Origin: Cyanobium sp. FGCU52
GTDB taxonomy: Bacteria; Cyanobacteriota; Cyanobacteriia; PCC-6307; Cyanobiaceae
NCBI GenBank assembly: GCA_024958715.1
Contig: JANWUS010000007.1
Location: 1 to 37,858 of the forward strand
DNA length: 37,858 nucleotides
Direction: 5' to 3'
Shown here: piece after piece, positions 1-37,858 of the stretch
Numbering within the stretch: the first letter of the stretch is position 1
Layout: every line of letters begins with the position of its first letter
Program-made: the position numbers and the translations under genes
Notes under the pieces: generated by a model
Database searches by the model: none
Told to the model about the DNA's origin: nothing
Seen by the model: only the letters and a program-made list of their open reading frames with translations

Positions 1-74
1 AGTTGAGGGCGTCTGTGGTGAAGCGGGGGTGGGAGTATGTGCGACACGCTCCTAGGCCCCCTGCGCGCCAGCCC

Positions 75-674
75 TTACGGGGTGCCCTCGGCCCGCCAGC
101 GCATCCCGTCGCCGTCCGTGGCCTCGCAATGGAAACGCCGCGGCTCCAGCCGGCACAACCCCTTCGCCCTGCGGGTGCTGGGGAGCCCGAGGGCCAGTCC
201 ACGGGGGTCGAATCCCGACTCGGCCACCACGCTGACCCACACCGCCATCGTCCCGGCCGGTCGGCACACCCCCTCAGGGCTGCAGCGCAAGGGCGGACTG
301 CCCTGGTCGAGCAGACCGGCGAACACCAGCTGACGGCTGGCGTAGCGGCTGCCCGCGGCCGCGCTCACCCAGCGCACCACGAGCAGTCCTTCAAGCTGCT
401 GATCCAGTCGCAACCGCTGACAGCGTTCTCCCCCGGCTGTCTGCGGCGCAGCTGCCTGCGCTTCGGAGCTTCCAGGGGACGTTCGCTCGATCCGGCAGCG
501 GCGCAGGGTCTGCTCCCAGCGTCCGAAGGCATCGATGCCTCCCTCCGCCAGCGCGGAGGCAGCCATCCCTTCGATGGCGGTCGGCAGAAGGGCGAGGCTG
601 GCCAGCGCCAGGATCCTGAGGCTGACCCTGGCTGACGGACGCCTGCCGCTGGTGTGGAGCGGCTCCACCGGCAT
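75..674 (-). CDS. Secreted or membrane-anchored hypothetical protein, 199 aa
   Basis: I do not recognise the family. Residues 1-24 are basic and followed by a hydrophobic stretch (about 20-44, rich in Leu, Ala and Ile) that reads as a signal peptide or N-terminal anchor. The rest is soluble, with four Cys spread along it (near 60, 84, 130 and 174) that could form disulfides in the periplasm. Its ATG (672-674) directly abuts the TGA of the upstream small gene (675-677), so the two are very likely cotranscribed and translationally coupled. The 74 bases beyond its stop, at the window edge, show nothing I can name. The coding frame is convincing from coupling and composition; the function is unknown. 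Confidence 0.7.
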   Translation of the reverse strand: MPVEPLHTSGRRPSARVSLRILALASLALLPTAIEGMAASALAEGGIDAFGRWEQTLRRCRIERTSPGSSEAQAAAPQTAGGERCQRLRLDQQLEGLLVVRWVSAAAGSRYASRQLVFAGLLDQGSPPLRCSPEGVCRPAGTMAVWVSVVAESGFDPRGLALGLPSTRRAKGLCRLEPRRFHCEATDGDGMRWRAEGTP

Positions 675-902
675 TCAGTAGCCCGAATCGGCCACGCACA
701 TCCCCTGGCAGGAGATGCCGTTGGTGGCGGTGCGGCCGCAGTGCCCGCAGAGCACGGGCTCGGGCGCAGGGGCTGGCCTGGCGGATCCCCCCGCTTCGGC
801 GGCGGCTTCACCGAGGGTGGGATTCCCCGCGGAAGGGCCTTCACGGCACGGGAGGGGGGGGACAGGCACGGCCGGCGGCAGCATCGACTCCGGGTTGATC
901 AT
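675..902 (-). CDS. Small Cys-motif protein, 75 aa
   Basis: This is a short protein with a Pro/Ala-rich, probably disordered N-terminal half. Its compact C-terminal tail has four cysteines in the pattern CGHCGR...SCQGMC, ending at the last residues. The spacing (CxxC, then CxxxC) suggests a small metal site, zinc being the simplest guess. I recall similar C-terminal tails in short conserved cyanobacterial proteins, but I cannot confirm it here. The start at 902 (MINPESM) is chosen over an upstream in-frame ATG at 974 because it is the first Met not running deep into the divergent aldo/keto reductase gene. Its stop abuts the start of the next gene, which supports its being real. Function unknown. 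Confidence 0.6.
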   Translation of the reverse strand: MINPESMLPPAVPVPPLPCREGPSAGNPTLGEAAAEAGGSARPAPAPEPVLCGHCGRTATNGISCQGMCVADSGY

Positions 903-927
903 GGCGTCAGACCTCCTGTGCCGCGCC

Positions 928-1905
928 ATGCCCACCAACCCCCGCGGCCCTGTCCCCGGCATCGGCGTGGGCACCTGGGCCTGGGGGAACCAGTTCCTCT
1001 GGGGCTATGACCCGGCCTGCGACGACCAGTTGGAGGCGGCCTTCCAGCGGGCGGTCGCCCGCGGACTCACCTTCTTCGACACGGCCGACTCCTACGGCAC
1101 CGGCCGCTTCGGCGGACGCAGCGAGGCCCTGCTGGGCCGGTTCTGCGCCTCCCTTGCCGCTGGGCAGCGTGCGCAACTCACGGTGGCCACCAAGCTGGCG
1201 CCCTTCCCCTGGCGGCTGGGGCGGAGCGGGTTCGATCGCGCGCTGACCGGCTCGCGGCAGCGGCTTCAGGGCAAGCTCGATCGGGTGCAGCTGCACTGGA
1301 GCACGGCCCGCTACGCCCCCTGGCAGGAGGGGCCGCTCGTCGATGGCCTGGCGGATCGGGTGCAGCGGGGTGAGGTGCGCGAGCTGGGGGTGTCGAACCT
1401 GGGGCCCCGGCGGCTGCTGGCCCTGCATCGCCATCTGGCCGAGCGGGGCGTGCCGCTGCGCAGCCTGCAGATCCAGCTGTCGCTGCTGGCTCCCGGGGCC
1501 CTGCTGCCCGGTGGTGTCGTCGCCGTCTGTCGCGACCTGGGCATCGAGCTGATCGCCTACAGCCCCCTGGCCCTGGGTCTGCTGGCTCGCTCCCCGGGAC
1601 GGTTGGATCCCCCCTCAGGCCCCCGTGGGCTGCTCTTCCGGCGGTTGTGGCCGGAGGCCCAACCGCTGCTGGAGGCCGTGGATCGCCTCGCCCGGGCCCA
1701 TGGGGCCACCCCCGCGGCGGTGGCGCTGAACTGGTGCCGGGCCCACCAGGCGCTGCCGATCGTCGGTCTGCGCACGGTGGAGCAGGCCGAGGCGGCCGCG
1801 GCGGCCCTGGCCTGGGAGCTCGGCGAGGACGAGCGCCAGGAACTCGATCGCCTGGCCTTCGCCAGCCGGGCGCGCATGCCCGCCAACCCCTTCCAGAGCG
1901 CCTGA
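928..1905 (+). CDS. Aldo/keto reductase
   Basis: This is an NADPH-dependent oxidoreductase with the (beta/alpha)8 barrel of the aldo/keto reductase superfamily; its carbonyl substrate cannot be told from sequence. Visible signatures are the N-terminal strand IGVGTWAWGN, the FFDTADSYGTG segment carrying the catalytic Asp and Tyr, the ATKLAPF segment with the catalytic Lys, and QLHWS with the catalytic His. VRELGVSNL and IVGLRTVEQ, typical of the later strands and cofactor-binding end, also appear. The length of 325 aa is normal. The start at 928 is preferred; an in-frame ATG at 901 would add nine residues and would overlap the divergent gene's start codon at 902. The frame stays open further upstream to 715, but that extension lacks family sequence. 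Confidence 0.9.
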   Translation: MPTNPRGPVPGIGVGTWAWGNQFLWGYDPACDDQLEAAFQRAVARGLTFFDTADSYGTGRFGGRSEALLGRFCASLAAGQRAQLTVATKLAPFPWRLGRSGFDRALTGSRQRLQGKLDRVQLHWSTARYAPWQEGPLVDGLADRVQRGEVRELGVSNLGPRRLLALHRHLAERGVPLRSLQIQLSLLAPGALLPGGVVAVCRDLGIELIAYSPLALGLLARSPGRLDPPSGPRGLLFRRLWPEAQPLLEAVDRLARAHGATPAAVALNWCRAHQALPIVGLRTVEQAEAAAAALAWELGEDERQELDRLAFASRARMPANPFQSA

Positions 1906-1911
1906 ACCCCA

Positions 1912-1927
1912 CCTCCCGCAGGGGAGG
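1912..1927. terminator. Weak hairpin between convergent genes
   Basis: CCTCCC and GGGAGG flank a GCAG loop just after the aldo/keto reductase stop and before the stop of the convergent gene at 1944. There is no clear T-run on either side, so it may be a weak terminator or chance. Confidence 0.3.
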
Positions 1928-1943
1928 CAGGGACGGGGTCTGT

Positions 1944-2594
1944 TCAGCTGGCGCGCAGGGCCGCCGCCGGGTCGGGCGTGAGCACCACCGGCAGAATCTC
2001 CGCCTGGGGCTGGGTCTCCTCCTGGCGCTGCAGCAGCCGCATCACCTGCGGATCCTCTTCCGGGGAGGTGCTGCCCTCGGCACCGGGTCCGCACGCGGCC
2101 AGGGCCTCCTGAAGCAGGGAGTCGAAGGTGGATCCCGGCAGCCGGTGACGGGCCAGTTCGAGGAACGCCCGGGCCAGGGATTCGCCGGCGGCTGCCCGCA
2201 GGGCCGGATTGCTGCGGCGCAGATCCTGTTCCTGGGCGATCGCCCCCAGGAAGCGCTCGGTCACGTCGCGCTTGGTGGTGGCCCGGATGCGGGTGTCCTG
2301 TTCGATCTCACTCAGCTGGAGCTGGGCCTCGAGCTCCTGCAGGCGGCGGTTGAGGCTGTCGAGCACCTCCTGCGCCTCCCGGGCGATCTGGGTGAGCTGG
2401 CCGTCGGAGAGGCGGGGCAGGTCCGCCACGTACACCTTGCCGTGGTCCCGCAGGGTCAGAAAGGTGGGACGCTGGCCGCCGCCCTCCCGGCCGCTTCCGT
2501 CACGGAACCGGGGCCGCGGCTGCTGGGGGCGCTGGGGCGGCACCGGCCCGGCGGAACTGCGGCGGCGGGTGATGCGGTTCGAACTGGTGAACAT
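1944..2594 (-). CDS. Coiled-coil hypothetical protein, 216 aa
   Basis: No family is recognised. The first 40 or so residues are rich in Arg, Pro, Ser and Gly and probably disordered. A conserved-looking segment follows (FLTLRDHGKVYVADLPRL, about 50-67). A long amphipathic helix (about 70-115, LNRRLQELEAQLQLSEIEQ) looks like a coiled coil, and further helices and an acidic, Gln/Glu-rich tail complete the protein. There is no signal peptide or membrane segment. The start at 2594 (MFTSSN) is chosen because the upstream extension to 2813 runs into the 3' end of purM and has shadow-like composition. It lies 70 bases downstream of purM on the same strand and may share its transcript. A structural or scaffold role is only a guess. 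Confidence 0.7.
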   Translation of the reverse strand: MFTSSNRITRRRSSAGPVPPQRPQQPRPRFRDGSGREGGGQRPTFLTLRDHGKVYVADLPRLSDGQLTQIAREAQEVLDSLNRRLQELEAQLQLSEIEQDTRIRATTKRDVTERFLGAIAQEQDLRRSNPALRAAAGESLARAFLELARHRLPGSTFDSLLQEALAACGPGAEGSTSPEEDPQVMRLLQRQEETQPQAEILPVVLTPDPAAALRAS

Positions 2595-2664
2595 TCCGGA
2601 TCGGACGACGTACGGGTAGGGAGAGGGCAGGGCAGGCGGGGCAGCTCTGCCGCATCGCGGGAGC

Positions 2665-3732
2665 CTAGGGAGTGTCGTTGCCGCTGCCGGCGGACGTTTC
2701 GTACGGCAATCCCGCCAGGCCGGCCGCAGGGGCTTCCCCCGCCACCACGTCGCCGATCGTCCAGGCGCGGTGCCCCTGGCTGCGGCAGATCTCCAGCGCC
2801 GATGCCTCCGCATCCGGGGGCACCACCAGAACGAAGCCGACGCCGAGGTTGAAGGTGTTCCACATGTCCGGCTCGGGCACGCCGCCTTCCTTCTGCAGCC
2901 AGCGGAACAGGGCGGGCCGCTCCCAGCTGGTGGGATCCAGGCGGGCGTGGAGACCGGGCGGGAGGCAGCGGGGGAGGTTCTCCGGCAGCCCGCCTCCGGT
3001 GATGTGGGCCATGCCGCCCACGGGGAGTCCCGCCGCCCGCACGGCCCGCACCAGCGAGCCGTAGAGGGCCGTGGGGGTGAGCAGCCGCTCGATCAGGGGG
3101 GTGTCGTCCTGCTCGAGCCGGGTGCTGGAGCCTGCGCCGGAGGCTTCGAGGATGCGCCGCACCAGGCTGAAGCCGTTGCTGTGCACGCCGCTGCTGGCCA
3201 CGGCCACGATCCGGTCGCCGGCCCTGATGGCCGAGCCATCGATCAGTTCGTCCTCCTCCACCACCGCCACGCAGAAGCCCGCCAGGTCGTAGCGGCCAGG
3301 CTCGTAGAACCCGGGCATCTCGGCGGTTTCGCCTCCCAGCAGGGCGCAGCCGCTGCGACGGCAGCCCTCGGCGATGCCTTCCACCACCGCCGCCATCGCC
3401 TCAGGGCTGAGCTTGCCGGTGGCGATGTAGTCGAGGAAGAACAGCGGTTCGGCACCGCTGGTGATCACGTCGTTGACGCACATCGCCACCAGATCGATGC
3501 CCACCTCGTGGTGCCGGCCATGGGCCTGCGCCAGCTCGAGCTTGGTGCCCACCCCATCGGTGCCGGCGACCAGCAGGGGCTGGCGCATCCCGCCGGGCAG
3601 GCGGAAGAGGCCACCGAACCCGCCCAGGCCGCCCACCACCTCCGGTCGGCGTGTGGCCTCCACGCTGGAGCGGATCCGCTCCACGAAGGCGCGGCCGGCG
3701 ACCACGTCGACGCCTGCTGTGCGGTAATCCAT
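2665..3732 (-). CDS. purM: Phosphoribosylformylglycinamidine cyclo-ligase (AIR synthetase)
   Basis: PurM catalyses the fifth step of de novo purine synthesis, the ATP-dependent closure of FGAM to 5-aminoimidazole ribonucleotide in the cytosol. The 355-aa protein has the usual length and opens with [10 protein letters not shown]. It carries the AIRS signature GTDGVGTKL near 60, [12 protein letters not shown]-type sequence near 85 and [10 protein letters not shown] in the C-terminal domain. A Gly-rich N-terminal loop ([10 protein letters not shown]) is also typical. It is divergent from the rlpA-like gene, with about 400 bases between their starts. Identification is secure. Confidence 0.97.
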
Positions 3733-4139
3733 GGCCTGCTGCGGCGGGGCTGACCCGATCCTGCAACGGCGCGGACCACGGCCGACCCGCGGCTGGGTGG
3801 ACGGTCCATCGATCGGCCCATCGGCAGATCAGGTGCCCTGATCACACAGATCAGATTTTCTGATTTGCAGGCGAGCTCGCGGCAGGTAGCGAGGCCTGTG
3901 ATAGCGGGGATCGAGCCAAAACATGATGAATTCTGATCATTCTTTGCCGTAGCTCGCCGGACTTTCTTTTCCGGCTGCAGCCGTTACCTTTGCCCCGTCG
4001 TCAATTTCTGTCAGGAACTCGTTCGGCCCATTCGTCATCGCCTCCTGCCCCAATCCGGCAGCTCCTGCGTGCGAATCCATCCGGAACCAACAGCCCCAGG
4101 CCCGGTCTCCGGCTTCTCAGCCAGCTTGTTTCGATCGTC
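3733..4139. promoter_or_regulatory. Divergent intergenic region, purM / rlpA-like
   Basis: This stretch of about 400 bases has no convincing gene. The frame of the rlpA-like gene is open back to 3990, but that extension is Ser/Pro/Arg-rich and would bury the signal peptide. The middle (about 3840-3970) is visibly more AT-rich than its surroundings and should hold both promoters. ATCAGA-TTT-TCTGAT (3850-3864) is a short perfect inverted repeat beside further TGATCA-like words, and could be an operator. No riboswitch fold was recognised. Confidence 0.4.
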
Positions 4140-4640
4140 ATGCGTTCTTTACAACTCCTGGGCGCCGCCGCCCTCCTGATCGCCGGCAGCGGTCTTGCCT
4201 CCCCTGCCCTGGCCGGTTCCTTCTCCTCCGCCTCGGACGCCCGTGTGGCCATCCGCGACTCCGATGCCGCTCCGAGCTGGGACGAGAAGTTTCTCCGCCA
4301 GATTCCTCCCACCCCCCTCGCCCAGGGCCAGCAGATCGCCTCGGCGGGTCAGGTGATGAGCGGTCAGGCCAGCTGGTACGGACCAGGTTTCTACGGCAAC
4401 CGGACCGCCAGTGGCGAAGTCTTCCGCCCCGGCACCCTCACCGCCGCCCACCGCTGGCTGCCCTTCGGCACCCGCGTGCGCGTCACCAACCTCTACAACG
4501 GTCGCAGCACCGTGGTGCGCATCAACGACCGCGGTCCCTTCCACGGTGGTCGCATCATCGACCTGGCCCATGGCGCTGCCACCGAGCTGGGCGTCACCTC
4601 CAGCGGCGTTGCCCAGGTTCGGCTGGAAGTCCTGAACTGA
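4140..4640 (+). CDS. rlpA: RlpA-like double-psi beta-barrel protein, secreted
   Basis: A signal peptide (residues 1-25, with a hydrophobic core LLGAAALLIAGSGLA and a plausible cleavage after PALA) precedes a linker and an RlpA-type double-psi beta-barrel (about 74-165). Typical barrel segments are visible: ASWYGPGFYGNRTASGE, PFGTRVRVTN and RINDRGPF, the last carrying the Asp (residue 130) equivalent to the catalytic one in bacterial RlpA. Family members are septal lytic transglycosylases that cut peptide-poor glycan strands. No SPOR domain and no lipobox Cys are present, so this is a minimal soluble periplasmic form, as is common in cyanobacteria. The start at 4140 is set by the signal peptide. 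A terminator follows. Enzymatic activity is inferred from the family only. Confidence 0.88.
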   Translation: MRSLQLLGAAALLIAGSGLASPALAGSFSSASDARVAIRDSDAAPSWDEKFLRQIPPTPLAQGQQIASAGQVMSGQASWYGPGFYGNRTASGEVFRPGTLTAAHRWLPFGTRVRVTNLYNGRSTVVRINDRGPFHGGRIIDLAHGAATELGVTSSGVAQVRLEVLN

Positions 4641-4676
4641 CGATCAGCCAGCCTCCGGGCGGGATCAGATCCCACC

Positions 4677-4709
4677 AGGCCCATCCGTCAGATTGGCGGG
4701 TGGGCCTTT
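4677..4709 (+). terminator. Rho-independent terminator after the rlpA-like gene
   Basis: AGGCCCATCCG (4677-4687) pairs with CGGGTGGGCCT (4697-4707), an 11-pair stem with one G-U, followed by a short T stretch. It lies 36 bases after the stop of the rlpA-like gene. A possible GTG start for panC at 4700 falls inside the stem, which argues for the later start at 4736. Confidence 0.65.
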
Positions 4710-4735
4710 CAACGTTCCGGGGGAGCCGACCGAAG

Positions 4736-6304
4736 GTGGAGCTGTTGCAGTCCCGTGCCGCTCTGGCCGAGTGGCGTCGCCGCACGGCCGGTTCGCCGCT
4801 CCATTTCGTGCCCACGATGGGCGCCCTGCACGCAGGCCATGCCCGGCTGATCGAACGGGCAGGGCAGTCCCTCGCGGGTTGTTCCCCTCCGAGGGTGCTG
4901 GTGAGCATCTTCGTGAACCCGCTGCAGTTCGGCCCCAACGAGGATTTCGAGCGCTATCCCCGCGATCTCGAGGCCGATGCCGATCTGGCCGCCGCCGCCG
5001 GTGCCCATGCCCTGTTCGCGCCCACGCTTGATGAGATGTACCCCGAGGGGGCGGAGGGCCTGACCCGGGTGCAGCCGCCCCTGCCCCTGCAGGCCTCCCT
5101 GTGCGGCATCACCCGCCCCGGTCACTTCGACGGGGTGGCGACGGTGGTGTGCCGGCTGTTCGCCCTGGTGCGGCCCGATCGGGCCTTCTTCGGCGAGAAG
5201 GACTGGCAGCAGTTGCTGATCCTGCGCCGGGTGGTGGCCGACCTGGGTCTGCCGATTGCGCTGCGGGGGGTCGCCACGGTCCGCGAGGGCGACGGCCTGG
5301 CCCGCAGTTCCCGCAACCGCTATCTGGATTCCGATCACCGCCGCGCCGCCGCCGCCCTGCCGGGCGCCCTGCGTGACGCCCGGGCGGCCCATGGCCGCGG
5401 AGTCTGCGAGGCCGAGCTTCTGATCGGCGGGGTGAGCGCAGCGCTGGAGCGCTCAGGCCTCGCCGTGGATTACGTGCAGCTGGTGGAGGCGCATACATTG
5501 AGGCCGCTGCGGCGGGTGCAGGGACTGGCCCTGCTGGCCGCGGCGGTCCATTGCGGCCCCAGCCGCCTGATCGATCACGTGTTCCTGATGTCCCGCCCTC
5601 CGATCGTTGCCATCGACGGCCCCGCCGGTGCCGGCAAGAGCACCGTGACGCGCGCCTTCGCACGGCAGCTGGGTCTGGTCTACCTCGATACCGGGGCCAT
5701 GTACCGCGCCGTCACCTGGTGGGTGCAGCGTCAGGGGGCCGATCCGGGCGATGCGGCCGCCGTGGCCCCCTGGCTCGAGGGCCTGGATCTTCGCCTCGAA
5801 GCGGGGCCCGACGGCGAGCAGCGGGTGTCGGTCAACGGCCACGAGGTCACCGGCGCGATCCGCAGCCCGGAGGTCACGGCTGCGGTCTCGGCCGTGGCCG
5901 CCCATGCCTGCGTGCGGGAGGCCCTGACACGCCAGCAGCAGGCCCTGGGCGAGCGGGGCGGGCTGGTGGCCGAAGGCCGCGACATCGGCACGGCCGTGTT
6001 CCCCGACGCCGAGTGCAAGGTCTTTCTCACCGCCACGGTCGCTGAGCGGGCCCGGCGCCGCGCCCGGGATCTGGCCGAGCGCGGCTTCCCGGTGCCCTCC
6101 CTGGCGGAGCTGGAGGCCCAGATCGCCGAGCGCGATCGGCTCGATTCCACCCGGGAGGTGGCGCCTCTGCGCCAGGCGGAGGATGCGGCCGAACTGGTCA
6201 CCGACGGCATGGCGATCGAGGCGGTGATCGAGGCCCTGGTGGCCCTGTTCCGTGAGCGGGTGCCTGAGGAGGCCTGGCCCGGGGCTCAGCGGGACTCCGC
6301 CTGA
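4736..6304 (+). CDS. panC/cmk: Bifunctional pantoate-beta-alanine ligase / cytidylate kinase
   Basis: This is a fused two-enzyme protein of 522 aa. Residues 1-284 are pantothenate synthetase (pantoate + beta-alanine + ATP, for coenzyme A), with FVPTMGALHAGH (HxxH nucleotide-binding motif at 32-35), FVNPLQFGPNEDFERYPR, FFGEKDWQQL and RSSRNRYL. From Met285 the chain is CMP/dCMP kinase, with P-loop GPAGAGKST (about 295-303), YLDTGAMYRAV and VAEGRDIGTAVFP. This fusion is characteristic of cyanobacteria. The GTG at 4736 places the HxxH motif at the usual distance from the N terminus and has a GGGGGAG ribosome-binding site about ten bases upstream. A GTG at 4700 lies inside the preceding terminator. 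The 3' end overlaps the convergent phosphatase gene by 19 bases. Confidence 0.95.
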   Translation: MELLQSRAALAEWRRRTAGSPLHFVPTMGALHAGHARLIERAGQSLAGCSPPRVLVSIFVNPLQFGPNEDFERYPRDLEADADLAAAAGAHALFAPTLDEMYPEGAEGLTRVQPPLPLQASLCGITRPGHFDGVATVVCRLFALVRPDRAFFGEKDWQQLLILRRVVADLGLPIALRGVATVREGDGLARSSRNRYLDSDHRRAAAALPGALRDARAAHGRGVCEAELLIGGVSAALERSGLAVDYVQLVEAHTLRPLRRVQGLALLAAAVHCGPSRLIDHVFLMSRPPIVAIDGPAGAGKSTVTRAFARQLGLVYLDTGAMYRAVTWWVQRQGADPGDAAAVAPWLEGLDLRLEAGPDGEQRVSVNGHEVTGAIRSPEVTAAVSAVAAHACVREALTRQQQALGERGGLVAEGRDIGTAVFPDAECKVFLTATVAERARRRARDLAERGFPVPSLAELEAQIAERDRLDSTREVAPLRQAEDAAELVTDGMAIEAVIEALVALFRERVPEEAWPGAQRDSA

Positions 6305-6798
6305 GGGGCAGCGGGGCGCAGCTCCTCCAGCAGGCCCTTGCAGGCGTCCTCGAGCAGATCGAGCACGTGTTCGAAGCCCTCCTCGCCGCCGTAGTAGGGA
6401 TCGGGCACCTCCTCGATCCCGGCCCTGCCGGCGTGGCTGAGCAGGGGGCGGATGTGGCCGGCATCGAGCCCGTGGGCGGTCGCCAGCCTCCGCACCTCGG
6501 CGAGGTTGTCGGCGTCCATCGTCAGCACGTGATCGAAGGCCTCCAGGTCGGCGGCCTCCAGCTGGCGGGCCCGACTGGGCAGGGGGATCCCCCGGCGGGC
6601 CGCCGCCTCCCGCATCCGGGCGTCGGCCCGCTTGCCGGTGTGCCAGCCTGCGGTGCCCGCGGAATCCACCAGGAAACCCTCCTCCAGCCCTTCGCTGGCC
6701 AGCAGATCCAGAAACACCCCCTCCGCGGCCGGGGAGCGGCAGATGTTGCCGAGGCAGACGAACAGCACCCGCACGGGCTGCTGGGGGGAGGTGGTCAT
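6286..6798 (-). CDS. Low-molecular-weight protein tyrosine phosphatase
   Basis: The 170-aa protein has the CX5R phosphate loop right after the first strand: VLFVCLGNICRSP, with nucleophile Cys15 and Arg21. The late DPYYGGEEGF segment supplies the general-acid Asp of the LMW-PTP family. It removes phosphate from phosphotyrosine through a cysteinyl-phosphate intermediate in the cytosol. The start codon overlaps the cpcF stop (ATGA, 6795-6798), so it is translationally coupled to cpcF and probably the last gene of the cpcE-cpcF transcript. Its 3' end overlaps the end of panC/cmk on the other strand. The family is certain; a role in phycobilisome phosphorylation is inference from the coupling. 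Confidence 0.93.
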   Translation of the reverse strand: MTTSPQQPVRVLFVCLGNICRSPAAEGVFLDLLASEGLEEGFLVDSAGTAGWHTGKRADARMREAAARRGIPLPSRARQLEAADLEAFDHVLTMDADNLAEVRRLATAHGLDAGHIRPLLSHAGRAGIEEVPDPYYGGEEGFEHVLDLLEDACKGLLEELRPAAPQAESR

Positions 6799-7463
6799 GG
6801 GGTGGGGGCGGAAGCGGTGAGCCGCTGCAGGGCCAGCTGGGCTCGCTGGCACACAACACAGGTGTCTTCGACTGTGGGATCGGCCAGCTGATCCAGGGCC
6901 GTGCGGATCCTGCCGTGGAGCGGGGAGCCTGCCAGCGAGACGCCGAGGCCTTCCAGCGCCACCGCCACGGCGTAACGCACCACCCACTCCCCATCGGCCA
7001 GGCTGCGTTCGAGTGCCGCCAGGGCACGCTGGCGGATCCCCTCCTGCTCGCCGGGGGGGAGGGCCTCGCAGCGCAGCTGCCCAAGCCCGCGGGCCGCCGC
7101 CCGCCGCACGCTGGGGCCGATGTCGTTGCCCAGGGCCGACTCCAGCAGCTCCAGGCCACGCACGTCGCCGATGCCCGCCAGGGCGCGCACGGCCCAGGCG
7201 CGCGCCCCGTAGTTGTGTTCGTCGAGCCCCTCCAGCAGGGGGGACACGGCCGCCGGCCCGATCGCGATCAGCCCGTCGACCGCCGCCACGGCCGCGCCGG
7301 GGTTGTTGTAACCGAGCAACTCCACCAGGCAGCCGATGGCCTCGGCCTCCATGTCCGGGGCGGCGGCCGCCGCCAGGGCCTGGGCCGCCGCCAGCAGCTC
7401 CTGGGCCGTGCCCGCCTGCTGCACCGCTTCGATCAGGGTCGTTCGTGTCATCGCGCTCGTCAT
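6795..7463 (-). CDS. cpcF: Phycocyanin alpha-subunit phycocyanobilin lyase, CpcF subunit
   Basis: This is the second subunit of the heterodimeric CpcE/CpcF lyase, which attaches phycocyanobilin to Cys84 of alpha-phycocyanin. The 222-aa chain is a run of HEAT-like (PBS lyase) helical repeats, for example GLDEHNYGARAWAVRALAGIG and LGNDIGPSVRRAAARGLGQL. A C-terminal segment with two Cys (DTCVVCQRAQLAL) is also present. It lies 40 bases after cpcE on the same strand, as usual, and overlaps the phosphatase start by four bases. A second ATG at 7451 would remove four residues. The E/F assignment rests on order and length, and the pair downstream of cpcBA is the classical arrangement. Confidence 0.93.
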   Translation of the reverse strand: MTSAMTRTTLIEAVQQAGTAQELLAAAQALAAAAAPDMEAEAIGCLVELLGYNNPGAAVAAVDGLIAIGPAAVSPLLEGLDEHNYGARAWAVRALAGIGDVRGLELLESALGNDIGPSVRRAAARGLGQLRCEALPPGEQEGIRQRALAALERSLADGEWVVRYAVAVALEGLGVSLAGSPLHGRIRTALDQLADPTVEDTCVVCQRAQLALQRLTASAPTP

Positions 7464-7503
7464 CGCGGCGTCATGGGTCGGGAATGGGGCAACAGCACGG
7501 ACA

Positions 7504-8337
7504 TCAGAGGAGCTCGTCCATCACCGCCAGCACCGCCTCGGCGCCGGGTTCCCCCTGCCCCTGCTCCACCAGGCCCCGCAGGGCGATCAGCTTGAGGCTG
7601 TTCTCGGCCAGGGTGCCACGGATCGGCTCAAGCGCCGGCCTCCAGCCCACCGCCCCCAGATCCATCAGAGCCGCCCGCCGCACCTGCAGCTGGGGATGCA
7701 GGAGCAGCTCGAGCAGGCTCTCCCCCCAGCGCCGCTCGCCGGTGAGCTGCAGCAGGGCGCGGGCCGCGGCCGCCCGGATGATCGGCCGCTCATGGTCGTG
7801 GAAGGGAACGATCACCTCCACCACGGCGGGGCGAGGGCTGCCGATGTCGCCGAGGGCCTCGATCAGGGCCTCGCAGGGTTCCCGCAGTTTCGGGCTGTTC
7901 TCCCGTGGGGCCCCGGCCCCTTGCGGTCCACTGGCCAGCCGGGCGCAGAGCGGCTCCACCGCCTCCTCGGCCCGCAGCTGCCCCAGCGCCCGGGCGGCCG
8001 CTTCCCGCAGGCCGTCATCCTCGTCCTCGAGGGCTGCCAGCAGGTCGGGGATCGCTTCCGGCCGGCCCAGCTTGCCGAGGGCACGGGCCGCATTGCGGGC
8101 TACGGCATTGGTGCCCACGCCGATGCTGGGATCCTCGGGCTGGCGCTGGCGCAGGGCCGTGCACAGCAGGGGCACAGCCTCGGGATGGCTGCTGCGCATC
8201 CGGCCCAGCCACCAGGCGGCGTAGTACTGCAGCGAGAGGTCCTCGCTCTGGCGCAGACGGCGCAGGGCCTCTGCCTCGCTGATCGGCTCTCCGGCCCCGG
8301 TCAGCGGGATCGAGGCATCGGCATCGGAGGGGGCCAT
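7504..8337 (-). CDS. cpcE: Phycocyanin alpha-subunit phycocyanobilin lyase, CpcE subunit
   Basis: This is the larger partner of the CpcE/CpcF alpha-phycocyanin lyase, 277 aa and made of HEAT-like repeats. Segments such as LSLQYYAAWWLGRMR (near the N terminus), VARNAARALGKLGRPEAIPDLLAALEDEDDGLREAAARALG and RPIIRAAAARALLQL show the expected alternating helices. The ATG at 8337 is chosen over a TTG at 8352. It lies after the cpcA terminator (8417-8444) on the same strand, so expression needs read-through or a separate start in the 8338-8416 gap. This is a usual way to keep lyase levels far below phycocyanin. Confidence 0.94.
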   Translation of the reverse strand: MAPSDADASIPLTGAGEPISEAEALRRLRQSEDLSLQYYAAWWLGRMRSSHPEAVPLLCTALRQRQPEDPSIGVGTNAVARNAARALGKLGRPEAIPDLLAALEDEDDGLREAAARALGQLRAEEAVEPLCARLASGPQGAGAPRENSPKLREPCEALIEALGDIGSPRPAVVEVIVPFHDHERPIIRAAAARALLQLTGERRWGESLLELLLHPQLQVRRAALMDLGAVGWRPALEPIRGTLAENSLKLIALRGLVEQGQGEPGAEAVLAVMDELL

Positions 8338-8416
8338 GGCCCGGTGCAACAAGCGTGGCCACCGATCGTGCCACCGCGCCCCATGCCATCCGTGCGTTGA
8401 GGGGAGGGAGCGTCAC

Positions 8417-8444
8417 AAAAAAAGGGCCCCTGTGGGGGGCCCTT
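8417..8444 (-). terminator. Terminator of cpcBA, copy near cpcE
   Basis: On the minus strand AAGGGCCCC and GGGGCCCT form a GC-rich stem with a short loop, followed by a run of seven T. It lies 23 bases after the cpcA stop and precedes cpcE. Confidence 0.85.
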
Positions 8445-8467
8445 GAAGGATCGACGGAGATCGAGGC

Positions 8468-8956
8468 TCAGGAGAGAGCGTTGATGGCGTAGTCGATGTA
8501 GTTGTTGGCGATGACGCCAGGGTCGCCGGCGATGCCGTGGTTGGCCTTGATGTAGTTGAGGGCCTCGACGTACCAGGAGGGGGAGAGGTCGAAGGCGCGG
8601 TTGATCTCGTCGAGACCGGCGATCAGGTACTCGTCGAGGGGGCCGGTGCCACCAGCCACCAGGGAGTAGGTGATGTGACGGAGGTAGTAACCGATGTCAC
8701 GGGCGCACTTGGCCTTGCCGCGGGCGTCGGAGGCGAAGTTGGCACCCTGCTGCTGGGTGGTGTAGGGATACTTGTTGTAGACGGCCTGGGCAGCGCCGTT
8801 GACGAGCTCGTCGGCCTTGGCGGTGAGGGCCTTGGCAGCCTCAAGGGCGTTCTTGGCGCGCTCGAAGCGACCGAAGGCAGCGTTCAGCTCGGTGTTGGAG
8901 AGAAAGCGGCCCTGGGAATCGGCGGCTGCGACGGCCTCGGTGAGGGGGGTCTTCAT
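8468..8956 (-). CDS. cpcA: C-phycocyanin alpha subunit, copy near cpcE
   Basis: This 162-aa phycobiliprotein is the light-harvesting alpha subunit of the rods, carrying one phycocyanobilin on Cys84 (KCARDIGYY, the substrate site of CpcE/F). The N terminus [19 protein letters not shown] and the C-terminal [10 protein letters not shown] are typical of CpcA. A single chromophore Cys and no second bilin site indicate plain C-phycocyanin. The start at 8956 is the family start; an upstream in-frame extension to 9109 reads into cpcB in another frame. It follows cpcB by 40 bases. The protein is identical to that of the copy at 11010-11498. Confidence 0.98.
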
Positions 8957-8996
8957 GAGAGTGGAGTGAAGTAAGTGGAACCGAAGGGAGTCGCGA

Positions 8997-9515
8997 TCAG
9001 GCGACGGCGGCAGCGGCGCGATCGAAGTAGGTGCCGATTTCGGACAGCAGGGCGGAGCAGTCACCGGGGGTGATGCCGTTGCGATCGTTGACGATCGCAA
9101 CGGCTGCATCCTTCATCTTGCGGATGCCTTCAGCCACGGAAGCGCCGGGGACGCCGAGGGCCAGGTAGGTTTCGCGAAGGCCGTTGAGGCAGCGGTCCTC
9201 GAGCACCGAAGCGTCACCGGTGAAGGTGGCGTAGGTGATGTAGCGGAGAACGATCTCCATGTCGCGCAGGCAGGCGGCCATGCGGCGATGGGTGTAGGCG
9301 TTGCCGCCGGGGGCGATCAGAGCGGGCTGCTGCTCGAAGAGTTCGCGAGCGGCGTTGGTGACGATCTTGGAAGCGTTGGAGGTGATGCGGTTCACCGCAT
9401 CCATGCGCTTGAAGCTGTCAGCGACAACCGACGACAGAGCGTCGATCTGACCAGCGTTGAGGAATTCGCCGCGGGCATCAGCCTGCGCAACGACCTTGGT
9501 GAAGGCGTCGAACAT
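8997..9515 (-). CDS. cpcB: C-phycocyanin beta subunit, copy near cpcE
   Basis: This 172-aa beta subunit of phycocyanin has both bilin cysteines: Cys82 (MAACLRDM) and Cys153 (GDCSALLSE), the latter the target of CpcT-type lyases. Asn72 in the GGNAY segment is the residue methylated by CpcM in this family. A clear ribosome-binding site, AGGAG, lies eight bases before the ATG, and this leader is shared with the other copy. It is first in a two-gene cpcB-cpcA unit closed by a terminator. The protein is identical to that at 11539-12057. An 11-base inverted repeat (9078-9101) lies in the coding region. Confidence 0.98.
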
Positions 9516-9814
9516 TGATTAGCTCCTGTTCTCGACGGACGTCGTCGGAGTGGGTGGGTAAGGGGGTGAGATCATCCAGGGAAGCTGATGCACGGCTTTC
9601 GATCCATCACGTGGATGAGAATGGAAGAAAGCCTCTATTCAGCTCAATCCCGGAAAGACTCGGGTGCGCTCGTTTGCCGAGCACCGCGATATTCTGGAAG
9701 AGATTCCCCCGGCTTAGCCTGAGCTTCACAAAGGGTCACTTGATGTGTGGAGCGTATCCCGGGCCGGCTTGAACTTCTGTGCCCCAGCGAACCATTTGAC
9801 TCGCTGCCATGAAC
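9516..9814 (-). promoter_or_regulatory. cpcB: Upstream region of the cpcBA copy near cpcE
   Basis: About 300 bases without a gene lie between the second cpcC terminator and cpcB. The first 51 bases next to cpcB match the other copy (ribosome-binding site included). Beyond 9566 the sequence is unrelated to that upstream of the other copy, and is more AT-rich around 9590-9660 and 9690-9740. A promoter must lie here if this copy is transcribed on its own, but I cannot point to a convincing -10/-35 pair. Confidence 0.45.
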
Positions 9815-9839
9815 AAAGCCCGGCAGCGAACCGCCGGGC
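9815..9839 (-). terminator. Probable terminator of the second cpcC
   Basis: On the minus strand GCCCGGC, an eight-base loop and GCCGGGC are followed by TTTGTT. It lies 68 bases after the stop of the cpcC gene at 9908. The T-run is short, so read-through is possible. Confidence 0.55.
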
Positions 9840-9907
9840 CGATGGCAACGGGAAGGGAGGAGCTTCGCTTCTCCCTTCTGGAAGCTGGAGGTCGGGAGGC
9901 TGGGAGC

Positions 9908-10759
9908 TCAGTTCACCGGGGTGACGCTGGCCACCCGACCGCCCTGGCGGTGGATGCTCTGCTGAGCTTCCAGCAGCTTGTCGAACGGCACGAAGCGCAC
10001 GGTGTTGCTGCGCTTGTGCAGGCGGTAGTTGTTGAGGCCACTCACTTCCACACGATAGACGCGCGCCTTCTGACCGATCCCCTGGGCCATCTGGGTGATC
10101 GAACTGGCGGCGATGTTCGCCGGCTGCACCGAGGAGGCACCAGCGGCCGGGCTCACCACCGGAACGGCCCGGTTCTGGTGAAGCGCTGGGCCCAGGCGGA
10201 AGTTGGTGCCCGCACTGTCACCTTTCACCGAGGCGGCGGCCCCACGCGCGAGCTGCATCAGCCAGGAGAACTGACGCCCCTGTTGGCCGGAGGAGTAATC
10301 CCAGCCATGCAGATAAGGCACCACCTCTTCACCGAAACGCTGCTGATACTCGTCGCTGTCGATGTAGGAATCGATCTCGGCGTCGTAGCCCTGTTCCTGG
10401 AGGATGGTGAAGTGGTGCAGCATCTCGGCCTTGTTCTGGGGCGCGCGACCCAGCAGATGCTTGAAGTTGAGTTCGATGAAGTGATAGGGGTTGCAGTTCT
10501 CGAAGAATCGCGACCTGTACAGCCCGCTCTTGGCCACCATCCGCACCAGTTCCCTCACGCTGAGATAGCCGTTGCGGAACAGGGATTCGGCCCCATCCAG
10601 GCGCTCGCTCTCCATCACATACTGATGGCCCAGCACCTGGCGATAGACGGCGCGGATGATGACGCTCTTGTCCTGGTCGGACGCATTCGACCAGTTCTCC
10701 TTGTTGCGGTCATTGGCGAACCGCTCGATGCCCAGGTAGGGCGCGTTGACCAGAGTCAT
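9908..10759 (-). CDS. cpcC: Phycobilisome rod linker, second CpcC
   Basis: This 283-aa rod linker holds phycocyanin hexamers together in peripheral rods. A PBS-linker domain spans about 15-150 (VIIRAVYRQVLGHQYV, NPYHFIELNFKHLLGRAPQNKAE in two parts, EIDSYIDSDEYQQRFGE). A CpcD-like domain ends the protein (about 225-283, ARVYRVEVSGLNNYRLHKRS). It is a paralog of the protein at 12744-13589 with clear differences, mainly in the linker between domains and the N-terminal third (for example VMESERLDGAESLFRNG here). The start at 10759 (MTLVNAPYLG) matches the paralog. It lies between the two cpcBA copies. Two CpcC types imply rods of at least two or three hexamers, one linker being proximal and the other distal; which is which cannot be told here. 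Confidence 0.95.
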   Translation of the reverse strand: MTLVNAPYLGIERFANDRNKENWSNASDQDKSVIIRAVYRQVLGHQYVMESERLDGAESLFRNGYLSVRELVRMVAKSGLYRSRFFENCNPYHFIELNFKHLLGRAPQNKAEMLHHFTILQEQGYDAEIDSYIDSDEYQQRFGEEVVPYLHGWDYSSGQQGRQFSWLMQLARGAAASVKGDSAGTNFRLGPALHQNRAVPVVSPAAGASSVQPANIAASSITQMAQGIGQKARVYRVEVSGLNNYRLHKRSNTVRFVPFDKLLEAQQSIHRQGGRVASVTPVN

Positions 10760-10940
10760 GGGAAGGCAGGCCTGAAGGGAGTGGGCTGCACGCATGCCGG
10801 TGCACACCGGATCGATCGTATGCCGGTCTTGTCAAGTCTCAGCCGCGGCCTGTGTTGATCGTTACAGCGCTCAAGATCAGGCTGCAGCTCAAGAACTCCG
10901 TGGGAATGATGGTCCGCCGCGGCCCGTGCATTCCGGGAGC
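10760..10940 (-). promoter_or_regulatory. cpcC: Upstream region of the second cpcC
   Basis: This gap lies between the cpcA terminator and cpcC. It holds ATCGTTACA (10858-10866; TGTAACGAT as read toward cpcC), 99 bases before the start codon. The same nine bases sit 119 bases before the other cpcC gene. It resembles a half-site of the GTTACA-type element bound by the response regulator RpaB in cyanobacteria. Confidence 0.4.
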
Positions 10941-10959
10941 TGAGGGGAGGGAGCGTCAC

Positions 10960-10986
10960 AAAAAAAGGGCCCCTGTGAGGGGCCCT
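10960..10986 (-). terminator. Terminator of cpcBA, copy near cpcD
   Basis: An AGGGCCCC and GGGGCCCT stem with a five-base loop is followed on the minus strand by a run of seven T. It is the same hairpin as after the other cpcA, differing only in the loop and one T at the base. Confidence 0.85.
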
Positions 10987-11009
10987 GAAGGATCGACGGA
11001 GATCGAGGC

Positions 11010-11498
11010 TCAGGAGAGAGCGTTGATGGCGTAGTCGATGTAGTTGTTGGCGATGACGCCAGGGTCGCCGGCGATGCCGTGGTTGGCCTTGATGTAGTTG
11101 AGGGCCTCGACGTACCAGGAGGGGGAGAGGTCGAAGGCGCGGTTGATCTCGTCGAGACCGGCGATCAGGTACTCGTCGAGGGGGCCGGTGCCACCAGCCA
11201 CCAGGGAGTAGGTGATGTGACGGAGGTAGTAACCGATGTCACGGGCGCACTTGGCCTTGCCGCGGGCGTCGGAGGCGAAGTTGGCACCCTGCTGCTGGGT
11301 GGTGTAGGGATACTTGTTGTAGACGGCCTGGGCAGCGCCGTTGACGAGCTCGTCGGCCTTGGCGGTGAGGGCCTTGGCAGCCTCAAGGGCGTTCTTGGCG
11401 CGCTCGAAGCGACCGAAGGCAGCGTTCAGCTCGGTGTTGGAGAGAAAGCGGCCCTGGGAATCGGCGGCTGCGACGGCCTCGGTGAGGGGGGTCTTCAT
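11010..11498 (-). CDS. cpcA: C-phycocyanin alpha subunit, copy near cpcD
   Basis: This encodes the same 162-aa protein as 8468-8956, with the single bilin Cys84 in KCARDIGYY. It follows cpcB by 40 bases and ends at its own terminator. Since the two copies give the same protein, the duplication changes dose and timing of expression, not pigment type. It lies downstream of the cpcC-cpcD block and upstream of the second cpcC. Confidence 0.98.
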
Positions 11499-11538
11499 GA
11501 GAGTGGAGTGAAGTAAGTGGAACCGAAGGGAGTCGCGA

Positions 11539-12057
11539 TCAGGCGACGGCGGCAGCGGCGCGATCGAAGTAGGTGCCGATTTCGGACAGCAGGGCGGAGC
11601 AGTCACCGGGGGTGATGCCGTTGCGATCGTTGACGATCGCAACGGCTGCATCCTTCATCTTGCGGATGCCTTCAGCCACGGAAGCGCCGGGGACGCCGAG
11701 GGCCAGGTAGGTTTCGCGAAGGCCGTTGAGGCAGCGGTCCTCGAGCACCGAAGCGTCACCGGTGAAGGTGGCGTAGGTGATGTAGCGGAGAACGATCTCC
11801 ATGTCGCGCAGGCAGGCGGCCATGCGGCGATGGGTGTAGGCGTTGCCGCCGGGGGCGATCAGAGCGGGCTGCTGCTCGAAGAGTTCGCGAGCGGCGTTGG
11901 TGACGATCTTGGAAGCGTTGGAGGTGATGCGGTTCACCGCATCCATGCGCTTGAAGCTGTCAGCGACAACCGACGACAGAGCGTCGATCTGACCAGCGTT
12001 GAGGAATTCGCCGCGGGCATCAGCCTGCGCAACGACCTTGGTGAAGGCGTCGAACAT
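11539..12057 (-). CDS. cpcB: C-phycocyanin beta subunit, copy near cpcD
   Basis: This encodes the same 172-aa protein as 8997-9515, with bilin sites Cys82 and Cys153 and Asn72 for methylation. The leader for 50 bases (AGGAG ribosome-binding site) is shared with the other copy apart from one extra G. Beyond that its upstream region is different, and it is separated from cpcD by a terminator. It therefore has its own promoter, very likely a strong one. Confidence 0.98.
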
Positions 12058-12346
12058 TGATTAGCTCCTGTTCTCGACGGACGTCGTCGGGAGTGGGTGG
12101 GTAAGGGGGGAGAGCGTGGGAGATCACAGGCGGCACCCAGGGGGCCGGCAGTGGTTCCTGGCGTTCTCGGATCGGGGGGCGGTGGGAAGGGATCGGTTCG
12201 GACCCGCAAGGGCGGAACCGGTGAACTTCCGGTGAACCACCTCCGCGACCCGACCATTGTTGGACCCCGCCCCCTGGCCCCGGATCCCCCCGTAACAAAC
12301 GGTCACTGCCCCAGTGTCTGACTGGGATGTTGGCCTGTGAGCCATG
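12058..12346 (-). promoter_or_regulatory. cpcB: Upstream region of the cpcBA copy near cpcD
   Basis: About 290 bases without a gene lie between the cpcD terminator and cpcB. Only the part up to 12109 matches the other cpcB upstream region. GTTACGG (minus strand, near 12293) is a possible weak relative of the GTTACA-type word seen before the cpcC genes. No reliable -10/-35 pair was recognised. A promoter is expected because a terminator closes the upstream unit. Confidence 0.45.
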
Positions 12347-12371
12347 AAAAAAGGCCCTGCTGGAGGGCCTT
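12347..12371 (-). terminator. Terminator of cpcC-cpcD
   Basis: On the minus strand AAGGCCCT and AGGGCCTT flank a five-base loop and lead into a T-run. It follows cpcD by 88 bases and separates cpcC-cpcD from cpcBA. Nothing else is seen in 12372-12459. Confidence 0.8.
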
Positions 12372-12459
12372 GGCAGAACCACCGATCAATGCCGCGGACG
12401 GCCTGATCAGGAGGGTGCCTGATCGGCAGGGTGGGGTGATGGCTGCCCGGTGGCAGGAC

Positions 12460-12705
12460 CTACTTCTTGTGGGCCTTCTTGCGGGGCTCGGTGGCCTCAC
12501 TGGTGGTTCCGGTGACGGCCACGCCGGTGACCTTGCCCCCCAGGCGATGGACGAGGCGCAGGGTCTCGTTCATGCGCGTGAAGGGAACCTTCATCACGGT
12601 GTCGGCGGTGCGCACGTAATCGTTCTGGGCCAGGCCCGTCACCGAGATGGTGACCTGACGATCACTGCTGAAGCTGGTGCCACGGGTGCCTGCGGAAACC
12701 TTCAT
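12460..12705 (-). CDS. cpcD: Phycobilisome rod-capping linker CpcD
   Basis: This 81-aa cap linker sits at the distal end of the rods and stops their growth. The single CpcD domain (about 15-70) shows VTISVTGLAQNDYVRTADTV and VPFTRMNETLRLVHRLGGKV, related to the C-terminal domain of CpcC. The tail is short, Thr/Glu-rich and ends in basic residues (KKAHKK). It lies 38 bases after cpcC on the same strand and closes a cpcC-cpcD unit with its own terminator. Confidence 0.94.
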   Translation of the reverse strand: MKVSAGTRGTSFSSDRQVTISVTGLAQNDYVRTADTVMKVPFTRMNETLRLVHRLGGKVTGVAVTGTTSEATEPRKKAHKK

Positions 12706-12743
12706 GGAATCGAAAGCGGTGGGATGGGAAACGAGGCCGAGGG

Positions 12744-13589
12744 TCAGTTGACGGGGGTGAGGCTGACCACGCGTCCGCCCTCGCGGTGGATCTGCTGCTG
12801 ATACTGCAGCAGCTTGTTGAAAGGGATGAAGCGCACGCGGTTGCTGCGCTTGTGCAGGCGGTAGTTGTTGAAGCCCGAGATCTCCACGCGGAACACCCGG
12901 CCCTCCTCACCGGCACCGACGCCTTGGCGGGTGATGCCATCGGCGGGCACGGCCCGGAAGGTGCTGCCCTTGGTGTTGGGGCTGACCACCGGCAGGGGCT
13001 TTTCGGCGTGGACGGCGGGATTCAGTCGCGACTGGGTCTTGAGGAGGTCGCCCCGGACGGAGGCGCCCACACCACGGGCCAGCTGCAGCATGTAGCCGAA
13101 CTGCAGGCCCTGCTGCCCCTTGGAGTAGCCGAAGCCATGGAGGTAGGGAACCTCCTCCTCACCAAAGCGGTTCTGGTACTCAGCGCTGTCGATGTAGGAA
13201 TCGATCTCGGCGTCGTAGCCCTGCTCCTGGAGGATCGTGAAGTGATGCAGCATCTCGGCCTTGTTCTGGGGCGCCCGGCCGAGCAGATGCTTGAAGTTCA
13301 GCTCGATGAAGCGGTAGGCGTTGCAGTTCTCGAAGAACTTGGCCCGGTACAGCCCGCTCTTGGCCACCTGGCGCACGAACTCCCGAACACTGAGGTAGCC
13401 GCGCTTGAACAGCGACTCGGGGCCCTCGAGGCGCTCGCTCGCCATGATGTACTGGTTGCCGAGAACCTGCTTGTAGACGGCACGGATCAGGGCCGCCTTG
13501 TCGTTCTCGGTGGCGTTGGACCAGTTTTCCTTGTTGCGATCGCTGGAGAAACGCTCGATGCCCAGGTAGGCAGCGTTGGCGAGTGTCAT
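12744..13589 (-). CDS. cpcC: Phycobilisome rod linker, first CpcC
   Basis: This 281-aa rod linker has an N-terminal PBS-linker domain (about 15-150, IRAVYKQVLGNQYI, NFKHLLGRAPQNKAEMLHHF, EIDSYIDSAEYQNRFGE) and a C-terminal CpcD-like domain (about 222-281, VFRVEISGFNNYRLHKRS, IPFNKLLQYQQQIHREGG). The start at 13589 (MTLANAAYLGIERF) is shared with the paralog at 9908-10759; the frame is open to 14150 but that part reads antisense into the next gene. It is the first gene of the cpcC-cpcD unit. Its upstream region carries ATCGTTACA, as does the other cpcC. Confidence 0.95.
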   Translation of the reverse strand: MTLANAAYLGIERFSSDRNKENWSNATENDKAALIRAVYKQVLGNQYIMASERLEGPESLFKRGYLSVREFVRQVAKSGLYRAKFFENCNAYRFIELNFKHLLGRAPQNKAEMLHHFTILQEQGYDAEIDSYIDSAEYQNRFGEEEVPYLHGFGYSKGQQGLQFGYMLQLARGVGASVRGDLLKTQSRLNPAVHAEKPLPVVSPNTKGSTFRAVPADGITRQGVGAGEEGRVFRVEISGFNNYRLHKRSNRVRFIPFNKLLQYQQQIHREGGRVVSLTPVN

Positions 13590-13850
13590 GGGCGTGAGGG
13601 CCTGTGAGGAAGCGGGAGAAGCCGGGCAGCGACAACGGGTTCGTGCGCACTGAGGCTGCAAGCCGGATCCTATGGGGCTGCCCGAGTGCTGCGCCCAGGC
13701 TTTCAGAATCGTTACATTTGTGGCCGCACGCTCGCTGCGATTTCCGCTAAGCGCATGCTCTCGGCATGATTCCCTGCCGCGAACCCCCTGGCCCCAGCCC
13801 CTGGCACGAAAGTCCAGCGCCGATACCATCCGCGCACTGCCTGTGATGCC
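13590..13850. promoter_or_regulatory. Divergent region, cpcC / coiled-coil gene
   Basis: The two genes are transcribed away from each other, so both promoters should be here. ATCGTTACA (13708-13716) continues into TTTG, giving GTTACATT, a good half-site for the RpaB-type HLR1 element; the second half-site is not clear. AT content rises around 13700-13770. Confidence 0.45.
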
Positions 13851-14282
13851 ATGGCATCCAACGACCTGCCCGCCGCGACAGCGGCGGATCCGACCGCCTG
13901 GCCAAGGCGACTCGCCGAGCAGCTGCGCACACTCTCCGAGATGGGCGAGACTCTGACCTATCGGTTGCTGGAACTCGAGGAGCGGCTTGCGGCCCAGGAA
14001 CTGAGGTTGGCTCCGCTTCTGGAGCGCCAGGGAGGCCTCGAAGCCGCCGCGGCGGAAGACATGGAACTGCGGCTGGGCGATACCGAGGAGAGGCTGGGGC
14101 GGATCGAGGCGGTGCTGAACGGAATGGAACGGCCGGGGGGTGCCCGCCACCTCCAGCCTCTCCAGCCCTCCGCCGCCCCGTTCTGCCTCTCCGGCCCCAT
14201 CCAGCAGGAGCGACGGCCGAGCGAGGAGGACCCCTTCCTCGAGGAGGAGGAGCAGCCCTTCATGGACGAGCTCCCGGCCTGA
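13851..14282 (+). CDS. Coiled-coil hypothetical protein in the phycobilisome cluster, 143 aa
   Basis: No family is recognised. A long helical stretch (about 20-92) is rich in Glu, Leu, Ala and Arg with heptad-like spacing (YRLLELEERLAAQELRLAP, LRLGDTEERLGRIEAVLNG), so a coiled coil is likely. The C-terminal third is Pro-rich and then strongly acidic (DPFLEEEEQPFMDELPA). There is no signal peptide or membrane segment. It is the only plus-strand gene between the two blocks of phycobilisome genes, divergent from cpcC and convergent with the cpcL-like gene, ending at a strong hairpin. A link to phycobilisomes is suggested by position only. Confidence 0.7.
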   Translation: MASNDLPAATAADPTAWPRRLAEQLRTLSEMGETLTYRLLELEERLAAQELRLAPLLERQGGLEAAAAEDMELRLGDTEERLGRIEAVLNGMERPGGARHLQPLQPSAAPFCLSGPIQQERRPSEEDPFLEEEEQPFMDELPA

Positions 14283-14284
14283 GT

Positions 14285-14316
14285 CCCGGAACCCCTGCGC
14301 TCGCAGGGGTTCCGGG
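14285..14316. terminator. Strong hairpin between convergent genes
   Basis: CCCGGAACCCCTGC and GCAGGGGTTCCGGG form a perfect 14-pair stem around a GCTC loop, two bases after the stop of the coiled-coil gene and 12 bases before the stop of the cpcL-like gene. It has no long T-run but probably terminates both transcripts. Confidence 0.6.
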
Positions 14317-14328
14317 TTGGGCTCCGGC

Positions 14329-15099
14329 TCAGCCGGCGCCTGCGGTGCTCAGCATCACGCCGGCGGTGTAGATCACAAAGCCCGTGAGCAGGAAGCCTCC
14401 GGTGGCCACCACCCCCTGCCAGATCTTGCGGGCTGCGGGAGAGGGAGCATCCGCCAGCCAGGCGGGACGGGGGAGACTGAAGCCGCCGCTGGGAACCCAG
14501 CCGCTGCCGCGACCGGCCGGAGCCCGGCGGGCGATCGTTTCCCGCCAGTAGGCGTCGTAGCGGGGAGCCTGCTGGTTGAAGGGAAGATCCCCCACGGCCC
14601 TGCCGCCCAGCACCCGGGCGCGCTGATAGGGCACGGTGTTGGTGCCGAAGGCGTCGAGGTACTCCTGGGAATTGAGCAGATGGTCGACGAGGCCCGGCAG
14701 CCCCTGCTCGGCGATCAGGATCGAGAGGGCGATCCTTTCCTTGTCGCCGTGCACCGAACGGCCCAGCACACGACCGACGATCTGGTCGACGACGCGGTAG
14801 TTGCTGTTGCAGCGGTAGAAATCGTTGCGGAACTTGGAGGAAAGCAGCAGGCCCCGCACAAACTCCCGCGCGTTGATCTGGCCGCTGCGCAGCTGCGATT
14901 CCAGAACGGGCTCCCGGTCGGCCTTGAAGGCATGGAAGAAGATCTGGCGATAGGCCTGCTCGATCAGTTCGTCGGGGCTGGTGGCGTTCCTGCCGATCGT
15001 CTGATTCACCTGCCGGGGGGATTCCTCGTTGCCGACGGCAATCGTGCGCACGCGGGCGTTCTGGCTCCGGGGAGGAGTGGAGAGCAACGGCAGGCTCAT
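14329..15099 (-). CDS. cpcL: Rod-core linker with C-terminal membrane helix, CpcL (CpcG2) type
   Basis: This 256-aa linker opens with MSLPLLSTPPRSQNARV, a typical CpcG N terminus. A PBS-linker domain covers about 40-165 (EQAYRQIFFHAFKADREP, INAREFVRGLLLSSKFRNDF, YRVVDQIVGRVLGRSVHGD). The last 32 residues contain a hydrophobic segment of about 21 residues (roughly 229-249, GVVATGGFLLTGFVIYTAG). Soluble CpcG1 proteins lack such a tail. The membrane-tailed form, CpcG2/CpcL, is known to tether a rod-only phycobilisome near photosystem I and NDH-1. It follows cpcT on the same strand by 133 bases. Domain and tail are seen; the photosystem I role is inferred from the family. The start at 15099 is preferred over an open extension to 15336 that overlaps cpcT. 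Confidence 0.88.
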   Translation of the reverse strand: MSLPLLSTPPRSQNARVRTIAVGNEESPRQVNQTIGRNATSPDELIEQAYRQIFFHAFKADREPVLESQLRSGQINAREFVRGLLLSSKFRNDFYRCNSNYRVVDQIVGRVLGRSVHGDKERIALSILIAEQGLPGLVDHLLNSQEYLDAFGTNTVPYQRARVLGGRAVGDLPFNQQAPRYDAYWRETIARRAPAGRGSGWVPSGGFSLPRPAWLADAPSPAARKIWQGVVATGGFLLTGFVIYTAGVMLSTAGAG

Positions 15100-15232
15100 G
15101 GTCAGGGGAGGTGAAGGCTGGCCGTTGGAAGGTAGGGCTCCCGGCCAGGATCGGTGGCTGCTGGTGCCCGGCTGCTCAATCTCCTTTACCCAATTTTCGT
15201 GAAGTTCCTGTGAACCGCCCGCGGCTTCGCTC

Positions 15233-15835
15233 TCAGGAGGCGAAGGCCTCGTACCAGGAGGCAGGAATCTCTCCGCTGTAGTCGTCCGTTCGCTCGAACT
15301 GGAAGGGTCCGGCCAGGGATCCCCACAACTGCTCATGGGTCTGGGGATCGTGGCCGCGGTCGATGGTGCGCATGCCGGAGGGATCGATCTCGAAGCTGCT
15401 CACCAGGTAGGCGGTGGCGCCCTTGCGCTCCACCAGGCAGCGGCAGCCCGGTTCCACCTCCCCCACGAACCCATCCCCCCGTTCCTGCACCACGTAGGTG
15501 CAGCCTTCCAGGGGCCTGAGGTCGGCTGCGCTGATCGCCGCCCGTTTGTCGACATCCTCCACCGCACCCCAGAAGCGCTCGGCGTCGTGCAGCGACTGGT
15601 TGTGGATGATCAGCTGGCCGTCGCGCCGTTCCGGCCGCAGCACCCGGATCCGGTAGGGGGCCACAGGGTTGATGGCATACGACTGTTCCAGCAGCAGCGA
15701 CCCGGGCTCCAGCTGGGGGAGGGGCCTGAACTTGACCAGGATGTGGGCGTAGAGCGGCGGGTTGTCGAAGGCCTGGCTCTGGTTGCTGAACCCGGCGCTC
15801 AGCAGCTGCACCAGCCGTGCGAGGGAGTGATCCAT
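15233..15835 (-). CDS. cpcT: Phycobiliprotein lyase CpcT (CpeT/CpcT family)
   Basis: This 200-aa calycin-fold lyase is of the CpcT family, whose members attach phycocyanobilin to Cys153 of beta-phycocyanin. Recognisable segments are the N-terminal LVQLLSAGFSNQSQAFDNPP, HILVKFRPLP, EQSYAINPVAPYRIRVLRP, GCTYVVQERGDGFVGEVEPGCRC and the late PQTHEQLWGSLAGPFQFERT. CpcT is chosen over CpeT because only phycocyanin genes are present. It begins ten bases after the stop of the 77-aa gene and precedes the cpcL-like gene, so these form one probable operon. Confidence 0.93.
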   Translation of the reverse strand: MDHSLARLVQLLSAGFSNQSQAFDNPPLYAHILVKFRPLPQLEPGSLLLEQSYAINPVAPYRIRVLRPERRDGQLIIHNQSLHDAERFWGAVEDVDKRAAISAADLRPLEGCTYVVQERGDGFVGEVEPGCRCLVERKGATAYLVSSFEIDPSGMRTIDRGHDPQTHEQLWGSLAGPFQFERTDDYSGEIPASWYEAFAS

Positions 15836-15844
15836 GGCCGCAAC

Positions 15845-16078
15845 CTACAGACCCAGCAGCCGCACACGAAACTCGGCCACCTGCCGGGCCATGGCCGGGT
15901 CCTCCACGACGAAGGGGTGGTCGGTGAGCTCCTCGAGCATTCGCTCCAGCTTGTCGGCCGCCGTCAGGCCGTGGTCGGGATGGCGGCGCTGATGGGCGGC
16001 CCAGGCTTCATCGAACGCCAGGGCGAAGCTGTCGGCATTGGCGAACTGCTGGTCTTCGCGGAAGGGGGAGCGGGCCAC
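15845..16078 (-). CDS. Small hypothetical protein upstream of cpcT, 77 aa
   Basis: No family is recognised. It is a hydrophilic, mostly helical protein (FALAFDEAWAAHQRRHPDHG, DKLERMLEELTDHPF) without Cys, signal peptide or membrane segment. It lies four bases after the stop of the 47-aa gene and nine bases before the cpcT start, so it is cotranscribed with both. Tight spacing and normal codon use make it a real gene. Its placement suggests a part in bilin attachment or phycobilisome assembly, which is inference only. Confidence 0.72.
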   Translation of the reverse strand: MARSPFREDQQFANADSFALAFDEAWAAHQRRHPDHGLTAADKLERMLEELTDHPFVVEDPAMARQVAEFRVRLLGL

Positions 16079-16082
16079 GGCG

Positions 16083-16226
16083 TCAGCGATCGGCGGCCTC
16101 GGTGCTGGTGTCGGAGCTGTTGGAGTGGCCGTTCAGATGCTTCTCACAGGCCAGGGAGGAACTACTCGCCAGCAGCGATGCGGCGAGCAGCAGGAAGTGA
16201 ACCAGGCGGTTCGTGAGGTGTTTCAT
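16083..16226 (-). CDS. Secreted mini-protein upstream of cpcT, 47 aa
   Basis: The first 27 residues (MKHLTNRLVHFLLLAASLLA, then SSSSLAC) form a basic start, a hydrophobic core and a Ser/Ala end, reading as a signal peptide. SLAC could also be a lipobox with Cys27 as the lipidated residue, although four Ser before it make this uncertain. The mature part would be only about 20 residues (EKHLNGHSNSSDTSTEAADR), polar and acidic. Its stop is four bases before the start of the 77-aa gene. I believe similar short peptides occur in related picocyanobacteria, but I cannot check. Function unknown. Confidence 0.6.
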   Translation of the reverse strand: MKHLTNRLVHFLLLAASLLASSSSLACEKHLNGHSNSSDTSTEAADR

Positions 16227-16361
16227 TGCAGCGGGTGCCAGCAGCAGGCGGGGAAGCAGCCCCGCAGGTAGGGCTGCAGAACAGGGTAAGGGCAGGATCC
16301 CCGGCCGTCAGGCAGGGATGGCGGGCCCACACAAGGTGAGGCTCCGCAGAAAGGGTGGAAA

Positions 16362-16434
16362 TGCCAGGACCCAGATTTGAACTGGGGACACGGCGATTTT
16401 CAGTCGCCTGCTCTACCAACTGAGCTATCCCGGC
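16362..16434 (-). tRNA. tRNA-Phe (anticodon GAA)
   Basis: The reverse strand folds as a 73-base tRNA. The acceptor arm is GCCGGGA with TCCTGGC plus a discriminator A, and the D-arm includes AGCTCAGTTGGTAGAGC. The anticodon stem GGCGA/TCGCC has the loop CTGAAAA (anticodon GAA), and the T-arm carries GTTCAAATC. CCA is not encoded. Confidence 0.97.
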
Positions 16435-16464
16435 CTGTCGCCGCAGCGACCCCGGGATCTTAGA

Positions 16465-17154
16465 TCACGGTCGACGCCGGCCGGCCCGGGTCCGGGCCAG
16501 ACAGAGCATTCCAGCCACCTGCCAGCCCGCCTCTTCCAGGGCCCTGGCGGCGCTGCAGGCCGTGGCTCCCGTGGTGAGGATGTCGTCCACGATCAGCAGC
16601 GGCCGCCGCCGCCCCTGGCCCGGCAGCGGCGGACGACGACACTGGAAGGCGGTTTCGAGATTGGCGAAGCGCAGCCTGCGGTTCAGGCCGTGCTGCCCGA
16701 GTACCGGATGGCGGTGCTGCAGCAGATCCGCCCGCCGCAGCCCATGCCGGCGCCTCAGTCGCCGGCAGAGCAGATCCGGCAGGGGATTGCCCCGGCGTTT
16801 CCAGCTGGGAATGGGCACCAGCAGGGCCCCCTGCCTCAGGATCGCCTCGGGCGGCCTCACCGCACCGATCAGGGCATCGAGCGTGTCGGTGCGCGGCCGA
16901 CGGCGCAGATCAAGCAGCAGCGAGCGCAGGCCGTCGGCGTAGAACCCTGCCGCCCACCAGGGCAGGGGATGGAGCCCCTGCAGCCCCTCCAGGGGCAGCT
17001 GGAGCCGTTGGCGGCACTTCTGGCAGAGGCTGTCCCCAGAATCGAACGCTTCCTGATGCTGTCGGCAAAGGGGACAGGGTCGCTCGAGCATTCCTCCCAG
17101 GACAAGCCGGCCCAGCGACAGGAGAAAAGGAACCTCGGGCTGGTGGGGCTTCAT
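16465..17154 (-). CDS. comF: ComF-family phosphoribosyltransferase-like protein
   Basis: This 229-aa protein has an N-terminal zinc-finger-like pair of CxxC motifs (CPLCRQ and CQKCRQ, about 26-45) and a C-terminal type I phosphoribosyltransferase fold with the PRPP loop LLIVDDILTTGAT (about 187-199). ComF proteins are needed for DNA uptake in naturally transformable bacteria, apparently at the inner-membrane step. Another competence gene, dprA, lies in this window at 26674. The start at 17154 fits the family; a longer frame was not needed. The exact biochemical activity of ComF is not settled. Confidence 0.88.
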   Translation of the reverse strand: MKPHQPEVPFLLSLGRLVLGGMLERPCPLCRQHQEAFDSGDSLCQKCRQRLQLPLEGLQGLHPLPWWAAGFYADGLRSLLLDLRRRPRTDTLDALIGAVRPPEAILRQGALLVPIPSWKRRGNPLPDLLCRRLRRRHGLRRADLLQHRHPVLGQHGLNRRLRFANLETAFQCRRPPLPGQGRRRPLLIVDDILTTGATACSAARALEEAGWQVAGMLCLARTRAGRRRP

Positions 17155-17178
17155 GGGAGCAGGCCGCAGGGGCGCTCC

Positions 17179-17451
17179 TCAAGCGTTCCCCCGCAGCGTC
17201 CGCAGCATCGCCACCAGCGTGCGGTGGGCGTCCTCGCTGTCGCTGAGCGTGTGGTCGAACGGCACCTCCACCGGAGTTCCGTCCACCTCCAGCCGCATGG
17301 CCTCGGGCGTCACCGCCAGCATCCGGGCCGAGCGGGCGCTTCCGAGGCCGGCGTAGTGGTGGGCATAGGCAAGCACCGCCTCGGCGTGGTCGTCGTTCAT
17401 GTGCTTGCAGATCCGATCGCTCACGGCGGGGGTGAGGGGGTCGGCGGCCAT
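17179..17451 (-). CDS. DUF2470 domain protein, 90 aa
   Basis: This small protein is almost entirely a DUF2470 domain: the start ICKHMNDDHAEAVLAYAHHY is the hallmark His-rich helix of the family, followed by a beta-rich part (AVTPEAMRLEVDGTPVEVPF) and a C-terminal helix. In larger proteins this domain sits at the end of HugZ-like or heme/FMN-binding split-barrel enzymes. As a free domain in cyanobacteria its job is not known to me; binding a tetrapyrrole or a metal through the His residues is a plausible guess. The start at 17451 removes an upstream frame that overlaps neighbouring genes. Confidence 0.82.
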   Translation of the reverse strand: MAADPLTPAVSDRICKHMNDDHAEAVLAYAHHYAGLGSARSARMLAVTPEAMRLEVDGTPVEVPFDHTLSDSEDAHRTLVAMLRTLRGNA

Positions 17452-17483
17452 GGGGATCAGGGGAGGGCGGGCCGATTCTGGGA

Positions 17484-17603
17484 TCAGGCGGCGGCGAAGC
17501 GTTGCCAGAGCAGCAGAGCGAGGCGAAAGGCGCTGAAGCCCACGTAGCCCGCCAGCACCAGGAACAGGATCATCGACACGATGGAGCGCAGGCGTTCGTT
17601 CAT
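17484..17603 (-). CDS. Single-pass membrane mini-protein, 39 aa
   Basis: The 39-residue chain has a short basic start (MNERLRS), one hydrophobic span (about 8-34, IVSMILFLVLAGYVGFSAF) and an end with one Arg. Its ATG shares a base with the stop of the FGGY kinase gene (TGATG), which supports coupled translation. It does not match any small photosystem subunit I know (PsbT, PsbM, PsaM, PetN and others). Family unknown; real-gene status rests on the overlap and the clean membrane segment. Confidence 0.6.
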   Translation of the reverse strand: MNERLRSIVSMILFLVLAGYVGFSAFRLALLLWQRFAAA

Positions 17604-18904
17604 CAGGGGGAGAGGATGGCGCCTCCCATCCTGAGGGTTTCGCCTCTGCCCGGGAGGGCACGGGCGGCGAGTCGTGCCATGCCCTGGGCCGCGGTGAGCC
17701 CGGGCCTGTTCAACACGGGGATCCCCAGGATCCGCTCCCGCAGGCGGCGCCACTGCGGATTGGCCGCGCCCCCACCCAGCGTCACGATCCGCCGCAGGGC
17801 AGGGCAGCCCAGCTCCTGCAGGCGGGCCCAGCCCTGCCGTTCGATCTCTGCCAGACCCTCGAGCAGGCCCTGCAGGTAGAGGGCATCACTCACAGGGCGC
17901 GGTTCGAGCACCGGTGCCAGGTGCGGGTCGTCCACCGGGAAGCGCTCGCCCGGAGCCGGCAGGGGCCGCAGGTGGAGGCCGCTCTCCCGTTGAGGGTCGA
18001 TCTGGCGGCTCAGCTCCGCCAGGCTGGCGTCATCGAAGAAACGGCGCAGCACGCCGGCCCCGGCGTTCGAGGCCCCGCCCACCAGCCAGCGGCCCTGCAG
18101 CCGCTGACAGCTGATGCCTGGGCCCTGAAGGGGGACGTCGCAGAACTGCTTCAGCACCAGCGTGGTTCCGAGCACGGTGATGCCATCGCCGGGCTGGGGG
18201 TCGGCCGCCAGCACTCCTGCGCTGGCATCGGTGCTGCCGCTCACCACCCGGCAGTCGACGGGGAGCCCCAGCGCAGCGGCGGCGGTGGGGTGGAGGCTGC
18301 CGACCACCGCTCCGCTGGGCACGATCTCCGGCAGGCACTCCCGCCAGGGGCTCGTGCTGATTTCGCTGCTCCAGCGGCCTGTCAGGGCCTCCCATCCCAG
18401 ACGCAGGTTGTTGGTTTCCTCCCCCCAGCGCCAGTCGCCGATCAGCCAGCCCATCAGCCAGTCGGCCTGATGGCGCAGCCGCAGGGGGCCCTCAAGGCGT
18501 TCCTCTCGGGCGCGATCCAGCAGGGTGAGGGCACGGGCGAGGCTGCCACTGGCGCTGGCGGCCGGACCGTCTCCCCCCGCGAGGCGCGCAGCCATCTGAG
18601 CCTGTTGCGGGCAGGCCAGGTTGTACGGCAGGGCGTGGGCGAAGGCCGGTGAGGGCGCTGAGCCATCCGGTCGGCACAGCAGCAGGGTGCCGGAGGTGCC
18701 GTCCACGGCGATCGACCCCACCCGCTCCCGATCACTCCGGGGAAGGGAGCGGCAGAGCTCGATCAGCCCCTCCCGCCAGCTGGTGGGATCTTCGAACGCT
18801 CCGGCATAGGGAATCCCCTGCTCCCAGCACGGTCCATCCGGGGCGAGCAGTGCCAGCCTCACCCCGCTGCTGCCGAGGTCAAGCCCCAGCGCCAGTGCCG
18901 ACAC
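17603..18904 (-). CDS. FGGY-family sugar kinase (likely D-ribulose/xylulose kinase type)
   Basis: This ATP-dependent carbohydrate kinase has the two-lobed actin-like fold. The N-terminal phosphate loop [13 protein letters not shown] (Asp9), the [11 protein letters not shown] strand, SGSTDASAG carrying the likely catalytic Asp, GTTLVLKQ and the C-terminal [12 protein letters not shown] are all visible. It resembles the short cyanobacterial and plant kinases related to xylulokinase-1, for which D-ribulose has been reported as substrate; the substrate is not proven here. The GTG at 18904 starts just before the first strand and overlaps the metK end by 26 bases; an ATG at 18949 would add 15 odd residues. 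The stop overlaps the 39-aa membrane gene. Confidence 0.87.
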
Positions 18905-20138
18905 GTTCCGCCGTGGCCTGACGCAGCACCTGGGCGATCGCGCTGACATCCTCCCAGGGGAGGTTCAGGTCGCTGCGGCCGAAGTGGCCGTAGGCCGCCA
19001 CGTCCTGATAGAAGCGACCGCCGCGCTGGCCGGGAAGTGTGCGCAGGCCGAAGGCCTGGATGATCGCCCCGGGCCTGAGATCGAAGTGCTCCTGCACCAG
19101 GGCGGTGAGATCGGCGTTGCTCAGCACGCTGGTGCCGAAGCTTTCCACCAGGATGCTCACCGGCCGGGCCACGCCGATGGCGTAGCTGAGCTGCACCTCC
19201 GCCTTCCTCGCCAGTCCGGCGGCCACCAGGGCCTTGGCCACCCAGCGGGCGGCGTAGGCGGCGGAGCGATCCACCTTGGTGGGATCCTTGCCGGAGAAGG
19301 CCCCACCGCCGTGGCGGGCATAGCCGCCGTAGGTGTCCACGATGATCTTGCGGCCGGTGAGGCCGGCATCGCCCTGGGGCCCGCCCACCACGAACTTGCC
19401 GGTGGGATTCACCAGGAACCTGGTGGATTCCCTGCGGGGCCGGAGGCTGAGGTCGTTGGTGGCGGGCTCCACCACATGGGTCCAGAGATCGCGGCTGATG
19501 CGCTCGCGCACCTCCTTCTCGTCGCTGATGCCGTTGACCGATTCGGTGTGCTGGGTGGAGATCAGGATCGTGTCGATCTCCACGGGCTGATCGTCTTCGT
19601 AGACCACACTCACCTGGGTCTTGCCGTCCGGGAGGAGGTAGTCCAGGGTGCCGTCGTGGCGCACGGCCGCCAGGCGGCGCGCCAGCCGGTGGGCCAGGCT
19701 GATCGGAAGCGGCATCAGCTCGGGCGTTTCGTTGCAGGCGTAGCCGAACATGATCCCCTGATCGCCGGCGCCGATCAGGTCGAGAGGGTCGCCGTCGTGG
19801 TCCTCGGCTTCGTTCACCCCCTGGGCGATGTCGGGCGACTGCTGATCGAGGGCCACCAGAACAGCACAACTGCGGGCATCGAACCCGCCGGCCCGTGCTC
19901 CGCTGTAGCCGATCTGCTCGATCACACCCCGAACGAGACTGATGTAATCCAGCCGGGCCTTGGTGGTGACCTCGCCGGTGATCAGGCACAGACCGGTGTT
20001 CACCACCGTTTCGCACGCCACCCTGGATTCCGGATCCTCACGGAGCAGGGCATCGAGCACCGCATCGCTCACCTGGTCGCAGATCTTGTCGGGATGCCCC
20101 TCCGTGACCGACTCCGAAGTGAAGACATGGCGGCTCAT
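18879..20138 (-). CDS. metK: S-adenosylmethionine synthase
   Basis: MetK makes S-adenosylmethionine from methionine and ATP in the cytosol. The 419-aa sequence has the expected opening [15 protein letters not shown], the [16 protein letters not shown] loop, the [20 protein letters not shown] signature and [19 protein letters not shown] near 275. The length fits the longer cyanobacterial forms. It is followed with overlap by the FGGY kinase. Identification is certain. Confidence 0.98.
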
Positions 20139-20168
20139 GCGTCGCGGAACAGGAACGGATGTAGGAGC

Positions 20169-20981
20169 TTATGCCCTGGACACTCCTGCCGCAGTGGCGG
20201 CGACCACCTCAAGCTCCCGCCAGTGATCCACCTGGGCGAAGGAGCGATCGAGATCCAGTGGCTGGCTCCAGCCGGCCCGATAGCCCAGCACGATTCCTAC
20301 GCCGGCCCGGCGCCCCATGCGTAGATCGCTGTTGGCATCCCCGATCAGGGCGCAGGCCTCCGGGGCCACGCCGAGATCGGCGCAAAGACCGTGCACGGCC
20401 CCGGGGTCGGGTTTGCGCGGCTGGTGTTCGGCGCTCCAGTGGGCCTGGAAGTGGTGGGCCAGCCCGTGGCGCTCCAGGAACTGATGAATGCCGTCGAGGT
20501 GGTCGTTGCTGATCACGCCGCAATGCACTCCGGCGTCCCGCAGGCGTTCCAGCAGATCCACCAGCCCGTCGGTGGGCTGGGGAGGTTCCTCGCTGCCCTG
20601 GCCGTGGAGCCTGTCGGTGAGGGCGAACACCTCCTCGCTGAGGGCGAGGGATTCCGGCCAGCCCAGGCCCACCTGCGCCAGGGCGGTGGCGGTGGAGATC
20701 AGGTTGTGATCCCGTGCGGCCACGGCTGTGGTGCCGGCGGGGTGGATGCCACCGCCTGCCATCCCGTAGGCCCGCTCCAGCAGATCGCGCAGCATCCCCA
20801 GTCGCTCCGGTGGGCAGCCGGCCCGTGGGGCGTGAGCCAGACACTGAAAAACCCTGGCCTCGGCCAGGGCTCGCAGCATGGGTTCGCTGTGACTGAGCGT
20901 GCCGTCCTTGTCGAAGAGGACGGCACGGATGCCTGGGCCCGCAGGGCCCAGGCGCTCTCCTCTCAGCAGCAGATCCACCAT
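20169..20981 (-). CDS. HAD-superfamily hydrolase
   Basis: This 270-aa phosphatase-like protein has the HAD motif I VLFDKDGTLS (Asp24 nucleophile, Asp26 acid/base), motif II GVISNDH, a lysine in RKPDPGAVHGL (motif III) and motif IV LIGDANSDLRMG. A helical cap lies between motifs I and II. This arrangement is of the phosphoglycolate phosphatase-like branch, but the substrate is unknown. The ATG at 20981 is taken rather than a TTG at 20993. It starts 19 bases after the stop of rpsA and probably shares its transcript. Confidence 0.87.
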   Translation of the reverse strand: MVDLLLRGERLGPAGPGIRAVLFDKDGTLSHSEPMLRALAEARVFQCLAHAPRAGCPPERLGMLRDLLERAYGMAGGGIHPAGTTAVAARDHNLISTATALAQVGLGWPESLALSEEVFALTDRLHGQGSEEPPQPTDGLVDLLERLRDAGVHCGVISNDHLDGIHQFLERHGLAHHFQAHWSAEHQPRKPDPGAVHGLCADLGVAPEACALIGDANSDLRMGRRAGVGIVLGYRAGWSQPLDLDRSFAQVDHWRELEVVAATAAGVSRA

Positions 20982-21000
20982 CCGATGGGGCAAGGCAGGT

Positions 21001-22038
21001 TCAGTCGAGGGTGACGCCCATCGGTTCGCCTTCCTCGGCCTGCTCCAGCAGCATCTGCTTGTAGCGGGCCGCCATCTCCTCGGCCTTGTCGAACACCTTC
21101 TGGGGATCGCTGAGCATGTCGCCCGGCTCGGGTTCGAGGGCCTTGGTGGACAGGGAAATCCGGCCGCGCTCGGCGTCGAGGTCGATGATCATCACCTTCA
21201 TCTGATCGTTCACGTTGAGCACCGTGTGCGGCGTCTCGATGTGCTCGTGGCTGATCTCGGAGATGTGCAGCAGGCCGCTGACACCGCCGATGTCGATGAA
21301 GGCGCCGTAGGGCTTGATGCCGCGAACGGTGCCGAGCACCACCTCGCCCACTTCGAGGCGATTCATCTTGCGCTCCACCAGCGCGCGGCGATGGCTGAGC
21401 ACCAGGCGGTTGCGCTCCTCGTCCACCTCCAGGAACTTGAGCGGCAGGAAGTCGGCGACCAGCTCCTCCTTGGCCTTGCGGGTGCTGATGTGGCTGCCGG
21501 GGATGAAGCCGCGCAGGCCTTCCACCCGCACCAGGGCGCCGCCGCGGTTGGTGGCGAACACCTCGGAGTAGATGGTGGCGTCTTCCTTCTGCAGCTGACG
21601 CACCCGCTCCCAGGCCCGCTGGTACTCGATGCGGCGGATCGAGAGCGTGAGCTGGCCGTCTTCGTTCTCTTCGCTGAGGATGAAGAACTCGCGCACCTCA
21701 CCGGGCTCGAGCACGTCGGAGAGGTGCTCGACGCGGTTGATCGACACCTCCTGCAGCGGCATGAAGGCGGCCGTCTTGGCGCCGATGTCGATCATCGCCC
21801 CCTTCGACTCCAGGGCGAACACGGTGCCGTTGACGACGTCGCCGGGCTTGAAGTTGTAGTCGTACTTGCTGAGCAGTGCAGCAAATTCGTCGAGCGTGAA
21901 GCCGACACCATCGCCGTCCCGTGCGCTGCCGCGGCTGCTGGAATCGTCGGCGGCGGGCACCTCCTCGGGAATCGCTTCGAGGTTGATGTCCTCCGCAGCC
22001 TCCGCGGCGGCGAGGTCGGAAGTGGGTGTCACGGTCAT
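21001..22038 (-). CDS. rpsA: 30S ribosomal protein S1
   Basis: The 345-aa protein has an acidic N-terminal arm (about 1-45) and three S1/OB-fold repeats. The first begins PGDVVNGTVFALESKGAMIDIGAKTAAFMPL, the second covers DATIYSEVFATNRGGALVRVEGLRGFIPGSH, and the third is GEVVLGTVRGIKPYGAFIDIGGVSGLLHIS. Three-repeat S1 is usual in cyanobacteria and chloroplasts. S1 binds mRNA and helps position it on the small subunit. The start at 22038 (MTVTPTSD) removes an upstream frame reaching 22161 that overlaps nrdR. Confidence 0.96.
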   Translation of the reverse strand: MTVTPTSDLAAAEAAEDINLEAIPEEVPAADDSSSRGSARDGDGVGFTLDEFAALLSKYDYNFKPGDVVNGTVFALESKGAMIDIGAKTAAFMPLQEVSINRVEHLSDVLEPGEVREFFILSEENEDGQLTLSIRRIEYQRAWERVRQLQKEDATIYSEVFATNRGGALVRVEGLRGFIPGSHISTRKAKEELVADFLPLKFLEVDEERNRLVLSHRRALVERKMNRLEVGEVVLGTVRGIKPYGAFIDIGGVSGLLHISEISHEHIETPHTVLNVNDQMKVMIIDLDAERGRISLSTKALEPEPGDMLSDPQKVFDKAEEMAARYKQMLLEQAEEGEPMGVTLD

Positions 22039-22150
22039 GGAAGAGCGGCGGTCTGCCCAGGGCAGTGCGAGGAGAGGCGTCGGCTGCCCGCCAGCAGCAC
22101 GGCGCAATCCCTCACCATAGCAAGGGGACCTCGCGGCAACAGAGGCAGGC

Positions 22151-22654
22151 TCAGCCCACAACCGCCAGACGATTGCGCCCCTTGCCGCTTCTTGGGGGGG
22201 TGGCTCCCGTGCTCAGTCCTTCCAGGGTGGCCACGAAATCGCTGACGCTGCGGAACTGCCGATAGACCGAGGCGAACCGCACGTAGGCCACCTCGCTCAT
22301 GGTGCGCAGTCGCTCCAGCACCAGTTCCCCGATCTCGTTGCTGCTCACCTCCCTGCCGCTGCGTTGCTGCAGCGCCACCTCGATGTCGTCGACAACGTTT
22401 TCGAGCAGGGCCGGCTCAAGCCCGGTTTTCTCACAGGCTCGCAGCAGGCCATGCAGCAGTTTGGAGCGATTGAACGTTTCGCGGGCGCCGTTGCGCTTCA
22501 CGACGGTGATCGGAACCGTTTCAACCCGCTCGTAGGTGGTGAAGCGGAAATCACAGTTGAGGCACTCCCTGCGGCGCCGCACGCTGCGCCCGCTGTCGGC
22601 GGCTCTCGACTCCAGCACCCGGCTGTCGGTGTGTTGGCAGGAGGGGCACTGCAT
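22151..22654 (-). CDS. nrdR: Transcriptional repressor NrdR
   Basis: NrdR controls ribonucleotide reductase genes by binding NrdR boxes and sensing ATP/dATP. The 167-aa protein has the N-terminal zinc ribbon (CPSC at 3-6, CLNC near 31) followed by the ATP-cone domain ([20 protein letters not shown], about 50-140), which is the full family layout. It lies between rpsA and psbT on the same strand, a neighbourhood I associate with picocyanobacteria. The start at 22654 is the family start, since the zinc ribbon begins at residue 3. Confidence 0.96.
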
Positions 22655-22758
22655 GCCCGCAGCTTCACGTGTGTTCACCGAGTGTAGGCACCCGGTACCG
22701 GAATGAGAAGGGGGCGCGACACCGCTCGCCTCCTTGCCGTGTGCCATGGCCGGCCATG

Positions 22759-22781
22759 AAAAAACCCCCGCGGAGCGGGGG
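22759..22781 (-). terminator. Terminator of psbB-psbT
   Basis: On the minus strand CCCCCGC, a TCC loop and GCGGGGG are followed by six T. It lies 26 bases after the psbT stop and separates psbB-psbT from nrdR. Confidence 0.85.
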
Positions 22782-22807
22782 CAGAAGAGTCCTGGAAGGA
22801 ATCGGAC

Positions 22808-22903
22808 TCACTTGCCGATCTTCGGGGGATCGCGGAAGGCGATCGCGAAGAACAGGGTTGAGATGGCCAGGGCCAGGATCAGGATGTAGGCGAAGCTCTC
22901 CAT
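22808..22903 (-). CDS. psbT: Photosystem II protein T
   Basis: This is a 31-residue single-span subunit of photosystem [21 protein letters not shown] followed by [12 protein letters not shown]. The sequence is a clean match to PsbT (membrane helix about 3-22, then a basic stromal tail). PsbT helps stabilise the dimer and the Q-A/D1 region. It lies 24 bases downstream of psbB on the same strand and ends at a terminator, the common cyanobacterial arrangement. Confidence 0.96.
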
Positions 22904-22927
22904 GGGTTTTCCTCGGGGGACCGGCGA

Positions 22928-24487
22928 TCAGCTGAGAGTGGAGCCGGCAGGGGGGACGTACCCCTGCGGGAGGCGCCGGGTCGACTTGTCGCCCAGCTTC
23001 TGGAAGAGGCCGAACTCGACCTGCTCGCCCAGGTCGGGGTCGATGCCGGCGAACACATCGCGGTAGAGGGTGCGGGCTCCGTGCCAGATGTGGCCGAAGA
23101 AGAACAGGAGGGCGAAGGTGGCGTGGCCGAAGGTGAACCAGCCGCGGGGCGAGCTGCGGAAGGTGCCGTCGGAGTGGTAGGTCTCGCGATCGAATTCGAA
23201 CGCTTCACCCAGCTGGGCCTTGCGGGCCAGACGCTTCACCTCGGCGGGATCGGTGTAGCTCTTGCCATTGAGAGCACCGCCGTAGACGGTGGCCGTCACG
23301 CCCTGCTGCTCGAAGGAGTACTTGGCCTCGGCGCGGCGGAAGGGAATGTCGGCCCGCACAACCCCATCCTTGTCCTGGAGGACGACGGGGAAGTTCTCAA
23401 AGAAGTTGGGCAGACGGCGAACCTCAAGTTCACGGCCCTCCTTGTCGGTGAAGGAGATGTGGCCCAGCCAGCCGGTGGGAAGACCGTCGCCGTTGACCAT
23501 CGGGCCGACCCGGAACAGACCGCCCTTGGCCGGGCTGTTGCCGACGTAGTCGTAGAAGGCGAGCTTCTCGGGGATCGACGCCCAGGCCTGCTCCTTGGTG
23601 GAACCGTTGTCGAGGGCCGTCTGAACGCGGCGGTTGATCTCGGTTTTGAAGTAGCTCTGATCCCACTGGTAGCGGGTGGGGCCGAACAGTTCGATCGGTG
23701 TGGCGGCGGCTCCGTACCACATGGTTCCAGCCACCACGAAGGCAGCGAAGAACACGGCGGCGATGGCGCTGGCCAGCACGGTTTCGATGTTGCCCATGCG
23801 CAGGGCCTTGTAGAGGCGCTCCGGCGGACGGGTGGTGATGTGGAAGATGCCGGCGATGATGCCGACGATGCCTGCGGCGATGTGGTGGGCGACGATGCCG
23901 CCGGGGTTGAAGGGATTGAAGCCCTCAGGTCCCCAGGATGGCTGCACCTTCTCAAGATGGCCGGTGATCCCGTAGGGGTCGGAGACCCACATGCCCGGGC
24001 CGAAGACACCGGTGAGGTGGAAGGCGCCGAAGCCGAAGCAGGCCAGGCCAGCCAGCAGCAGGTGGATGCCGAAGATCTTGGGGAGATCCAGGGCCGGCTC
24101 GCCGGTGCGCGGGTCCTGCCAGATCTCGAGGTCCCAGTAGGTCCAGTGCCAGATGGCGGCCAGGAACAGCAGGCCGCTGAGAATGATGTGGGCGGCAGCG
24201 ACGCCCTCGAAGCTCCAGAACCCCGGATCCACGCCGGTTTCCCCGGTGATGCTCCAGCCGCCCCAGCTTCCGGTCACGCCCAGGCGCGCCATGAAGGGCA
24301 TGACGAACATGCCCTGGCGCCACATGGGGTTCAGCACCGGGTCGGAGGGATCGAAAATCGCGAGCTCATAGAGCGCCATGGAGCCGGCCCAGCCGGCTAC
24401 CAGAGCGGTGTGCATGAGGTGCACGGCGAGCAGTCGGCCCGGGTCGTTGATGACGACCGTGTGCACCCGGTACCAGGGCAATCCCAT
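22928..24487 (-). CDS. psbB: Photosystem II chlorophyll-binding protein CP47
   Basis: CP47 is the inner antenna of photosystem II, with six membrane helices and a large lumenal loop. The 519-aa protein starts [20 protein letters not shown] and shows the conserved His-rich helices ([50 protein letters not shown]). The big lumenal domain lies between about 260 and 440, and the last helix is [16 protein letters not shown]. It is first in the psbB-psbT unit and divergent from the ferredoxin-like gene. Identification is certain. Confidence 0.99.
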
Positions 24488-24630
24488 GGGGGGTCAGGTC
24501 TGGGTTGGTGTGACGACCGGCGACGCCGATCCGTCAGGCGATGGTAGTGGGTGCGGACTGCCGCACGGGCCGCCTGGTTACGGACCGCAACTGCTCGATT
24601 CAGAATGAAGGGCTGCCGTGAACTGCTCCC
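24488..24630. promoter_or_regulatory. Divergent region, psbB / ferredoxin-like gene
   Basis: This 143-base gap lies between two divergent starts and must hold the psbB promoter. GTGCGG-ACTG-CCGCAC (24551-24566) is a short perfect inverted repeat. No convincing -10 box is seen. Confidence 0.4.
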
Positions 24631-25113
24631 ATGCCCGTGATCCGATTCGTGCGCGAAGGCCGCGACGTGGAGTGCTATCCCGGAGAGAACCTCCGGGAGG
24701 TGGCGCTGCGGGAGGGGATCGAGCTCTACGGGCTGAAGGGGAGGTTGGGGAACTGCGGTGGCTGCGGCCAGTGCATCACCTGTTTCGTGGACGTGGCGGG
24801 GGCAACGGCCGGATCGCTCAGCCCCCGAACGGCCGTGGAGGACCAGAAGCTGCGCCGCCGCCCCCAGACCTGGCGGCTGGCCTGCCAGTCCCTGGTGGAG
24901 AGCTCCCTGCTTGTGCTGACCCGGCCCCAGAGCCCTCCGGCGGATGGCGACGCGCTGTGGGCCACCGCCCAGGCATCTCCCCTGCCGGTGGGACCGACGG
25001 CCTGGCCCGAGCCTCCCGCCCCCGAACCGGAGGAGGAGGTGGCCGGCGCAGAGGTGGAGGGACCAACCGCAACGAGCGATGAAGGGGCTGGCGAGCTTCC
25101 TGGGGAGCGGTGA
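24631..25113 (+). CDS. 2Fe-2S ferredoxin-like protein with acidic tail
   Basis: This 160-aa protein has an N-terminal beta-grasp 2Fe-2S domain (about 1-95). The cysteines fit the C-x5-C-x2-C...C spacing of adrenodoxin-type ferredoxins (Cys42, Cys48, Cys51, Cys85), with an extra Cys45 inside CGGCGQCITC. After the domain comes a Pro/Glu/Ala-rich, probably disordered tail of about 60 residues (PEPPAPEPEEEVAG), ending acidic. It is a one-electron carrier by family; the partner is unknown. It lies between divergent psbB and psbM, a conserved position in this group as I recall, which hints at a link with photosystem II. An overlapping frame (24618-25082) is rejected. Confidence 0.87.
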   Translation: MPVIRFVREGRDVECYPGENLREVALREGIELYGLKGRLGNCGGCGQCITCFVDVAGATAGSLSPRTAVEDQKLRRRPQTWRLACQSLVESSLLVLTRPQSPPADGDALWATAQASPLPVGPTAWPEPPAPEPEEEVAGAEVEGPTATSDEGAGELPGER

Positions 25114-25140
25114 TACGTTCGCAGCACCTTCAAGGCCGCC

Positions 25141-25248
25141 ATGGAAACCAACGACCTCGGATTCGTTGCCAGTCTCCTGTTCGTTCTCGTTCCGGCCGTC
25201 TTCCTGATCGTTCTCTACATCCAGACCAGCAGCCGCCAGGGCGGCTGA
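25141..25248 (+). CDS. psbM: Photosystem II protein M
   Basis: This is a 35-residue single-span photosystem II subunit, [20 protein letters not shown] then [15 protein letters not shown], matching PsbM, which sits at the dimer interface. The membrane helix is about 6-27. The ATG at 25141 has TGATACGTT about 20 bases upstream, a possible -10 region. Its stop lies inside a perfect inverted repeat shared with the convergent universal stress gene. Confidence 0.95.
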
Positions 25249-25263
25249 GGCGGGCGCCTCAGC
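25244..25263. terminator. Inverted repeat spanning two convergent stop codons
   Basis: GCTGAGGCG (25244-25252) and CGCCTCAGC (25255-25263) pair perfectly. The left arm contains the psbM TGA and the right arm contains the TGA of the convergent UspA gene. It probably acts as a two-way terminator although no T-run follows. Confidence 0.5.
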
Positions 25264-26107
25264 GCCTGCCTTCGGGTTCCCGCACCAGCAGCACCGGCGC
25301 CGGGGCGTGCACCCGGATGTAATCGCTCACCGAGCTGCCCAGCAGGCGGTCGAGGTCCACGAGGGCCTTGGCCACCAGGGGCCGGCGGTCCTGGGAGGCG
25401 ATCAACAGCAGGTCGGCCCGCTCCTCCTCGGCGGCGGCACACACCGTTCGTCCCACATCGCCGGTGCGGTGCAGAGGCTTCATCTCCACCCCGAAGCCAC
25501 GGGCGCGCTGCACCGCCTTCTCCAGCACCTCATCGGCCGGAGACTTGCCGCCCCGCGAGGGGGTGAGGTCCTGGCGGCTCACATGCACGCCGGTCAGGCT
25601 GCCGCCGGGGATGGCCGCCACCAGTTCGCAGGCCAGCCGGATCGCGTCGTCGCCGACCCCGGTGCCGTCGACGGTCACCATCACCCGGTTGATCGCTCGC
25701 ACGTAGAGGTCGTCGCGCACCAGCAGCATCGGCCGGGTGGAGAGCTGGAACACGTACTGGCTGGCGCTGTTCGAGAGGATCGACTGCAGGCGGCCCAGGC
25801 CGCGCGAGCCCATCACGATCAGATCGGCATCGATCTCGTCGGCAACCTTCAGCACGGTCTGCTTGGCATCGCCCTCCCGCACGAGCGTGGTCACCGCCGA
25901 GGACTCGAGGCCCATGCGCTCCGCCGCCCCGGCCACGAGTTCCTCGGCCTGGCTCCGATGCGTCTTCAGTTCGTCGCCCCCCTGCTCGGGCACGACGTGG
26001 AGCAGATGCAGGCGTGCCTGACGGCAGGGCGGAATGGCACGCAGCATGCGCACCATCTCCTCCACATGACCTTTGCCGGAATCGGCGATCAGAAGATTGC
26101 GGAACAC
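25259..26107 (-). CDS. Universal stress protein with two UspA domains
   Basis: This 282-aa protein has tandem UspA folds (about 1-145 and 150-282). The first domain ends with the nucleotide-loop signature MGSRGLGRLQSILSNSASQYV, so ATP binding is likely there. The second has IASQDRRPL and GSSVSDYIRVHAPAPVLLV, a weaker version in which the Gly pattern is partly lost, so it may not bind nucleotide. There is no signal peptide; it is cytosolic. It may respond to stress or energy state as the family does, but the client is unknown. It is convergent with psbM. Confidence 0.92.
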   Translation of the reverse strand: MFRNLLIADSGKGHVEEMVRMLRAIPPCRQARLHLLHVVPEQGGDELKTHRSQAEELVAGAAERMGLESSAVTTLVREGDAKQTVLKVADEIDADLIVMGSRGLGRLQSILSNSASQYVFQLSTRPMLLVRDDLYVRAINRVMVTVDGTGVGDDAIRLACELVAAIPGGSLTGVHVSRQDLTPSRGGKSPADEVLEKAVQRARGFGVEMKPLHRTGDVGRTVCAAAEEERADLLLIASQDRRPLVAKALVDLDRLLGSSVSDYIRVHAPAPVLLVREPEGRR

Positions 26108-26178
26108 GGGCTCATTCGGGGCTCGTGCGCAGCCTATGGCTGATCTCCGCCTCCGGTTCCTTCCTCCCCAACACCGTG

Positions 26179-26649
26179 ATGCACAGCCCGGACCCCCACC
26201 TCGATGCCGGCCCCTGGCTCCTCGAGCGAACGGTGCTTCCTCAGCACACCGACCATGCCGGCGTGATGTGGCACGGGGCCTATCTCGCCTGGCTGGAGGA
26301 GGCGCGGGTGGAGGCCCTTGCCGCCGCCGGGCTCGCCTATGCCGATCTGAGCCGAAGGGGTCTGGAACTGCCGGTGGTGTCCCTGGCGATCGATTACCGC
26401 CAGGCCCTTCATCACGGGGATCGGGTGCGGCTGCTCAGCCGGGTGCTGCCGCGCCAGGGCGTGAAGCTCCCCTGGCAGAGCCGTTTCCTTCGCCCCGACG
26501 GCAGCCTTGCGGCGGAGGCCCGGGTGGACCTGGTGCTTGTGCAGTTCGACGGGGGGGCGAACGAGCGGCGCCTGCTCCGCCGCCTGCCGCCGGACCTGGA
26601 GCTGGCCGTGAACTGCCTGGTCGCCGGCCCCGATGACACGCCCTTATAG
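26179..26649 (+). CDS. Hotdog-fold acyl-CoA thioesterase
   Basis: This 156-aa 4-hydroxybenzoyl-CoA thioesterase-type protein has the active-site helix HTDHAGVMWHGAYLAWLEEAR near the N terminus (family Asp/Tyr region) and the strand LPVVSLAIDYRQALHHGD that follows. In cyanobacteria a member of this family hydrolyses 1,4-dihydroxy-2-naphthoyl-CoA on the way to phylloquinone; this could be that enzyme, but the sequence alone does not settle it. The ATG at 26179 is chosen; the frame is open to 26014 but the extension overlaps the divergent UspA start. It ends 24 bases before dprA. Confidence 0.82.
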   Translation: MHSPDPHLDAGPWLLERTVLPQHTDHAGVMWHGAYLAWLEEARVEALAAAGLAYADLSRRGLELPVVSLAIDYRQALHHGDRVRLLSRVLPRQGVKLPWQSRFLRPDGSLAAEARVDLVLVQFDGGANERRLLRRLPPDLELAVNCLVAGPDDTPL

Positions 26650-26673
26650 TACGCATGTACGCATCCACGAGGA

Positions 26674-27891
26674 ATGGGCGACCTTGTTCAGGGGGGCTTC
26701 ACCTGGGCGGTCCCTCCGGGGGCGATGCAGGCTCGGGCCTGGGGCGGGATCGGGGGCCCGGGGGCGTGGTCCTGGCGCCAGCGCGAACGTCTCTGGTGGC
26801 TGCTCTGGAGTCGCTGCCCGGGGCTCGGCTGGGTGCGGCTGAATGCCGTGATCCATGCCTTCGGCAGCCTCGAGGCGGCCTGGGCCGAGCCTGTGGAAGC
26901 CTTCGGCGCCCTTCAGGGCTGGCATCCCAGGCTGCTGGCGGCCCTCGAGCGATTCCGGCTGTCCTGGGGGGCTGAGCCTCTGGCCGCCCTCGCCCGGGAG
27001 GCCGCCGGCGGTCGGGGGGTTCTTCTGCCTGGGGATCGCCGCTGGCCGGAGGGCATCGCCTCCCTCGCCCGTCCGCCGCTCGGTCTGTACTGGCGGGGGC
27101 GGGGGAGTCTCTGGGGCCCCCTGGCCCGCCGGGCAGCCGTCGCCGTGGTGGGCACCCGGCGTCCGTCCGCCCACGGCCTGGCGATGGCCCGGCGGCTCGG
27201 CGCTGCGCTCGGTGCCGCCGGCTGGCCGGTGGTGAGCGGTCTGGCCGAGGGGATCGACGCCGCGGTTCACGAGGGGTGCCTGCGGGAGGGTGGGGCGCCG
27301 GTGGCGGTCCTCGGCACCCCGCTCGAGCGCGTTTACCCCCGCCATCACCATCAGCTGCAGGAGGCGGTGGCCCGCCATGGCCTTCTGGTGAGCGAGCAGC
27401 CTCCGGGCAGGGGGGTGTTGCCAGGGCATTTCGCCGCCCGCAACCGTCTCCAGGTGGCCCTGTCATCGGCGGTGGTGGTGGTGGAGTGTCCCGTCTCCAG
27501 CGGCGCCCTCCATTCCGCCAATCTGGCCTGGGCCGAGGGGCTCCCCCTCTGGGTGGTGCCTGCCGATGCGGGACGCGCCTCCGGCGCCGGCAGCAACCGG
27601 CTGCTCAGCCGCGGCGCCACTCCCCTGCTCGACCCCCACGATCTGCTCGCCTCCCTGGGCACCGGTCCCCTGGCCTGCCCGCCTCCGCCGGGGTTCCAGC
27701 GCAGGGGCACCAGGCATGAGATCACGGCCTTCCAGCGGATCCTGCTGGAGGCGGTGGGCACGGCTGCGTCGCTGGAGGATCTGAGCGAACGGCTGGGGGA
27801 GCCACCGGCCCGGGTGGCCGTGGGGCTGATGGAACTGGAGAAGGCCGGCTGCCTCCAGGCCGAACCCGGTCTTCTGTGGCGGCCGTCGTGA
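26674..27891 (+). CDS. dprA: DNA-processing protein DprA
   Basis: DprA protects incoming single-stranded DNA and loads RecA during natural transformation. The 405-aa protein has an N-terminal helical region (about 30-110), then the Rossmann-like domain with AVVGTRRPSAHGLAMARRL, VVSGLAEGIDAAVH and VLGTPLERVYPRHH, and a C-terminal winged-helix region (about 345-405). This is the full three-part layout. The start at 26674 may be one codon set too early: an ATG at 26725 has a better G-rich ribosome-binding site. Together with comF it suggests the organism is, or recently was, transformable. Confidence 0.92.
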   Translation: MGDLVQGGFTWAVPPGAMQARAWGGIGGPGAWSWRQRERLWWLLWSRCPGLGWVRLNAVIHAFGSLEAAWAEPVEAFGALQGWHPRLLAALERFRLSWGAEPLAALAREAAGGRGVLLPGDRRWPEGIASLARPPLGLYWRGRGSLWGPLARRAAVAVVGTRRPSAHGLAMARRLGAALGAAGWPVVSGLAEGIDAAVHEGCLREGGAPVAVLGTPLERVYPRHHHQLQEAVARHGLLVSEQPPGRGVLPGHFAARNRLQVALSSAVVVVECPVSSGALHSANLAWAEGLPLWVVPADAGRASGAGSNRLLSRGATPLLDPHDLLASLGTGPLACPPPPGFQRRGTRHEITAFQRILLEAVGTAASLEDLSERLGEPPARVAVGLMELEKAGCLQAEPGLLWRPS

Positions 27892-27922
27892 GGAGGTTCC
27901 TCCTCCGGCCTAACTTCGCTGG

Positions 27923-28876
27923 ATGCACCAGGCCCTTGCCGATGGGGGCTCTCCGTCCCCCGGATCCTCCCGGACCCTGACGGCCGAGGAGTTGCTGGTC
28001 TGGCGGCGGGTTCTGCTGGCGGAAGGAGGCCGGCCCGCCGACCTCGACTGGCTGCTTGATCTGGCCGGCGGGCTGCCCTGGCGGGAGCTCCAGGCCCTGC
28101 GCCTGCACCCGGGACGGCCCGTGCAGCTGCGCTGCAGTCAGGCCCACATCGAGGATCTCTGGCGGCGCCATCTGGCTGCGGATGCCCCCCTCCAGTACCT
28201 GGTGGGGCGCTGTCCGTGGCGCGATCTCGAGGTGCAGGTGGCCCCGGGGGTGCTGATCCCCCGCCAGGAAACGGAACACCTGCCCGACCTGGCCGTGGAC
28301 CTGAGCCGACCACCTGCCGCCATCCCCCGCCTGTGGGCGGATCTGGGCACCGGTTCCGGGTGTCTGGCCCTGGCTCTGGCCCTGGCCTTCCCCCATTCCC
28401 GGGGTCTCACGGTGGATGTGAGTGGTGCGGCCCTGGCCCAGGCTGAGCTGAACCTGCGTGCCTACGGGGCCCTGGATCGGGTCCGACTGATCCACTCCCA
28501 CTGGTGGCAGGAGCTCACTCCCTGGTGGGGCCAGCTGGATCTGGTGGTGGCCAACCCCCCTTACATCCCCAGCACCACCGTGGATGGGCTCGAGCCGGTG
28601 GTGCGCCTCCATGAGCCGCGGCTGGCCCTCGACGGTGGAGCCGATGGCCTGGCGGCCGTGCGGCAGGTGGTGGCCGGCGCTCCATCGGCCCTGGCCCCGG
28701 GGGGCCTGCTGCTGCTGGAGCACCACCACGACCAGAGCCAGGCCGTGCTCGCGCTGCTCGACGCCGCCGGCCTGGAAGAGGTCGCCGCCCACCACGACCT
28801 GGAAGGCGTGGCGCGGTTCGCCAGTGCCCGGCGTCCACTCGCCACCATGGCGCCCGCCGAGACCCCCCAGGCGTGA
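27923..28876 (+). CDS. prmC: Release-factor glutamine N5-methyltransferase
   Basis: PrmC methylates the Gln of the GGQ motif in release factors RF1 and RF2. The 317-aa protein has the N-terminal helical domain that holds the factor (about 20-110), then a SAM-binding Rossmann fold with WADLGTGSGCLALAL (about 138-152) and the catalytic NPPY at 211-214 (VVANPPYIPS). It starts 31 bases after dprA and its end overlaps the tsaC start by four bases (GTGA), so the genes are coupled. PrmC and TsaC are often neighbours. The identification is firm. Confidence 0.95.
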   Translation: MHQALADGGSPSPGSSRTLTAEELLVWRRVLLAEGGRPADLDWLLDLAGGLPWRELQALRLHPGRPVQLRCSQAHIEDLWRRHLAADAPLQYLVGRCPWRDLEVQVAPGVLIPRQETEHLPDLAVDLSRPPAAIPRLWADLGTGSGCLALALALAFPHSRGLTVDVSGAALAQAELNLRAYGALDRVRLIHSHWWQELTPWWGQLDLVVANPPYIPSTTVDGLEPVVRLHEPRLALDGGADGLAAVRQVVAGAPSALAPGGLLLLEHHHDQSQAVLALLDAAGLEEVAAHHDLEGVARFASARRPLATMAPAETPQA

Positions 28877-29484
28877 GCCCCCTGCTCTCCGTCCCCGATC
28901 TGGCCGCTGCGCTTCAGGCCGGCAGCCTCGCCCTGTTCCCCACCGACACCCTCCCTGCCCTGGCCACCACCCCTGGCCATGCCGCCGCCATCTGGACCTG
29001 CAAGGCACGGCCCCGCGAGAAGCCCCTGATCCTGATGGGAGCCGACCTGCCCCAGCTGGTCGACTTTCTGGGGGTGGCGTGGCTGGAGCCGTGGCTGGAG
29101 AAAGCCCAAACGTGCTGGCCCGGGGCCGTCACCCTGGTGCTGCCGATCCAGGGGCCGGTCACCGAGGCGCTTCATCCCGGTGGCACCAGCCTCGGACTGC
29201 GGGTGCCGGCCTGCGAGCGGGCCCTGGAGTTGCTGCGCCGCACCGGTCCGCTGGCCACCACCAGTGCCAACCGCTCCGGGGAGCCCGCGGCCCGTGATGC
29301 CCGCGAAGCCGCTGCCCTGTTCCCCGAGATTCCCCAGCTGGCACCGCTGCCCTGGCCGCCGGGCTCGGGGTCGGCGAGCACCGTGCTGGCCTGGAGTGCA
29401 GCCAACACGGGCACTCCCGTGGAGTGGCAGACCCTGCGTGCCGGTGCCACTGTGCCCAGGGACGAAGGGAGAGCGGCTTGCTGA
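28873..29484 (+). CDS. tsaC: Threonylcarbamoyl-AMP synthase (YrdC/TsaC family)
   Basis: This enzyme makes L-threonylcarbamoyl-AMP from threonine, bicarbonate and ATP, the first step of the t6A modification at tRNA position 37. The 203-aa single-domain protein has the typical opening LALFPTDTLPALA, the basic pocket KARPREKPLILM, LGLRVPAC and TTSANRSGEPA. The GTG at 28873 overlaps the prmC stop (GTGA). The C terminus is followed, with overlap, by a small membrane gene. Confidence 0.93.
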   Translation: MSPLLSVPDLAAALQAGSLALFPTDTLPALATTPGHAAAIWTCKARPREKPLILMGADLPQLVDFLGVAWLEPWLEKAQTCWPGAVTLVLPIQGPVTEALHPGGTSLGLRVPACERALELLRRTGPLATTSANRSGEPAARDAREAAALFPEIPQLAPLPWPPGSGSASTVLAWSAANTGTPVEWQTLRAGATVPRDEGRAAC

Positions 29485-29639
29485 GCGTGATCCTGCTGGC
29501 GCTGGTGACCGTGGCCCTGAGCCATTGGCTGTTCGAGCCCCTGCTGGCCTTCTCCACCCCCCTGCTCGCCCTTGGCTGGCTGGGCTGGGTCCTGCTGGCT
29601 GCAGCGCTCTGGGCCTTCGCCGGCAGCGACGACTCCTGA
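29478..29639 (+). CDS. Small membrane protein after tsaC, 53 aa
   Basis: This hydrophobic protein has two probable membrane spans (LLSVILLALVTVALSHWLF and LLALGWLGWVLLAAALWAFA) and ends in GSDDS. The TTG at 29478 has an AGGGAG ribosome-binding site at the right distance and overlaps the tsaC stop; a GTG at 29487 is an alternative. No family is recognised. Real-gene status rests on the coupled overlap and the strong membrane character. The tsaC frame itself ends at 29484, so this is not a tsaC tail. Confidence 0.6.
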   Translation: MLSVILLALVTVALSHWLFEPLLAFSTPLLALGWLGWVLLAAALWAFAGSDDS

Positions 29640-29676
29640 GAATCCTCTGGTCGGCGGGTGCCCCTGCCGAGCGGTC

Positions 29677-29928
29677 TCAGGGCATCGCCTGCTGCACGGC
29701 CGCTTCACTGCGTTGGCGGGCGGCATCCGCGGCGGCGGCGGCTTCGGCGGCTGTGGTGCGGGTGCGCAGCATCGGATCGAGGGGCGTCGACACCGCCTTG
29801 GGGGGAGCGCTCGGGGAGACCAGGGTGCAACCTGCCAGCAGGCCACACACCAGAACGATCGGGGCGGCACCGGCGAGGGCTCCCTGGCGGTGCCGATGCA
29901 TCGGCCTGCGATCGGTGGGGCTGGCCAT
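29677..29928 (-). CDS. Small putative lipoprotein, 83 aa
   Basis: The N-terminal region is basic, then hydrophobic (GAAPIVLVCGLLAGC) with a good lipobox LAGC near residue 34. The chain would be cut and lipidated at that Cys and anchored to a membrane. The mature part is about 50 residues, first Pro/Ser-rich and then Ala-rich and helical (TAAEAAAAADAARQRSEAAV). No family is recognised. It lies 21 bases downstream of tRNA-Thr on the same strand. Confidence 0.65.
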   Translation of the reverse strand: MASPTDRRPMHRHRQGALAGAAPIVLVCGLLAGCTLVSPSAPPKAVSTPLDPMLRTRTTAAEAAAAADAARQRSEAAVQQAMP

Positions 29929-29949
29929 GGATGGGCTCGGAAGACTGGA

Positions 29950-30021
29950 AGCCGGCTAACGGATTTGAACCGATGGCCTTCGCTTTACAAAAGCGCTGCT
30001 CTACCGCTGAGCTAAGCCGGC
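29950..30021 (-). tRNA. tRNA-Thr (anticodon TGT)
   Basis: The reverse strand folds as a 72-base tRNA. The acceptor arm is GCCGGCT with AGCCGGC, and the D-arm includes AGCTCAGCGGTAGAGC. The anticodon loop TTTGTAA gives anticodon TGT (reads ACA, Thr), and the T-arm has GGTTCAAATCC. The base of the anticodon stem has a G-A mismatch. CCA is not encoded. Confidence 0.95.
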
Positions 30022-30043
30022 TTGGGAGTTCCCCCAGGCGAGC

Positions 30044-30247
30044 TTACGGCTGGGCCAGGGCCCACAGCAGCAGTTCGCTGCGATTGCGGCAGCCGGTCTT
30101 GGCGAGCAGGCTCGACACATGGCTTTCGATCGTGCGCCGGCTGAGAACGAGTTCCTCGGCGATGCGCCCGTTGCTGCTGCCTTGGCGCAGCACGATGAGC
30201 ACCCGACGCTCGGCTGGGGTGATCGGGGCGAAGGAGTGTTCGTCCAT
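30044..30247 (-). CDS. Orphan LuxR-type helix-turn-helix protein, 67 aa
   Basis: The whole 67-aa chain is one LuxR/GerE DNA-binding domain: TPAERRVLIVLRQGSSNGRIA then EELVLSRRTIESHVSSLLAKTG and the last helix RSELLLWALAQ. No receiver, PAS or ligand-binding domain precedes it, so it cannot sense a signal by itself in the usual way. It could be a monomeric or dimeric regulator of small size, or be modulated by a partner. It lies between tRNA-Thr and minE on the same strand. The upstream frame to 30284 adds nothing useful. Confidence 0.82.
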   Translation of the reverse strand: MDEHSFAPITPAERRVLIVLRQGSSNGRIAEELVLSRRTIESHVSSLLAKTGCRNRSELLLWALAQP

Positions 30248-30307
30248 GGGGGCGGGAGTGCGGCTCCCCAGGGTTCCCCTCCACGGCAGGAGCGCCGCTT
30301 CAGTTCG

Positions 30308-30730
30308 TCAGCTCAGTTCGTCTGCGTCCTTTTCGCGGTCGGTCACGCCTGGTTCCACAGCGGGAGTGTGGTCGCCGTCTGCGGATGGCCAGGCCGGCAC
30401 CGGCGCCCTCTGGCCGGCTTCGATCGCTCCGAGGGGGCCGGATGTGTCGTCCCCTGCGGCATCGTTGATCACCCGTGCCCGCTTGATCGGCAGGTTCGCC
30501 ACCAGGGCCGTGACCCTGTCCTCGGTCTCGAGGCTCACGTCGCCGCTGTCGAGGTCGATTTCCACATACTTCTGGACCACCTCCAGGATTTCCCGGCGCA
30601 TCTGCTCAAGCAGTTCGGGATTGAGGTCGCTGCGGTCGTGGGCCAGCACCAGTTGCAGGCGCTGACGGGCGGTGTTGGCGCTGGGGGCCTGGCGGCCCAG
30701 GAGCCGGTTGATGAAGTCGATCAGGGACAT
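30308..30730 (-). CDS. minE: Cell division topological specificity factor MinE
   Basis: MinE drives oscillation of MinCD and keeps division at midcell. The 140-aa protein has the N-terminal membrane-targeting and anti-MinCD region ([20 protein letters not shown], then [14 protein letters not shown]) and the C-terminal dimerisation strand region ([21 protein letters not shown]), ending by about residue 85. A further 55 or so residues, Pro/Gly/Asp-rich and acidic, form a tail not found in the short enterobacterial MinE. It lies six bases after minD. Confidence 0.93.
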
Positions 30731-30736
30731 CGGGGC

Positions 30737-31555
30737 TCAGAACAGGCGTGTCTTGAGGATGCGCTTGAGCCGGGCCCGCAGCCCCGTGCGCTCCTTGGAG
30801 GGATCCACGATCGGAAGGTCCTCACCCCGGAGCCGCTGCGCGACGTTCAGGTAGGCCTGACCGGCCGGGGAGGGGGCGCCCTGGAGGGTGAGGGGTTCCC
30901 CCCGGTTGGTGGACACGATCACCTGCTCGTCTTCCACCACCAGGCCGAGCAGCGGCAGGGCCAGAATGTCCGTGACATCGTCGACCGACAACATCTCCTG
31001 GGAGGCCACCATCTTGGGGCGCACCCGGTTGAGCACCAGCTGCACCGGCTGGATGCCCTGAACGTTCAGCAGACCGATCACCCGGTCGGCGTCCCGCACG
31101 GCGGACACCTCCGGCGTGGTGATCACGATTGCCTCCTGGGCCGCGGCTGCGGCGTTCTTGAAGCCGTCCTCAATCCCTGCCGGACAGTCGATCAGCACAT
31201 AATCCGAGCGTTCGGCCAGCAGGGCCACGATCTTCTTCATGTCCTCGGGGGTCAGCCACTCGAGCATGCGCGGATTGCCGGCCGGCAGCAGCGAGAGGTT
31301 GGGCTGGAGCTTGTGCTTCACCAAGGCCTGCTCAAGCCGGCAGGTGCCCGCCAGCACCTCCTGGGCTGTGTAGACGATCCGGTTCTCCAGTCCCAGCAGG
31401 AGGTCGAGGTTGCGGAGCCCGAAATCGGCGTCCAGAACCGCTGTCCTCTCCCCGAGTCTGGCCAGGGCGATCCCGAGGTTGGCCGTGAGGGTGGTCTTGC
31501 CGACCCCCCCCTTGCCGGAGCAGATCAGGATGATGCGGGGGGAGGTCGACGTCAC
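30737..31555 (-). CDS. minD: Septum-site determining protein MinD
   Basis: MinD is the membrane-bound ATPase that carries MinC. The 272-aa protein has the deviant Walker A motif SGKGGVGKTT (about 13-22), switch region DYVLIDCPAGIE (about 120) and the C-terminal amphipathic helix LRARLKRILKTRLF that binds membrane. The start is GTG at 31555, immediately before the first strand; the open frame back to 31867 overlaps minC. The minE start follows its stop by six bases. Confidence 0.96.
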   Translation of the reverse strand: MTSTSPRIILICSGKGGVGKTTLTANLGIALARLGERTAVLDADFGLRNLDLLLGLENRIVYTAQEVLAGTCRLEQALVKHKLQPNLSLLPAGNPRMLEWLTPEDMKKIVALLAERSDYVLIDCPAGIEDGFKNAAAAAQEAIVITTPEVSAVRDADRVIGLLNVQGIQPVQLVLNRVRPKMVASQEMLSVDDVTDILALPLLGLVVEDEQVIVSTNRGEPLTLQGAPSPAGQAYLNVAQRLRGEDLPIVDPSKERTGLRARLKRILKTRLF

Positions 31556-31613
31556 GGCGGACTTGGGCGTGCGGGCAGGATACGTCCAACACGCGGCGTT
31601 CCTTTCGCGAGGA

Positions 31614-32297
31614 TCACTGCAGCAGCGGCCAGCCTGGCGATGCCGGGTCGATCCGGATGGTGCCGTCCACCAGCAGGGCTTCCTCGGCCAGTCCGGCGGG
31701 CGGTGGTTCCTCCGGGCCGCGGGCCACGGCGTCGGCGATGCGCAACTGCAGGGGCCGCAGCTGCAGGGCCACGATCCGGGCGCTGCGGTCGCCTGAGCAG
31801 CCTGCGTGCGCCATGCCCCGCAGACGCCCCCACACCAGCACATGGCCGCCGGCACTGATGCGGGCACCGGGATTCACGTCCCCCAGCAGCAGGACGGAAC
31901 CCTCCACCTGCAGGTGGTCCCCGGAGCGAAGCGTTCCCCGGTGCACGGTCAGGGGATCGGAGCTTCCTGAAGCGGTGGCGTTGCTGCCGGAGCCGTTCAC
32001 CGGCCGCGACCGGCCGTGGTCGAGGCCGAGGGCGGCGGCGGCGACCAGGGTGCCGGGGGAGTGGCCGCTGATCCGCCGCAGCTTGAGTCCGTGGCGCTGA
32101 AGGAGCTGCTCGAGATCCCGCAGCTCGGGAACCCGCAGCAGCCAGTCCCCGCATTCCAGCGCCACGGGCCCCTGGAGGGAGGACTGGCGCAGGGTCTGGT
32201 GCACCTCCTCCAGGGCGCTTGCAGAACCCATGCCTTCCGGAAGGCGCAGCAGATGGGGCTGGTCGGGAGCGAGCGCCGGGATCAGGGCGGCGGCCAT
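31614..32297 (-). CDS. minC: Septum-site determining protein MinC
   Basis: MinC inhibits FtsZ assembly away from midcell. The 227-aa protein has an N-terminal domain (about 1-95) that is not strongly recognisable. The C-terminal right-handed beta-helix is typical: TVHRGTLRSGDHLQVEGSVL, LGDVNPGARISAGGHVLVWG and RLRGMAHAG, the conserved core that binds MinD. Its ATG at 32297 lies in a frame open far upstream to 33692, but the rest is antisense shadow of the HD gene. It lies 58 bases before minD. Confidence 0.93.
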   Translation of the reverse strand: MAAALIPALAPDQPHLLRLPEGMGSASALEEVHQTLRQSSLQGPVALECGDWLLRVPELRDLEQLLQRHGLKLRRISGHSPGTLVAAAALGLDHGRSRPVNGSGSNATASGSSDPLTVHRGTLRSGDHLQVEGSVLLLGDVNPGARISAGGHVLVWGRLRGMAHAGCSGDRSARIVALQLRPLQLRIADAVARGPEEPPPAGLAEEALLVDGTIRIDPASPGWPLLQ

Positions 32298-32356
32298 GCG
32301 CGGCGATTGGGTTCGAGGAACTGAGCGGCAACCTAGAGGTGCCCGATCCACCGGGT

Positions 32357-33625
32357 TCACCCCGGGCTCTGCGGGCCCACGGGCCAATGGGCCAGCCGCT
32401 CCCTCAGGGCTGCGCTCACCTCGGCCGGATGGATCAGCCAGGCACTTTCCAGCGGGCGGATCAGGCTGGCCACCAGGGAAGACCGGCGCTCGAGGGCCTG
32501 GAGCCGTTCCCCATCCCAGAGGCGCAGGCCACCTTTGTAGGGGTGATAGCCGTGGCTCTGGCGTTGCAGCAGGGTGCAGTCCCCCTCCAGGGGGAGTCCC
32601 GCGCGGCGGCAGAGTCCTCGCGCCTCCGCCAGAAGCTCGAGACGGACGCTGGGGGGGTAGTCGCTCACATCGGTGGCCTTGGGCAGCCGCCGATCCAGCA
32701 GGCGGCGGCAGGGATCGGCCAGCTCCGGCGGTCCCTCCTCGCGCCAACGGCTGAGGTGATAGCCCGTGCGCAGGTCGTCGTTGGCCAGGAAGCTCTCCAG
32801 GTCGAGCTCGGCGGGCTGCCACAGCCAGCGGGCCATCACGGCGTCGGCCCAGATGCTGCCGGGGCCGAGTCTGCGGGCCACGGCGATGGCCCGGGTCAGC
32901 AGCCAGTCGCACACCACGTTCAGGCGGTGGTTGTACACGCTGCGGTACATCAGCTGGCGCACCACCAGGTAGTGCTCCACCGCCATCAACCCCTTGGGAT
33001 GGAGGGCAAGCCCGCCATCGGGGGCGAGGGTGAGGGCCGCCAGGATGCGTTCGAGATCCAGGCGGCCATAGCTGGTGCCGGTGCTGTAGCTGTCGCGCAG
33101 CAGGTAATCCAGCCGGTCGCAGTCCAGCTGGCTGCTCACCAGCGCGGCGATCGCCGGCACCGCGCAGCGTCCGTGCTCGAGCAGGTCGGCCACGGCTTGG
33201 GCCAGTCCGGGCTGGGCAGCCTCCAGCCGGTCGCGCAGGGCGTGGTGGTCGCGGATCAGCCGGCCCGACCAGCTTTCGTGACGCAGGCCGTACATCTCCT
33301 CGCCGGTGTGGCTCAGGGGGGCATGCCCCACGTCGTGGAGCAGGGCCGCGGCCAGCAGCAGCGGGCGATGGTTGGCCAGGGCCGGATTGAGCCGCTGGAG
33401 GTGGTCGAGGGCCTGCCGGGCCACGTGCAGTACCCCCAGGGAGTGGGTGAAGCGGCTCGACTCCGCGCCATGGAAGGTGAGGAACGCCGGGCCCAGCTGG
33501 CGGATGCGCCGTAGCCGCTGGAAGGGGGCGGTGTCGATCAGATCGATCGCCAGGGCCTCGGCCGGATCGGAGCGGTCCATGCGGATCGCTCCGTGCAGGG
33601 GATCGTGATACGTGCGTCCGCTCAT
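32357..33625 (-). CDS. HD-domain phosphohydrolase (dGTPase-like)
   Basis: This 422-aa protein of the HD superfamily, in the dGTPase/SAMHD1-like branch, has GAESSRFTHSLGVLHVARQAL (first metal His) and LLAAALLHDVGHAPLSHTGEE (HD pair and following His) near the N terminus. A later Asp (LDCDRLDYLLRDSY) completes the metal site. Relatives hydrolyse dNTPs to deoxynucleosides and triphosphate; the real substrate is untested. Its start overlaps the Ctp protease stop by four bases, so the two are coupled. Confidence 0.9.
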   Translation of the reverse strand: MSGRTYHDPLHGAIRMDRSDPAEALAIDLIDTAPFQRLRRIRQLGPAFLTFHGAESSRFTHSLGVLHVARQALDHLQRLNPALANHRPLLLAAALLHDVGHAPLSHTGEEMYGLRHESWSGRLIRDHHALRDRLEAAQPGLAQAVADLLEHGRCAVPAIAALVSSQLDCDRLDYLLRDSYSTGTSYGRLDLERILAALTLAPDGGLALHPKGLMAVEHYLVVRQLMYRSVYNHRLNVVCDWLLTRAIAVARRLGPGSIWADAVMARWLWQPAELDLESFLANDDLRTGYHLSRWREEGPPELADPCRRLLDRRLPKATDVSDYPPSVRLELLAEARGLCRRAGLPLEGDCTLLQRQSHGYHPYKGGLRLWDGERLQALERRSSLVASLIRPLESAWLIHPAEVSAALRERLAHWPVGPQSPG

Positions 33626-34947
33626 CCTCTCGGAGCCTCCAGTTGCGCCACCAGCAGGTCGGCGGTCTGCTCCAGCCAGTCGTCGCTCTCACCGCCGGGG
33701 TTCAAGGGTTCCGGGGACGAGAGCAGGTGGTCGGGAACGATCCCGAGGTGCTGGATGTCCCGTCCGGAGGGGGTGAGGTAACGGGCCACGGTCACCGCGA
33801 GCCCGCTGCCATCCCCCAGCGAGAGCAGGGTCTGGATGAGTCCCTTGCCGAAGGTCGAGGTGCCCGCCAGTTCCGATCGACCGGCGTCCTGCAGGGCGCC
33901 GGCCAGGATCTCGCTGGCACTGGCGGTGCCGCCATTCACCAGGGTCAGCATCGGCCCGTTGTACAGGCGTCCGGGGGTGGCGAGCTGGCGGGCGGCGATC
34001 CCTCCCCGGTCCTGCGTTTCCACGATCGGATCGCCATCGAGGAAGGCATTGGCCACTGCGATCCCGGCGCTCACCAGCCCGCCGGAGTTGTTGCGCAGAT
34101 CCAGCACCAACCCCTCGATGCCCTGGCCCATCAGTGCCTCGAGGGCTTCCCTCACCTGGCTGGGCACGGGCTCGCTGAACTGGGTGAGGCGCAGGACGCC
34201 GAGGCGATGACCGTTCCGCACCAGCAGCCGCTGCCGCACCGGATGGAGGTCCACGGCCCGCCGCTCCAGGCGTACCTCCCGCGTCCGCCCGGAGGGTGTG
34301 CGGAGCTGGAGCAGCACGTCGCTTCCGGCAGGTCCCCGCAGCAGGGCGGCCGTTCCATCCAGGCCGAGCACCTCGCTGTCCCGTCCTTCCACCCGCATCA
34401 CCTCCGTGCCGGAGACGATCCCCGCTTCCGCCGCCGGCGATCCATCCAGCGGCGCGATCACCACCACCTGGTGATCGGTGTCCCGCAGGGCCAGCTGCAG
34501 CCCCACCCCCGAGACGCTGCCGCGGTTGGTGGAGCGCAGAGCTTCGTACTCCGGCGGTCGCAGCAGCCGGGTGTAGGGGTCCCCCAGGGGGGCCAGCAGC
34601 GCGTCGATGCTGTCGTAGGCGGCTGCCGAACTCTCGATCGGTTTCTCCAGGGCCTTCTGCCGGAGCTGCCGCCAGTGCACCGCCTCGAGCTGCTCCGGGG
34701 CCACGTAGCTCTGGTTCACCAGGCGCCAGGCTTCCACCACCAGCTGCTGGGCGTCATTGAGCGCCAGCGCCTCCGGGGCCTGAACCAGCCAGGCCAGGGG
34801 CAGCCACAGGGCCAGCACCAGGGCGGTCCAAGGCCGCTTCGCCGGCCTGGGGAAGCGCCCGGGGGCTGTTGCAAAGGGTTGAGCCGCCGACGGGCGACCG
34901 GGGCATCCGCTCACGGGGGGGTCTTGACGATCGGTAGACTCTCGCAA
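33622..34947 (-). CDS. ctp: Carboxyl-terminal processing protease (S41)
   Basis: This secreted serine protease of the C-terminal processing family trims C-terminal tails; in cyanobacteria a member (CtpA) matures the D1 protein of photosystem II. The 441-aa protein has a signal segment (about 40-62, [21 protein letters not shown]), a PDZ domain (about 130-215, [19 protein letters not shown]) and the protease core with [16 protein letters not shown] (catalytic Ser) and [11 protein letters not shown] (catalytic Lys). Whether it is CtpA, CtpB or CtpC is unclear. The TTG at 34947 has AGAGG six bases upstream, leaving only 17 bases to petB; a later start before the signal peptide is possible. Confidence 0.9.
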
Positions 34948-34964
34948 CCCAAACCTCTCGCTGC

Positions 34965-35639
34965 ATGGCGAACTCCCAACCCGCCGCCAAGTCGAACGGC
35001 GTCTACGACTGGTTCCAGGAGCGCCTGGAAATTCAGGCGATCGCCGACGATATTTCGTCCAAGTACGTGCCGCCGCACGTCAACATTTTCTATTGCCTGG
35101 GCGGCATCACCCTGGTGTGCTTTCTGATTCAGTTCGCCACCGGGTTCGCCATGACCTTCTATTACAAGCCCACCGTGGCTGAGGCGTACGCCTCCGTCCA
35201 GTACCTCATGACCGATGTCAGCTTCGGCTGGCTGATCCGCTCCGTGCATCGCTGGAGCGCCTCGATGATGGTGCTGATGCTGATCCTGCACGTGTTCCGC
35301 GTGTATCTCACCGGTGGCTTCAAGCGTCCCCGCGAGCTCACCTGGGTCACCGGCGTGACCATGGCCGTCATCACGGTGTCGTTCGGTGTCACCGGCTATT
35401 CCCTTCCCTGGGATCAGGTGGGTTACTGGGCCGTGAAGATCGTGAGCGGTGTTCCGGCGGCCGTGCCTGTGGTCGGCGACTTCATGGTTGAACTGCTCCG
35501 CGGCGGCGAGAGCGTCGGCCAGGCCACCCTCACGCGCTTCTACAGCCTTCACACCTTCGTGATGCCTTGGCTGCTGGCGGTGTTCATGCTCATGCACTTC
35601 CTGATGATCCGCAAGCAGGGAATCTCCGGTCCCCTCTGA
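34965..35639 (+). CDS. petB: Cytochrome b6
   Basis: This is the core subunit of the cytochrome b6f complex in the thylakoid, with four membrane helices and two b-type hemes plus heme c-n. The 224-aa protein has the amphipathic start [20 protein letters not shown], Cys near 43 in [12 protein letters not shown] (the heme c-n attachment Cys) and paired helix histidines in [20 protein letters not shown] and [12 protein letters not shown]. The Qo-side [12 protein letters not shown] is also visible. The N terminus has a few extra residues. It is followed by petD 74 bases later. Confidence 0.98.
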
Positions 35640-35713
35640 TCGATTCGCTCCTAGGCTCCTCCTGATCGCTTCGGCTCCTCCAACCCAGGTATCCCCTCCT
35701 CCGGTTTCCCGCC

Positions 35714-36196
35714 ATGTCCAATCTCAAGAAGCCTGACCTCACCGATCCCCTCCTGCGCGCCAAGCTCGCCAAGGGCATGGGACACAACTATTACGGGGAG
35801 CGGGCCTGGCCGAACGATCTCCTCTATATGTTCCCGGTCACGATCCTGGGAACCTTCGCCTGCCTGGTGGGTCTGGCGGTGCTTGACCCGGCCATGCTCG
35901 GTGACAAGGCCGATCCATTCGCCACGCCGCTGGAGATCCTCCCCGAGTGGTACCTCTACCCGGTGTTCCAGATCCTGCGGGTGGTTCCCAACAAGCTGCT
36001 GGGCATCGCTCTGCAGACCATGGTTCCTCTCGGTCTGATGCTGGTTCCCTTCATCGAGAGCTTCAATAAGTTCCAAAACCCTTTCCGGCGTCCCGTGGCC
36101 ATGGCCGTGTTCCTGTTCGGAACCGTGTTCACGATCTACCTGGGCATCGGTGCCGCCCTGCCGATTGACAAGTCGCTCACCCTGGGCCTCTTCTGA
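35714..36196 (+). CDS. petD: Cytochrome b6f subunit IV
   Basis: This 160-aa subunit has three membrane helices and forms the C-terminal half of the cytochrome b equivalent, including the PEWY motif ([14 protein letters not shown]) of the quinol oxidation site. The start [21 protein letters not shown] is the family norm. It is cotranscribed with petB and ends at a strong terminator. Identification is certain. Confidence 0.98.
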
Positions 36197-36234
36197 GGCG
36201 TTTCCGCTCCTGAGCTTTCCGGTTCATCCTTACC

Positions 36235-36263
36235 AAGCCGCGGCGACCACCGCGGCTTTTTTT
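36235..36263 (+). terminator. Terminator of petB-petD
   Basis: AAGCCGCGG and CCGCGGCTT flank a six-base loop and lead directly into a run of seven T. It lies 39 bases after the petD stop and also separates it from the convergent invertase gene. Confidence 0.9.
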
Positions 36264-36268
36264 GTGCC

Positions 36269-37726
36269 TCAACCCAGATGGGATGGCTCGATGTCCAGCA
36301 GGCGCACATCCTGCTGACGCACGCGCAGGAGATGGTGGGTGAGCAGAAAGCCCACGATCGTCCAAGTTTGGTAGGTGCGCGATTGCTGCCCCATCCAGGT
36401 GCCGGTGGGTCCGTCGAAGTACTCGGCCCACTGCTGGCGGGGCAGCTGATTGAGTTGGCTCCAGTAGCACTCCTCCAGCATCGCCCGCATCTGGCCCATC
36501 AGCAGGGCATCGGCCGTGGGGTGGCGTTGCTCGTGCAGCAGCACGGCGCCAGCGAGGTACCAGAGCAGGCTGGGCCAGTGGCCGCCGTTGTGGTAACTCC
36601 AGGGCCAGTTCTTGGGATCGGAGCCGGTCTTCTCGCGCCATTCCTCCTGCTCCATCGGGGGATGGCAGATGCGCATCGGCATCTGGGCCATCAGGTGGTC
36701 GCGGTTGTGCAGCACCAGCCGGAACAGGGCACGCTGCTGCGGTGCCGTGATCAGCCCGAACAGGCAGGCCAGGGTGTTGCCGAGGCTGTAGAAGCGAAAG
36801 TCCGGCCTGCCGGTGCGCATGTTGCCGATCAGGTAGCCGCCTCTGTTTTCCAGCCAGTCCTGAAGCCAGGGAGGGATCACCTGGGGCTGCACGTTGAATT
36901 CGTTCTGATACTGCTGCTCCCCGTACTGCTCGGTGGGCCGACGCCGCAGCACCTGCACCGTCTTGCTGGTCACCCAGTAGTGCTTGAGCAGGAAGCGGCG
37001 CAGGTCGTGCAGCCACTGTTGTGTCAGCACCAGTCGCTGATCCAGCAGGCGGCTCATGCTGTCGCGCTGAGCCAGTTCCATCAGCCGGCAGCAGCTGCGC
37101 AGGCACCCGTAGAGGAGCACCTCCACCTCCAGCGGTGCGCCCCAGACGTCCATCGGCCGGTCGATCATGAACGCACAATCCGGCACGAACAGCACCGGCG
37201 TTCCCTCGAAGCTGGGGTGAAGCACGAGGTCGAGCAGCAGCTGGATGCCCCGCTGCACCTTCTGGCTGGTGGCGAACTCCCAATCCTGGCTGCGTTTGAC
37301 GTAGAGCCAGCACAGCACCGGCCACCAGAGGCTGGCATCCACCGAGGTGATGCGGCCGATCGAGCGCTGGCCGTAGTCGGCCACCAGCGCCCCGTCCTCC
37401 TCCACGAAACTGGTGGGGAAGACGCCCCGTGTCTGGTAGGTGCTGCTCTGCAGATCGAGGCTCACCTCGAGGAAGTGGCGCACGATCCCGAAGCGGCCCA
37501 TCATCAGCAGGTAGGCCATCACGGGAACGTTGTCCCGCAGGAACACCTCGCCGTAGTTCGCCTTCTCCTCCCCCCGGGGGTGCTCCAGCGCGGCCACGGC
37601 CCCCACGGGTTCGCCATGGGCGAGCACCAGGGTGCGCTCAAAGTGCTGCTGGGCCGCGAGCACCACGTCGAGCTCGCGCGAACTGGGCCGCAGACGGAGG
37701 TTCTGCTGGCTGAAGGGCTTGGCCAT
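36269..37726 (-). CDS. invA: Alkaline/neutral invertase (GH100)
   Basis: This cytosolic beta-fructosidase splits sucrose to glucose and fructose. The 485-aa protein is the glycoside hydrolase family 100 type shared by cyanobacteria and plants. Visible conserved pieces are NYGEVFLRDNVPVMAYLL, RSIGRITSVDASLWWPVL (the Asp of the active site), NEFNVQPQVIPPWL, SLGNTLACLFGLIT and WPWSYHNGGHWPSLLW. The ATG at 37726 (MAKPFSQQN) is used; the open frame to 37843 lacks family sequence. It is convergent with petD. The 130 bases to the window edge contain TGATACGTT (37805-37813) but no recognised gene. Confidence 0.94.
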   Translation of the reverse strand: MAKPFSQQNLRLRPSSRELDVVLAAQQHFERTLVLAHGEPVGAVAALEHPRGEEKANYGEVFLRDNVPVMAYLLMMGRFGIVRHFLEVSLDLQSSTYQTRGVFPTSFVEEDGALVADYGQRSIGRITSVDASLWWPVLCWLYVKRSQDWEFATSQKVQRGIQLLLDLVLHPSFEGTPVLFVPDCAFMIDRPMDVWGAPLEVEVLLYGCLRSCCRLMELAQRDSMSRLLDQRLVLTQQWLHDLRRFLLKHYWVTSKTVQVLRRRPTEQYGEQQYQNEFNVQPQVIPPWLQDWLENRGGYLIGNMRTGRPDFRFYSLGNTLACLFGLITAPQQRALFRLVLHNRDHLMAQMPMRICHPPMEQEEWREKTGSDPKNWPWSYHNGGHWPSLLWYLAGAVLLHEQRHPTADALLMGQMRAMLEECYWSQLNQLPRQQWAEYFDGPTGTWMGQQSRTYQTWTIVGFLLTHHLLRVRQQDVRLLDIEPSHLG

Positions 37727-37858
37727 GTCCGGCGGCGTCGCAGGGGCCCGGTCTGAGCGGAGGCTAGAGACGTGGTGCCGATGTGTCCGCCACAGGGAGG
37801 ACCTGTGATACGTTGGAGGACTGCTTGGGCAACCGAGCAGCACCGGGACTGTTGTGAG

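Follow-up and report, generated by a model that had tools for sequence, protein, structure and literature searches.

The cpcGII gene of the picocyanobacterial phycocyanin rod cluster most likely encodes a CpcL-type rod-membrane linker that holds a core-less rod on the thylakoid and feeds photosystem I, a reading to which we give a probability of about three in four. The linker would probably plug a blue light-collecting rod straight into the photosynthetic membrane. This reading is drawn from the sequence, namely from the linker domain, the predicted helix and its conservation, a soluble CpcG partner, the lack of phycoerythrin among the genes found and an FNR with a CpcD-like start; from these, we infer rod assembly, membrane insertion and photosystem I as the partner. 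The window, the whole stretch of 37,858 nucleotides that was analysed, is the entire contig C7 of a 3.48 Mb genome. Its initial annotation was right in kind, as the gene is CpcL-like and its product membrane-tailed, but wrong in lineage.

Along the minus strand, the gene order is tRNA-Phe, a 47-aa ORF, a 77-aa ORF, cpcT, the cpcL-like gene, a convergent 143-aa ORF, cpcC, cpcD, cpcB, cpcA, cpcC, cpcB and cpcA, with the following features:

16083..16226, minus strand: 47-aa ORF, with a signal-peptide-like start in our reading
15845..16078, minus strand: 77-aa conserved ORF; by its position, probably unk1 of Six et al. 2007
15233..15835, minus strand: cpcT (CpeT/CpcT family), the upstream neighbour; PF06206, E 5e-52
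14329..15099, minus strand: cpcGII/cpcL-like rod-membrane linker, 256 aa; ATG at 15099, stop at 14331-14329; start common to relatives
14620..14982, minus strand: PBS linker domain PF00427, aa 40-160
14341..14439, minus strand: predicted C-terminal membrane helix, aa 221-253; all 24 aligned sequences have W227 and G234
14285..14316, minus strand: perfect 14-bp inverted repeat with a 4-base loop, between cpcL and the convergent ORF; hairpin z -4.57, no T run
13851..14282, plus strand: 143-aa convergent ORF; by its position, probably unk2 of Six et al. 2007
12744..13589, minus strand: cpcC rod linker, PF00427 and CpcD domain
12460..12705, minus strand: cpcD-like rod cap (Pfam)
11010..12057, minus strand: cpcB (11539-12057) and cpcA (11010-11498), copy 1 (Pfam)
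9908..10759, minus strand: second cpcC rod linker (Pfam)
8468..9515, minus strand: cpcB and cpcA, copy 2 (Pfam/NCBIfam scan)

The gene was initially said to share its direction with cpcT and two small genes, and these are indeed present as the 77-aa and 47-aa ORFs upstream, both on the minus strand. The 77-aa and 143-aa ORFs have no family match in Pfam or NCBIfam, and a 46-aa piece of a small ORF has none in NCBIfam. When 113 loci were searched at E 1e-4, the sole homologue of the 47-aa ORF outside the window was in L047 (74%). The hairpin at 14285-14316 is a possible transcript end; a terminator scan of the window returned two sites, against a mean of 1.2 in shuffles, and the hairpin is not among them. 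A promoter scan found none. The two cpcBA pairs (8468-9515 and 11010-12057) have identical Pfam match scores, suggesting that they are near-identical copies.

The ORF (15099-14329, minus strand) translates into 256 residues starting with MSLPLL. As annotated, the protein has a CpcG-like N terminus and a PBS-linker domain (Pfam PBS_linker_poly, aa 40-160, E 3e-37). This single PF00427 domain is followed by a variable spacer and a hydrophobic C-terminal helix, which is predicted from the sequence to replace the hydrophilic end of CpcG. In the AlphaFold2 model, based on 51 aligned sequences (mean pLDDT 71.3, pTM 0.55), the linker domain is helical and a long helix spans aa 221-253, with block pLDDT values of 80, 89 and 89 across aa 221-250; the stretches of low confidence are aa 11-38, 161-169 and 196-208. 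CpcG chains occupy the top ranks of a Foldseek search with this model, and Synechocystis CpcL (8hfq) is found at rank 11. In the CpcL-phycobilisome structure, the membrane part is unresolved (PMC10322944). The CpcL protein of Cyanobium sp. FGCU6 is 95% identical to that of the window.

The most hydrophobic 19-mer lies at aa 230-248, with a Kyte-Doolittle (KD) value of 1.74. This is a moderate hydrophobicity and not rare by itself, since it was matched somewhere in 2,285 of 20,000 whole-protein shuffles. We take the tail as real because it is conserved across 95 distinct picocyanobacterial sequences, and not on hydrophobicity alone. In these sequences, which include that of the window, the KD of the C-terminal 19-mer ranges from 1.45, a cut-off of our own choice that excludes the clearly tailed relative L022 (KD 1.31), to 2.67, whereas the tails of the 17 soluble picocyanobacterial CpcG in the tree do not exceed 0.83. 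Together with the AlphaFold2 helix, these values confirm the hydrophobic C-terminal segment of the initial annotation. The mean fraction of the commonest residue over the 95 sequences rises from 0.35 in the spacer to 0.60 immediately ahead of the helix and 0.63 within it, with 0.77 for the domain. R224 and K225 directly precede the helix, and no basic residue lies within or past it; such a charge pattern would fit a cytoplasmic N terminus. Among the linker-rich genomes of the family (at least three linker matches), at least 57 of 63 have a match extending to query residue 246 or further, which serves as a proxy for the tail, and one of the remaining six, G114, has a tailed protein (L167).

Two positions inside the helix, corresponding to residues 237 and 240 of the window (14380-14391, minus strand), are occupied in a paired manner. 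Counted by alignment column, glutamate and arginine occur together in 42 of the 95 sequences, neither occurs in 53 and a single one in none, in a set that leaves L022 outside and whose members are mutually related, not independent cases. The state changes eight times on a quick tree of the 95 sequences, and the window linker has L and G at these positions. The i, i+3 spacing would allow an intrahelical salt bridge between the two residues. The E/R pair within 42 of the 95 tails could also point to an extra rod-core linker, with a hydrophobic end that packs on the core or the rod and not in the membrane, and so could the one sighting of CpcGII in WH8102 phycobilisomes (PMC2246261). We nevertheless consider such packing improbable, as the tail occupies the place of the hydrophilic end of CpcG and, beyond the E/R pair, helix positions 228-248 hold just seven charged residues across the 95 sequences, all of them near the ends. 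Moreover, CpcGII was undetected in the phycobilisome fractions of four strains (PMC2246261), as expected of a membrane-held linker. Given the WH8102 sighting, a membrane-held CpcGII may also be present in core-type phycobilisomes.

A profile search of the contigs found eight PF00427 matches in the source genome. Those in the window belong to the two CpcC proteins and the CpcL-like protein, while those outside comprise a third, CpcC-like match on C38, three in a 1072-aa frame on C41, which we read as ApcE, and a CpcG on C68. The initial annotation regarded the gene as the only rod-attachment linker and proposed a genome search for a second, soluble CpcG. The first statement stands for the window but not for the genome, since that search does find a second CpcG (G000:C68), which is soluble, with a tail KD of 0.43. 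Seven PF00502 (phycobiliprotein) stretches were scanned: the NCBIfam cut-offs were passed for ApcA, ApcB, CpcA and CpcB (twice), and two further stretches, one ApcA-like and one ApcB-like, fall below them. None of the seven stretches in the genome reaches the NCBIfam cut-off of CpeA or CpeB, so that the description of the organism as phycocyanin-only holds as far as found. The genome has three cpcB copies, including a lone cpcB at G000:C38:64313. A 392-aa FNR frame on C55, the NCBIfam name of which rests on a 144-aa piece, has a CpcD-like N terminus that scores 22.9 bits, below the Pfam cut-off of 27. An orange carotenoid protein gene lies on C41, with no CpcG-type match nearby. With CpcC and CpcD linkers, an FNR bearing a weak CpcD-like N terminus and no phycoerythrin gene found, a rod-only membrane antenna would be feasible.

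To place the linker domain, we built a main tree from the linker part alone, with 102 hand-picked ORFs out of 217 in the family (30 picocyanobacterial tailed, 17 picocyanobacterial soluble, 21 other tailed and 34 other soluble rows). In the quick tree, the tailed picocyanobacterial rows form one side of a branch with support 91, and the picocyanobacterial tailed and soluble rows together are split from all others with support 98. The careful tree of 100 rows, from which the long-branched L177 and L168 were left out, gives the tailed group 95/91, and on it the tail state has to change three times. In a rooted tree of 56 rows (every second of the 100 rows plus six outgroup rows, with long outgroup branches), support is 99/96 for a clade uniting the tailed and soluble linkers of picocyanobacteria, and 100/99 for a clade of the tailed ones. 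Canonical CpcL does not form a single clade there and remains unresolved near the base, so that the rooted tree is silent on whether the tail is old or gained. The window linker scores 224 bits against Synechocystis CpcG and 158 bits against Synechocystis CpcL. The sequence of the linker domain places it in the CpcG lineage of picocyanobacteria, where it groups with the soluble CpcG.

Forcing 28 tailed picocyanobacterial and 19 canonical CpcL rows into one clade costs 68 log-likelihood units (AU p = 0.00118, an optimistic value because the group was named after the quick tree had been seen). Simple orthology with the Synechocystis-type CpcL is thus rejected on the linker domain (AU p 0.0012), and the identity with that lineage assumed at first is not borne out. 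The initial annotation had taken a grouping with soluble CpcG as telling against its own proposal, and this grouping is, literally, what the linker domain gives. Orthology alone fails, but since the tail is conserved, a CpcL-like function remains the best reading. Ongoing gene conversion with cpcGI is unlikely, as the tailed rows form one group; a single early replacement is still conceivable. L177, the third CpcG of G061, is tailed and evolves fast; the same genome has one soluble and one further tailed CpcG, and L177 is perhaps the cpcGIII of Six et al. 2007.

The tails were compared by profiles after trimming off letters from the domain end. The picocyanobacterial and canonical CpcL tails score 16.8 against each other, a value equalled by 4 of 150 column shuffles (2 of 200 shuffles were as good when the tails were left untrimmed, with the domain-end letters included). 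The canonical tail scores 30.5 against the tail of the Nostocales cluster, equalled by none of 150 shuffles, and the picocyanobacterial tail 12.9 against the same tail, equalled by 43 of 150, the Nostocales-cluster tail being represented by two sequences. When 29 non-picocyanobacterial tails were scored against the picocyanobacterial tail profile, 25 did not stand out and four did: L140, L144 and L137 beat all 100 of their own decoys, L144 by 0.2 bits and L137 by 0.1 bits, with L140 and L144 near-identical, and L227 beat 98 of 100. With 29 tries, four such matches are suggestive, short of proof. These four matches and the identical architecture are what a true Synechocystis-type CpcL orthologue, misplaced in the tree through divergence, would lead one to expect. 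We judge such an orthologue very improbable in view of the AU test, with its reservation about the naming of the group, the branch (starred in the tree) that sets the picocyanobacterial tailed and soluble linkers apart and the 95/91 support of the tailed group in the careful tree. A clean independent gain of the tail, which we favoured at first, was dropped, as a few other tails match the profile and the canonical rows are unresolved near the root. The tail on this CpcG-lineage linker may be a gain, a capture from another CpcL or a remnant of an older ancestor that already had one.

The surroundings of the gene differ among picocyanobacteria. Of the 113 loci examined, which include some species fetched twice, differ in flank length and count one locus with a soluble CpcG (L166), 64 have cpcT within the fetched DNA. 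In 17, cpcL has an orange carotenoid protein gene 195-210 bp downstream, in the same orientation, and the next gene matches the fatty acid desaturase family; both family calls were made on L060 (cpcL-ocp region, 6001-8742), the other loci being assigned by similarity to it. These 17 loci amount to 15 distinct CpcL proteins, which form one group with support 97 on a tree whose surroundings labels were set by hand. Both kinds occur in Cyanobium sp. Aljojuca 7A6, as L051 (next to cpcT) and L064 (next to ocp). Some genomes have two tailed CpcL whose neighbourhoods differ (next to cpcT, next to ocp or behind cpcA), as seen for L051 and L064, L074, L091 and L105. The adjacency of cpcL and ocp makes joint regulation of quenching and of the photosystem I antenna possible. 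No paper title on this arrangement was found in a literature search conducted at title level and in parts of PMC6479007 and PMC13342260.

In the proposed mechanism, the linker domain would occupy the proximal phycocyanin hexamer just as that of CpcG does, and the C terminus would form a single membrane helix where CpcG has its hydrophilic end. A core-less phycocyanin rod would be held on the thylakoid, with CpcC, CpcD and FNR further out, and would feed photosystem I, either on its own or within an NDH-1/PSI complex that serves cyclic electron flow. By analogy, photosystem I would be the usual partner, which makes it rather unlikely that the membrane anchor serves mainly another one, such as NDH-1 or photosystem II; on the other side stand the NDH-1-PSI-CpcL complexes described for Synechocystis (PMC10322944) and the largely lineage-specific nature of the tail, by which the partner could differ. 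With photosystem I as the main partner, we tentatively advance a wider scheme, which we hold to be possible and no likelier than that: picocyanobacteria would own a CpcL made of their own-lineage CpcG and a lineage-specific or captured tail, which would build a core-less photosystem I antenna missed through its loss from phycobilisome preparations; the paired E/R switch would tune docking; and the cpcL-ocp clade would co-express the linker with the orange carotenoid protein, strong light both quenching core phycobilisomes and moving rods to photosystem I. Should cpcGII encode a membrane rod linker in almost all phycobilisome-bearing picocyanobacteria, which rank among the major primary producers, a second, photosystem I-feeding antenna would be general in them, and the failed detection of CpcGII in phycobilisome fractions would be explained.

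The window gene was already known under a different name, as the cpcGII of Six et al. 2007 (PMC2246261). In that study, mass spectrometry of the phycobilisome fractions of four strains detected CpcGI and not CpcGII, for which the authors considered that CpcGII might be weakly expressed or not part of the phycobilisome fraction; they omitted CpcGII from one tree because it was undetected, and they state that it had been seen earlier in the WH8102 phycobilisome fraction (PMC2246261). The words 'hydrophobic', 'CpcG2', 'CpcL' and 'Kondo' are absent from the text of PMC2246261, in which the sole 'transmembrane' refers to unk3. The membrane tail was unremarked at this first description, and it offers an explanation for the missing CpcGII in the 2007 fractions. 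The basic reading is already in print, since papers of 2023 and 2026 name such freshwater genes cpcG2 or cpcL. In PMC10161378, the second cpcG of five freshwater strains is read as cpcG2 by analogy with Synechocystis, and two of its strains, CCY9618 and CCY0621, correspond to our tailed loci L058 and L078. PMC13342260 reports that a homology search found cpcL in Cyanobium NIVA-CYA 375, and suggests two phycobilisome forms; PMC9415938 calls CpcL by a predicted C-terminal helix and lists it in 42 of 65 genomes; and PMC4139726 describes two cpcGII copies on one Baltic contig. New here are the placement of the linker domain, the comparison of tail profiles, the paired E/R and the cpcL-ocp arrangement in one sister clade.

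As compared to the cpcGII of marine Synechococcus (PMC2246261), which likewise has cpcT and unk genes as its neighbours in the rod cluster and a cpcGI located elsewhere, there is no known difference within the gene. Synechococcus WH5701 (L085) falls inside the tailed group in the tree of 95 tailed sequences and equals the window in gene order from the 77-aa ORF on, although the 47-aa ORF was not found there. Synechocystis CpcL (CpcG2; 8hfq) shares the CpcG-like N terminus, the one PF00427 domain, the C-terminal membrane helix and the presence of a soluble CpcG paralogue, but forms a separate clade on the linker domain. Conversely, the soluble picocyanobacterial CpcG (cpcGI; C68 in the same genome) shares the linker-domain lineage but has a hydrophilic C terminus, often ending in VPYRSIGR. 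L217 and L220, from Nostocales-type cpcG clusters, resemble the window gene in being membrane-tailed linkers nested among soluble CpcG; we take them to be of the Anabaena CpcL type. Their tail, however, matches the canonical CpcL tails (0/150), whereas the picocyanobacterial tail does not match theirs (43/150). The cpcGII gene is a further example of a membrane tail and a linker domain that seemingly differ in their histories.
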